A DNA stretch of 64,000 bases. Source: Cylicocyclus nassatus (Eukaryota; Nematoda; Chromadorea; Rhabditida; Strongylidae). Location: assembly GCA_958299035.1 (NCBI GenBank), contig CATQJL010000316.1:7844347-7908346 (forward strand), given 5' to 3'. The number at the start of each line of letters is the position of its first letter. The stretch's first letter is position 1. This document shows, in pieces, positions 1-64,000 of this stretch. The notes under the pieces are model-generated. The model was not told where the DNA came from. It made no database searches and worked only from the letters and a program-made list of their open reading frames with translations. The position numbers were made by a program, and so were the translations under genes.

Positions 1-147
1 CGAACTTCCCTTGTTAGCAAAGTCCCGTCGCCGCAAGGGCGCTATATTACCCACAACCTACTCGACTGTACATAGCTTGCACGCGCCACTGTAATTTGGC
101 AAAATTACTCATGCAGCGTTGGTTTTGTCGTTCTATATAGCTCTTAC

Positions 148-339
148 CTGTTGGCTTTCGAGTAGATTTACTGGTCGTCGTTGTGTGAAGCGTTGTAGTA
201 GTAGTGTTAATAAAAAATTTAGTTTGTGATGAAGTCGAGACACTCGGATGGATAAACGATGTTGTAGACTGCACTCTGGTTGTGATCATTGTTGATGAAG
301 TGCTATTGAATTCTTCCGGAGGATCCGTTGGTTCCGACC
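148..339 (-). CDS. Gene A, Thr/Ser-rich mucin-like exon (internal)
   Basis: This is an exon of a minus-strand gene that leaves the window on the left. Reading right to left, an acceptor (tgtttag) ends at 340 and a strong donor (g/gtaaga) begins at 147. The 192 nt are 2 + 63 codons + 1, so both flanking introns are phase 1. The product is rich in Thr and Ser, with a run of five Thr and many NxS/T-like sites, as expected for an O-glycosylated extracellular stalk. The open frame extends to 469, but the upstream part is less convincing. A possible further 27-nt exon (62-88, also phase 1 on both sides) lies to its left. Joining it to the transmembrane exons at 3454-3748 is an inference from strand, phase and the parallel with gene B. 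No enzymatic domain is visible. Confidence 0.6.
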
Positions 340-511
340 CTAAACAACCATTCGTTTTGCCCAGTATTGCATTTTTACAGTCTATTACTGCACTGCTGCC
401 TTTTGTAGCAAAAATTGTCCGAAACGTACTGACAAAAAATTGTGTCTGATTTCGTTTGCAAGTACACAAAAAGGGTAACTTTTCCTGAAAATCTGTCTAT
501 TTCCTCAGCTG

Positions 512-825
512 CAGTGGCGGATCAAAGGGGGGGGGGGCTTCCCCAGAATGTTTCGGAAAATTTTTGCAATTTACTTACATGGGTTATAAAAATGTGCAAG
601 TGACTTGTTCATCCTTTTAAATAATTAAAATAATTTATAGAGGTTTTTAAAAACTTGAATTAACCTTTCAAAAACTTTTTGCGGCTACCATCACGCCCCT
701 TTTTCTAGATTCTTAAGCAATGGACCCACAAAAATTTTGAGAAACACCCCGTACAATCAATCTGGCCTTCATCTGAAAAAAAATCCCTCCCCCCCCCCCC
801 TGACCGAAATCCTGCGACCGCCACT
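512..825 (-). repeat. Dispersed repeat, copy 1 (hAT-like ends)
   Basis: The stretch begins cagtggcgg and ends ccgccactt, so there is a short imperfect terminal inverted repeat, with poly-G and poly-C tracts just inside. Read on the minus strand, its body matches sequences around 14464-15560 and 20222-20420; the shared core is the motif gaacaagtcacttgcacat followed by a T-rich tail. Three copies in one window mark it as a mobile repeat. The hAT assignment rests only on the CAGTGGCGG-type end and is weak. Confidence 0.5.
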
Positions 826-1218
826 TGCTCCCAGTAAAACAATGGTGTTGTGATCAAATTACAAGTATGTTGACGAGCTCGCTTGATGTTATAGTCAATC
901 ATCTATCATGCGCTCTATCCAAAAAATTCATTGTTAGGAGAGAGAGTATGACCAAAAGTTCCATAAATGCGTTAACTTTGAATTTTTTTGGCTTTTGAAA
1001 CATCAGTCAGTAGATGCCTTCTACCGTGTACGAAATAGCTACTGACCCATCTTAATGGCAAAAATGCAGCACCGGCTATTTTGCGAAATTTGTGAATAGT
1101 GCTAATGTTTCCGAGAACATTGGTTTTTTCTTTCTTGTTATCTTATTTAGACTCTAACTGATCAAACTGGCTATATGAGAGCAGTGTCTGGGCTTATCGC
1201 TCGGATGACAATGTTTGA

Positions 1219-1458
1219 GGCCTAAGGCATACCTCGCGCGATTCCGGTAGCTGCGCGATTTGGCACAACAGCGATTCTTCGTAATTCGTCGTTAATGCGC
1301 TGCCTTTGGTCAGAACTTGCTCTGTTTGCAACAACATACACAAGCTACCCAAATATGCGTCCGAGAAATAGGCACGATAAATTTATGGAAATCTGGCAAA
1401 TCGCCAAGTCGCGTGAAAGTGGCGATTCGCCCCAATCGCGTGAGGTATGCCTTAGGCC
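1219..1458. mobile_element. Small MITE with inverted ends
   Basis: The ends are inverted copies: ggcctaaggcatacctc at the left and gaggtatgccttaggcc at the right, about 240 bp apart, followed inward by related cgcgatt/aatcgcg segments. Both sides are flanked by tga, a possible 3-bp target duplication. There is no coding capacity. It lies in the presumed intron of gene A. Confidence 0.6.
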
Positions 1459-3453
1459 TGAGGGAAGAACGCCCATTCACTGTGATTTCATATAAGGAAT
1501 GTTTAAAAATATTCATCGAATACAAAACAAGATATACTCAGCACAATTACAATAATTTTGGTTGTCGTACTATCGCAGTCCTCCCGCTAAGCTCACCTTT
1601 CCTCTCTCCGCCTCCCTCTCATCTGTCGGCAGAAAAAAATAAAGTGCATTTAGAGAGTGAAATTACAAGAACAGATACATCATCAATGAGCAAGTTTCGT
1701 TGGTTTTCCGTTATCCGGACTCATGACTCATCCAAGAAGACAATGCTTTTTTTCTCGCACCATATTTGGTCCCAACTTCATAGGAAAGAACGTCAACCTT
1801 CTGCCACGTGTCAAAAAAGTTTGACATACCATCTACACGTTTAACAAGTTTTACCAACAGTTTGTGTTGCCCTACCTAGCAACATACATAAGTTCAACCT
1901 ATTTTAGTCAGTAATGACCCCATTTTCGATCAAACAATTTCATAAATGAACATTGTAACAATAAGAGCACCAACCGGATATCAATGAACAGACTAGACAT
2001 GCCCAGAATAGGAAAGTGCGCTAGAGTTTTATCTAAGCTGCGAAACAAGCAACGAGGTACTACCTTGAGCCGATTTATAGACTTTCCTGGTTAAACCGCA
2101 GGAGAAAAGTTTGGAGAAATACATTCTTGAATCATTGCTAGAAGCAATTAAGATATTCTAGCAATGGTTCTAGATTGTTTTGCTGTTGGAGAAATCAGTT
2201 GAACTGTTTTTGGTGATTAAAAATGCTCTTTCACCTCACCGGAAATGATTTCAAAAAAAAAACATGTCAAAGTAGACTAAAAAGTGTCAATTTTTTCCTA
2301 ACACGTGGAGAGGAGGCAGTGCCTGTAGAATCTATGAAAAATTGCTCTTAGGCCACAGCAGGTTTTATGAGAGCCTTTTAAAAAATAGTTCCGGAATACG
2401 AAAAAGTACCGTTTCTTTTCTGAATCGCTTAAAAATTGCCGCTCTTAGTTGTTGCAAGCTTCGAACACAAAACATTTTTTAGCTTGCGCCACCCAACTTT
2501 CTTTGTAATTCGAGTTTTTCACACGGGGAGTGAGCCATACAAAAGCCCACGGCACTGTTTTGCGGAACCGTAGGGTGCAAAAAATGCACTCAAATCCTTT
2601 ATGAAGACTACATTAAACAGTAAAACATTGGTTGTTCGAATTGAGCGGAGCGAGGGCGACAAAACACTTGTCGAATCTCACCTTTCTCGAGATTAAAAAG
2701 AGGGAAAAACGGGGCAGTTCCTATTGTCAAAACCTCAGCTTTTCTTGGAGTATTGCTTTTATTTCGTGAAATGCATATGTACATTGTGTGGCAAAGTGTT
2801 CACTGAAAAGTTTGATAAAAACATAGTGTTGTCTGTCTGTTATAATAATATATGATATCGTTTGAGGGTAAATGCCTTCTGCAAAACTTTGGAAAGTGGT
2901 CATAAAGTCACTTGGTTTGCTCGCTTTGCTTGGTAACGTGGTCTCATTGAAATATGAATGGACAGTTTCCACAAAGTTTAATTTTTAAATTTGCTTTTTT
3001 ACAAGACACAAGTCATATGTGAGCAAACCACAGAAACATTTCCATTTAAGAAGGACAGTTTAGTTGCTAGAGTTGTGTCCACTCTTTAACAATAAATAAC
3101 CGAATAGTTGAGATTTTACACTCCTCACTCACCTCCGATTGATGTTCGCATTAGAAAGCTACATGTCATAGATATGAAATGTTATTAAAGGTAACACTTT
3201 GGAGTACGGGGAATAAGTGAAAATTTCTGAAATTTGAATACGTATGCGATCGTGTAGCACACTTGAAATTGAAAACAATATGTTATGTAAACTAATTCTT
3301 CAACCTTACATTTTCTTGCCTGTGACTGCAAGTATGTTCTGAATGTATTGTTACATGCGTTGAAGCTTTGATGAGAAAATCTTGTCAAAGTTAATATTGC
3401 AATGCTCTCTGGCTCTGCAAAAACGATAGGCGAATAAGAAAAAAAAATCAAAC

Positions 3454-3748
3454 CTCGCTTTTTCGTCGCCGCAACGATAATGATAATTATTATTACTAAC
3501 AGAATAACAATGCCTATTGCACCCAAAATCATAAAGAACCGTTTCCGTCCCAATCGATTTTGTAGATCGTCTAAAAAACAAAATCTTAGACTTAAGAGAA
3601 ATTTACTTTGAACAGTCGTACCTACAACGCCTTTACCACGCCTGACCGATTTAGCTGCTGTTTTTTTACTCCATTTTACAGTGGTAGCCGCAGTTTTCTT
3701 GAAAGCCGACGTGCCGATTTCGGGTATTTTCTGCCGCATTGACTTCAT
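3454..3748 (-). CDS. Gene A, first two exons: cytosolic basic tail plus transmembrane helix
   Basis: Exon 1 is 3748-3622, starting at ATG 3748; exon 2 is 3570-3454. The intron is 51 bp (gtacga...ttttttag), and phase 1 joins the exons as a GAC codon. Exon 1 encodes about 42 residues rich in Lys, Arg and Thr. Exon 2 encodes a short basic stretch containing NRLG followed by about 24 strongly hydrophobic residues (Ile/Val run) and then KKR. This predicts a type II single-pass membrane protein with a short basic cytosolic N terminus. The donor after exon 2 (gtttga) is weak. Gene B exon 2 (33237-33347) has the same NRLG-plus-helix design and the same phases, so A and B are paralogs. The ATG is preceded by attaagca, a possible spliced-leader acceptor. 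No function is recognised. Confidence 0.65.
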
Positions 3749-4322
3749 TGCTTAATGAGATCATAAAGTTGCCAGGTTATCTTCATGCGAGATAAAGTGT
3801 GATACGCACACTTAGAGAGCTAATGATAACAATGTCGTACTGTTTAAGTATTTAAATATATGCTCCTGCAGTAAGAAAGTATAGTTCAGTATCCTCTTGT
3901 TTATAAATTTTTCGAAATGAGATGCAGTATCTGCTATGAAAACATACTTTAAACAAATACTTCACATATTTGTCTTAAAAACAATGAAACTAGAAGACTT
4001 TTGGATTTGGATTTCTGTTAAACATTCACTCAATGATAAGTTTTGCTTTTATGTGCTCAGCACTAAACAGCAGAAAACAATGATTTTCGTTGCTATCTGT
4101 TTTTCACAAACGTTCTTCTGTTGTCAAAAGACGACGCACTTTGCATTTTTAAACATATTTGCCAATATTCGTCCAGTGCGTTTACTTCTTCTAGGCTTCT
4201 TTTGATTCGCCCCTCTTTTCAAGATACTCCTAAAAACATCAAAGACGTACTTATTGGTGCAATAGCTCTTCCAAATTCAAGAGCACCTCTATTTCAATCA
4301 TAGTGTCATAGTTTCTGTTGTC

Positions 4323-4486
4323 AATTCGTCGACCACATAGACTGCTCAAACGCTGCGGATCACGTGCGGCGCGGCTAGAATGTTGCGAAAGCACGACTTG
4401 TACGATGGCGATTTGTACTAGGGCAGGAGTTTTACCTCGGGTCGCTTGCTCCGCAGTGCTGTCCAGTCCGTGCGGTCAACGAATCG
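4323..4486. mobile_element. Short inverted-repeat MITE, copy 1
   Basis: The ends aattcgtcgaccaca and tgcggtcaacgaatc are near-perfect inverted repeats. A second copy with the same ends lies at 54036-54196, and a single related end (cgaatcgttgaccacatgg) at about 34512. The interior has a GC-rich core and no plausible gene. The overlapping 82-codon open frame (4318-4566) is a by-product of it. Confidence 0.6.
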
Positions 4487-6368
4487 ACTATACTTATCAT
4501 TATCCTATGACTGCTAGCAAGACTCGAGTTGCAAAGGCATTGCAGGCTGTCATCGACCATAAATGAGCTTGCATTTATGGAATTGTGTAGGAATAACACA
4601 AAGTAGGTATTACAAGAGCATTTGGATCTTAAGGAGGTATGATGAAAGGAATTATCTATGTGTTGCCATTTGTTTGCTGAGTTGAGCCTGAAATGTGGGC
4701 TGGAGCAAAAAAAAGCAACATGTTGCCTTTATGGCGCTGAATGTACGGCCCTGTTTTGTGTACACAGTCGACAATTGCTGCTACAGCGCAAATAATGACT
4801 AAAGAAAAAGTCTTTCCAGAGTAGAATTTGCTATAAGTAAGTATGAGTAGTCTCGCCATGAGGAACCCATATCTGCGCTTTTCAGCGCATGAAAATGCTG
4901 AAAATGAGCTTTTCTCTAACCTTTCCAGATGCATTCAATGCAAAGAACGTGTAAGTGAGCGAAGTCCAAAACGAGGGAGGCGAAGCGCGGAAGATATTTT
5001 ATTTGTCAGAGTATTATTTATTTATTCATTTTCACTAAATGCGGACTTTAAAGCTTCGAAAAAGGCTCAGTTTCGCCATTTTCGAGCGCTAAAAATTTCA
5101 GATGGTTGCTCATGGCGAGAAGGCTCGAACTCGGTAAAGCTTAACAGCGAAATTCTGCCGAGACGCTGCCAATGAATAGACATTGAGAACTATAGAGTGA
5201 TAAAACTTTGCAGGCTCTGGAGAATACCACCACGAATTCTAAGAGAAAAACATACTAACGAAATGGGCAAAAGTGTTTGTGGAACGGATGGACCAACTGA
5301 GATTCAGCCTGCTTCCGCATCTGGAGCTCGTGGTTGCAACCACCGGCGACAACTTAGTAAAGCTTAGCTTTGAGATAGACAGTGGCAACTCGAAACCTTA
5401 GTGCTGGGGCCCGCTCGTTACTTAAAGACAGGCTAACAATAAGTATTTGAGTACGTAAGAAAAATTCGTCTTTGTTGAAAATAAACTGTTACATTAGGGC
5501 CGTTTAGCCCCCCAAACAGCCATGCCACAAAATCTACTTAGTTAATATGATTAACTTAACTGCAGCGTGATTTTTTTAAACATCATGTGCCCATTACGAG
5601 CATCTACAACGATCAAATCTGGCATAGCACATGAAATTTTTGTGGACAACAGATCAGCGAGTTAATGCAGATCAGTGACATCTAATTCGGATTTTTGATG
5701 AAAGATTGCATGCTAGGAGCTGTTATTTGGACAAATGTAAAATGAGTTGCAAATCATCCTGATTACTAGGACCACGCGGTACACAAGCAAAAGGAATTTA
5801 GCTTTTTAGATCTTTGCACTTATAGGTTTTTACGTAGGCCACGCAGCAAAGAATGTTCGAATCTTTGTCAGGATTACACTTTGCATTAATAGATGATAAA
5901 CCTTGTAAAACATACGAGACTGCATGACTCACCTTAAAAGGTGAAGATGACTATGTTCCTTCCTTGTTAGTTTACTACCATAATAGGTTATAAATTTTTT
6001 TTATTGATATAGGCTTATTCTTGCGTCATGCTCAAAAATAGCTTCCCATTTGAGCAATCGCCTGACAATTTTTGAAAAAAACAAGTTAGTTTCAAAACTT
6101 TTGGAAGTGCCAATCCACGCTTTTGAGAGGTATAGTTCTTGCGCAAAACGCTATTCGTGGTTTTTTCACTAGTGTGTGATTAGGGGCAGCCCGAGAAACT
6201 CCTGAGAGGGTCTACAAGACGAGCGCAATTGCATGTACGCATCGGCATCCAATATAAAGCTTTGTCGCGATATCATAACGCCGGTGGTGCTATAATTGTA
6301 GGTTGTGTGAAAATATTCATGTGTCAGTACTATCAGTGAAGAGAGAAACATTAGAAGGAAAGAAGCTA
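4487..6368. other. Intergenic, no gene recognised
   Basis: I see no supported gene here except a decayed LINE 3' fragment (5220-5415). The 110-codon plus-strand open frame at 4843-5175 shows no domain, membrane segment or repeat that would support it. Confidence 0.4.
5220..5415 (+). pseudogene. RTE-type LINE, 3' fragment
   Basis: Plus-strand conceptual reading gives the pattern typical of the C terminus of nematode RTE-like reverse transcriptase ORFs: (P)TKWAKVFVERMDQLR, then after decay a CWGP motif near 5405. The frame is broken and the fragment is under 200 bp. The same 3' motif recurs at 51340-51605. It is a dead-on-arrival insertion; the family assignment comes from recall of the family pattern. 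Confidence 0.55.
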
Positions 6369-7238
6369 TTAAGGTGAACGGTAGAAAATGAGGCACTTAC
6401 GAAGTAAATGGAGGTTTCTTAAGAAAGAGAAGTGATTAGACTTTGATAGATGTTAGAATATGTTATTCTCTTTCTGATAATGCCTATATAAGATCATTTA
6501 CATAATTAATAATTTTTATACTTGCTGAAATGTAAAGTTAGTCACTTCGACAAATCTTGAACTTCGAGCAATTTACTTCGAGCAGTTTCTGCGCAGTAGA
6601 ACATGTGAGACTACCCGAACTGCCAATATGGAATGGGTGGTGGGATAGTCACCAACACACGACGGCTTGGTGGCCTCAACTTTCAAAGTCAGGAGATATG
6701 GCCATTAGCAGCTTTGAGAACAAAAATACGCGTTATTCAATTCGTTGCAGGTGAACGCATGTTTTCTAGGTACTATCTGATAGAGCTGTACGCTTTATCC
6801 ATCCATAAGCAGCCTACCTCAGATTTTATCTATCTTCGGAAAATATAGAGCAAAACATAATTTTCTGGTTTTTTATTGCGCCAAAAATAGCTATTTTTCA
6901 GGTTTTTTCGCTTTTTTTCCTCAAATTTAAAAGAAATCTCAAGCATTTAACATACCCTTTGAAAGAGCATGAAGAGCCTTCTCGAATGGTATGTCAGTTG
7001 CTTTACGACTTTACTATATAGGCGCAAGATCGAGAATTGTTCCAAAAGCTTGTCTGAGTTCATCACGGCGCCACGCGTACGGTTATGAGGGGGGAGCGGT
7101 AACGCGTTGCCAGAATAATAGGCGGAGGTCGGCCATGTATGCGACGTTTGAGTTGCAGCCTGCTTGTTGTTGGTGAGAACAAAAAACCTCAAAATGCAAT
7201 AAAAATCAAGCCGCCCCATTTTTTACCGTTCACCCTAA
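6369..7238. mobile_element. Mariner-type non-autonomous element
   Basis: The left end ttaaggtgaacggtagaaaa and right end ttttttaccgttcacccta are inverted repeats of about 26 bp, each flanked by TA, the Tc1/mariner target duplication. The 870-bp interior holds only small open frames without recognisable domains. TTAxGGTxx-type ends recur at 14513, 29878 and 59967. Confidence 0.65.
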
Positions 7239-7749
7239 TAGATAATGCAAGGTATGCAGTCTTGAAAATGATACGTGTTTAAGAGACAAATTTTTCTAGA
7301 TTAAGTTGAAGCAAAGTCATGATAAGCTTTCGAAAGATTGTCATTGAAATCTTTATATAGGAAACTTTGTGAGATAATGTACAGATTACGTGAGGTTGTA
7401 GACCCAACTTATGACACACATACTCAAATTACTCAGCGACTATGTTTTTTTTTCTTACCGGTACCGCTGGCAGCAAAATCCTAGACAGATTGTGGCCTTG
7501 TGAATCAAGGAATGTTACGTGTTTGCATAGTGATGTAAGAGTCTAAGATAGCAATCAGATTCGTCACAAATGCTTTTAATATGATGTCATGGCGCATTAG
7601 AAACACCTACAGCACAGTATTATGCCTTGGTAACAGAAAAGTGCTGACATCTAAACGAAACAAAAACTTTCAGTGTGCTTTGTTTTCAAACACTCATAAT
7701 TTCAGGTGAGCGCAGCTTTTATATAGTTTTCGTTTTGTCCAGTCGTTAA

Positions 7750-8110
7750 CTTTATTAGCTAAAGATCTGCTCAAAAACTCATCAGTAATTTGCTCAGAAT
7801 TATTCTTTCCTCTTTGTCTGTTTCTATAGCCCAAATGAAACCGACTTTTCCAACCAACCCTTTCCGAATAACAGCCTCAAATGCTAGTACTTTAGCTTCT
7901 TGACGGCTTCTAAAGGAAGGCATAGGCTTGAGGAAAAATCGTGCAGTACAATTACTGCTAAAAAAGCTCGAGGGAAACAACCCTCACTGCGCTGCTTTTT
8001 GCTGCTGTTACGAAATTTTCTACCACTACTTTGGTTGCTTACATTAGATTGATAAAATTCTATTACGCTTTTTGACGAAAAAAAATTTGAAAGCTTTGTA
8101 AGCATCTCAA
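7750..8110 (-). CDS. Candidate vWA-like exon(s), perhaps gene B
   Basis: Two overlapping minus-strand frames look exonic, but I cannot resolve the boundaries. One (after an acceptor ending about 7962, phase 1 entry) reads AVIVLHDFSSSL, which resembles the first strand and DxSxS metal site of a von Willebrand A domain. The other ends KVGFIWAIETDKEE, resembling the second strand region seen in gene C exon 52627-52811 (RIGLWLYGYTYL). They may be parts of one disrupted domain or of two exons. Strand and family content fit the 3' half of gene B, whose start is at 33534. Confidence is low because donor sites are unclear. Confidence 0.35.
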
Positions 8111-8247
8111 ATTTTTCTTAGGTCTGAATGGTGACAAGGTCTATTTACAAACTTAGTCAGGCCGCAAACGCACTCATAACCATTGCTTTGCAAGCAGATT
8201 ATCCCTTTCTAATTTTTCAAACTCCTTTCTTTATACTTCCGCTTTAC

Positions 8248-8524
8248 TATAAATCTTGATTGTATTTTGCAATGTCTCCCACAAAAACGGATTTTCCAAA
8301 AGTTTTCTTTTCATGTGCTGTAGAAATATACGGAAAAGTAGAATTGGCTTGCACTTTGAAAACTGTTTCTGTCCAAAATGCTAACGAGCGCAAAAGTGGC
8401 AACTTGCAAACAGGTAAACAGACATGAATGCGCTTTCCATATCCGCCAAATGTCATGAAACAGTGCTGAATAAATACCACGTCAAGCGGTTTCCCGCTCG
8501 TAACCTCTAAGAATGGCCTCTTCA
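8248..8524 (-). CDS. Candidate vWA-like exons, perhaps gene B
   Basis: Two exon candidates are visible. The first is 8524-8404 (acceptor ttttttgtcag, phase 1 entry), with a PLDVVFIQH core resembling a buried vWA beta strand. The second is 8317-8248 (acceptor atttctacag, phase 1 entry, donor gtaaag) and contains SVFVGDIAKYN, closely matching CLFVGDLYNYD in gene C exon 52882-52958, which also has phase-1 entry. Shared strand, entry phase and motif suggest a paralogous domain. Which 5' exons they belong to (gene B at 33.5 kb is the nearest upstream) is an inference. Confidence 0.4.
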
Positions 8525-8783
8525 CTGACAAAAAATGGCCACAAATCGGATGTTCCATAAATTGGCTGTGAACATGGAACGAGGAATTGACCGTGTTAGG
8601 GTAGAACATCGCAGTCCGCAACATGTTCTGCCTCAAACAGCCAACCTAACACTAGCATGAAGTCAAACTTATATTAAGTTACGCAAAAAACTGGAACTTG
8701 GGAAACTTTTACTGACTTTCCTCTCGCTCATGAATATACATAGATATATTGTTTACATCAGATATTCGTTTGAACAGCCGCTA

Positions 8784-10505
8784 CCAGAGGTGCGATAGTC
8801 GGAGCCGAGTCTCCGCCTACCTTCACTTTTGAGCTGGTACCGGGTGACCACCTTCACTTTTGGGTTTGAAAAATTTTTTTGCTGAAGGTTAAAAGAAGGA
8901 AAATGAGCAAAAGGAACGCAAAAGAATGTATTGAAAGCATACATCCATGTATTAGGTCAATCTAGGCAGTAACCGCAAAGAACCAGTATTTCGAATGACA
9001 AAGTAGCGAAAAATCATGCGAAATTTCCACTGTTATAAATCTGGCGGTTGAAGATGTCAGCAATTGCGACTTCATAGGTTTTGAAGGGCAAGTGTTGTTC
9101 TACTCGATAGTGAAAAAATCGAGTCGACGTGAGCAGTGGACGCCGAGAACGAGAATTTTAAAAAATTAAGCGATTTTAGGCTGCTTAGTGACAACTGACG
9201 TTTAAACTCCTATAAATCTGGAATGTGAAGGTGTGCAATGTTGCACTTCATAGGTTTTGTAGAGCAAGAATTCCTCTATCGGATTATGTCTTAGTCGTAC
9301 CGATCCATCGAGATACCGCCGAGATCCAGGCTCTTAAAAAAACAGGTAAAAAACCGCTTTTTGGACTTCAACAGCTCATAACTCCTTAAAAATTGCATGT
9401 GTCATGTTGCGACTTCATAGGTTAGATTCATCTCATCAAGAGCTTTCAGATGATGTATAATATGTGGGGGGTTCAATGATTTTTGCGGCTCTAACCCAGG
9501 GTGGAGACTTTTCACCCCAAAGTCTCCACCTCGCCCATGTTAATGTATTGGCCGGAGACCGCCAGTGGAGACTTTGGGGGTGAAAAGTCTCCACCCCCGG
9601 GCATATGCCGTGAAAGGCGCGAAACCCCCACATAATATACATCATCTGATAGCTCTTGATGAGAAGAATCTAACCTATGAAGTCGCAACATGACACATGC
9701 AATTCTGAAGGAGTTATGAGCTGTTGAAGTCCAAAAAGCGGTTTTTTACCTGTTTTTTTAAGAGCCTGGATCTCGGCGGTGTCTCGATGGATCGGTACGA
9801 CTAAGACAAAATCCGATAGAGGAATTCTTGCTCTACAAAACCTATGAAGTCGCAACATTGCACACCTTCACATTCCAGATTTATAGGAGTTTAAACGTCA
9901 GTTGTCACTAAGCAACCTAAAATCGCTTAATTTTTTAAAATTCTCGTTCTCGGCGGCCACTGCTAACATCGCCTCGATTTTTTCACTATCGAGTAGAACA
10001 ACACTTGCCCTTCAAAACCTATGAAGTCGCAATTGCTGACATCTTCAACCACCAGATTTGTAACAGTGGAAATTTCGCATGATTTTACGTTATTTTATTA
10101 TTCGAAATTCTGGTTCTCGGTGGTTACTGCCTGGATCGACCTACTTTATTCGCAGTACCAGAATTTAACGTTATAACAAAATTTACTTAATAAAGTACGC
10201 AAAGTCTGGCTGAGTTTTACTTACAAATACACCATTTCATTAACACGTTTATTTTAAATTTTTATGCCGCTGTTTTCATCGTATTTGTGGCCCTAAAGAA
10301 GGCCGTTGGGTCATAGTTGTTGGATAGGATAGGAGAATAGCTCAATCGTCCGTTCTAAGCCCCCCCCCCCTCCCTCCCCCCCCCCCCCCGTTCGACGTTT
10401 TTGGGAGGTGAGTGTCCGGCACTACCACCTTCACTTTTGGCCGGCCAGTAGTAGCTGGTACCACCTTCACTTTTGGGGGCCCGGCTCCACCTATCGCACC
10501 TCTGG
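8784..10505. mobile_element. Foldback element E1 (1.7 kb, CCAGAGGTGCGATAG ends)
   Basis: It begins ccagaggtgcgatag and ends ctatcgcacctctgg, with a 6-bp target duplication ccgcta on both sides (8778-8783 and 10506-10511). Almost the whole element is one palindrome: the left arm (for example 9040-9130) is repeated inverted in the right arm (9950-10060), meeting at a central segment 9440-9650 that is itself a hairpin built on ggtggagacttt. Near each end lie two copies of ccttcacttttg, all in the same direct orientation although the arms are inverted. There is no transposase frame. A second copy (E2) lies at 15982-18545. Confidence 0.85.
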
Positions 10506-10511
10506 CCGCTA

Positions 10512-12830
10512 CATCCTTCTGACAAGTAGAAATAGTAAAATGAAATATGGCGAGTTTGAGCCAAAGCATCCAGCCTTTTTATCTGGTAATCATGCGCTAA
10601 GATGATATTACAGTCGAAACAAATAAGAAGGTAGGCTCATGCAGAGGGGAGGGGAGGGGCTCGCACAAAGCGTTTCAGGTGGGCAGGGGAAAAATAGTAT
10701 TGAGTCGAAAAGGAGGAGAAGATGGAAGTGGAAGTGCAAATGCGCTGCTATACTAAATATGAGTTAAGAAAAACAATAAGGCTCTTGTCGTCTAACAAGG
10801 CTACACTACACTACATACCTTTTCTGTTTCCTGGTTTCTAACAACGAATAAAGGAAGCAGATGTGCAACTGTATGCTGAAAATAGCTTGCGCATGTGCAT
10901 GTGTAAGGTCAGTAGGACTTTTGGGTGAACACCGGTTTTTTGGTGGATTCCAAGTTTACGGTTGGATGAAACAACATTATGCGAATTTACTCACAATTAG
11001 ACCAAAGGAGCTTGCATTTAAAAAAAGTCAAGTTGTTTGTCAGTAATGTAATTCTTATCAAAAAAATATGAGGCAACCGAATTTCTTGTAAAAAATTAAT
11101 GATTTACAGAATTCGAGAGCACTTCCTAAGTGGAGCATGATAGAAAGTGATGTCTTAATCCAGATAAAAAATACAAATCTCAACATAGATGAATCTTCTA
11201 TGTGCATCATTAGGCGTCGTTTCTGGTGCAAAAAAGGGTTTATGGCTGAAATACTCGTCCTGTTGTAATCTCCACAAACATTGGGTGCTCTATAGCAACC
11301 AACAAAAATCTCAAGAGGATGGAGCATTTACATTTATATACAAAAATGCACTGCGGCCATATGCACTAGTATTGTATCGATTTTGGAAAATGTCAACACT
11401 AATGAGTCAAATTCTGGCGATAAGCAAGGTGGTAAGTCGGCGTCAAAAAATGGCCAAAAGTAGCTTCTCAATACTTATTAAGTGCACGGCAGCAGGATTC
11501 CTTGCAGAAAAAAGTTATGTTGAGGCCGATTCATCTTACTTTACTCGGAAAAAAGCTACTTTTAGCACTGACACTAGCATTTCCAGCCTCAAAATGACAG
11601 AAGAATCTAACAGATATAAGAGTATTATGTTCTCGGAAGCCGCATCCGAGTGTAGTAAGATTAATCGGCCTTGCATGTTTTACCTGAGTATGTTAATTTA
11701 GTCTTATCCTCCAAAAAGTTCTCTGCAAAGCATGAAGCCGAGTTCGAAGAATTGGCCAAAGTATTAATTTGTTAAGTAACAACATCAATGATGACAATTT
11801 TGGCAGCATAGAGCAGAGTAATGTAAATATATTATAAAATGTCAAGCATCCATGGCGTCAACTCGCTGTTGATTTCTTATCAATTCTCCTGTAAGTTGCG
11901 TTGACAACTTCAAGCGCGATGAAAAACCATTCTTTTTCAGAGTCGAATATCCATGACTAAGCAGAAGGAATGCAAGGACGACTTCAACAAAAAAATTAGT
12001 ATTTCTTATATGTCGGGCTACTACGTAAACGCCACAAAAGTTCTGTGCACATTCGATGCATAGTTGTTTTCTAGCGTTAGAATTTGAGCAAGGAACCAGA
12101 AAGATAAAGCAAAGCTTACTTTTCCTCGAAATTTTTTCATAACTCAAAATACACTTTACAGTTTCAGTGATGAACATTTGCGGGTACTATTTTAGGTTGA
12201 AAATGAGTTTATTGATAATTAGAAAAAATGCGAATTTCGACCTTTTTCCAGCGGTCGAATAAAATTTTCCCCTACAGCAATCAAATGCATTTTTTCGGCC
12301 CGTATTACTAAATTATGGATCATCAACTTTGAAAACTAAAATAATTTGATGATCAAATTCAAAGAGTTTCAGCAAAGCAAATTTGTAATTTGAAACAAAG
12401 TGTTCTTCGTATTTATAATTCATGCCTTCACAAATGTTATGAGACTGAGATGGAAAAGCAAAAAAACATCTGGGGTGACGCAGTATAAGCGAGTATTCAA
12501 CTAAAAGTTTTTTCCTCATCGTTTTGGAAAGATGATGTAATACAGCACCAGCAAATGAAGAAACACCATTATTAATCTTCTCTATACTTTCCATCATTAC
12601 GGCGCGGGGATGAGGGGGAGAATTACGAGTAACCAAATTACCTTTAATCTTGAACAAGTATGCTAGCCTCATAATAAGGAGGTAACTTGGTTGCTGTAGA
12701 CTTTTAATGGAAATAAGCAAGTTCTGATCGTAAGGTCCCATTTTGTCTAAACAGCTCCTGAAAAGTTCAAAACTCCCACTAATTTGATCTAAATATTCAA
12801 TTTTGAGTCAAGTTTTTCTTAAGAGAAGCT
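10512..12830. other. Unassigned stretch with one longer open frame
   Basis: Plus strand 11189-11701 is open for 170 codons, and minus strand 11842-12177 and 12313-12741 for 111 and 142 codons. None shows a domain, signal peptide, repeat or convincing splice context, and composition is that of the surroundings. I do not call genes here. Confidence 0.3.
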
Positions 12831-13322
12831 AGCTACCTAATTTAGCTCGGCCTTTTGGCAAGGCACATACATTTCTTAATCAGCTTCAACCGCTGTTATC
12901 AGCGTTTGAAGCTGATTTAGAATATGTACCTATGTCCCTTTTCTTTCATTGTACAATATGCTATTAGCTGCTTAGCACCATTCCAAAGCGAGTTATGAAC
13001 TTTTTTCTGCGCGAATTTGACATACTCATCGACGAACACGATGTTATCATTACCTAAGTGCCACTACATTGCGTTAAGCTTCTTTTTGATGAGAAAAGAT
13101 TGGATTTGTGTTACTTCGATATCTCAGCACTTTTTCTTGCAGATTTTTATTTACAGGAGTCTTCTCATGTTCAGTAGTATGCCGATTTCTCGCAGGAAAA
13201 AGTCCATAACTCGCTTCGGAACGGTGCTTGGCAACTAAGAATAGCATATTTGGAATCAGTGCTGAAGCTGATTCAGAACATTCATGTCCCTTGCCAGAAG
13301 ATCGAGCTAAGTTAGGTAGCTT
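12831..13322. mobile_element. Foldback MITE (~490 bp)
   Basis: The left end agctacctaatttagctcg is repeated inverted at the right end (cgagctaagttaggtagct), and the similarity continues inward through ccttttggcaagg/ccttgccagaag, ttcaaacgctg-like and gcgagttatg/cataactcgc segments. The centre is near 13075. There is no coding capacity. Confidence 0.7.
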
Positions 13323-14463
13323 TCCTCGTTAGACCCTTCTCAAATGTTACGGCACATTTGATGGACACCGTTTTGTGAAACTTTCAAAAAATTGCTGTCA
13401 CGCCTGTAAATGCTTGCCAAAACGAAGAAAAGCCACCCCATTGGTAATCGAGGGATACAAATTTAGAAATATGCAGCGATGTAAAGTTTTTGTCGCAATT
13501 TCGGTAGTGATGTTCAACTGTTGTTCAAGTTCTCACCTTCATACAAGTGCTACACTTTGTCACAAACATCTAACAAATAAATTTCTTGTCATTAAAGGGC
13601 CATAATTAGCAGAATGATGTAGCATGCATACGTTACATTGTGTACATAATGACAACGTCTTTTCTTACTCGCTTGAAACTTTTTGCGCAAAAAAGCGAAG
13701 TTTACAAGACAATTTCAAACGTAGTTGTTATGAAAACGAATTGGGCAAAATTTAAAACTTTAAACCATACGCTTGTGCAAATGCAAAATATGCTGGTACA
13801 TATGCTGGTATAACATGCAAACATTTACATGCGTTTACTGTATTTTCCGGCTAGTTATGACACTGAATGGCAAATTTACCTCGAACCAACTCTGATAACA
13901 CATACACGGTCACGGATTACACACCTCAACACCTCTGTGTTAGTTTACAAGAGCACTTTGCGCGATACAACTCGAAAACTAGAAATAACGAGAACATAAT
14001 AATAATTCAGTGCTTTTCGGTATTTCATGTGTATAAGCATATCGTTCTTTGATGTTTAAGGATGTACTTCTGAAGCCATGATACTATACTGCTTGTTGTA
14101 TGTAACTCGATGATAGTGATTCGTCGGAACCACAACATAGAATGTAGTGCTTTTGCGGTGGTGTAAACTAAGGACTATGCATTTCGAATGTGAATCACTT
14201 TTCATTGAGTTTCTTGACACAGTGATGACTCATATACTGTTTGCAAAGTAGCCGTGTTTGTCAAAACTCAGATAATAATGCTAATCGCTTGCCAAAAGTT
14301 ATTATAGACGATGCGCAATAGTGAACAAAAAAGCACTAAACAAAAGAATTGAACACTGAACACCACTGGTCTGCCTACAAAATGATGGAACATAGCCAAT
14401 TGTGCCCAGACTATCCGTCTGCTGCTACAATTATACTTATGTATAGAGCAGTCATTAGCCTAA

Positions 14464-15560
14464 TTTGAATTTTTGAAAATTTTTCAAAAATTATTTTAAT
14501 TATTTACAAGTATTAGGTTGTCCCAAAAGCTCTTGCGCCAGATTTTCAAAAAATCATAACTTCCTTGCCACCCGATGGATTTTCTTAATTTTAATTTCTT
14601 CTGAAAGAGGAAACCTTTCTCTTTACAGCTGTGTCTTTGCTTTGAAGCGGCGTTCAGAAGTTTTAAAGCTAGAGGCAATTGAATGAAATCAGTCAAGATC
14701 GACATTTTCAAGCTGGGTCACAAAAAATTCTGGAAGTATTTTTATCTGATAGAGTATTTGCACATTACAGTGGTACCTCTCCCATGATTTAAAAGGGAAA
14801 AGATCGACAGTTAGTAGCAAATAAAGAAAATTCCTTTAGTTTTGCAATTTTTGAACGTGCTCAAAAAAGCCTAAAAACGTCACCGAAAAGACGGAAAAGC
14901 CACGATTGTGGGTCTTGTAACCTTTTCTTTCTGACTGGGTGAGAACTGTGTCAAATGAGAGCAATTTTGTTTTTCGTGATTTTTTCGGATTTTCAGTAGT
15001 GCGTTTTTCACGAAAATCAAAAATGCTCTGGATTAGCTCGAAACTTGCTCAGCTAGAAAGAAAAGGTCACAAAACCCATGTCCATGTCATTCCCGTATTT
15101 TCTGTGACATTTCCAGGCTTTTTGAGCTTGCTCAAAAATTGCAAAACTGAAGAAATTTTCTTTGTTTGCCCCTAACTCTCGATATTTTTCGTTTTAAATC
15201 ATGGGAAAGGTACCACTGTAATGTGCAAAATATTCTCTATCAAATAAAAATACTTTCAGAATTTTCCGTGACCCAGCTTGAAAAATGCCGATCTTGACTG
15301 ATTTCATTCAATTGCCGCTAGCTTTGGAACTTTCTAACGCCGCTTCACAACAAAGGTACCATTGTAAAGGGAAATCCCTCTTTCAAACAAAAATAAACTT
15401 AAGAAAATATGGAGTGGCAAGGAAGTCATAATTATTTGAAAATCCGGCGCAAGAAATTTTGAGACAACCTAATATGAACAAGTCACTTGCACATTTTCAT
15501 AACCCCTATAAGTAACTTTCAAAAATTTCGCGACCCATTCTCGGAGGTGGGGGGCTCCTC
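14464..15560 (+). repeat. Dispersed repeat, copy 2, split by a MITE
   Basis: The sequence left of 14512 (ttattttaattatttacaag) and right of 15473 (gaacaagtcacttgcacat) is continuous in the related copies at 512-825 and 20222-20420. The intervening 960 bp is therefore an insertion at a TA dinucleotide. Confidence 0.7.
14513..15472. mobile_element. Mariner-type foldback inserted in a repeat
   Basis: The ends ttaggttgtcccaaaa and ttttgagacaacctaa are inverted repeats flanked by TA. Arms of several hundred bases are inverted copies, for example ggtacctctcccatgattta near 14775 against taaatcatgggaaaggtacc near 15200, so the element folds on itself completely. Two empty relatives of the insertion site in this window confirm the boundaries. 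It carries no transposase. Confidence 0.85.
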
Positions 15561-15981
15561 GGTACCTCACTGATATGTATCTATGCAGCTGTTTACGCTC
15601 TTTTCCCGTGCCAATCTCTCGATAGTCCCAAAATACTCACCGCTTTTCTTTAAAGCGTACGTCCAAACATCGTTCTCCTGAGCTACGAGTTGCAGCGCCT
15701 AAGTTTACATGCAGTGAAGACGGGAAACCTAGACTATCGTTCGTTTGTTCACGATAATCCTGCACTTACTATAAAGGCATAAGTGACTATTTCCTTTTGG
15801 CTTCAAAGCTTTCTAAAGGCTTTGAAATTTTGTTCATTGTCTGCCGTTTTGAATCTATACTAAACAAGGCTTCAGTTTGACTTGGGCAAGCCCGACTTGA
15901 ATAAAATGATTTGACAGATTGGAAAGAAAGTTTTACGTACAGGGCTTATCAAACGCAGTATCGCTTGCCCCAGAATCTCCA

Positions 15982-18545
15982 CCAGAGGTGCGATAGTCGG
16001 AGCCGAGTCTCCGCTTATCTTCACTTTTGAGCTGGTAAAGGGTTACCACATTCACTTTTGGGTAAAAATTTTTTGCTGAAGCTAAAAGAAGGAAAATAAG
16101 CAAAAGGAACGTAAATGAAAGTATTGGAAGCATATATCTATGTAGTAGGGCGATCTAGGCAGTAACCGCCGAGAACCAGAATTTCGAATGATAATATGAC
16201 GTAAAATCATGCGAAATTTCCACTGTTGCAAATCTGGTGGTTGAATGTGTCAGCAATTGCGACTTCACAGGTTTTGAAGCGTAGATGGTGTTCTACCAGA
16301 AAGTGAAAGAATTAGGTCGATTTGAGCAATGGCCGCCGAGAACAAGAATTTTGAAAATTAAGCGATTTTAGGTAACTTAATGACAGCTGACGTTTAGACG
16401 CCTATAAATCTGAATTGCGAACGTGTGCAATGTTGCGACTCCATAGGTTTTGTAGAATAAGAATTGCACTATCAGATTAGACGTACCGATTTATTGAGAT
16501 ACCGCCGAGATTCAGGCTCTTAGAAGGTAAAAAAACCGCTTTTTAAACTTCAACAGCTCATAACTTCTTCAGTATTGCATGAGCCATGTTGGGACTTCAT
16601 AGGTTGGATTCTCCTTTTCAAGAGCTTTCAGATGATTCAAAGTATGTGGGGATTCAATGATTTTTGCGGTTCTAACCCGGGGTGGTAACCCTTTTCATAA
16701 CAAAGTCTCCACCTCGCTCATGTTAATGTATTGGCCGGAGGCCGCCAGTGGAGAATTTGTGATGAAACTCCACCCCCGGGCATGAGCCGTGAGAGGCGCG
16801 AAACCCCAAGTACTATATATCATCTGAAAGCTTTTGAAGAAGAGAATCCAACCTAAGGAGTCTCAACATTTTTCATGCAACTCTGAAAAAGTTATGAGTT
16901 GTTGAATTTCAAAAAGCGCTTTTTTACCTGCTTTTCAAGACCCTGAATCTCGGCGGCATCTCAATGGATCGGTACGGCTAAGACATATTTTGATAAGGCA
17001 AACCTTACTCTAATGAGTCTAAGAAGTTGCAGCATGGCTCATGATTCTGAAGAAGTTATGAGCTGTTGAAGTTCAAAAAGCAGTTTTTACCTGTTTCTTT
17101 AAGAGCAAATCTCGGCGGTATCTCAATAAATCGGTACGTCTAATCTGATAGTGCAGTCTTTACTCTACAAAACCTCTGAAGTCGCAACATTGCACACCTT
17201 TACGTTCCAGATTTACAGGCGTCTAAACGTCAGCTGTCACTAAGTAACTTAAAATAGCTCAATTTTTCAAAATTCTCATTCTCTGCGGCCATTGCTCAAA
17301 TCGACCTAATTCTCTCACTATCTGGTAGAACAAGGCTTGCCCTTCAAAACCTATGTAGTCGCATTTACTGACATCTTCAACCACCAGATATATAACAGTG
17401 GAAATTTCGAGTGATTTTACGTCATTTTATCATTCAAAATTCTCGTTCTCGTGGTTACTGCCTAGATCTACCTACTTTCTTCGCATTACGTTATAACAAA
17501 ATCCACTCGATAAAATACCTAAAGTTTAGCTGAGCTTCACTTACAAGTACACTATCTAATAAACACATTCATTTGAAATAATTATGCTGCTGTGCTTATC
17601 GTGCCTGCGGCCCTAAGGGTTGTTTCATACTGCCGCACTAACTGCAGCTGACTGCACTGACTGCAGCAGACTGCACTGACTGCAGCAGACTGCAGCTGAC
17701 CGCACTGACCGCAACGACCGCACAATCGCTGCATCCTTTCGTAAAAGAGAAAATAGTTGCGAATACATCAAAACACAATGATTTACGCCTCGAAAGTTCA
17801 TAGGTTCTAACTTACTCTCCTCAATCAAATTTTGGCGATTGTTTTTCTTTAATATGCTCATATTTGTTCAGATTCCTTTTGTCATTGCATATACCTATTT
17901 TACTCCCGCTCGTGTTGTCTATTGGGGCATATATTGTTAAGAAACTGTTTGAGCTACAACTATTTATCCTTTCCTCCTTCAAGAAAGGATGTAGCGATCC
18001 GTTCGGCCCCGCGGTCAATGCGGTCAGCTGCAGTCTGCTGCAGTTTGCTGCGGTCAGTGCGGCAGTCTGAAACAACCCTAAAGGGGCCGCTGGATCACAG
18101 TCGTTGACCCTAAGGAGGACCATTGGGTTAGAGCTCGAACTTTATCAAGGAGCTGTGTCTCCGAATTTGTGGGAAGTGCTGAGCTCAGATGCGCTCATGC
18201 CAGGATGACTTTCGGGTGCTTGCAGTAGGCGACGGTGAGTTCCTTGATGTAAATAAAGTGAGAAAAAAGCTTTTACTGCCCTTTGAATTTTTTCTCATTT
18301 CTCCTTTTTATCAGTCAGTGAAGCTTATGAAGCTTTTGAGCAAGAAATTTTTTTGCGAAAAGAGACATCGAGTTTTGCTTCCCCGCTTTCCTCCCCTCTC
18401 TTCGACATCAACCATTTCCCCCCTTCCCTGGTTGACGTTTTTGGGAGGTGAGTGTTCGGCACTGCCACCTTCACTTTTGCCGTGACAGTGGTAGTTGGGA
18501 CCACCTTCACTTTTGGGGGCCCGGCTCCACCCATCGCACCTCTGG
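15982..18545. mobile_element. Foldback element E2, sibling of E1
   Basis: It has the same ccagaggtgcgatag-type ends as E1, the same direct cttcacttttg motifs near both ends and the same arm and central hairpin sequence (16660-16800), clearly diverged from E1. The left 6-bp target duplication tctcca is at 15976-15981; its partner is found only beyond E3 at 19280-19285. E2 is longer than E1 partly because of a 462-bp MITE at 17617-18078 and an extra arm segment near 16950-17110. Confidence 0.8.
17617..18078. mobile_element. Harbinger-like MITE nested in E2
   Basis: The ends gggttgtttcatactgccg and tgcggcagtctgaaacaaccc are inverted repeats, flanked by TAA on both sides. E1 preserves the unoccupied site (gccctaaag at about 10292), which shows that TAA was duplicated on insertion. 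A 3-bp TAA/TTA duplication is typical of PIF/Harbinger elements. Both arms carry arrays of short ctgca/tgactgca units (17640-17720 and about 18020-18060). Confidence 0.85.
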
Positions 18546-19279
18546 GGCGGTATGCAACAATCGCCCGTCCGGGTAAGTTACCCGGACAGGTAGTTTCCGC
18601 TTCATAGCTCGGTGCTCTGAGAATCTACGTTCTTCCTTGTTTGTTCATCTATTGGAGGCTCTACTAACCTAATATTGTAGCACAATGATTAGTAGCACTT
18701 TGCTGTATAAGCTGAGATGATTCGTTATTTGTATGATCCCGAACGGGATCTCCCATTGATCACGCTCATTTTCAAAGTCATTTACATCCACAAAAACTCA
18801 ATGAAGACGTCAACAGAGTTTTGCTGTACATTTATTACGACAGTGCTACGCATGTTTGTGAAAGAAATAAGTGAAAAATCAAGTTGACAAAATCTTCGCT
18901 GAACCTGTGCTCGCGAATTGGGCTCTATCGAAAAACTCAAAACTTGCACATTTCATCTGTGCTACCAAAAACATGCCTAGCATGTCGTAATAGGCCGACA
19001 GCAACTGTGACGTCTTCATTGAGTTTTTGCGGGTATAAATAACTTTGAAAATAAGCGTAATCAGTGGGAGATCCCGTTCGGGATCATACAAATAGCGAAT
19101 CATCTCAGCTTATACAGCAAAGTGCTGCTAGTCATTGTGCTACAATATTAGGTTAGTAGAGCCTACAGTAGATGAACAAACAAGGAAGAACACAGATTTC
19201 CAGAGCACCGAGCTATGAAGCGGAAACTACCTGTCCGGGTAACTTACCCGGACGGGCGATTGTTGCATACCGCCCCAGA
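18541..19279. mobile_element. Foldback element E3 (739 bp)
   Basis: The ends tctggggcggtatgcaac and gttgcataccgccccaga are inverted repeats. Inside each lies a short palindrome (ccgggtaagttacccgg), and the arms match inverted nearly to the centre at about 18900 (for example gatcccgaacgggatc at 18736 and gatcccgttcgggatc at 19069). Its first five bases coincide with the last five of E2, so it inserted exactly at or recombined with the E2 end. It is non-coding. Confidence 0.8.
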
Positions 19280-19479
19280 TCTCCACTTCCGCGGTGAACT
19301 CTGCGCCTCTTCCGCGAACATGCTCTCTGACCACTTCTAATTGATTGAGACTCCGCCTTTCCCACGCCTTGCCCTAGGAAAGTGATCAGAGAGCTTGTTC
19401 GCGATAGAGATGCAGAGTTCAGCGCAGGAGTGCAGATGCTGATGCAAGCGACACTGCGTTTGATAAGCCCTGTACACAG

Positions 19480-20430
19480 TTAAATCAGCGACAAAGGTCG
19501 AGTCTGATTAACGAATTGTAAGAAACTTATTCAACTTGTTCAGCTTGTTCAGTGCTACATGCATCTATTTTGATGACTGAGTACTATTCTTCGCGACTGC
19601 AAACGGTACAAATGAGTTCGGTCACTTTTGCGACCGCCCATTTCGAATGTGACTAAAACAAACCACAAGAACTCAGTGATTCTGACAATTTTTGATGAAA
19701 TGATTTGATAATTCAATGATCTACTTATGATTTCAAACCTTTTCAGACTCATTTCGCAATCGACGTTTGAGAATCGTCCAAATTCGTTTCGCTTATGAAG
19801 AACAGTTTTGGTAGTAACTTCGTATGGTCGTTTGACAAGTGCGCACTCCTACAACCAAAAAACTGAAGGCATTCGCAAGAAGATAATGTTTATGGGCACA
19901 CCAATTTTACAACCCCCTATAAAAACAAGATAGTGTATGGCACCTCGTGACTTGCAAGACACTGTGAGATCGAAATGTCAATGTCAGCCATCTGTTTAAC
20001 AGATGGAAATTTTATGGCGCTCGCATAAACAGGATTCTTTTTTGGTGGAGGAGCAGTAACATTTTATTTTTTGGAAAATACAAATTATGTCTGCTCTGTG
20101 ACTTTATCAGCAAGGAGTTTAACAGAATTCAAATTATTTTACCAGCGACCGTCTATGTAAATGCATTACAATACACTAGCAAAGTCTACTACAAGTTGTA
20201 CTTCGGGTTTTCAAAAGGCTAAACTAAATTTTTTGAAAAACTTTGAAAAAATTATTTTGATTATTTACAAGTATAAGCAAGTCATTTGCGCATTTTTATA
20301 TCATCTAAGTAACTTTGAAAAACTTCGCCATACTCATTAAAATGATTTTTGAACTCTCTTGAAATAAGCTTTGTGCAAAAATCTTTTCGGTAATGCTGCC
20401 GTCACGCCACTTTTTCCAAAATTTCACAGT
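19480..20430. other. Non-coding stretch with repeat copy 3
   Basis: No supported gene. The sequence 20222-20420 (plus) is the third copy of the dispersed repeat also seen at 512-825 and 14464-15560 and represents an uninterrupted version around the TA insertion site. Confidence 0.5.
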
Positions 20431-23107
20431 TTATAGCAGTTTATAACATAGTGTTATAACGGAAAGCTCCCTCAATCTTAGAAGAGCCACTGATAGGGCA
20501 GCGCCAATGGGAACAAGGTTTAAAGGGCGATCTGGGCTGTCGCAAACAAGAGGGACGATGATGTGGTGGCGATCTGTCCTCACAGCGTACAGAAGCTCAC
20601 ATTGGACGTATTCATCGAAAATATTATGACGAAAGCCGAGAAAATCGAGTGCATCACGGACTGACTGAGACAGAAAACACCAACCGCTAAATCCTGCCTT
20701 CGAGATTGAAGAAGAACTGTTTTCAGAAACATGCGACAGCAGGGGAGTTAGCGGTGTTGAAATCCTTGTCAGCACGGGTTAGGCTTTAAACATCAATTCC
20801 TTCAACCAACTAACAACCCGGATCAGACATTCACGAAAATCAAGATGTAGAATAATCCTGACTTTGACCGTCTTCATAGCGTACTCCGTAACATCAAGCT
20901 ACAACGGGAACAAGCTCGAGGCCCTCTACATGGACTTGGGGAGGTTTTACAAAGAAGACTAGCCAAGATCATCCGCGATAATTTCAACGCGAAGACTGGA
21001 GCTAGAAGGTTGCCTGTAAAACATCACATCGAGATTTATAGACTGAATATGAAGTGAAACGAACAAGAGGAAAGACTGTTTGAGTTTGCCCTTACGTCGA
21101 AGGCAACCAGAGAAAATCGTAGTTTTGAAAGCTCACTTTCCGAGGCTGGACGTGGAAATTTCATGGTGGAGAGCACTATAAAAGAGACTGACCACATTAT
21201 CTTCATCAAAAAATCAATGTGTGGCGTACGTCGCTGTCATTCCGAAGTCCTTCACGAGATCAGACCATCGCCTTCTACGTGCCAAGTCTTACTTCCACGG
21301 GAGTGAGAAAGCCTTCAAATTTAGGAAGCATCGTTCAAAGACTAATATCAATGGGAGTTGTTTTCGTCGATGTCCTGCTTTTGGCGAATTACCGTGATCG
21401 ACAACATCAACGAGATACCAAATGCTCGTTTATCACCATTGCGCTAAGGAAGCAGAGAGTCCGAGAGGTACGAGGAAACGCGCAACGCCTGCCGAGGCTC
21501 TGTCAATTTCACCAATACAACCGCGCTTCGCCATTCTGAAGGAACCATAATTGTTTATCGAAAGTCAATGGAAAAGGTTAAACACATCTACCTCGAATCT
21601 TTCTAACAGCCACGTCCACCTACCTTCAAGTCACTCAAGGAGAACGATTATGTCGCACCGTCTGTTCATCCTTCCAAATCGTCCTATCATGCCGACCAAT
21701 AATAGTGTACCGCCCGACCCGTTAGATTCAAACCAGAACATCTGAAGAATCTCCTGCCAGTTCTCATCAAGACTTTGGGAGACTCTTTAGGCGGTACCTG
21801 ACGGAAAGCAACATTCCAAGTCAATGGAAAATCAGCAAGACTGTGCTGCTGTACTAGAATGGATTTCCCAGCGATATTCAATTATCGCCCTATCTGCCTG
21901 TAGTCCGTAATCTACAAACTTTTTACGCAAGTGGATTTCAACAGGATTGGAAGAGAGTTAGTGAAGGACAACCACGGGCAAGCTGATATTGCAGAGAATT
22001 CGATACGGTAGAACAAATACAGCGATGTCAAGACTCATTGAAGTACACGAGAATACAAGATGCCGCGCTGCCTCATCTGCATCGACTTGAAGAGAGTCTT
22101 TGATTGGTTGAGACTGAAGCAGTCATGATGCCTTGTCACGGTGTTCCTAATCAGTAGCATCAAGATGATTCGTGAGCTCTACAGGGTCTTCACAACCAAA
22201 ATCACACCATTCTATCAGGGCATCATTATCGACGAGAATAAAGGCGTACAACAAGGCAACACTATATCGCCAAAACTATTCAGTGCCGCTTTAAAGAACG
22301 TCATGCGTAAGTTGAACTAATTAACGGCCGGCAACTACGTCTTCGGCCTTCGCTTTACTGACTGCATTGTATTGGTAACACCAGGCATCACGCAGGCGGA
22401 ACTATCTGGCCCAGTTTGACGAAGTGTGTGGAAAGATCGGTATACGGTTGAACCACGATACTGTTCATGAGGAAAGGAAGAGTACCTGGTGCTATGTTCA
22501 TGCTCAAAGGAAGAAACATTACCGGATGCTCAAGCTACAAGTCGGGAAAATAAGGAAAATAATGTGATGAACGGTATGCGACCAGCATGGGGAGCTTGTT
22601 AGACAATTGAGGAGGTAGCAAAGAACACCGAAAATCGGCTCCGCGCCCCGCTCTTCAACGTGACAATTTCCTGCTTCGACGTACACTTTAAAACATGGAC
22701 AATGAGGAAGCGGGATGAACACGCGGTTAGCGTCATCGAACGTGTTTGTGATGTTAGGAGTGAACCGACTCACGCAATGAGGGAAGAAATACGAAGGTCT
22801 ATTCTACGTCAACGATCAAAGATCAGCGATGCTGCTGCATAACCAAGCAGAACAAGGTAAAATGGGCCGTACTGATGTGTTTAACGACAATTGGTGGACG
22901 AGAGTTCTAACAGAATGGATACCGTTGGACGTCAAACGGAACGAGGAAAACCGCCGAAGCGATGGTTCTGATGTGTTCACGAAGTCTTCTAATGATGTCC
23001 TTCAGAGCGTCGCACATGTTCCCGGTACGATACGCAGACAGTATTCAAAAATCGCTCGAGGCAGATGGGGGCGTCGCTGGTACTCGGCCATATTCAAAAC
23101 ATGCTGA
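20430..23107 (+). pseudogene. Decayed RTE-type LINE (endonuclease and reverse transcriptase)
   Basis: Plus-strand fragments in shifting frames follow the order of a nematode RTE-like ORF. Endonuclease pieces include ETCDSRGVSGVE and SSYNGNKLEALYMDLGRFY (20700-20960). Then comes the end of the endonuclease with its conserved SDH-type site decayed (about 21170-21290), RT palm pieces (IDLKRVFDW near 22085, VQQGNTISPKLFSAAL near 22250, degenerate FxxD near 22350) and C-terminal pieces (LRQRSKISDAAA, then DNWWTRVLTEWIPLDVKR, 22800-22940). At least six frameshifts or stops break it, so it is inactive. Family recognised from motif order. Confidence 0.8.
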
Positions 23108-24019
23108 CATATGCGGCTTGATTGATATAAGCTCTGCACGAAACTCAAGTATTCCGTATGCGAATTTCATCCAAATGGAATTTGATATTCGTTCGAAGTC
23201 TTCATATAACTCGAGTTTTCGAGTTTTATTCGAAAATGTAAAACTCCGAGTTTTGGATTTTGAGTGCTAGTTTTGAGTGTCGTATGTCTTAACCAAAATG
23301 TTTATATTTTTATCCTATACGACCTAAGCATGCTACATATCATGCGCCCTTGCATCCTTCAGCGTTTTACAAAAGTTCTTTCTGGGCATCATTCTAGTTG
23401 AGTACAGAAACCTTTTTTCAACTATTCATTATCCCCAAAAATAGGGAAATTTTTGCAAAGTCAATAGCTATGTCTGCTTGCGCATGCAACCGCCTTTTTA
23501 GGTTAACTAAGCAAGCCTTTGTGCATTCTTTGAAATTATGCAACAGCAATAGTTTCAGATATATATAGGACTAGCCGACGTCTCCGGTCCAGCCCACATA
23601 GTGGTGAACCGGCCTAGCATGCACATTAAAGCTTTCTGTAACTCTCAATTCATCCCTTTCTCTTCATTCTTGATTCTCGTAACCTCTTTCCTTCTTCCTT
23701 CCTGCTTCTGCTCCTGGTTTGCACTACAGTGGTCGTGGTACCCTTTGTAATGCCTTTTTTCTTGATCGCCTCTTTTCGTGAAACCGCTTCGCTCTTGCCG
23801 CAAAATATAGATGATCCCCCTTTTTACTTTACTGTAGAAAATGATTCGATAGATTAATAAGCCTTCATTTTATAGAGTAATTAAACAAGTCAATAAATCA
23901 ATAGAGGGACCCAGCGTATCGTCGCGAAAATGACCTATCTCTTGCGCCGTGGCTAGTTCATAGGGAATTTCAGCCTTTTCGGTTCATACGAGGGAGTCTA
24001 TAAGGAGGAGAACAAGGAG

Positions 24020-24062
<43 letters not shown>

Positions 24063-24250
24063 ACAAAGCTCTATGATTTATATTCTATGGTTTGCAACCG
24101 CGAAACCGTTTTTTAGGTTACCCTGTACGACTCAGCATAACAATTTATCTCCAAGAATAACATTTCAGCATTTCAAAAAAAAAATTTTGTCCGAAATTAG
24201 ATCTTCAAAGAAATTTCAAGCATTTTAAGATACAATACACAAACAATACT
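23108..24250. other. Non-coding stretch
   Basis: No gene recognised. A pure (AT)n microsatellite occupies 24025-24058. Small A/T-rich inverted segments rich in TTCGAA occur at 23140-23270. Confidence 0.4.
24025..24058. repeat. (AT)17 microsatellite
   Basis: Uninterrupted at-dinucleotide run between gaacaa and gagaac. Confidence 0.95.
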
Positions 24251-24251
24251 T

Positions 24252-24616
24252 TAAACCGAATAATTTTCGATTATTTTTATTCAAGTGATTTATTCGAACT
24301 AAGTCGAATATTCAGGAAAGTGCATTTATTTGATTATTCGAATAGTCGAGTAAACGAAAAAGACCTTTATGCGAAATTTGTTTATTGAACGAATCGAAAA
24401 AACAATTTGTTCGAATTTTCTTCTAATATTCGAATATTTAAATGAAATTTGAATAAGTAGTTTTTTCGATTCGTCGAATAAACAAATATTCAAATAAGGG
24501 TCTTTTTTATTTACTCGACTATTCAAATAATCAAATAAATGCACTTTCCTGAGTATTCGACTTTTCTTTTTCGAATAAATTTATTCGAATAGAAATATTC
24601 GAAAATCATTCGGCCC
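24252..24616. mobile_element. AT-rich foldback MITE (~365 bp)
   Basis: The two halves are inverted copies: accgaataattttcgatta at the left end and its diverged complement (attcgaaaatcattcgg) at the right. Long exact arms include aggaaagtgcatttatttga (24314) against tcaaataaatgcactttcct (24532). The centre is near 24435. The 72-codon minus-strand frame inside is an accident of the palindrome. Confidence 0.8.
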
Positions 24617-25248
24617 AGAGTATAACACACACTATCACAAAATGCTTAGAGAAAAATTGCAAACAAACCCATTTGCACCGAATGCTGTCCCTGTGAACTT
24701 AAGTCTGATCTCTTTCAAGAAAACTTGACTTTCTTCGGAAAGATAACCTTGCCAAGACTGCCTTTGCTGGATTTTAAGTATAGCCCAATGCTGTTGTTGT
24801 AGTAACAGCCTCATCAACCACTTCTGTCTTCAACCATTACGAGAACGATGGCTAACCATCAGCTTGGAAGTTTTACGAGCAAGGATAGATGAAAGGGAGG
24901 ACTCGGCCTAAAAAACCGCGGCTGTTCTACCGGATAACCAAAATCAGAAAAAAAATCCGATGAATTCGTTGTCGCGCAAGCACTTATAATTGTATTGTAT
25001 TCAATATATTGGCTAGAAAAAGCGATGGATCTTCTAAGGAACAATTTCGAAATACGTGTATCTCCATTATTGCGAATGCCTCATAATGGTTTTCACGGTC
25101 TGTATTTTTCATGGAACGTCGAGAATGAATAGTAGTATGTACAGAAATTGTATAGTAGTACCAGCAGGCATCTTGACAAGAGGCAATGAGAACATTAATG
25201 ATTGAATATGTTTAAGTAAAAGACATGCGTACATTAGATCCAACTTAC

Positions 25249-25307
25249 GCGGAACAGCGGTTGCCGTTGTTCAATAGTGGTCGTTGCTGGTGCTGTAGCG
25301 CTGTTGG
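25249..25307 (-). CDS. Gene B, possible small exon after the mucin exon
   Basis: Acceptor cggtcag at 25308 and strong donor gtaagttgg after 25249 enclose 59 nt with phase-1 entry and phase-0 exit, encoding a Thr/Ala-rich stretch (SATAPATTTIEQ). It fits downstream of the repeat exon. No further exons could be placed with confidence between here and 8.6 kb. Confidence 0.4.
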
Positions 25308-25405
25308 CTGACCGATCTACTTGTTGGTGCGGATTGAGAAGCCCCTATAGTGTTGTTTTAGATATGGTGGTTGTCACAACTTTGCTAGTCATTGCTTCTG
25401 TGTAC

Positions 25406-26191
25406 TTGGCGCCGTTGCGGCTGCTGTAGCTCTTGTATCGTTCGCTGTTCTGCTCAAATTGATTGTAATGGTTGTTGGCTTCTCAGTTTCCGTAATGTTC
25501 GCATCAGTAACAGTACTGCCAGCATCGGTTGTCGTTTGCTTTGACGAGGCTGCCACCGTTGTTGCTTCTGTAGAAGTTGTAATGCTCATCGTGCTATTCA
25601 CACTTGTTGGTTTCTCAGTTCTCGTAGTGTTCGCATCAGTAGCTGTGCTGCCAGCATCGGCTGTCGTTTGCTTTGACGAGGTTGGCACCGTTGTTGCTTC
25701 TGCAGAAGTTGTAGTGCTTGCCGTGCTTGTCACACTTGTTGGTTTCTCAGTTTTCGTAGTGTTCGCATCAGTAGCTGTGCTGCCAGCATCGGCTGCCGTT
25801 TGCTTTGACGAGGTTGGCACCGTTGTTGCTTCTGCAGAAGTTGTAGTGCTTGCCGTGCTTGTCACACTTGTTGGTTTCTCAGTTTTCGTAGTGTTCGCAT
25901 CAGTAGCTGTACTGCCACTATCGGTTGTCATTTGTTTCGGCGAGGTTGACACCGTTGTTGCTTCTGCGGAAGTTGTAGTGCTCGCCGTGCTTGTCACACT
26001 TGTTTGTTTCTCAGTTTTCGTAGTGTTCGCATCAGGAGCTGTACTGCCAATATCGGTTGTCGTTTGCTTCGGCAAGGTTGACACCGTTGTTGCTTCTGCG
26101 GAAGTTGCAGTGCTCGTCGCGCTTGTCACGCTTGCTGGTTCCTCGGTTTCCGCACCAGTAGATGTACTCCAAGCATTGGTTGTCGTTCCTT
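25406..26191 (-). CDS. Gene B, tandem-repeat mucin exon (262 codons)
   Basis: The 786-nt exon begins after acceptor gttttcag (26192-26193) and ends at donor gtacac; 2 + 261 codons + 1 gives phase 1 on both sides, matching the upstream gene B exons. About five tandem copies of a 132-bp (44-residue) unit fill it, with tctcag landmarks at 25481, 25613, 25745, 25877 and 26009. Each unit is Thr/Ser/Ala-rich and ends near TKTEKP. Dense Thr and Ser with Pro predicts a heavily O-glycosylated extracellular stalk. Copies differ by scattered substitutions, and copy number could vary between individuals. No structured domain lies in this exon. The long plus-strand open frame opposite it is a shadow. Confidence 0.75.
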
Positions 26192-27710
26192 CTGAAAACT
26201 TACAAATCTATAATCCAAGAAGTTCTGCAATCGGAATTATATGAACGCCTCACTATGTATTTCTCCTATTCAAGCAACAAAAACAACTTAAAACTGTTGA
26301 ATCTCTCGGAAAGCTTTAGGTAATTGTGTCACCTCTCTTCAATAATAACACCGCATTTGTCTTCCATTCTCGTAACTAAATCCGAAACTCCTAAGCCTAC
26401 AACTCGCCTTTCGTTTAGAGCCGTCACGGGCTGCTCAAACCCGGTATTGAAATGGTACCAAGTTTTGCTCGTTCTTCTTCAAAAAAGCGTAACATCCCGC
26501 AGAAAAAAAACTTAGTGTGAACTTTAAGCAAACTAAATGTAGGTCTTTTTATCCTACTATGTGTGATTGTAAACTTGTTGCACGTCATCTAATCAGTTCT
26601 GAAAAAATTATCAAAACTACGAGCCTTGTTTTTTATCATGCTCAACTTTCGCTATTTTCCTAAAACCCTGAACAAACTTCCGAAGTAGACCAAGCAGCTA
26701 TGGATAAAGGAAGGCCTTACAGAGTACGAAGCAATTTCTTTTTTTTCCATAACTCGCCATGCATTTCCAAAAATGATTTTTGTTCAAAGAAAATCAGCCC
26801 AACTCAGAGGCAAACAAGTCAAACGGTGATGAAATTTTTAGAAGTCGATCATGAAGATCATGAACTAAAACTAATTTCACAAAGCAAATGAACGTTCATG
26901 GTAACAAAGTGTGAAATGTCAAATTTTTTGGGTGCACCCTGGCGCGCGTTCAAAAACACGAGTTATGACGACTTTTTCCCGCAGACTTTACAAACTAAAG
27001 GAAGAAACGGAAAGAGGGAAAAAAGCATCGATTAACACTCAAGTTGCAGCCAGTCGATGATCTCTGAGATTTGTGTTGACCCGTGTATGGAATTTGATCA
27101 CCACAGATTTTGAAAATTTTCTGAAATAAGCTATATAAGAACACGGCAACAACTTGTTTTGTATGTATCCTGTAGGATCAGTTTTATTTATCTGCAATTT
27201 GGTTCTTCTGGGATATAATTTGAAAAAGTAGTGAAATTTGAGACCGGCAAGAACCATGAGTAGTAGTTTTTGGCAATTTTTTTTGAGAGCCATTGCTTAG
27301 TCTGCCACAGGGTTATAACATTCTGAATGGTGATGAAAAACTGCTCAAATATGCTTAAAAGCTTCTAATCTTTGTTTCGGTATTACTCTCGTTTGAAAAG
27401 AGCGAAATTACTTTTGGATGAAGGGAGCGAAAGCACTTGTGAGACAATTTTCGACCTTCTACCTTCGACGCTTTGATGGAAGAGCACCAAAGTAAAAGAT
27501 TGCTCTAAAATGTCAGGCATAAAGACCTATTGGAAAAAAGCATTGCAGTGAAATAACAGCAGCGCGAGGCTTTTCGAAGATTAGCTCACTGATTTAGTAT
27601 TAGTAAATTTGCTTGCTTGATAAAGATCAATTCAAATAAACAACGAAAATAAAAATGATAGACACGCTGAGATGTTTGCATGCAAGACAGAGACTAATTC
27701 AAAAAAGTTA

Positions 27711-28197
27711 CTTACAAGGGAAAGATAGTTGCTCGAAGTGGCCTTTTTGCGATGATTTGTATACGATGTTGGAGAGCGCAAAATGCTGTTACCAAATCTG
27801 TCTACCTTATCTGCGGAGCGTCCCTGGACGAGCAGTTATGAGCTTATAAAGGAACAAATAAATGTTTTTCTGGGATAAAAACAGTTGCAAATTGTTCCCA
27901 GCGTTTGAATGAGACAGTCGGAGTGCGGATATATCTCATCTAGACATATTTCTTTCATAGAGTGCTGGGAAGATTACCGCTGGTCCAAGCAAGCACTAGG
28001 AAAAATGATACTACTGTTTTACATTATTTGGACATTGAATTTTTTTCTCCAAAAGCGCTCATAACTTCTTGTGCAGGAATGCGCCGCAGATAATAAAGAC
28101 AGATTTGCAACCAGCGTTTTATGCCCTCCAAAGTCGTATACAACGCTTCTCAAAAGGCCACTTCGACCCCAACTATCTTTCCCTTGTTAGCCGATTG
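27711..28197. mobile_element. Foldback MITE (~490 bp)
   Basis: Left arm acaagggaaagatagttg and right arm caactatctttcccttgt are exact inverted repeats. Similarity continues inward through gcgatgatttgtatacga-like and cttatctgcggagcg/cgccgcagataa segments to a centre near 27950. Confidence 0.75.
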
Positions 28198-29877
28198 ATG
28201 GAAAGATAGAGTGCAATATAACTACATGCATGGGGGCATCATTTGTTATGCGAAGCATGCTGTATAAAACACAATTCTTTTAAGAACCTCCTACTTGCTC
28301 AGCATGCAAAATAAGCACACAAACAGCTATACATTCGCTGTATTTTTTTTACCTCTGTAAATGCGAAGATCAGTGGCAGAAACTTGACAGATTTTACGTA
28401 TATGTCCGTATGCTACAAAAATTTGGAAGTAAAACCATTGCAATCTTATCCTCGAATGTGTTTCAGTCATTGAAAAAATTACAAATTGCCAAAACACCTA
28501 AGGAAAGTAATTTTATATTTAGCACAAAACACCTAAGAAGAGTGATTTAATATTTTTAGCCTACTTCTGTTTTTTAACTTCTGATCTCGAATATTCCAGC
28601 AACTGCATTGATGCATATTGTCATGTGTCTGCTACATAATGACCAAGTGGGAGGCTCGTTTTTTGTGGAGATCCGATTTCTAGGCTAAGCGATTAATTTT
28701 TTGGTTTTGGTTAAACTTGTTTGAATGGGGCCACGATTGCTAAGAGCTGGTGAATTTTTTGTAGAGCTTGCTTTTTTATCTACTACACTTCGTGCAATTT
28801 CAATACTGAGTCGCATAAAGAGCGTTCATAACCTTTGCGTCAACCTATCACCTGGCATTTTACAAGCATTCAAATTTCTTTTGTCAAATGACCTCCCTTT
28901 CATTCCAGAGATTTCACGCATGAACCCTAGCTAGTTATGGACGGATACATGGTTGCATGTTTGATGAATTGTGGATAGAAAAAGTCTAGTAAATAGATAA
29001 CTGCCTACTCCCAGCGGCTGAAGGAATCTACTTTCATCTAGGTCATTTGTGATTTACGTTTTCCACTATTATACTCGATGGGACTACTAAAGGCAGCATC
29101 CCGGCGAAACCCAAACTTACGGAAGTTTGTGGTCATATCTTTTTTGATGAGGACATTGAGTTATTTTTTATTGAGTCCAAAATGGATTAGACCACGTCTA
29201 AAAATTTTGTCTAAAACTATAAAAGCCGGAACTAACGTTATGTAAAATCTAATATGAATTTACAGACATTACAGACAAGATTGAGTATTGCAAACATGAT
29301 CTGATATGAATTAATTCAATAATTATCTTTGTGATTTTCCTTGCTTCTCTCATCTCTGAGCTCGGTTGTTTTGAGCGGGAAAGCAACCTAGATTATTGGT
29401 GCCTTTCTACAAGAGATGCAAACGAATATACTATTTTGATCTGTTTTTGCTGTCTGCAAGGCAATACCCTGGAATAAGTTATGAGCATTTTTTCTATTTA
29501 AACTCGTGTGGTACTGAACAATCAAGATTGTCAATGGCAGCCAACTTGCTTTATGCTACCGAGCAAGATAAATAAGTTTGGCTTAACACCTATTGAGGTG
29601 GGCAAGAATAATGTCCGTTTATGCCTATTTTGCAAGCGACTTTTTTTTCATATAACTTTTTTTCGATACAGCTCCTATATATCATCGGAAAGGTTTCGTC
29701 ATTACTTTCCAGGTGGACATGAAGCTTTTATCCTTATTCGTAAGAACAGCAGTATCGAAATCAGTCAGTATCGAAATTTCAAGCTTTCACTTTCTCGGGG
29801 TATTCATCAAATAAGCGAATTTCATTAAAAACAAAGCTGCTGTATGGGATAGATATTGTTTATTGCGTGCCTAAGTA
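28198..29877. other. Non-coding, within presumed gene B intron
   Basis: No repeat structure or gene is recognised. The 106-codon plus-strand frame at 29508-29828 has no supporting feature. Confidence 0.35.
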
Positions 29878-30827
29878 TTAGGTTGTCCGTAAATTAATGC
29901 AGGTTTTGAATTTCAATCGCAAAAAGTCACACACTTCTCATTTCTAAATAGGTTGCAAAGCACTATTCGATAGAGCAAAGCAAGCTCTACAAAATGGTAA
30001 TCTTGCTTTAGCAACAGCTGTGATCCACCACGAGTTTCGAGCCAGAAACTAAAAAGATTCAACTGCCCGAAAAATTGAGAGAAATCGTAACTCAGTCCAT
30101 AAAAATTCTCCAAATTTCCATCTTGCTCACGTAAACCCAATCCACATAAGACATCCATATACGCCATTGTCGTATTTTTTTCTCTGTTAGAAATCAAGAA
30201 AACGGACATTTTCATGCATTTGCCAAAGTGGTGCTGCGCCGTTTCTCACATAAGTAGTTGTATACTACAAACTTGTAGAAGTACAAACGTAAATTTTCAG
30301 CTCTCTGCAAGCTCTAGTTCTCGAGAAATATCGAATAGAGCTTTCCCTAGTCTAGTGGTCCAAGCTAAAATTCAAATTTTTCGAGAACTAAAGCTTGTAG
30401 AAGGCTGAAAATTGTTTGTACTTCTACAGGCTTAGTATAGTAGTATACAACTACTTATGTGGGGACGGCACAACACCACTTTGGCAAATGCACGAAAATT
30501 TCCGTTTTCTTGATTTCTAACAGAGAAAATACGGAAATGGCGTATGTGGATGTCTTATGTGGATTGGGTTTACGTGAGCAAGTTGCAGGATTTGCAGGAT
30601 TTTTATGGAATGAGTTACGATTTTTCTCAATTTTTCGGGCAGTTGAATCTTTTTAGTTTCTAGCTCGAAACTCGTGGTGGATCAGAGCTGTTGCTAAAGC
30701 AAGATTGCCGTCTTGTAGAGCTTGCTTTGCTCTATCGAATAGTGCTTTGCAACCTATTTAGAAAAGAGAAATGTATGACTTATAGCTTTTGAAACTCAAG
30801 ACCTGCATTAATTTCCGGACAGCCTAA
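29878..30827. mobile_element. Mariner-type foldback (950 bp)
   Basis: The ends ttaggttgtccgtaaatta and taatttccggacagcctaa are inverted repeats flanked by TA. The arms are full-length inverted copies, for example the segment around gtagttgtatactac at 30252 against gtagtatacaactac at 30440, with a centre near 30350. A strongly diverged single-arm relative lies at about 46370-46760. There is no transposase. Confidence 0.85.
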
Positions 30828-32216
30828 TATATTTTTCGAAGTTATTTGGGCTGAGAAGTTGTTCAAAATAGATACTGTTGCTATCGGTCAAAAAATTTCT
30901 TCTGTTTGAGGTATATCCAAAAATTCGCTCATTTCCTTGAACTCGAGTTTATAATAGCTTGCTTACGATTTTTGCGAAAATCCTAGCCTGTCAACGCATG
31001 AAGAATTTAGAATTTTCGTAATTCGGGACTTTCGGTCCTACCACAAATAGGTTCAAAAAGTGACAATTTTTAGTTTTTCTCCTTCGTTGAAACCTTTCTT
31101 GTGCACGCATATAATATTGGCTCGCGGCTACAAAAATTTTTACTGGCCATAAACAACAAAACTTAAAGGGATCTCACAAAAGCGACGTTTTCAGAAAAAA
31201 ATTCTAGATTTTCGATGCATGTTTTTCTTCCCGTTTGCGATATCAGTACGAGCGGGTGCGCGCAAGGTACGAAAGATTCATTAGATTTGATGGTGCTGAG
31301 TATGTTGAAGAATATAAAGACTGTATATAATTATAGCTAGTCATATGAAACTTTCCAAAACAGATATTATTTCTGTACTTACCTAATCGACCATGTTTTT
31401 TGAATCAACACTGAATCGACAGAAAAGAAAGCAAAAAAATCTTAATCAGATCTGACCTTCTGCAACTATACAACTTTGTTAACGAAAAACACTCTTAACG
31501 TCCTGCAGAAGATTGCTTCACAGATAGCGAACGCGTAATTGATTTAGCGTCTCGATATGAGTGTTGGAATACATCTCATGAAAAGGAAAAGAATATGGAG
31601 ATGTGGAAAGACCGCTATAAAGGGTACTTTGTAAGTTCAAGGATAATTTGAAAACCTTGCAGGATCCAGCTGCAGTGGGGGAAAAATAATGGATCCTACT
31701 CCTCCCTCAATTTTGGGCTAGAATCCGAATGACCTCCTTCACCTGAGGCTGAATTGCGAAGTTAGTTTAGGAGTGACTCATGATTGAAAACCTATTGCAG
31801 AATCATGGCCGTGGAAAAGTCACATGTAAAGAACAATGTTTACATCGATAACGGCAGAAATTAAGATAGTTGTACTTTTTCCGCGCCCTTTTAGAGGCGC
31901 CTTTAGTGGGCATATAGTATAAAAATTGACTAGCTTCAAGAAATGAAAGTAAGTCAAATATACAAAAAACAAAAAGAACAAGAAAAATCAAAAATAAATT
32001 GATTTTTTCCTAAAATTTCGATGGTTGTTGCTTGTTTGCTGCACATTTCTCCCACGTTTTCTTTCGAACAAATTCACAGAGTTATTTTCAAAATTTGAGG
32101 ATCAAGGCTTACCACAGCTTTGAGATTGGTGGACAGATGGACACGTTTATTTGTAAGAGAGACAATGAAAAAAAAACTAATTAAGGCGGTCGAAGACTCA
32201 AAGAATGCGTCCTCGC
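30828..32216. other. Non-coding, within presumed gene B intron
   Basis: I see no supported gene, repeat or hairpin of note. Confidence 0.35.
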
Positions 32217-33074
32217 AAATTCACAAGAATTGCCAATCGCAGATCTACTTAGATCGCATCAAGTTTTTCTTTTGAAACATCAAGGGCCGCATGCATTAAC
32301 ATCCCCGCCAAGGAGGGGATCGCAGCTTCAAAAGAAAGATTCATATCCTGAAGCTGAAGATGTCTGGATTCCACGATGTATACCTATCTGTAAGTACTCC
32401 AACCATCCTTCAATATGAACACCTTGAACGGGAGCAAGAAGCCGTACAATCCACATTTTCCAGCTTTTTGTTTGATCTCCTGATAAATCCTGGCTGTCGA
32501 CCATCTTTTCTTTATAGTCATTTTTCCTTTTCCGAAGTCAAGAAAAAACATTCCAAAGTTGCGCTGTTTACCTAACACAGTGCTAATCATGTTTCTGGTA
32601 AGAACAAATGATGTTTCAAAGTCATGAAATTTGCGATGAAACACAAGTCAAAAGTCAGGGTTTATCGAAAAAATCGGTATTCCAAAAACTCATTTGTTCT
32701 TATTAGCAACATGCTCAGCATTGTTGTATTAGATGTTCAGTACAACTTTGGAGAGTTTTTGTTAACTTCGAAGAAAGAAAAGGAACTAAAGAAAAGACGG
32801 TCTGCCGCCGGGGATCATCAGGGGATCATACAAAATGCTGGAAAATGCGGCTTGTACAGCTTCTCGCTCTTGATCGAGTGCATAATGAAGGAGGTAGGTA
32901 CACTTACGGATAGGTATACAGCGTGAAATCCAGATATTTGGAGCTTCAGGATATAAGACTTTCTTTCTAAGCTGCCCGTCCTCAGTGGGGACGTTAATGC
33001 ATGCGGCCCTAAGGCGGCGAGTAGCAGTTTGCTTAGGTAAGTCTGAATGTGTCGCATTGGTATCCCAGTGCAAT
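32217..33074. mobile_element. Foldback element (~860 bp)
   Basis: Left arm segments such as gggccgcatgcattaacatc (32284) are inverted in the right arm (gacgttaatgcatgcggccc, 32990). Both arms contain the cttcaggatataa/tatcctgaag and agcttctcgctct/gggagcaagaagc-type blocks, and they meet near 32640. Outer boundaries are fuzzy. A single-arm relative lies at 55475-55680. It ends just left of gene B exon 3. Confidence 0.65.
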
Positions 33075-33132
33075 TTCCTTTGACTTCCACTTTGTAGTTA
33101 AAAATTAAATTTATTTGACCGGAAATACTTAC

Positions 33133-33534
33133 CGGACCACGTTGTAGACGTTGGCATTGTAGGTGGGGATCCTGCAAAATAGATAAGGGGGTGCCGAGTA
33201 CACACCTTTGATACGGTAACTAAACCATGTCTTTACCGCTCTTGTTGGTAACGATGATTATGACCACGATTATTCCCAATATGAGTGCAACTAGAGCGGC
33301 AACAAGCATAATGAATTTTCCTAGCCCTAGTCGGTTTTTTACTGTTCCTAAAATTCTTACAATTCAAAGCGGATTTTCAAAACTAGAGCAACATGTCATA
33401 CCAATGGCACTTTGACAACCATAAAGCAGAAAATCCAGAGAGTCTAGAACAGCTACCAAAATGTTTTGCAAGCTGATCTGTGCATTTCTCGGCTTTTTCC
33501 TCCCTCTCCTAGAAAGATTTCCTCTTTTCTTCAT
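33133..33534 (-). CDS. Gene B, first three exons: basic tail, transmembrane helix, start of stalk
   Basis: Exon 1 is 33534-33402, exon 2 33347-33237, exon 3 33171-33133. The introns are 54 and 65 bp with tttag/tgcag acceptors and gtatga, gtaaag and gtaagt donors; every junction is phase 1. ATG 33534 directly follows cttttcag, a good spliced-leader acceptor, which supports this start. Exon 1 encodes about 44 residues with an Arg/Lys-rich N terminus. Exon 2 carries NRLG and a hydrophobic helix (LVAALVALILGIIVVIIIV) followed by NK. Exon 3 is a 39-nt Thr/Pro/Ser mini-exon that starts the mucin stalk. A type II membrane protein paralogous to gene A is predicted. The link to the mucin exon at 26191 is inferred from matching phase and content. 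Confidence 0.7.
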
Positions 33535-33549
33535 CTGAAAAAGTATTAA

Positions 33550-34860
33550 AGTATCAAAAACCTCAAGCGGCAGCGAGTTTGTTTGCGGAAGATTTTTGAA
33601 TAAGCTGATTGAGGGGATTTTTTTTCAAGAAAATAAAGCATGGGATAGAATGAAGAAAATAAATTTGCTACTCATTCAATGTTAACTGTGTGTGTTAAGC
33701 GATCTCTTCTATTCAAAATCTATCCTCGATGCCTCAAGACTAAAAGTCTACGCTAATGTTTTTAGTGCTTTAGTTTGAAGAGCTTTTAAAGTCTCCAAAA
33801 TACTTCTAAGTTCAGTGAAAACGAAAACAGTTGATGACGAAAAGAGCGCGAATAAAATAAGGAGCAAACAAACAGCCAATCAAGTTAAGCGCAATTAGGA
33901 TGGTTACAATACTGCTGATTTTCCCACTCAAAAAACCTTGGGAACATAGACTTATGAAAGGTTTCCCCAGGCAGACGATATTTCTCCGTGCATATAAAGA
34001 AGACTTATTAGATGGGTCAAATTACATCGCGACGATTTCTAGGAAGCACCGTCATCTACCGTAACAGGGCTACTAACTAAATAATCTTCCAAGTCACGCT
34101 GCAAGACAAGTCTTCAAGCAAGGAAATTGCACTAGAAAGTATTGTCAATTTGGGTAGTCTGAGCTCGATGGTCTCGGAGTATTTGAAGAGCCACTTAGAC
34201 CGCTTTTACCTTCTGGAGCAATTTTCTCGCTTAGAAATTCACGTTTTACAGCTGAACTTGGGTGATTACTTACTCAGGGGTTCCGCTTTCTTACGATATA
34301 AGAATCTCACTGCCCTCAGTTTGGGTGGACGGTGCCACATCAACAATTTTTGCACACCTTTTTGCCTTGAGAACACAACCATCCGATCTCAGAAGTGCGG
34401 GTCTACAATTAATATACGGATATGACTTCAGCTGCGATGAATTAGTCGTTCCGTAAGCCGCTCATAAAGGTGATGTCGTAGGATCTTGTAAATTTATGAA
34501 GCTCGAATCGTCGAATCGTTGACCACATGGTCATAGATTGGGAAGCACGCGCCGCATGTTCAAGGCAAATCTGGCCTACGGGGATCTCACATGGAAAGTA
34601 ATTTTGGGGCCCTATTTAAAGCACTGCCCAAACGGCGGTGCGAATCTTTGCTAACGGCTGAGATATTCGTCTCTAAAGTGGACCCCGGGATCGTATTAAC
34701 AGACGATTTGCATAGTTTTCGCAAGCTGTCGCACCGGGACCACGCGAAACTGATGGTTTGTTGAGACAAGTCGTTTATTATTAAGACCTGAGGTTAAGGT
34801 TGAAGGCGAATGTCTTAAATCTGTCAGCCGTGGGTGCATCATCTGGGCTGGATTTGAGCA
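33550..34860. other. Upstream region of gene B, no gene recognised
   Basis: This stretch precedes the gene B start on its 5' side and should contain its promoter, but I see no specific element. A single MITE end (cgaatcgttgaccacatgg) lies at about 34512. Confidence 0.35.
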
Positions 34861-34869
34861 GTGTCTTAG

Positions 34870-35230
34870 TTAAAGGCAGTGTCCCGGCAGATTCGCATTC
34901 GAGGAGATACAGGTGTGGTGGTGTTCCTGGTCACCCCACTAACCTCCGCTCCCAGTCCGGCTGTTGATGTTTCGCCCACGCCGAGAAAATAGCCCTCGGC
35001 GCGCGCTCGAACGGCTTTGCTTGTCTGTTCGGCGCGGGACCCCGACCGCTCTCGCAATGTGCATGCTAACCAAGGCAAGACACAAGCGCCAGGTTCTTCG
35101 TGCCGGGCTTCCCAACGTTCCAATGAAAATCTCGTCCGAGCTGCTTTTTTGAAATTGCGTAAACGCCGCGAAATTGGTCTTTTCACCCCTTTCAAAGCTC
35201 AAATTCGGGTTCTACGTGTCGAAAAGGCCT
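34870..35230. repeat. TTAA-flanked repeat remnant, host site of the LTR element
   Basis: ttaa followed by aggcagtgtccc at 34870 matches the left end of the TTAA-type element at 56301 (aggcagcgtcca). A matching right end was not found, so this is probably a truncated copy. It runs to the LTR element, whose ggcct target duplication covers 35226-35230. Confidence 0.45.
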
Positions 35231-35500
35231 TGTGGTGGTTCAGTGGGTTTTTGGGGGACTCTTCGATGACTCAGCCAACACTTGGGGAGTAAGAATGTTT
35301 ATTGGAGTAAAAGTACAGCCGGCTCGTTCCGGCACACAACAGAGTGAAGAGTGAGGGGTAAAGTTGGCCAGCAGGAGGCTGGCCCTAACGGGCACAAAGA
35401 GTCCGCCAGATGGCGGATTCTTTGTGAAAAGTTTACGATGTAAACACAATGGTCACAAAGAGTTACAATTTGGGCATGGGGTCGTGTGTTTATCACGACA
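35231..35500 (-). repeat. 3' LTR
   Basis: Identical by eye to 45540-45809. On the coding strand it reads TGTCGTGA...CCACCACA. The poly(A) signal AATAAA is at 35298-35303 (complement of tttatt). Two small perfect hairpins are present: ggccagc/gctggcc (35366-35384) and tccgcc/ggcgga (35402-35417). Confidence 0.95.
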
Positions 35501-35511
35501 CTCCCCCCCAG
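35501..35511 (-). promoter_or_regulatory. Polypurine tract
   Basis: On the coding strand the sequence ctgggggggag abuts the 3' LTR, as needed for priming plus-strand DNA synthesis. Confidence 0.8.
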
Positions 35512-36060
35512 ACAAAAAATTAACTTTCCGAATGAGGAATTTTCTCATTCGGCATGATGAAAAAAAGGGAAAAACAGAAAAAAAAGGAAGGATGAAAAAA
35601 AAAGGGGAGGGATATTTCGCAATGGGTATAAGAACAGCAATAAACAGAGAAAATGATATGGAAACAGCAAAATTAACAACAAAATGTTACAAGGAGTTAC
35701 CAAAACATATAATAGAGGGGGGAAAGGAACGGAACAACAAAAAAAACTTGTCGAGCGGCCGAAGACTGGATGCGATGTTGAGGCGAAGGAGAAGTGGAGG
35801 GTACGTAGTTGCGGCGGAGTTGGGCTTGACGAACTGGAGAAGATCTAGATCAAGTATATTATTATTGAAATATATAATAAATCATTCCCTGCTGGGATAT
35901 ATGGGAATATTGAGTGGTACTGGATGCCATATTCGAGCTGATGCGTCAGAGCAGACGCATAGCAGACGCATATCGTCTTTCAAGGATTTGATTGACTGAT
36001 ATTTCATTTTTAGACTGATATGCTTAACGCGCGTCTGCTCTTGCGCAAGAAGATGTCACC
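35512..36060. promoter_or_regulatory. Non-coding segment between 3' LTR and antisense gene
   Basis: It contains a perfect 9-bp-stem hairpin (ccgaatgag/ctcattcgg, 35528-35552) beside the polypurine tract. There are also two tandem copies of agcagacgcat (35950-35971) preceded by atgcgtc, and an inverted copy gcgtctgct at 36031-36039. These 9-mers lie 30-120 bp upstream of the TATA-like box of the antisense gene and are candidate activator sites. A purine-rich plus-strand open frame (35364-35999) spans this segment and the LTR; I do not call it a gene. Confidence 0.5.
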
Positions 36061-36068
36061 CTGGCTGC

Positions 36069-36075
36069 ATAAAAG
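36069..36075 (+). promoter_or_regulatory. TATA-like box of the antisense gene
   Basis: ataaaag in the context gcataaaaggg lies 116 bp upstream of the plus-strand ATG 36185. An initiator-like tcttcagcc follows about 25 bp downstream (36091-36099). A pyrimidine-rich stretch then runs to tactctag (36164-36171), a likely spliced-leader or cis acceptor; it would remove a short upstream ATG at 36159. Confidence 0.6.
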
Positions 36076-36184
36076 GGTGATTAAGCCGCTTCTTCAGCCA
36101 TTTGCCTATTTCTTCCTTATTTTTTGCTATCTTTTTTTTCTTGCTTGGTCTTCCCTTATGTTGCTACTCTAGAGTTAACGCAAG

Positions 36185-36632
36185 ATGCCCGCTGTTAATG
36201 AAGTAGCGCCCGTGAGAAGTAACCAGGTGAGTAATTAAAGATATGTTCATCGCATTTCTTTTTACCTTGAGGGTTTTTGTGGCTAATTTGTGAATTAATT
36301 TTTATTTTTTATAATTACAGGACTTCATCGATAAGGACAGAGAAATCAATATGCTCCGTAGGAAACTGAATGCGGCCGAACGGGAAAGGGATGAGTTCAA
36401 AAAGGTAAGACATTTTTGTTCCATGTTGTGAATAATTTGATAAGTATTTTCTTTTTAGAGCGCCGAAGAGTTGACTGAGAAGTTGTCTAATGAGCGATGG
36501 ACGTCAAGGGCCAAACAAGCATGGTTGAAGAGGTCGATGGAGGACATGGCATTATTGGAAGCGGCTAACAATGCTCTGTCGAAGGCTATGTCCACCCTGC
36601 GACGTAACATCGGGGACGGCATTAATTCGTGA
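36185..36632 (+). CDS. Antisense spliced gene in the retrotransposon, 99-aa coiled-coil protein
   Basis: Three exons on the strand opposite to gag-pol-env: 36185-36226, 36321-36404 and 36459-36632. The introns (94 and 54 bp) start gtgagt and gtaaga and end attacag and tttttag, both phase 0. The joined frame is exactly 99 codons plus TGA. The protein has two runs of 3-4 heptad spacing: I23, L26, L30, A33, F40, A44, L47, L51, then L65, M72, L75, L82, M86, L89. It is rich in Arg, Lys and Glu, so a dimerising coiled coil is predicted; there is no signal peptide or membrane segment. A TATA-like box lies upstream and AATAAA (36706-36711) downstream. It converges on the 188-aa ORF, with 99 bp between the stop codons. 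I do not recognise a family. An antisense spliced coiled-coil gene recalls HTLV-1 HBZ in layout only. Confidence 0.75.
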
Positions 36633-36705
36633 TAGCTGTTTGTTGTTTATTGTAGTAAATATAGACATGTTGTGATTGTTATTGTAATGATAATAATGTT
36701 ATGAT

Positions 36706-36711
36706 AATAAA
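36706..36711 (+). terminator. Poly(A) signal of the antisense gene
   Basis: AATAAA 74 bp after the TGA, just before the stop codon of the opposing 188-aa ORF. Confidence 0.65.
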
Positions 36712-36731
36712 CATTATGGAACAATCTGTAA

Positions 36732-37298
36732 CTAGTGCAAAGACTCACCATAGCTAATTGGGTTGAGAGGTGGTCGGGAACATGGAATGAACGTTGGGGC
36801 TTTTACTGTAACCAGGATTTGGGTTTGATTAGTAGGTATAAGTTCTGAACCAACCTTTCGCCGTTTAAATGGCCCATTCTGTCCTCTGTTTGGGCATAGC
36901 AGGACGTTGTGCAGCCTGCCGCAAATGGGGCACGTTACACCACAATCTTCGTGGTGTTTCGGTTGAAGGCACCTTTCGCAGAGTCCAAGGGCTGACGCTT
37001 GCACTGCCCGCGACACAGCGTCGGGGAATTTGCAGCAACGTCCAGTCGGGTGTTGATCCTTGTTGTCTTCCACAGTGCAAAACATGCAATTTGACCTCGG
37101 GGTAGTCCTTTCCACCATAATAGTTAGCTGGTGGTGAATAATGGACCATCTCTCGCTCGTAGCTTGGACTGCTTGCATGATATTGTCGATCTTGGCATTA
37201 ATTGTTGACAGTCCGTTCTCCATCCGCTCCTTAATGTCTTTGAGGGCATCCGCTAGAGGTTCGATGTGCAAGGCGACGTCGATCTCGTCCATTGGCAT
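36732..37298 (-). CDS. Zinc-knuckle accessory protein downstream of the envelope (188 aa)
   Basis: A separate minus-strand ORF starting 152 nt after the polyprotein stop. Residues 10-62 show heptad spacing (L15, L19, I22, M26, I33, I37, I40, V44), so the N terminus is a likely coiled coil. Three zinc-knuckle-like motifs follow: C71-C74-H83-C88, C107-C110-H115/116-C119 and C123-C126-H130-C135. The 18-residue gap between the first two and the short gap before the third match the Gag block at residues 423-485, which suggests a copy of the Gag nucleocapsid on a new coiled-coil stalk. KRRKV at 145-149 looks like a nuclear localisation signal. A subgenomic spliced RNA would be needed; a weak acceptor (cacgtcag) lies about 18 nt before the ATG. 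RNA binding is inferred, and its precise role is unknown. Confidence 0.8.
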   Translation of the reverse strand: MPMDEIDVALHIEPLADALKDIKERMENGLSTINAKIDNIMQAVQATSERWSIIHHQLTIMVERTTPRSNCMFCTVEDNKDQHPTGRCCKFPDAVSRAVQASALGLCERCLQPKHHEDCGVTCPICGRLHNVLLCPNRGQNGPFKRRKVGSELIPTNQTQILVTVKAPTFIPCSRPPLNPISYGESLH

Positions 37299-37450
37299 TA
37301 GTTGTAGTGTTCAGGCTGACGTGAATTAGTCGAATGAGTATCGTTCATCAAAGTTTCTTGGTTCCACCCCTACCATATGAGATTGTTTATGTTATAAGAT
37401 ATGGGTATTGTGTACAGTGCTGATTATAATAGTGGGTCGGCCCCACTCTT

Positions 37451-40400
37451 TTAGTGCGTGGCGGCTCTGATACATTTGTATACAGTCTGAATAAACAACG
37501 CAGTTGTCTTCGCGATAATTACCGCGCAGATGTAGACTAATCTAGCGGGTGCAAAGATTAGTGCTGGTCCGAAGAAATATGTTATCACTGAGAGGATGGT
37601 TATTGATCCCAATATAACTGTGGTGACTTGCCAGTGTTTGCGGAGAGTATTCCAGATCGGTAAAATACTTGGAACTTTCCAGTCTGCAAACCAATCTTTG
37701 CGGGAATTTCTTAGTTGAGCGGGATTTTCGAACAACATGTGTTCCACAATGTCTGGTACAAAACTGAGTGTACCTGTAAGGTCAAATTTGATGGTCTTGT
37801 TGTTGCATTGCGCAACGCATGTTTCTTGCACAATTGCTTTTTGGAATTCTATTGCTAGTGCAGTTTCTTTTCCTTGCGAATCGCACTCTACTGAGAATGT
37901 GTGTTCCCCGCACTGGATTACAATCCATGCTCTTTCATTGGTTGTGCAACTGATGTTCACTTGAGCTCCTTCCTGACAGTCGTAGCATCCAAACACGCTG
38001 CTCGCGTTTAGTTTGCAATCTTGTTCAAGTAGATATTCTGCACTGTTCTTCAGTGAGCGGGATTCTAGCGATACGACTACTTCTCCTTGCATAGTTTTTA
38101 CGAAGAGTTCCTTATCTCGTTTTTGTAAGGAAGTGAAGGGAGTATGAATGGGAAATACATTTGTAATGTCATTTTTCACGTCTCTAATGGACATTTGAGG
38201 ACAGTGACATCTGATTGCTCCATTTGCGTCTTCGCATGAGCATATCATTTGGTTGGCGCAATTTTTGAAATCTTTAGCTGCTGATTGGTAAGTCGCGCAT
38301 TTAGCTGCTAGTTCGTATCCTTCTGGTAGAAGCAAAGCTTCCTTGTTTGATATTGCTATTTTTCTGTCTAGCATGGCAAAGTGCGGCGATTGTACCGAAA
38401 TTATCGAGATTTCTATTCCTTGAAATGCGTGTTTGATGTAAGGTGCGCTTGTAATCAAGGTTTCTTTTTCTTGGTTGTAGAGTGAAACTCGGACTTTCAA
38501 ATTCACCAACGGTTCCCACTTCAGACATGATACTACTTCGTAAATCTCTTCATTTCTTGGGATTTGTGTGACCCGATAAAACGAACAAGCTGGTAGCGGG
38601 AGAAAACAGCCGCAACCGAGTCCGCCGCATGAATGCTGACACCCGGAGTAGCCTGGAAACTGGTATGCTTTGCCAAGCTCTTTGATTGTCGTATTGACAG
38701 TTGTCTGCGAGCATTTGGAATTCACGCATGACCCTGCCTGCGAGCAACGTACAGTGCTAAATACTCTGGTCGTCGCATCTCTCGTAAAGTACAATGATCT
38801 TTTTGCACATCGCATTATCGTTGGATATCGTTCTACTTCAATTAGACCAACGGATTTATTGGCATGCATAATGTTGACGCAGAGTTTCAAATCCAATTCA
38901 TTGAATAGAATTTCTCTTTTGTACTCATAAGAGCAGCTGTTATGGCTGGTGCATATCAAATCGATTTCTTGCCGTATGTGGCCGTTTTGGCAGGCTACTG
39001 CCGCATCTGTTAATGCCAGTATGCATACGAGGGCAATGTTCACGGCTCTATAGATCGTCGGTGGACTAAATAATTCTAACCGCACACTTGCATTATCGCT
39101 TGTGTTAACGGTTACTTGTACGGGACGGATTAGTAACCTTTTTATGCAGGTGGAGAGCATAATAGTTGTTACAATAATCGCATAAAGCGCTAATCCAAGG
39201 GATGCTATGGCACCGTTTGGCCAACAATGTGGGTTTGCTAGTAGTTTTTTCGATAGGAATCCTTTCGAATGATCACATATATGTGGCTGTACGCAATATG
39301 CCTGTTCCATGATTTCTTGATCCTCCAGAAAGTACCTCATGGAGACAAACATGGTCTTATTTAATGCCGTTGGAGGTAATGACCACTCCCTTTGTGCGAT
39401 AGCCATCTTCGGAAAGGATCTACAAAGGCTTCCCATACATAGTTCGAATGTTGTGTTTGGATTGTTGATCTTAACATTGCCTTTTTCGCAAATTAATCTG
39501 TCGGATGCAGCTGGATTGATGAGGCATAATGCGGTGATAACTGAAAGCAACATCTGGCGTATTGGAGTTGATGCTCTGCTAAAGCCTTCGTCAGCTTCAT
39601 CCGATTCCTCCAAGCTTCGTTCAAAATTACGTATAATTGTTCGCGCATTTATCGTAGCTTGTCTCGGCGGCCGCCTCTGCGGGGGGTCTTGGTGACCTGT
39701 TGGCGGATTAGCAGCGTCGACACCTATGTCTGGCGGATTGCCGTTGTTATTCGCTCCATTATCATCTACGCCTGACAATTCGCCGTTATTGATCGTCGAG
39801 CATTCTACCTCGCTTTGTATTTCCAATGGATATATCGTGTTTAGTGGTCTATGACAAACATGTTTATTTGGTAGTAACACTTTTGCTGATCTGATTTGTC
39901 CATCTAGACTTTTCACTAATTCAATTACTTTTCCGTACGACCAGTTACCTCTGGGGAGATTCTCTTGTTTCATCAGCACTATTTCGCCGATAATTGGGTT
40001 TCGTAAGGGCACGTGGCGAGGTTGTTTGAGCGAAATTCGTTGTATTTCTCGCAGTGCAGTTAGATATTCTGTATTCCATCGTTCCCAAAATTTGTCAGCG
40101 ATTTCTTCGGAAGCTAACAAGGCTTGCTTAGCTTGCTGAGCTGTTTGAATTAACTCTGGGTCAAAGTCTAGATCGTTAGACTCGCCTTCTACTTGTGGTT
40201 CTCTAACATCAAATTTGATATTGGCCTGTAGGAAATCTACTGGACGTATTGGGATCTCAGAAATGTCGGTAAAATCTAACTTAGTGAGCGGTCTCGTGTT
40301 TATTATGGCTTCGATTCGAGCCATTGCTGTGCATAACTCGGTTAGATCAAGTCTGCGTCTGCCTATTGATTTTCGGAAGGCCATCTTTACTGTACCTATT

Positions 40401-43400
40401 AAGCGCTCCCAAGCACCACCCATCCATGGGGCTCCAGGTGGATTGAAAATCCACTTTATACCACAGTTTGCGCTGTAATTCATTACCGAAGCGCCTGTAC
40501 TCGGGTCTTTTTCATACATAATGTCCAATATTTGTTGACCAAGTCGGAAATTCGTGCCGCAATCTGTGCGTATAGTGCTGGGCACCCCTCTACGAGATAT
40601 AAATCTGATAAAACTGCTCAAAAAGGCTCCGGTTGACATATTTTCAACCACTTCCAAATGTATTGCTCGTATAGTAAGACATGTGTATAAGCAGATGTAA
40701 ACTTTTTCTTGGGTTTTTATCGTTATTGGTCCCATAAAGTCACAGCCCACTTTATCGAATGGTTTTGTTACAATTACTCTGTCTTGTGGAAGTGGTGGCA
40801 TATTTGGGGCGCCAAATGGTAAACCTTGCCATTTTTTGCAGTTTACACATCCTTTTAAGAACTTTTTGAATGCTCCTGATGGTTTCGGAATCCAAAAACG
40901 CTGTCGGGCTATCGATAATGTGTGTTCTTTTCCACAATGTGCGTTTTTCTCATGAATATCTCGCAATATTAGCCTTGCAAGGTCCGATTTCGGGTTTATG
41001 TATATGGGAGATTTAGTATCGTACGGTAATTGGGCATTTTGCAGCCGTGATTCATTACGAACAATACCGTCGCTGTCCCTGATAATCTTTTTGTTTGGAA
41101 ATTTCTTTTGTAACTTCTGTAATATTTCGTTTTTGTGTTGATCTGCGATTAACATTCGCTCACCCAGTTTCATGTCCTCGAATGTTATTTCTGTGTCTCT
41201 GTCGAACTGCGCGATTCGTTGCAACTGTATTTGAATTCCTCGATTTTCCCGGGTTTTGCTCACCCATAGTGCGATAATTTTACCAACTTTTGCCACAGTT
41301 CTTATGAGTTTATTCCACTGGGAGAATCGCGCTAGATCAACTAGATTATCGTTGTTCTCGACATCGGTTACGTCATCGATAACATGTGGCATGTGTATTT
41401 GCAACGGTTCCTCTTCCTCCTCAAACTCTTGAATCTCAGATATGTCTTTCAACTGTTTATATGGGCCTGATTGAGTAAGCCACTGCGGTCCCTCAATCCA
41501 ATCGATCTCTTGGATCTGTCTCGCAGTGACGCCGCGAGTACCAGCGTCTGCCGGGTTGTAATTAGTGGCGACATGGTGAAATTTGACCGCCACATTGCTA
41601 GATTCAAGGTCTTGTTTGAGTTTAAGTATACGTTCTCGTTGGTTCCGTACAAATACTGGAAGTTTTCGGTTCGATTTTAACCATGAAAGAGCAATTTCGC
41701 TGTCACTAACTATATGGATTTCTCGTATCGCTTCCGTAGCTGATTCACATATATTTTTCGCGAGACGGATAGCCATCAGTGTGGCCAATATTTCTAATCT
41801 TGGTATAGTTTGTATTGTTTTCTTTGGTGTAAGTCGTGTTTTCCCGCTGACTAATGCTGTTACTTGGCCTGCATACTTTTTGAAATAACTGCATGCCGCT
41901 AATGCCGAGAGACTGGCGTCCGCGAAGACCCAGAGATCGCAGAGGTCACGCTCATCTATGGCGGGCGCGTCATAATTAGAGCCGAGGTAACGCGTCACTG
42001 TGACTTCTACGTTATTGATTTCATTGCATGCTGTATTCCATTTCTTGGTTAGTTCTATGGGTAGAATTTGATTCCAATCTGTTCCTTGTTCATAGATTTC
42101 CCTCATAAGTGACTTAAGCTTTACGATTAGTGGTGCAGCTATACCAATCGGGTCATATATGGAGTTTAGTTGACTAACTATGTCTCTTTTTGTGAGATTT
42201 TCTTTCATGGGGAAGGTTATTTTTACACTAAATGCATCTGTGTGGGTATTATATGGTACTCCCAAGAACTTGATGTTTCCGCCTGGTGTTCTATCACTTT
42301 CGGGTATGTTTTTATTTACTGAATCCGAATTGGAAACAAATTCTCTCAAATTCATGCCTATTTCGGCAAAAAGTGCCTTTCCTTGGGAGTACTTTTGTAG
42401 CGCTTCCGCTGGGTTATTTGCAAATAAAAGTATATTATCTACATACAAATTTTTGATTATTTCTTGTGCAATTGGCGAGGTTTTGGAATTGAGGTAGGTA
42501 ACCAGCGCCATATTGAGGATACTTGGTGAGGCAGTTACGCCGAATGGAAGGCGATTAAATCTAAATTCCACTATGTTACTTTTTGTAAGTGGTAGATCTG
42601 GGTTTCTCAGCCACAGAAATCGACATAAATCTTTGTGTGTTTCCGTTAATCTAATTTGTGTAAATGCGGCCTCAATATCACAAAGTAAAATTATTTTGCT
42701 TGTTCGGCTAGCCACCAAAATATCGTGTATTTTAGTAACAAATGATTCTCCTTTGTGTATGACATCATTTAAAGAGAGGCATCTTTTTTGCTTAGATGAA
42801 GCATCAAAAACTATGCGCAACGGTTTTGCTTTGTTTTCGCGCCATACTCCTGAATGGGGCATGTAATATACTCCCGAGGCGTTTCTAATGTCATAGGTAA
42901 CTTTTTCAATGATGTTTTGTTCTTCGTACTCTCGGAAAATTTTGCAGTACCACTCCTTTTGCTTGGTGTTGTAACACAGCTGATTTTGCAGAGCAGCTAG
43001 TCTTCTGTAAGCAACCGCATAATTGTCCGTTAATTCAATTATATTGCTTTTGAGTGGAAATGGAGCGGTAATGTAGCCATTTTGGAAAATGATGTCCTTT
43101 GAGTAACTTTCGAAGTAGTCAAAAACTTCATCGTGTCGCGCATATTCGTTTTTTGATATGCCGAGCCCTTCCAGCTCAAACAGTTTGCTTAGTAGTTCAT
43201 TTTCTTCTTCCATTATGGCTGTCATTCCATAGATAACGTTTGTGGTTTCGTTTTTTCCATCAACTGACCCACGTCCGTATACTGTAGGTCCGAAAATCGT
43301 TCTTGCGATTCGAAGTCCCGATGGTGTAGTTGCGCTTTCCGGGGTTTCCAGAATGAAATTATAGTAGAGATCTAGTCCTACTAAGATGTCCGGATTTTGC

Positions 43401-45457
43401 ATCTCTCCTCTTAGTTTTGTATTCGCGATGCAGACCTCTTTCTTCTGTAGGAATTCCTTGTCTACGTTGTTTAGCTTGACTGAGGGGAATGCCTTCGTAA
43501 TGAACGGTTTCGTTTTTATAATAGTTTCCATGTCTTTTCCGTAAGCAGAACTGACTTTTATTGAAACAACGTTGCTTTCGAACATTTCGGTATGACCGCC
43601 GAGGCCAGACATTACGCATGTTTCTGTCTTCAGCTTAGGTAAGCCTAATTTCTGCGCCAGTTCTTCACGAATTACTGTTTTTTGCGCTCCGGTGTCGAAA
43701 AAGAAGAGCACCTTTTCGAAGTTTTCGGTGTTGTGGTTCCAAATCATCCCTTCAGCAGTCATTAGGACGATTTGCTCTCCTTTTTGGACATTAGCATCTG
43801 TTTTTTCTATGCCAAAATTCGCTTGGTTGGCTTGATTGGGTCGCGAATTCGTTTTATTTCTTTGGCGTAGATTGTACGGGGAGTTATTTTTCCAGTTCAC
43901 TTGTGGGCGCTCATCTGGTTTTTTGAAAGGAGCAGAATACTGTTTTCGAGCAGGTGGTTGTGATCTAGATATCCCACTTGAGCTCTGTTGTCTACTTGCA
44001 AAGCATAAACCAATGTGGTGTTGTCTACTGCAAGAGGCACAGTTCGGACGTTGACACTCCGAACTAAAATGTTTATTGGAGAAGCATTTCCAGCATAGTT
44101 GTTTTTCAATCGCTATATTACGTCTCGCTTGAATATCCGTAATAGTTCGGCAATTTGTTGCAAAGTGACCGCCTTTCTCACAAAATGCGCAAAGCGGACC
44201 ATTTATTGTTATTTGCGGGCTTTTTGTTTCTGCCGTTGGTTCGACTCTTTTTTGATGTACTTTCATCCGTGACTGCACATAGGTTTTTGCTGAGATTTCT
44301 TTTTCAATTTTTTCCATTATTTCCTCAACCGATACTTCTTCTTTGCTTTTGATCGCGATAAGCACGTTTTTGACTATATCGTACGGAAATTTTTCTAGGA
44401 TCATCTCTGTCCACATGGCGTCGTTCGTTTTGCGTATATCTTGACCTGCTGACACCATCTGGTTCACCAGCATCTGGATTCGGTCGAAGACGTGAGCGCA
44501 ACTTTCCGCTGTTTTGGTCGCTGGAGTAAGTAAGGTAAGTCTGTGGACTATTCTTGCCCTGTTTATTGGCTTATTGCCGTATTTCTTTTTCAATGCATCA
44601 ACCATCCATCCATAATTTTGTGGTATTAGCTGTATGCCTTTAATCGCATTGTCTGACTTTCCTCTCAAACTGTCCTTTAAAAACAACATTTTTTCCACTG
44701 TGCTAAGTGTGGTGTTCCTGTGCACTAACGTGTCGTAGATTGCCCAAAATTCTGGAAAATCCTCCTCCATCCCGTAGAACTTTGGCACTTCCAGTGCGGG
44801 CGTTTTCACATTGTTACAGGTTTGTATTTGTACCGTTTGTACTTGATTTGCCTCGGTGTTAACATTCCGGTTAGTTTGTATATTTGCATCGGTGCTTTCG
44901 TTCCGGTTTGTTTGTATATTTGTGTCGGCGCTATCATTGCTGTTTTCTGTTATCCATCCGTTATCTTCGCTGATTTCCTGCTGTTCATTATCGTTATTTT
45001 GAATAAAATTTCCATTTGTGACTGCTGTTGGATTTGGTTGCGTAGGTACAGTAAGTCCTAGTTTGCGTCCCAGTCTATTGCGGGTGCTAATGACTTCCGT
45101 AAGCCTTGCTCTGAGCATAAAAATTATTTCAGTTCCTGCTCCCAAAATTTCATTGAAGTTTGTGTCATCTTCAAGCTTCTCTAAAGCGTCGGAGAAGTCT
45201 TCTCTTTCGCCTGTATCTTGAATCCTCTCATATTCTTTTTTGATTTGAGCGACGAGCTTTATTAGCTCATCTTTTGCAACAATTACCTGGTATATTGCTT
45301 CGTTTATTAGATCAGCGGCTGCCTGACTTTCGTCGTAGGCTTTTTCGTCATCGGGGGGATACACTGGTTTTTTTGTGTAGTCCTTGAATGTGTTTATAAG
45401 TGTTTTTAGCGTCTTGGCGCTAATGGTGAGCGGATTTTTCAGCAACACCAATTCCAT
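37451..45457 (-). CDS. BEL/Pao Gag-protease-RT-RNase H-integrase-envelope polyprotein (2668 aa)
   Basis: One open frame from ATG 45457, 60 nt beyond the primer site. Gag (DUF1759-like, about 228-370) leads to three zinc knuckles (C423 to C485). The aspartic protease has DTGA at 588-591. Reverse transcriptase has YVDN at 1005-1008, a variant of the usual YVDD-type box. RNase H spans about 1175-1330. Integrase has an HHCC zinc region from H1502 and catalytic D1573, D1632 and E1684, followed by a DUF5641-like tail (about 1783-1874). The last 700 residues are envelope-like: signal peptide at 1969, hydrophobic helix about 2081-2105, a second signal-like segment 2137-2155, then a Cys-rich ectodomain from C2156. 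That ectodomain contains a Gly/Cys cluster (2273-2295) like the fusion-loop region of phlebovirus Gc (class II), and ends in membrane segments after 2612. Order and sizes fit known nematode envelope-bearing BEL/Pao elements. No envelope break is seen. Confidence 0.95.
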   Translation of the reverse strand: MELVLLKNPLTISAKTLKTLINTFKDYTKKPVYPPDDEKAYDESQAAADLINEAIYQVIVAKDELIKLVAQIKKEYERIQDTGEREDFSDALEKLEDDTNFNEILGAGTEIIFMLRARLTEVISTRNRLGRKLGLTVPTQPNPTAVTNGNFIQNNDNEQQEISEDNGWITENSNDSADTNIQTNRNESTDANIQTNRNVNTEANQVQTVQIQTCNNVKTPALEVPKFYGMEEDFPEFWAIYDTLVHRNTTLSTVEKMLFLKDSLRGKSDNAIKGIQLIPQNYGWMVDALKKKYGNKPINRARIVHRLTLLTPATKTAESCAHVFDRIQMLVNQMVSAGQDIRKTNDAMWTEMILEKFPYDIVKNVLIAIKSKEEVSVEEIMEKIEKEISAKTYVQSRMKVHQKRVEPTAETKSPQITINGPLCAFCEKGGHFATNCRTITDIQARRNIAIEKQLCWKCFSNKHFSSECQRPNCASCSRQHHIGLCFASRQQSSSGISRSQPPARKQYSAPFKKPDERPQVNWKNNSPYNLRQRNKTNSRPNQANQANFGIEKTDANVQKGEQIVLMTAEGMIWNHNTENFEKVLFFFDTGAQKTVIREELAQKLGLPKLKTETCVMSGLGGHTEMFESNVVSIKVSSAYGKDMETIIKTKPFITKAFPSVKLNNVDKEFLQKKEVCIANTKLRGEMQNPDILVGLDLYYNFILETPESATTPSGLRIARTIFGPTVYGRGSVDGKNETTNVIYGMTAIMEEENELLSKLFELEGLGISKNEYARHDEVFDYFESYSKDIIFQNGYITAPFPLKSNIIELTDNYAVAYRRLAALQNQLCYNTKQKEWYCKIFREYEEQNIIEKVTYDIRNASGVYYMPHSGVWRENKAKPLRIVFDASSKQKRCLSLNDVIHKGESFVTKIHDILVASRTSKIILLCDIEAAFTQIRLTETHKDLCRFLWLRNPDLPLTKSNIVEFRFNRLPFGVTASPSILNMALVTYLNSKTSPIAQEIIKNLYVDNILLFANNPAEALQKYSQGKALFAEIGMNLREFVSNSDSVNKNIPESDRTPGGNIKFLGVPYNTHTDAFSVKITFPMKENLTKRDIVSQLNSIYDPIGIAAPLIVKLKSLMREIYEQGTDWNQILPIELTKKWNTACNEINNVEVTVTRYLGSNYDAPAIDERDLCDLWVFADASLSALAACSYFKKYAGQVTALVSGKTRLTPKKTIQTIPRLEILATLMAIRLAKNICESATEAIREIHIVSDSEIALSWLKSNRKLPVFVRNQRERILKLKQDLESSNVAVKFHHVATNYNPADAGTRGVTARQIQEIDWIEGPQWLTQSGPYKQLKDISEIQEFEEEEEPLQIHMPHVIDDVTDVENNDNLVDLARFSQWNKLIRTVAKVGKIIALWVSKTRENRGIQIQLQRIAQFDRDTEITFEDMKLGERMLIADQHKNEILQKLQKKFPNKKIIRDSDGIVRNESRLQNAQLPYDTKSPIYINPKSDLARLILRDIHEKNAHCGKEHTLSIARQRFWIPKPSGAFKKFLKGCVNCKKWQGLPFGAPNMPPLPQDRVIVTKPFDKVGCDFMGPITIKTQEKVYICLYTCLTIRAIHLEVVENMSTGAFLSSFIRFISRRGVPSTIRTDCGTNFRLGQQILDIMYEKDPSTGASVMNYSANCGIKWIFNPPGAPWMGGAWERLIGTVKMAFRKSIGRRRLDLTELCTAMARIEAIINTRPLTKLDFTDISEIPIRPVDFLQANIKFDVREPQVEGESNDLDFDPELIQTAQQAKQALLASEEIADKFWERWNTEYLTALREIQRISLKQPRHVPLRNPIIGEIVLMKQENLPRGNWSYGKVIELVKSLDGQIRSAKVLLPNKHVCHRPLNTIYPLEIQSEVECSTINNGELSGVDDNGANNNGNPPDIGVDAANPPTGHQDPPQRRPPRQATINARTIIRNFERSLEESDEADEGFSRASTPIRQMLLSVITALCLINPAASDRLICEKGNVKINNPNTTFELCMGSLCRSFPKMAIAQREWSLPPTALNKTMFVSMRYFLEDQEIMEQAYCVQPHICDHSKGFLSKKLLANPHCWPNGAIASLGLALYAIIVTTIMLSTCIKRLLIRPVQVTVNTSDNASVRLELFSPPTIYRAVNIALVCILALTDAAVACQNGHIRQEIDLICTSHNSCSYEYKREILFNELDLKLCVNIMHANKSVGLIEVERYPTIMRCAKRSLYFTRDATTRVFSTVRCSQAGSCVNSKCSQTTVNTTIKELGKAYQFPGYSGCQHSCGGLGCGCFLPLPACSFYRVTQIPRNEEIYEVVSCLKWEPLVNLKVRVSLYNQEKETLITSAPYIKHAFQGIEISIISVQSPHFAMLDRKIAISNKEALLLPEGYELAAKCATYQSAAKDFKNCANQMICSCEDANGAIRCHCPQMSIRDVKNDITNVFPIHTPFTSLQKRDKELFVKTMQGEVVVSLESRSLKNSAEYLLEQDCKLNASSVFGCYDCQEGAQVNISCTTNERAWIVIQCGEHTFSVECDSQGKETALAIEFQKAIVQETCVAQCNNKTIKFDLTGTLSFVPDIVEHMLFENPAQLRNSRKDWFADWKVPSILPIWNTLRKHWQVTTVILGSITILSVITYFFGPALIFAPARLVYICAVIIAKTTALFIQTVYKCIRAATH

Positions 45458-45517
45458 CTTGCTTTGACAAGATGTACAGGATTTGACCTGTTAGAAAAAA
45501 TATCGGCGGGTTTTTGC

Positions 45518-45535
45518 TTCCCGGCCGATGCACCA
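45518..45535 (-). promoter_or_regulatory. Primer binding site, tRNA-Gly
   Basis: On the coding strand tggtgcatcggccgggaa is an 18-nt complement of the 3' end of eukaryotic tRNA-Gly(GCC), including CCA. It lies 4 nt inside the 5' LTR. Confidence 0.9.
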
Positions 45536-45539
45536 AAAT

Positions 45540-45809
45540 TGTGGTGGTTCAGTGGGTTTTTGGGGGACTCTTCGATGACTCAGCCAACACTTGGGGAGTA
45601 AGAATGTTTATTGGAGTAAAAGTACAGCCGGCTCGTTCCGGCACACAACAGAGTGAAGAGTGAGGGGTAAAGTTGGCCAGCAGGAGGCTGGCCCTAACGG
45701 GCACAAAGAGTCCGCCAGATGGCGGATTCTTTGTGAAAAGTTTACGATGTAAACACAATGGTCACAAAGAGTTACAATTTGGGCATGGGGTCGTGTGTTT
45801 ATCACGACA
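45540..45809 (-). repeat. 5' LTR
   Basis: Identical by eye to the 3' LTR. AATAAA on the coding strand is at 45607-45612, defining the R region. No clear TATA box for the sense transcript was identified. Confidence 0.95.
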
Positions 45810-45814
45810 GGCCT

Positions 45815-47457
45815 AAAACATGCAGAAAGGTGAAAGTGCAAAATCTGCCGGGAGACTTCAAAATTACTACCCCCGTGAGATCATTATACGTCCAGATTTG
45901 CCTGGACGCTATTCTTAAACGTTTGTATCAGTTTCGCTATGGTACAGATGGTGCCCTCGTGAGTATCGCGTTGCATGTGCTCCGCGATCTACGACCAAAC
46001 TGCGCGGTTCACGATTTGACGACATTCCATATAGACCTCTACATAATATCATATCACTACGTGAGCTAATGAACGGCCAATAAACGATTAGCGAGCTCAT
46101 AGAATCTCGTAGTTTTGTGTATCAAATGCGACATCGCATTTTGAGGAACAAGACGGTATTGTAGACAGCAGGACTAGCGTACGATGGCCTATTTATTTGA
46201 CACTGTCTTTCTTCATATACTAATTAGACACGGCTATGAAAAGTATGGTGCAAAAAATCTGAGCGAAAATGCCACTAAGTGGGGCCCTTACGTGTATACT
46301 GATGACTACAGGCAAACTAAAATTCATTGCATTATTTTTCCTTAATTTCTAGCCATATCGAAAAATGCTGAAGGCGTGTATGAATAGTAGTCTAATCTGA
46401 TAGGTTGAGTATGTGCGTGAGCAAATGGAATATTCGCAGAATTGTTTTGATCCGAGTTACGATTATTCTCGTTTTTTTGCGAATTTGAAATTTTATTTGG
46501 GATAAAAGGATAAAGGATTCGGCGCCTTTAATACCCACTGCGGGCATGGCCGAACGCACGCTACTTCATAGTCGAAAAGGCAATTGTATGCGTGCGAGCC
46601 TATTGCGAACTTAGCCTAACTTATGCCTTTTTTTTGTAAAAATAATAAAAAAAATTTTATTTTGGCTCAAAACTCAGCGCAGATCAAACTTTGCTTTCAA
46701 ACGTTCTTGTAGAGCTTGCATTGATATGTCAAATAGGTCCGCGCATCTTTCCATTAAAACAAGAAGGACTAATTTATGTCGATAAAAAGTCAGCTATGAA
46801 AAGCATAGGACAACCCCTACGAAGTGAAAGATGAGAAAAAATGTGAGAAGGAAGGCAAATAGGCACAATGTTAAAAGAAATTTAATGAGGATGAAAGTAC
46901 CACAAACTATCATTAGTTGACTGCAATAACAGCTGCGGATTTCACGGTTTACATGTTATCCAGTTACCACTACAGTTCGCAAAAACAGGCTTCTTTTAAA
47001 TAAGAATATAATATGGGGCTAGAGAAGACAGAAGTTTTCTTTACGCCCCATATCGTTGTTATTTCTGAAAGTTTGTCATTTCTTCCGCCCAAAATCCAAT
47101 TAATTTAGAGTTCGCTTGCAATGCAAAGTCATCTCTCTTCCAAAATTCTTTGCATGGTTGGCTCGTAATCAGCGCAATACTTCCTCAAATTTGCAACAAG
47201 CGATTGGTGAGCCTCCGCAAAAATTTTTTGTAATTGTAACTATGACAAAGTAACTCGATCTTTCAACGGCTTAGCAATCAAGCCATGCTTTCATATTTTT
47301 TCCCCTTCGATTTGGTTTTTACTTTTTAAAGAGAATCATTGAGAAATACGCAACATAACATTGTTTTACGGCTAAAAGTTACTCACACAAAGCCAATTAT
47401 TGCTCATCAAAGAAAGAAGATCCCACAGGATTCGAATAAGATGTTTCTACTCGTTCA
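45815..47457. other. Non-coding; diverged copy of the 29.9-kb element
   Basis: No supported gene. About 46370-46760 is a decayed single-arm relative of the foldback at 29878-30827 (shared order of gtgagcaa, gagttacgattt and tcttgtagagcttgc motifs). Confidence 0.4.
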
Positions 47458-47688
47458 AAGGCGGTGGCTCTGCAAAATGGATCCCTGTCAAATTTTAGTA
47501 GTGCCAGGTAGTACACCCAAAATACACCGTAGGCCCAACTGCACCCTCCAATCCAATTCTTGAGCTTCTTTATACATTTGTGCGCGACTTAGAGGGTGGA
47601 GTTGAAGCTGTGGTGTACTTGAAGGTCCACTACCTAACACTACAAAATCTAATCTGGCTGGAGCCATTTTACGCCACTGCCTCCAAAG
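47458..47688. mobile_element. Small foldback MITE (~230 bp)
   Basis: Left arm ggcggtggctctgcaaaatgg is inverted in the right arm (ccattttacgccactgcc with changes). The inner blocks tagtagtgccaggtagt/actacctaacacta and gcaccctcc/ggagggtgg also pair. The centre is near 47570. Confidence 0.65.
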
Positions 47689-49118
47689 TTTAATGTTTGT
47701 GAACGCTTTATATCGAAAGTATATAAACTGAGGCTGTTAAATAATGTGTTGCATTTTTGAAATGATCAAGATGATAGCTGTTGAGCGATAGAGTATGAAA
47801 TTGAACACAATATTTTCATAAGTTCAATAGCATTTAGTTCCGAGCAATTATTGATTCTTCAGTCGTTTTTTGTACTGATAAGCCTACAATCTAAAACGCC
47901 AAGAATTCGCTTGATAAGTAACATTTGTCGTCTTTTCCTCCAGCCTAACAACTATCACATAACAAAAAATTGTCTGAACGGGATTGGCTGCAGAATTCCT
48001 CCCTTTTTTCAGTTTGAGAAACTCATAGCTGCAAGCACAGAAAAGCTTGGCTTGCAAGACAACAAGATAGGTAGATGTTGACGAAAGATGTCGACCAAGT
48101 GTAACCGACAGGCTTTCCTCATACAAGCGGTTTTTCGGCAATAGTTCTTGCTGGGTTTTCATAGCTGCGCATTGACAGACCCACTAAACAAGCATTTAGT
48201 GTCCGCAAAAAACCGCCGCTACAAAGCGTAAAATTCTTTCCGGAAGTTCTCCTGTGTCCACTTACTGTTTTGGGTCCTGCCAGTCTAGCGATTACTTCAA
48301 CTACATGCTAGAGAACGCATACTGCACACAATCATAACTACTCCAGTTTCTAACAACAAAGTATAAAAAAGGTTAAAAGAAACTTATTGACTCTTCCGCC
48401 CTTTACAAGTTAATGTTCGGATCCAGCGGGAGAAAAGTTAGTTTAGGTAAATGCCTTCGTTTCGATATTTTGAGAAGTGCTGCCTTTAACATCAAATCTC
48501 GATCATGAAGCAACAGAACCATAGAACAACATGGTTCTGTCTTCAGATATGGCGATGTTTTTTTATGAAGTTTTACTTTCTATAGAGCATTATAAGCTTC
48601 GCGCATTTAGAATTACTTTCTTTGAGACTATCACTTCACTATTCGTCATTGGTAGGGCAAACAACTAATGGAAGGTTTACTTCACAATTTGTTCAGATCA
48701 TACTAACAGTGAACACTAATACGATAATGTGCGCTTTTTCTAATCAACATATAATGCTTTGTGAATCAAAGTAAGAGGCGGATGTGCCTATTTATCAAAG
48801 CAATCACGTGCATGTAAATAATTCACAATGCTGAATAAAGCAAAGAAAGAAACGAAGTAAAAATGCTTATCTATTCAGGAACAGTTGAAAGAGTCACTTA
48901 CTAGCATTGCATATCTAGAACCACGAGACTTCAGTAACAAAGGGCTAGTATGTTATTAATATTTATCATTGCACACAATTGATTTTTGTTAAATTTTAGC
49001 ATGATACCACAGCATAATTCTATGAACTGAGTGTAATGGAAAGCAATGCTGCGACAAAAAATTTCTGCCAATCTTTTGCTTCACGTTGGCTTTTCGCGGC
49101 ATCGGCGCCAAACATCTA
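47689..49118. other. No gene recognised
   Basis: Short open frames on both strands overlap one another at 47851-48162 without supporting features. Confidence 0.35.
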
Positions 49119-49667
49119 TTAACACGTTTCGGATGGCGAAATCGCGCGTGGCGAAAAAGTGTGTACTTTCAGCCATTAGTCAACATAGAGACTTTATTTC
49201 TTAGATTATGTGCTACATCTATAATCAGCTTGTCAGATAAGTTCCATATCCGAAGTTCCAAGTGAATCTGAAGTGTATGAATTTTGTCGCTTGAGAGGGA
49301 CTTCTGTGCTTTCTTGAAAGATAGGAACAAGAACTGAGCTTCTAATAGTATCCAAAACTATCTGTGTTGTAAGCGGTCTTAACAGTATTCGAACAACGGT
49401 TTTTCTCTCTGAAATCGAAGCAAAGAAAAGCTGCGACGTCGCACGCGTCGTTCGCTTTTGCGAACTTTGTTGCAACTATTGTTCAATTTGTCCTCACATC
49501 TCCTGAACAATTATCGGCAGCACAGCTCTACAGTGTCATTTGGAAAGTAGGAGCTTGGGCCTTTGACTCGATAACCATGGACTAAAAGAAAACCTCCTTT
49601 TAACGTTAAAAAAATCCTTTAAAGCAGCCTGCTGCACCATGTGCAGCACCGGTCCGAAACGTGTTAA
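49119..49667. mobile_element. TTAA-flanked element, piggyBac-like ends
   Basis: ttaa-cacgtttcgga at the left and tccgaaacgtg-ttaa at the right are exact inverted repeats with TTAA at the outer edges, as for piggyBac-type insertions. The interior of about 540 bp lacks transposase. The 80-codon minus-strand frame inside is not recognised. Confidence 0.6.
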
Positions 49668-51339
49668 GAACGTACATAACTAGTCTTTGGATCTCCACAA
49701 ATGGCGTTATGGATCGAAAAACACCCTCAGGAACGTCTCCCTGCGGTATCTCGGAAGTTCGATGAACACAGAGAACGGAGCGACCTGGAAGAATTTAGCA
49801 AGAAGAAAAGCAGCCGCGAAACTTTCGAGCCTCGGAGGAAAGCCATTAGCTAGCTGACAAACCCAAAGCTTCGTGCCTACTTGTCCGACTAAATGTTCAC
49901 CGAGCTTTGTTACGCAGCTAACAGTCCAACACTGCAAACACGTCGAAAGCTTCACGGAATACCCATAGAGCGCTTAAGCGCAGTCGTCTGAAGATGACTT
50001 AACACAAGCACCGTCTTTGTGATCCAGCGAAACGCGATGGAAATCAGGGCCCGTAGTAAACCCCCGAAATATGTCGTGATGTAAAGAAGGCGAGATCACG
50101 ACGTGTCCGACTGAAAGACGTGCTGCTCACGCCACTTTTTGGGCGGCGCAAAACTTACGAGCGCACGCGCGATCGAACCCTCCGGTGCTCGTCGACGGCC
50201 GCTGCACTATAGGCAGGTATTAAGCAAAGGACGCAGCAAAGACAGATAGGGTGGTAGCGATCAACCTATCAAGTATGTAGAAAGGATGGGCAGATTCCCC
50301 TTGCGGTAGACCTCGCACCCACTGACCTGTAAGCGCTATTCCCTTCCCCCCCCCCCCTGTTATTGTATATGAGGAACAAAAATCAAGCATCCAGTGTATC
50401 ATTGTACATAGCGCAGCGTCACCGTTGCAGGTTATCGTGCTAGGTGTCGCGCGCACAAGTACCGCATGAAGCAAATTTTTGCGGCTTGGAAGGGCTATTA
50501 AATTGGAAAATCGCATGTTATAAAGTAGGGATTTCAGCAACAGAATATTTGATAGCCGTTAACAAGGAAATGGCATGAAAGACATGCAAATTTTAGAATT
50601 CTACAAAAAATATTTCTAAAAAACTAATAACTAATCTAAAATGTGCAATCATGTGCGGTTGTGGTTCCATTAGCTGCACACCAAATGATTTCCTCTCTCA
50701 GATAGAAGGAATACAATCAATGTACAGCCAATGAAGGAAAAACACCAATAAACTGATGCTATAAGCAAACAGCAAGCAATTTCACGGCATGCATAAGATA
50801 TCTGTGAAAAAATGGCTTGCGACTGTAGCAAAAATAAAAGGCATTCAAAAACCACACAAGTTCGCAGACTTTAGCATGTACGATAACAAAAACGAACTCA
50901 AATTTTTTGGTGAAAGCAAAATACAGCAGAATAACAGCTTAGAAGAATAAATTGCGGCCAGGCGCGTCGCCGATTGCGCTTATCAGCTGTTGATATCGAT
51001 CGTATCAGGCGTGCCTTATATCTAGTGCTGTGTATCTACGGTCCTTGCACAAGGTCGCGAACTCGGGGTACTCGACCCCTAGTCACTTGCGCCTTCCTGC
51101 GTCTCCACGATAGGCCCACTAATTCTATTTCTCTGCCCCCTGCGTGACGACGTTCACGTGCTCGTTTTATGCGCACGAGGACGAGCACGTCCTGCAGTCA
51201 CGACGTCCCGCGAATTCGCCGCGCGGCAGTGATGAGAGATAGCCGCGCGACGAATCGCGGCCGAAACGACACGTGCTGGGTACGTGCGATGTTTCGAACG
51301 TCGCGACCCTCACGACGGGGTGATTACTATGGGCCCAGA
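49668..51339. other. GC-richer unassigned stretch
   Basis: No gene recognised. 50990-51340 is unusually rich in CG dinucleotides (many acg/cgc/gcg steps) compared with its surroundings and may be part of an older repeat ending in the LINE fragment at 51340. Confidence 0.35.
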
Positions 51340-51605
51340 GCGTCGAATTGGCTGGTCACATCATGAGGATCAGATATGGACGTTATGAACAGAGTGGATT
51401 CCTAGGCGAAGCAAAACCTCACCGATTAAGATCACCAACAAATGGGCAAAGTTCGTGGAGCGAATGGACCAGAGAAGTCAGCTGTATACCTTTTCCGCAA
51501 GTGGAAGCTCTTGTGCGCAGTTGTTAACGACACCAAAGATAATTTGGATATCTGAAGCAAAGGACAGAGACATTTCACGATGTGCTGGGGCCGCACGCCG
51601 CGCGG
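51340..51605 (+). pseudogene. RTE-type LINE, 3' fragment
   Basis: Plus-strand reading shows ELAGHIMR (51340s), then NGQSSWSEWTRE, then a broken CWGPHAAR motif near 51580. This is the same C-terminal succession as at 5220-5415 and 23000-23100. Stops and frameshifts show it is dead. Confidence 0.55.
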
Positions 51606-52019
51606 AGACGGACCATCTAAGTATTTAGATGTAAGTAAATAATTACGAAAACGAAAAATAATTTTTGCTGACACACTCAGCCGGTCCAGGTGTTTTGGCT
51701 CCCTAAAATCGTTGATTTTGAGCTATCTGCTCAGTTACAAACAAGCATCGCCGAGCGGATTAATATGAAACAGTCATCGGAGTCACCATCCTTACGAAGA
51801 AAAGAAGACGTTGTTTAGAATTACAGCTCATTTCATTTAGCTAACGGCGTGAAAAAAAAATCATCATACTTTTTTTTTGAAGATGCGATGAGAAACAACT
51901 ACGACTACTTTTCCTTACAAAACTATTCGAAAACTGATTTGTCTACGCTTACCAGTGTTGGAACAGCAAATGCTGACCTTATTACGAAAAGACAACTACA
52001 TAAAAAACATTTATTTACA

Positions 52020-52081
52020 AAATTGGCACAATTTACATATTTTAGCTAAAAATGAAAGTTGAGCTTCTGTTTGTGAAAATC
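52020..52081 (-). other. Expected 3' UTR of gene C
   Basis: Immediately after the TGA; no unambiguous AATAAA was found in the first 60 bp. Confidence 0.3.
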
Positions 52082-53461
52082 TCAATGTATTCGGACCGCA
52101 CTGTTTGGAGTGGTCGAGGTCGCCTTCTTGGTGGTTGTTTTCGGCTCTCTAAACAAGATTGATGTCTTGGTTTTCAGCATGTCCAATAAAACTAACTAAC
52201 ACAATGGCTCTAACTATAGCTCTAATATGTGACTCATCGTAGTAGTAAGGGACTGATACTAATCTGCCGTCCCAAGGTAAGACTTCTTTTGGGTTGGTGC
52301 CTGAAAACGTCCTGTTTGATAGTTCGCTCTTAAATTAATGACAGTCGCTACCGAAATTTATACGTACCACTGAGGCCCACTGCCACGACATTACCAAAGC
52401 GGCTACTTAACGATGGGAGGTGAGTCGTACGATATCTAAAGTCATAACGTGTTATCATCAATTACTAAGAATCAAATTTTCAGCATAAGTATTTACTGAG
52501 CAGTACAAAACACCAAGCAATTGAACCGATGTTCCGTGTCATACATAGCATTCAAAGCATCAATGGCTCTGTAATTTCAAATTCTATCCAATCATCCAAC
52601 CATCTGAAAGTTGAAAGCTTGATTACTTTGCAGTATTCAGCGCACCATGAGTGAAGAAGTAAGTCATGTAATATAGTAGATTTCTAAATCCGGTGTAATT
52701 AGTGGCCGTCTTTATCTCTGAAGGTTCAACTTTTGTTGGTAAATACGTGTATCCGTATAACCATAAGCCAATGCGCGATGTGGGAAATTCGTCAAAGATG
52801 TCGTAGCCGAACTTCACCCAAAAGTTGAGATTCCTTAAACAAACTTATACTATACTAAGTGAGAGTGATCTCAGTACACACAAGATCGTAATCCCTCTGA
52901 CTCGAATCATAATTGTAGAGGTCGCCGACGAAAAGACAACTTATTTCGCGTGGACTTTCTGCAAGTGTTGCTATGAGACTGATATTTAGTAGTGAGCAGC
53001 GTTTCGTTCTTTGGAAGGTGCTCGTGATGATTTTACATGGTTTCACTATGTACATGCGCTTTGTGAGCGACACCCACCAGTAGTCGTGGATAGTGATGTA
53101 GTCGTAAGTAGTGATGTTGTTACATTATGTGTATAAAAACTCGTTGAATGAGTCGTCGTTTTAGAAATCGTTGATTGTTTAGGTGTCACGGTGGTCTTTG
53201 TTATGGGGTGGCGAGCTTAACAGAAAACATGAAATGAGACTATCCAGAGTAAGAAGCAAAACAAAGGAAATGAAGAATCACTTGCCAAACTCCGAGATCC
53301 TTCCAGGAACATCTTGCCCTACACCCACAGTATGATAGTAGTCTTGCTCGTATACTTCGGTTATTACTTTCGAGAACTGCGTGTTCGAGACAATCAGAAC
53401 TTGATCGCCTACTTCGGCTCTTTTTACTTCATCGACAAAGGCAACAACATCCAGATTTTTT
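52082..53461 (-). CDS. Gene C, seven 3' exons: vWA-like domain, Thr linker, second vWA-like domain, Thr tail
   Basis: Exons (right to left): 53461-53286, 53215-53078, 52958-52882, 52811-52627, 52435-52368, 52300-52201, 52148-52082. Phases run 2-1, 1-1, 1-0, 0-2, 2-1, 1-2, 2-stop without conflict. The first exon (LDVVAFVDEV, GDQVLIVS, HTVGVG) looks like the second half of a von Willebrand A domain. The next is a Thr-rich linker of about 45 residues. Exons 3-6 form a second vWA-like domain (CLFVGDLYNYDSS; RIGLWLYGYTYL; RFGNVVAVGLSG; a VLPW..VSV end). The last exon is a short Thr/Lys tail ending at TGA 52082. The donor of 53286 is a GC type (gcaagt). A secreted or membrane-anchored adhesive protein is inferred; the vWA call rests on strand patterns only. 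Confidence 0.6.
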
Positions 53462-54035
53462 CTGAAAGCTAGCTATTTTTATATGTACATATCTCACGTT
53501 TACATTTCTGCGCGGTGCAAAAGAATGAAAAAGCACATAGGTTTACAAAGAATTGAGCGGAATTACAAGTTAATTTAATTTCTGCGCAGACTTTTAGGGC
53601 ACATGGAAGGTAAGCAAAAAGTTTTTGAGAGCAAAGGAAGTAATCTCGTAGTAACATTGATTTTCGGAAATAATGAGTGATGCAAAGTGTATTTTGCTGA
53701 TAACCTATAGCGACATCTTTTTGGATAAGCTTAAAATATCACAACCAGATGGCAAAAGAAGCAGGCTGGGTTCAGAATGCGCGGCTTGCGAAGCACTACC
53801 GAAAAAGTCCGAGGACAAAGAGGACAGGATTAAAGACCATTCTATTGAGATCTACCGCAGCAGTTCTATAAAGCAGAGTAAAAGGTGTTACATTGCCGAA
53901 TGGGGATTGCGAAGAAGTATGGCTGTAAGGTGTTGGAGTGAGTAACTTGTAACAGAAGTCTGCGAGGGAGAGTGCTATAAGCAATATGTAATCCTACACC
54001 CAAAGCAAGCCACTGCAATGCAAATACGTATAGCT

Positions 54036-54196
54036 GATTCGTTGACCGCACGGAATGGACTCATGCGGAGTACCTGCCGCGATTTTAACGCTTGCTCCAG
54101 TACAAATTCGCCGTTGTGCAATTTGTGCTCTCTAACAATTCAGCCGCACCGCCCGTGGTCCGCAGCGTTTGAGCTGTCCGTGCGGTCAACGAACCG
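54036..54196. mobile_element. Short inverted-repeat MITE, copy 2
   Basis: The ends gattcgttgaccgcacgga and tccgtgcggtcaacgaac are inverted repeats and match the ends of the element at 4323-4486. The internal sequence is only partly conserved. Confidence 0.6.
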
Positions 54197-54979
54197 ACGA
54201 TATATACTTTTAACCTCTACATTATCAGCATAAGAAAAGTGCAAGTAGCTCAAACCTGGCGTTATAGCATTGTACTGCTAGACAGCTGCTAGACTGCTGA
54301 AAGATGCTAGACAGGACGATACATATGCTTTGACACGCATATGTATCTTCCCTTTCAGTTTTCTTCTTTTATTTTCTCAGGTAAAGAGTTCGTTTGCACG
54401 ACAAGTTAATTAGAGTTTCGCCTTCTAGTGCCTCGCTCCGGAGGATGACTGATTTGACACCATTGCGGCGCTGCAAAAACCACCCTGCTGCTCAATACCA
54501 GCGTCAAGGGCTTCTTGCTGAAGGGAATGCAAACCGACAGCTGAGAATCTTCCGTCGCATGATGCGGGTCAATTCAGACTTAAGGATGTACGGATTCTGC
54601 AAACGAGGAAAAAGTTAAGCAACAATTTATTCATGATTAACTCAAAGTTTCAGGTTCATTTTTCGCATTGCTTAGAACCTACTCAGAATAAATCTGATGT
54701 TCGTTGGAAAATTCGCAGCTGAAAGCTTGCAGCAGGGCATTGCAGAGTTAATCAAGTAGAAATTTTTTTTGAGGGCTCTTCTTAAAAACTTCTGCAAGCA
54801 GCATACAAAAGAGCTATACATTGTATAAAAGGGAAAATGCAGACCATTGTGCAAATACATATTTGGGGTGGGAGGGAACCTGCGAAGCTGTCCTCTATAT
54901 CCCGCTGCTTACATGTTGCATTCTGAGTCACCTATCCTTCTTGCAGCTCTACTACCCTCTTCTATAGGCGTTTCAGTAA

Positions 54980-55087
54980 GGCTGGGTTCATACTGATCCC
55001 GAAGTCCGCGAACGGTTCAGCACAGCGCTTGAAATGAGCGCTGTGCTGGAACCGTTAGCGGACCTCCGCATCAGTATGAACGCAGCC
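54980..55087. mobile_element. 108-bp hairpin MITE with TAA duplication
   Basis: The whole unit is a near-perfect hairpin: ggctgggttcatactga pairs with tcagtatgaacgcagcc, and the core ggttcagcacagcgct pairs with agcgctgtgctggaacc. TAA flanks both ends (54977-54979 and 55088-55090), pointing to a PIF/Harbinger-type origin. A direct repeat ggcgtttcagtaag lies at 54968 and again at 55103. Confidence 0.85.
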
Positions 55088-55474
55088 TAAGGGCACTCCA
55101 GGGGCGTTTCAGTAAGAGCTGCTTATTGCGTAAGTTGCGTTTTCTAACTTCTTGTATTTTTCCCAGTAAACCCCAGCTGTTAGCCGTTCTCATAAAAAGA
55201 AATTTGAAGTAGACAAAGAGGTTGTTGATGAACCAAGCTCGAAACTTAGGGGTTTATCGAAAATCGCAGTATTTAGTAAGTCGCTACAAATAGCCTTGGC
55301 TGGTAATGCGCCAAGGCAAAGAGAAAAATTTCAATAATTGAGAACTTAAAACTAATAAATAAGGTGATTAGCATAACACATTGGTATCTGCATTAACTTT
55401 CTGAAAAAAACAGATAACTTGGAAGGAGGGGCCATCAGCTAGAGATTACCGAGGACTTTACACAAAAATGGGAA

Positions 55475-55680
55475 ATGCGGCTCATAATGCAGCTCGCTTT
55501 TGTTTTCAACTCAGAGGACACTCCAAAATGGATACGCAGCGTAAATCCAACTTTTGGAGCTTCAAGATATGAAGGTCGTATAAGCTGTGCTCCATTCCCG
55601 TTAGGGATATTCATGCATGCAACCGTAAATCGTAAACTGCGATTTTTATTGTTCTACAGGATCCCCCTGAGACCTTAAAG
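55475..55680 (+). repeat. Single-arm relative of the 32.2-kb foldback
   Basis: Segments ggagcttcaagatatgaag and cattcatgcatgcaaccgt parallel ggagcttcaggatataag and gttaatgcatgcggccct at 32940-33010, in the same order. Confidence 0.5.
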
Positions 55681-56300
55681 GATTTCTTATTAGTGTATTC
55701 GGTTTACATGTCTTATACAAGGGAGTGGCAGGAAAATGCCTGATGGTTCACTGCTAAGCATTTCCTAAAGACAACGAATAAAGTCTCATGGTAACCTTAT
55801 CTCATCTTTTCTTTGGACCCCACAGAGCTGTGGTCAATTAGAAATTTCACTACTCTTTCTTTTTTGTACAAAACTCAAATTCTGCAACTTGATTACTCTG
55901 CGCGTATTAGCCACCTCGGAATGCACAAGCTCAAACTGTGACATATACTACGTAAGCGTACCTGTAGTCAAAGTTGCATGGAACATAATACACAAGTAAA
56001 TCATCGCTCCTACGTCGACTCGTAAACGATTTGAGCACACTGAAATAGTTGTTGTGCAGTAACTCGGTCATAACTCAGTGTTAACTGATTTCATTACATG
56101 CACGGCTTCTGGGTAACATTGTATTGACCTCAGTTTCAGCACTTTTATTTTCTATTTGACTTGCTTTTGCCCTTTTACATTTTGTACACATTTAGGTTTG
56201 AATTTGTTTGGTGAAGTGCTCGCAGAGATTATATTGGTTTTTCAAAGGTTTCTAGACATTTTTTTGGTTTAAGCGGTTATGGTTACGGTTTGGTCCTTAA

Positions 56301-56727
56301 AGGCAGCGTCCACCCAGAATTTGGTCCCCATGTTTTCGCCATTCTGGGGCCTCTCGGTGGCCCTGATTACACTTCCGAACTTCAGACTCTCCAAAATTCG
56401 AAAAAAAAACGATTCCTGAGGACCCTTGAGGGCGCGGACGTGTTTCGAATCGCTCGTTCCCGTCGGCAGGCCAGCGGGGACGAGCTGCAACTGCATGGGT
56501 GTATGCACTGCAGTGTGCAGTGTGCAGCTTCCGCTCACTACCATGTCAATACGTGTTGAGAGGCAGTCCCTGGTGGGCGGAGTCTGATATCACCCAGGGA
56601 CTTTCAGGCCCCTTATCTCCATTCAGAGACAACGTTAGAAGACCGGACCAACGCAGATGCCCATTTTCTGGGGCCAACATTCAGGATCGACACTAGGAGG
56701 GTTTTGAGTTTAGCCTGGACACTGCCG
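56301..56727. mobile_element. TTAA-flanked MITE, piggyBac-like
   Basis: ttaa precedes aggcagcgtcca (56297-56312) and follows tggacactgccg (56716-56731); the 12-bp ends are inverted repeats and TTAA is duplicated. The interior is GC-rich and contains a tight array of tgcag/gtgcag units near 56500. A related left end is at 34870. Confidence 0.7.
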
Positions 56728-56774
56728 TTAACGTTTTCATACATGTTTTCATGTTTGAGGAGCAAGTATTAATA

Positions 56775-57383
56775 TGTTGGGTGGTCCCAAGATTCATGCG
56801 GTTTTCAAACCTATTTAAAACTACTCAAATAACGACGGAGTACTCTCTAAGCGGTGTTCGATGAAGATTTCTCCTCTTCTCTTCACCACTTATGTTGCTT
56901 GGAGTCTTTTAATAATCGTTCAAATTAAACCGAATTTCCAACACATGCTTTTTACCTATTCTGAAATCAACAGTTTGTCAAGATTTTCTATTTAGACTTT
57001 TGAAAGGGCTTTGATGACAAATAAAAAGAGTAAATAAGGTGCATTACAGTGCTTTTTCTACCTGGCTTCTCAATTCGTCATTCAATGTAGCTTTTCCCCC
57101 TTTTTCACAACTGAAATTATTCTGTGAAATGCTACAAAGCCACTTAAAAGGCACATAATTCATTGCATTACACGCCCTGTGCAACTTTTATCAACGTTCC
57201 TTTAAAATTCAAAATGAAAATTCGAGAAAAAACAGTTAAAATAGGGAAAAAACATGGGTTAAGTGTTCTGAAGATGTGGTCGATCTTCAAAACGTTGAGC
57301 ACTGCTTAGAATGTTTGCTATTTTTATTCTGAGTGATATGAGGTTAAGTTTGAAAAGTACCACAAATTTTCAGACCGACCTAT
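56775..57383. mobile_element. Mariner-like MITE remnant
   Basis: Left end ttgggtggtcccaagattc and right end gaaaatttgtgg-type sequence (complement of ttttcagaccgaccta) are imperfect inverted repeats. Inner blocks (ttttcaaacctatttaaa against aagtttgaaaag) also pair loosely. Another mariner-like end (ttaggttggtatgaaaa) starts right beside it at 57393. Confidence 0.4.
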
Positions 57384-59739
57384 TAGTATTAGGTTGGTAT
57401 GAAAATAATGCGTGTTCTGCAAAGTTATACTTTGGCGAGCTGTAACTTCTTATCATCGTTTTTTTTTGTAGCACCTCTCTATCAAAAGATTATAACTTCT
57501 CTCGAGTTGTGTAGAGTATACTTGACAATCATGCCAACTTATAGCACAAGTAGTAAGAGCGTTTCACCAAAGAAGGGTTGCGGAAGAAAAAAAGAGAGAT
57601 TTGAGATTTTAGTTTGCTTAACGTGTTTTTGTTATGCCTTGAAATTCCTCTCTATGAAATCATTCTAATTATTCATGTTTTGAACGCTTGCTTCTGCGAA
57701 ACATGTCGTTAAGATGCTCTACTTCTACATTTACAAGCTTGCTCACGCGAAATCCTTATTAGAACAATTTTTTTGCGGCATAGAATAGCTATAGTGACTA
57801 TGCAATCTGTGGCGTCGATTGGTCTGGAATTATGAAAGATCATTCTATATGATATATGATTAAGTGTGCTATTTAGACAAATTTTCATCAAATACAGCAG
57901 CTGTGTGCCAAACGATGTTTATTAATAGCGAATGAGTTTTGGTCAAGAAGGTAAGTGCAATCAATTTTGATTTTCGAGTGCAAATGCTTGAAGTTTTAGG
58001 ATATTCTGATAAGGTTAATTCCGCTTCAAACATGATTAGAAAGAGCATGAAAGGAACTTCCAAATGGTATTCAAAGCCTTTATTCGAGGAGTAAGTTTGA
58101 TGGAAAAAAGTTGCATGGAACAAAACCATGGAAAACACGCATTAAATTTGCCTTGACCTGATAAATGTTGTCCCAAAGAGATGTGCACATTGTTTGGTCG
58201 TTAACAACCAATTGCTTTAATGTGTTTTGCCGACCTTTGTACCATTGCGGGCTTCAACTTTAGTTTACAGAATAGAATTTTTGATTTTTCGTTACTTCAA
58301 AATCACGGTAAGAACTTCCAGCATTTAGGAGAATAGTGGAATAAACCGCCAAATCTGCAAAATTGTGTACTAGGGATTCCACACATGCTGATTTTGATAC
58401 GCAGCTCTTTAGGAGTGCTTTCAGCTGTTTTGAAGGTTGATTACATTTTTGGCAAATGATTAGACAACAGCGGTTACGGTTTACCTGGGATGAGTTAGGA
58501 AAGAAGCATTAAAGTAAAAATTTTATATCTACAGCAACTTCCATCAACCTAATAATAATTTAGCCTGTTTAGTTTTAATTTTGAGGCAGAATATGGCCCT
58601 CAATTGCCCAAAATCCTTTGTCAAAATTTTGCCGTAATCTTACAGTAACAAAGAGAGAGAGATCGCAAATTAGCCCCATACTGCGAATCCAAGTTGAAGC
58701 TCGCGCAGAGTGGTATACTAATGGATCGACAACTTTGAAGCAAGAGAGTCATTAACGATCGAAGAATGAGCACATCTTTTTGGGACCTGTAACCTGTACG
58801 GCATAAAAAAACTGTTCAATGTGCACATCTTTTTGAGAAAAAAATCAAAATAACATATTAAGCATAAAAACTTCGATTTGAGGGCAAGAAAAGGAGATTG
58901 CGCCATGCTAACGCGGCACTGTTCTGACGCTGGGAAAGCGCTAACAGAGGTCCCGATGCGTGCACCTGATAAAGGACTCTAAAGCATGCTGTTTTCTTTC
59001 TAAACTGCTTTTCTCTTCTTCCAAACTCCTCTGGCTCCTATTCTCTGCAATTGCTACCACCTATTTCAGATTTCTCTCTCGTCACTACCATTTAGATAGC
59101 AAGTGTTACGATATTCTTGTGCGGTAGGATGTGAACTTCAGTAGTCAGAAGCAGTCGAAACTCAAAACCGGCAAGACAACTTGAAGGCAACGATCGCAAA
59201 AAACCGTACTCGGATATCGATGGGTCTGAAAAGTGGAACACGTAAAGGCCAAAGTGACATGAATTTGAGCAGAGAGTTGGGCGAACGCAAAACCATTGGC
59301 TTTGAGTCAGTAATACACAAGTAACATAAGTTCATCTCCACGTTTTCCTAAACCAAATTTGTATACAGTATGCAATTTTTCCGAAAAAAGAGAGAAATTT
59401 CTGGCAAAATAGTAATGACTAATTTCGGGGTTTTTTTTTTGCGATAAGCGGCAATCCTATCCTGTTATGTGGGTCAGAAAGTTGTGTAGTTTTTTCGATT
59501 TATTCACAAATCATTCAGAACAAAGATAGACAAGCAGTTTGAAATGTGTTGCAAAACTTTTCATCTTTTCACAGTAAGTTTTTGTTCGGATTGATCCCTT
59601 TTTCTCATGAAAAATCGTCAGAATCAATGGGTTTAATATTCCCTAACTTTTGCTATTTTCTTGAATTTCAATTCTGGACCTAGGATATGCTTCAACAACA
59701 TTTAAAAAGAGTGAACAAAATGTAAACTTATACAAATTC

Positions 59740-59960
59740 TGGCATTAATAATCAGCTAAATTTTCTAAAATTATCACTTCGATGCTACAAATTTAATATT
59801 TGTTTATCTCACACTTCGTAGAACATCAGACGGAAAACACCCAGGGCGCCATTCGATGCAGCTTGTTCTCATTCCGGCAGATGTTTTTTTCTGATTCGTT
59901 TGAGCCTCAAGACAAAAATTGCCATTAGATGCTCCAGGGTGCATCCGAAAATTTCAAACA
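59740..59960 (+). repeat. Partial arm of the 60-kb foldback family
   Basis: The order gtagaacatca, attcgatgcagc, tttttctgattcg, gctccaggg matches the complement of 61800-62000 and the plus strand at 63660-63830. So three copies of this arm lie within 4 kb. Confidence 0.55.
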
Positions 59961-59966
59961 TTAATA

Positions 59967-62329
59967 TTAGGTCATTCCGAAAGTAAATTCGCTTTTGCAA
60001 ACGGGCTTCACATATGGTGGAACAAAGATTCCTAAAAGATCTTGGAACACCGCAGACAGCGCCACGAGGACGCAAATTTAAGCGTGGAGGTCGCAATCAG
60101 GGCCCGGCATCGATGGTTTGAGATCAAACTGGACTTCGTTTTTGGAGTTAGAAGCAACGGGGACATCGTTTCTATGAGGTCCTGGAGGAAGCGCTAAAAA
60201 AACACGACGAACATGTCAGGTTTCACGAGTTGGACGTGTTCTTTCGCAAGCGCGCGAATTTCAAATGCAAGACTCAAACAAACAAATGGCTTGTTTACAG
60301 CACAAACAATCACATGGCTCCGAATTTGGGCTATGAGTATACAATATTACTCCAAACTATGTTATGTAAAAGTTCCCAAAACTTATGTGTCCTAATATTC
60401 GTTCTCGAATTTGTTGGTTTCTAGACCAACTACCAAACCAACTGGGTTGGTTCGGAGCATAGATATCGATGAGTTCACATAAGTTTTGGACCTTTTTGAT
60501 TTGGACGATTAGAACGGTCAAAAATCTATCATATAGTGAAGAGAGCGGATCAAACCGTTGCCTCTCCCCTTTTTTGAGTCAAAAGTAGTACAATTCTATG
60601 CGTTGATAGATATCGCGCTCCACTCACTTGCGGCGTATTTTGAAATATGTGGCGAAAAATGCATCGCAGGATTGTTGAGGCTACAGATTTGGTTGGCCTA
60701 GGAGATTCTCGACATTTCCAGCATCAAAACGGTACTATACCCAATGGCAGAGCCTTTGATCGACTCGAAATGTTTTCTTTTTGCTTTTTTGTTATATTAC
60801 ATACCTCAAAATGCGCTTTTTTCGCTTTTTTGTTGCTATTTTGGTTGAATAAGGGTTTCCCTATCGATTTTCACATTGAGAGGGACTTCGTAAATTTTCG
60901 CGAAGTTATGGGGGACTTCGTTTCCTAAAAACCTCCAAATCAACGCGTGCCGGGCCCTGGTCGCAATCTTAGCTTATGAGCCCGAATTACTGACGCGCAA
61001 AACTTTAGAAGCGTTTGGATCGCGACGGAAAGTCCGAAAATGAATAGAAAAGATGAGTGCCTGGCCATTACACAAGTGGTCCTTACCAGAGCCTCTGTGG
61101 CTTCTCCGCTAACAGCAGGCCGAGACCAAGTTGCTAGATCTGGAAGAATGATGGTCAGTTGTTGGGGTAATGTATCAGCTTTGAATTGTTGACAGAGCAA
61201 TGACCCAATCTTGTCATTTGTACTCTTTTGATTCGCTAACAGGTCGAACAATTTGCTTGATCGTGACGAAGTTGCTGACTGGACAGTTTACATGGTCACG
61301 ACTTTTTCAGACCCCAAGAAGGCGATATTGCCGAAAAGTCGGTCAAATAAAGAGATATACCAATCTTGTGCAAGCTGAACAAATCAGTGAAAGATCTTGG
61401 AAGCATTCGATGCAGCATTTCATCCTCTTTCTAATGGTTATGAATTGGCTGCAACGCGGTCAACGAGCTTTCAGAAAATTACCAAAATCTGCGGCCTATG
61501 CTTTTTGAAATGGTCAAGTTTCACGATTTTTAAAACTTTCATATTGATTCTCAGAAGGAGTTCAAGTAACGATTCGATAGAGCAAACCTCATAGAAGACA
61601 GTTCACCTTTTTTCTCTTTTTCATAGCTCGCAGTAATTTTTTATTTTTTGACAGAACCATCGGATTTTGGCAGGTCCACCTCAGCCACAATCGCATCAAA
61701 CATTAAAAATTTATTGGAATTTGAAACTACCAAGATGGTACTATGAGTTAGCATTAATTTTACAAAGCAAGCGAGGGTTTACGGGTTCGAAATATAAAAT
61801 TTCAAGTTTTTCGGGTACAGCCTGGGGCTCGCTTAAAAAATGAGTTATAATGATTTCTCCCCGGAAACAACGAATCGGAAACAAAAAACACCTATTAGAA
61901 AGAGAAGAAAATGCTGCATCGAATAGTGCCCTCTCTTCCGTTGATGTTCTACGAGGATTTAGCTGCCCAAGTATGGAAATCGGTAGCATCAGTTAAAATT
62001 CTGTTAAAAATGTATGACAAGTTATGGAAAGGAGAAAAAAGTAACACTGTATTCTATAAGGTTTTCTCTATCCACTCGTGATTTGAACTCCTTTTGAGGA
62101 TTGATATGAAAGTTTTAAAAAATCGTGAAACTTGATCATTTCAAAAAGCATAGGTCGCAGGTTTTGGTTATTTTCTGAAAGCTCATTGATTTCGTTGCAA
62201 CAATTTCATAGCCATTAGAAAGAGAATGAAAATCTGCATCGAATGCCTGCAAGACCTCTTAGAAATCTTTGTTCCATCACTTGTGACGCCCGTTTGAAAA
62301 AAGCGAAATTACTTTCGGAATGAGCTAAT
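59967..62329. mobile_element. Mariner-type foldback split by a 1.34-kb insertion
   Basis: The ends ttaggtcattccgaaagtaa and ttactttcggaatgagctaa are inverted repeats flanked by TA. The right arm (62010-62329) pairs with the left arm, but the left arm is in two pieces, 59967-60047 and 61390-61640. The pieces are separated by 60048-61389 and each junction carries the identical 13-mer aaagatcttggaa, so the spacer looks like an insertion with a 13-bp target duplication. The spacer has internal inverted blocks (gggcccggca/tgccgggccc at 60108 and 60947) but no recognised gene. Confidence 0.65.
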
Positions 62330-62854
62330 ATATCGAGGCGGTAGGGACTCATTTGTTTGTAAAAAAAATAGTGTTCAATCATAATCGATTTCTGAAATTC
62401 CCAATTTGAGAGGATTTTATAATGTTTGAAGCCTTTGCAAATGTGAACACTTTTGGAATTTGTTTTCAAAAATACTGAAAAACCAGCTATTGATGCCAAA
62501 AAATCAATTTTTCTAGCATTTTGCTTACTCTATCGAAATGTTATCAAAGCTTTTTTAAAAGTACACGAGAGTTTTGAAAAGTAGCAAAATCTAGAGTAAG
62601 TAAAATGCATCGGTTGGAGATTGTGGCAATTACTCGAAAGAACAATAGAGTAATCCGAACAGAGACATTACTGCTAAAAGGGAAAGTTCTGCATAGAACA
62701 GTGCTAAGAGTGTTTGTCTATCGTTATTATGATTGATTTGAGGATAAGTCTAAAAACGACACGAACTTTCGGACCCACCTAATATTATATCAGAAACAAT
62801 CTACACATTCATGGAAAGTTGGCATTTGCTAAAAAAAACCGCATCAACGCTTAC

Positions 62855-63314
62855 GATTCCTGACTGTAAGATGATCCTGCCTTTGCTTCCACAGTATCAA
62901 GACGTTTAAGAGCTTCTTCCGGTATCATCGACGGTGTTGTCTCGATGCTATCAGTGTAAAGAATGTAGGCATATCTCTGTTTTAGGTCCTTCATTGTTTC
63001 AATCGCTGTCCGTGTGTTGTTTATATTCTAAAAACTGCATTTATTGCAAAGATTCGACCATGTACACTAAGAAAGCTGTTTGCGAATTTATACGCTCTTG
63101 CGCGTTATTGAGCTGAAAATTTACACATCGAAGACAATACTTTCCATTTGTAAAGGAATGATACTATTATGTGCTCTGCCGCACATTCCTTGTTCACTTA
63201 CAATTTTGATACTGCACTCAACTTCCATAAAGTCGCTAAATCGGTTTCCTTCACAACAATGTACACGAGCCTGGTCTCCAAGGTGCATAGCAAAATACAT
63301 GACAAGATTCTCAT
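62855..63314 (-). CDS. Gene C, two upstream exons (first half of vWA-like domain 1)
   Basis: Exon 63314-63202 (acceptor gatcctag, donor gtaagt; phase 1 in, 0 out) encodes a Cys-containing segment (LGDQARVHCC). Exon 62976-62855 (acceptor taaaacag, donor gtaagc; phase 0 in, 2 out) begins RYAYILYTD, a plausible vWA beta-strand pair. Their phases are the same as those of exons 52882-52958 (1 to 0) and 52627-52811 (0 to 2). With 53286-53461 they would make domain 1 on the same exon plan as domain 2. The 5' end, presumably a transmembrane exon, lies further right or outside the window. The link across the long intron is an inference. Confidence 0.5.
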
Positions 63315-63384
63315 CTAGGATCAGTAAGATTAACGAGAAGCATGTTATGCATATAGGTCGTTTCAAAAGTTTTTCCTTTTTTTT

Positions 63385-63850
63385 CAAATGAACGCTACAT
63401 TAGATGGAACAAAGATTTTTGAGAGGTCTTGGAAGCATTCGATTGTAACAAAGCCGTAACTAGCAAAAATTTGCAACCCATGGTTCTTGTTATGTCAAGT
63501 TTCGCTGTTTTTCTAGATTTTCGCAATGATTCCCGAAGAACTTCAAATAGATAGATAGAGCAAACCCAACAGGATACAAATTTTTTCCATCCTACAACTT
63601 GCTTCCCAAACTTTTTTGAATTATTGCTTTAATGCTATCAAATTTCATATCTGGACAACTCAAACCTCATAAAACATCAATCGGCGAGCAACACGAGTGT
63701 CATTTAGATGCAGCTTTTTTGCGCTTTCCAAGGGGTATTTTTTGTTTCCGATTTGTGAAGTATTTGGGAACAAAAATATCATAATTTTTGTTTTAAAACA
63801 TGCCCCAGGCTATGATTGCGAAATTCGAGATTTGATTTTTTGAGTCTGTG
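63385..63850 (+). repeat. Single arm of the 60-kb foldback family
   Basis: gatggaacaaagatttttga, gaggtcttggaagcattcga, atgtcaagtttcgctg and gagcaaaccc occur in the same order as in the 61390-61640 arm. The copy continues through the inner arm part (catcaatcggcgagc, gatgcagctt). No matching inverted partner lies before the window ends. Confidence 0.55.
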
Positions 63851-64000
63851 AACGCTCAGTTGCGTTGTCTAATTAGTGTTAAGTGTAATACACTTTTAAA
63901 ACGCTTCAAGTTTGGATGATTTACTGGCGTTAGTCTTGTTTTTGTATGACAAGGGAATGGTCAGAAGTCGAAGTGGCCAATCCATACAAGCTGCACACCA

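What the first reader, a model, noticed from the sequence alone, without database searches (positions are those of the whole stretch)
36069..36711. A complete antisense spliced gene inside a BEL/Pao retrotransposon
On the strand opposite to gag-pol-env, just inside the 3' LTR, everything for an independent gene is present. There is a TATA-like box (36069), a pyrimidine-rich leader with an acceptor-like site, three exons with good nematode splice signals and phase-0 introns, an exact 99-codon frame with heptad repeats, and AATAAA 74 bp after the stop. Chance is unlikely to give two spliceable introns that preserve one frame plus a coiled coil. Known analogues are the antisense genes of deltaretroviruses (HTLV-1 HBZ, spliced, coiled coil, near the 3' LTR); I know of none described for BEL/Pao. 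It could regulate the sense promoter, pack with Gag, or suppress competing copies.
Basis: partly seen in the sequence, partly recalled or inferred. Interest (0 to 1): 0.93.

Follow-up and report, generated by a model that had tools for sequence, protein, structure and literature searches.

The report
Antisense gene inside worm retrovirus-like element
A retrovirus-like element in a horse-parasite worm carries, on the strand opposite to its other genes and hidden inside one of their introns, a small spliced gene for a coiled-coil protein that selection appears to have preserved across several of its lineages.

Summary
Confirmed: three exons, phase-0 introns, 99 codons, AATAAA 74 bases past the stop, antisense inside a young BEL/Pao element (35230-45809, minus strand). 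The genome matches Cylicocyclus nassatus. It is very probably a real gene. A database protein of that species differs by one residue. Six copies encode the 99-aa frame intact. A seventh, in an element with LTRs only about 80% identical, encodes a 126-aa homologue (33% identity) with the same exon phases, also in the database. In exon 3 of six diverged copies, 9 of 12 computable pairs have dN/dS at most 0.24; three do not. Eleven other copies are broken or truncated.

Three sibling elements lack exactly this intron (one also lacks a second): they look like copies of spliced RNA.

Best reading: a spliced antisense accessory gene nested in a sense intron, probably acting in trans, like HBZ or plant Grande gene23 in layout but not by homology. 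No RNA or protein data were available; function is inferred. A new variant of a known kind; my paper searches found none described in BEL/Pao.

The parts
35230..45809 (-). BEL/Pao (belpaovirus-like) element with Phlebovirus-G2-type Env
   Evidence: 271-bp LTRs 100% identical; GGCC on both flanks; Pfam domains searched in four pieces
45539..45809 (-). 5' LTR
45518..45535 (-). primer binding site, tRNA-Gly-like
   Evidence: sequence; tRNA identity recalled, agrees with the tRNA-Gly option in the ICTV profile
37451..45490 (-). gag-pol-env polyprotein frame, 2679 aa stop to stop
   Evidence: frame; DUF1759, aspartyl protease, RT, Peptidase_A17, integrase, DUF5641, Phlebovirus_G2
36735..37301 (-). 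ORF2: sense accessory protein with a conserved Cys/His pattern and KRRK motif, relatives in other strongylid nematodes
   Evidence: no Pfam family
35845..36748 (-). sense-strand intron B (904 nt, TATG|GTGAGT ... GATCTAG|ATCTTC) that encloses the whole antisense gene
   Evidence: exactly absent in L073, L074, L075; donor seen in 16 of 18 copies, acceptor AG in 15 of 18
36041..36097 (+). putative antisense core promoter: TTGCGCAA 36041-36048, CATAAAAG 36068-36075, initiator-like TCAG 36094-36097
   Evidence: positions; recurrence across copies; function inferred
36185..36226 (+). antisense gene exon 1 (14 codons)
36227..36320 (+). antisense gene intron 1, phase 0
36321..36404 (+). antisense gene exon 2 (28 codons; 62 codons with in-frame repeats in L015)
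36405..36458 (+). antisense gene intron 2, phase 0
36459..36632 (+). antisense gene exon 3 with stop
   Evidence: constraint on exon 3 of other, diverged copies
36706..36711 (+). antisense poly(A) signal AATAAA
35230..35500 (-). 3' LTR

Best explanation
It is a genuine protein-coding accessory gene of a belpaovirus (BEL/Pao) lineage. It has its own TATA/initiator-type promoter on the strand opposite to gag-pol-env, is spliced through two introns, and encodes a small (99-126 aa) mostly coiled-coil protein. The whole transcription unit lies inside a 3'-terminal intron of the sense transcript: unspliced sense RNA carries it to the next generation, spliced sense RNA removes it. Shown from sequence: gene structure, its conservation and constraint, and use of the sense intron (intron-loss copies). 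Inferred: promoter use, and that the antisense RNA is made and translated in the worm. Most likely function (inferred, about 50%): a trans-acting oligomeric regulator of the element's own expression, as HBZ is for HTLV-1. The nesting probably lets both strands yield mature mRNAs with little overlap.
For: A C. nassatus database protein matches over 99 of 99 residues with one difference; copy L004 carries that residue. The 126-aa frame that I predicted in L015 is identical, 126/126, to database protein P0013. Splice motifs are the same in L001-L006, and phases the same in L015. In L001-L006, 8 codons vary, 5 synonymous and 3 not, p 0.013 against site counts, not corrected for descent. Exon-3 dN/dS is 0.07-0.24 in 9 of 12 computable pairs; medians in the two wrong frames are 0.78 and 1.98. 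Carrier elements are young: LTR pairs 271/271, 269/269, 269/269, 272/272, 269/270. Precise loss of sense intron B in L073, L074 and L075, and of intron A too in L074; sense splice sites recur across copies.
Against: No RNA or protein data. No homologue found outside C. nassatus, although ORF2 relatives were found in other strongylids. The database proteins may be purely computational gene models. Eleven of 18 copies are broken or truncated. Five of the six copies used for exon-3 dN/dS are themselves broken; three pairs (L010-L011, L010-L015, L011-L015) give 0.66-0.82, no lower than one or both of their wrong frames, and three more pairs are saturated. Three gene-less copies integrated, so the gene may not be needed in cis. 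No domain match reaches a curated cut-off.
Confidence: 0.72

Rival explanations
1. The antisense RNA, not the protein, is what matters: antisense transcription inside the intron interferes with sense splicing or makes dsRNA with unspliced sense RNA, tuning or silencing the element.
For: Antisense transcripts with regulatory roles are known for LTR elements, and dsRNA effects are proposed for antisense ORFs in plants (PMC7264820, passages). In Strongylida, antisense LTR-derived small RNAs are enriched among exWAGO guides (PMC13195028, passages). The transcription unit lies inside an intron.
Against: Codon-level constraint, in-frame repeat changes in exon 2 and kept phase-0 splice sites point to a protein.
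Confidence: 0.15
2. A captured host gene fragment carried as a passenger, with no function for the element.
For: Third-position G+C is 0.61 against 0.38-0.42 in the polyprotein pieces and 0.53 in ORF2. The segment can be absent.
Against: No host parental gene found: the only matches outside element loci were three weak ones (31-35% identity, E 0.16 or worse), with no element similarity around them; one search listed none. Intact frames sit in two diverged young lineages, with constraint in exon 3.
Confidence: 0.1
3. An accidental frame and splice-site coincidence (artefact).
For: Some copies carry frameshifts, lost splice sites or lack the segment.
Against: 1 of 2000 shuffles; the diverged homologue with the same phases; dN/dS by frame; two distinct database gene models reproduce the structure.
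Confidence: 0.03

Closest known systems
HTLV-1 HBZ and other deltaretrovirus antisense genes
   Same: Antisense to gag-pol-env, towards the 3' LTR, with a spliced form and a bZIP (helical zipper) protein (PMC10186651, passages)
   Different: No sequence relationship or bZIP match seen here; the putative promoter here is internal with a TATA-like box, not in the 3' LTR; here the gene is nested in a sense intron
Antisense additional ORFs (aORF-3R) of plant Ty3/gypsy elements: Grande gene23, Retand TRP28, PvRetro13 SMC; also fungal Boty
   Same: Between pol and 3' LTR, antisense, present in many copies; Grande gene23 has its own promoter upstream (PMC7264820 and PMC11963269, passages). Retand antisense ORFs include one Mis12 match; P0013 has a weak Mis12 match, E 0.0038, below cut-off and probably just coiled coil
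   Different: Different superfamily and hosts, no shared family above cut-off; 'intron' does not occur in the Retand paper's main text; no nesting in a sense intron in the passages read
Atlas virus, endogenous belpaovirus of the hookworm Ancylostoma ceylanicum
   Same: Single Gag-Pol-Env polyprotein with phlebovirus-like Env and identical 271-nt LTRs (PMC9094657, passages)
   Different: 9204 nt against 10580 here; 'antisense' and 'ORF' do not occur in that paper's main text. Whether it carries ORF2 or an antisense gene could not be tested
Genes nested in introns of host genes (general)
   Same: A gene inside another gene (PMC13309782, search listing and start of abstract)
   Different: Here both genes belong to one mobile element, whose unspliced RNA is presumably the genome copied at the next jump

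Membership tests
Belpaoviridae (BEL/Pao elements) | LTRs, PBS, Pao-type protease/RT/integrase order, Peptidase_A17 domain | tested here: met
[quoted passage not shown]
Antisense additional ORF between pol and 3' LTR (aORF-3R) | Present in many copies of the element family | tested here: met
   18 places carry it or remnants, 7 with an intact frame; of 14 further ORF2 places examined out of 151 listed, 3 close siblings lack it by intron loss and 11 more distant ones show none
Antisense additional ORF between pol and 3' LTR (aORF-3R) | Shared TRP28 or SMC domain with the plant proteins | tested here: not met
   no such Pfam match at E up to 0.1 or 0.01
HBZ-type deltaretroviral antisense gene | bZIP domain with basic region | tested here: not met
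   only weak matches, mostly to coiled-coil models, below cut-offs; no bZIP match
HBZ-type deltaretroviral antisense gene | Expression from an antisense promoter, nuclear protein that dampens sense transcription | not testable with these tools
   No RNA or cell data
Expressed protein-coding gene | Purifying selection on the joined frame | tested here: met
   three of 12 computable exon-3 pairs do not show it, and five of the six exon-3 copies are broken elsewhere
Expressed protein-coding gene | Spliced transcripts observed | not testable with these tools
   No reads held

The most novel reading that the evidence does not exclude
The element places an antisense regulatory gene inside a sense intron so that sense and antisense mature mRNAs share almost no sequence. 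A retrovirus-like element could thus express both strands in an animal with strong RNAi, while splicing versus retention of that intron decides whether RNA serves as mRNA or as the genome that carries the regulator.
Probability: 0.3. Interest if true: 0.9.

Novelty: new variant of a known kind. Interest (0 to 1): 0.8.

Why it matters
Antisense accessory genes are documented in deltaretroviruses and in plant and fungal LTR elements; my searches found none for BEL/Pao. [quoted passage not shown] The nesting inside a sense intron offers a testable solution to expressing both strands of one element in an RNAi-proficient host, and the gene-less intron-loss copies are natural controls.

Tried and rejected
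Chance frame: rejected. Host gene capture: no parental gene found in the own genome. Homologues in solved structures: none convincing for the antisense protein or ORF2. Viral contig scan with the protein: 3 pattern matches, none confirmed. A trans-splice acceptor in the leader was considered and dropped because it is not conserved. The antisense gene was looked for beside 11 more distant ORF2 copies (L076-L086, chosen from 151 listed): no homologue, only two short hits in L086 at E 0.025 and 0.086; L076 and L077 look, by eye, too short between ORF2 and a presumed LTR to hold it. In one search, L012, L013, L016, L017 and L069 were left out of the exon-3 comparison for indels, stops or absence, and group I (L001-L007) because its exon 3 does not align well; in L010 the final stop codon was skipped. 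Papers opened without use for the argument: PMC8220671 (passages) and PMC11118728 (no hits for my terms).

Full report
1. Setting. The window is G000:C316:7844347-7908346 of a 514.7-Mb assembly. The contig lengths of C112 and C316 (89,099,805 and 93,436,948) equal those listed for Cylicocyclus nassatus proteins, a strongylid nematode (horse host recalled). The species is thus inferred. The element spans 35230-45809 on the minus strand, with identical 271-bp LTRs and GGCC on both sides. One frame of 2679 aa carries DUF1759, aspartyl protease, RT, Peptidase_A17, integrase, DUF5641 and Phlebovirus_G2 matches, searched in four pieces. It resembles the Atlas virus of a hookworm (PMC9094657, passages). 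Downstream of Env lies ORF2 (36735-37301, minus), with invariant Cys/His positions and a KRRK motif. Ten database relatives outside the window are 51-58% identical; nine carry species names, all strongylids by recall, one has no name.

2. Observation. The antisense gene is as described. Exon and intron composition differ sharply. Its codon usage scores +0.11 bits per codon against the polyprotein model, above the other five frames of the joined sequence but below the polyprotein mean of 0.25 and within the maximum of flanking windows (0.21), so this test alone is weak. The two-intron model is rare in shuffles: 1 of 2000.

3. Copies. Three genome searches gave 18 distinct places, after merging L008 with L018 and setting aside three weak protein matches without element similarity (L070-L072); counts are lower bounds by the tool's statement. 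Seven hold an intact frame: L001 (window) and L002-L006 (99 aa), and L015 (126 aa). Eleven are broken or truncated: L007 (11-bp deletion in exon 2), L009 (promoter and start of exon 1 lost, acceptor changed), L010-L013, L014 (exon 1 donor lost), L016, L017, L018 (exon 2 largely lost), L069. None of these eleven showed an unbroken ORF2 plus Env end in the stretch fetched: stops or frame changes in ORF2 or the Env end in L009, L012, L013, L017, L018, L069; only part of ORF2 matched in L010 and L011; neither matched in L014 and L016; L007 has ORF2 without a stop but only about 50 bases beyond it match. Among intact carriers, L002 is itself an element fragment, and the stop seen in ORF2 of L003 falls just after the RRK residues, so it need not be damage. 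Carrier elements are recent: own LTR pairs 271/271 (window), 269/269 (L004), 269/269 (L006), 272/272 (L015), 269/270 (L005); L003 has one mismatch and a 22-base gap; no far LTR was found in the stretches fetched for L007 and L018, and none was sought for L002.

4. The diverged homologue. In L015 the ORF2-Env side (36853-38400) is 97.8% identical to the window but the LTRs about 80%, so its 3' module comes from another lineage. Its antisense protein is 33% identical over 106 columns (E 3e-13 in a two-sequence comparison without composition correction). Exon lengths are 42/186/153 against 42/84/174, with both introns phase 0 and similar splice motifs. Exon 2 is longer by in-frame repeats of a coiled-coil unit. 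I predicted this frame; one search shows that it equals the database protein P0013 over 126/126. A third database protein, P0014 (100 aa), ends with the exon-3 sequence of L014 and starts inside exon 2.

5. Selection. Within L001-L006, 8 codons vary, 5 synonymous and 3 not, against about 21% synonymous sites (p 0.013; not corrected for shared descent). In a 32-codon block of exon 3 from six diverged copies (L009, L010, L011, L014, L015, L018; only L015 intact), 15 pairs were compared. Three are saturated at synonymous sites; 9 of the other 12 have dN/dS 0.07-0.24; three (L010-L011, L010-L015, L011-L015) have 0.66-0.82, which is not lower than one or both of their wrong frames. Over the 15 pairs the wrong frames run 0.33-2.4 (median 0.78) and 0.5-4.14 (median 1.98).

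6. The sense intron. Of 151 ORF2 matches listed (150 of 363 candidates scored) I took 14 further places. L073, L074 and L075 carry LTRs and flanks but no antisense gene. Their junctions are exact. The window sense strand reads TATG|GTGAGT ... GATCTAG|ATCTTCTCC, and L073 reads TATGATCTTCTCC. L015 reads AAGTCCG|GTGAGT ... GATCTAG|ATCTTC, and L074 reads AAGTCCGATCTTC; L074 also lacks the small intron A after the KRRK codons, and its joined sequence then reads KRRKN-stop, the end seen in P0011 of another species. L075 has the same upstream exon joined to a slightly different downstream exon; its intron A lies outside the stretch fetched. So 35845-36748 is a spliceosomal intron of the sense transcript, and these three look like copies of spliced RNA. 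The two different upstream exons suggest at least two events, unless recombination fell exactly at the exon junction. Their LTR pairs are 268/269, 271/271 and 265/269. Each may be a first-generation product, so this does not show that gene-less lineages propagate. A donor was found in 16 of 18 copies (pattern fitted to the sequences seen; not in L014 and L016). An acceptor AG at the aligned place was found in 15 of 18 (not in L002, truncated, L009, and L010, which does not align there). Lengths were 859-905 in the 8 copies measured. The longest sense stop-to-stop frame within the window's intron is 63 codons. The 11 other places (L076-L086) showed no homologue.

7. Promoter. A TATA-like box with ATAAAA is kept in 13 of 18 copies (TATAAAAG in L010, L011, L017); it is altered in L018, L069, L012 and L013 and lost in L009. 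An initiator-like TCAG 28 nt downstream is kept in 11 of 18. A TTGCGCAA palindrome, a C/EBP-type consensus by recall, precedes it. Promoter use is inferred.

8. Mechanism. Shown from sequence: structure, constraint, intron-loss copies. Inferred: antisense transcription, translation, oligomerisation (heptads), and action in trans. My best guess is an HBZ-like negative or timing regulator. The nesting would keep spliced sense mRNA free of complementarity to the antisense mRNA, which may matter in a clade where antisense LTR-derived small RNAs are enriched among exWAGO guides (PMC13195028, passages); unspliced sense RNA would still pair with it.

9. Known and new. [quoted passage not shown] passages), and in retroviruses (PMC10186651; passages). 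The ICTV profile of Belpaoviridae (whole text) names gag, pol and env only. Searches whose listings showed no BEL/Pao antisense gene: (no papers); these cover open-licence papers only, and I opened few of the papers listed. Hence a new variant of a known kind.

Noticed in passing
window 36735-37301 (-): ORF2, a sense zinc-knuckle-like accessory protein with a KRRK motif, has relatives in other strongylid nematodes and 151 listed matches in this genome, with no Pfam family.
   Followed up: partly
L015, L006 (G000:C112): The 3' module and the Env side have different histories: L015 has a near-identical Env side with diverged LTRs and antisense gene, L006 a near-identical antisense gene with LTRs about 81% identical. 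Recombination between lineages is likely.
   Followed up: partly
L074 (G000:C112:12018800-12020700): Two introns removed at once, strong sequence evidence that spliced BEL/Pao RNA is reverse-transcribed and integrated.
   Followed up: yes
L002 (G000:C112:62560856-62564497): An intact antisense gene sits in a fragment whose alignment to the element runs only from 35993 to 37005, beside an inverted LTR piece.
   Followed up: no
L015 exon 2: Exon 2 is longer by in-frame tandem copies of a coiled-coil unit of about 17 residues.
   Followed up: partly
window 25351-26244 (+) and 25389-26207 (-): Long open frames on both strands over the same stretch, no Pfam match at E up to 0.01.
   Followed up: partly
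window 52811-53573 (+): Another place with a two-intron model of 104 codons in the control scan; possibly a real gene.
   Followed up: no
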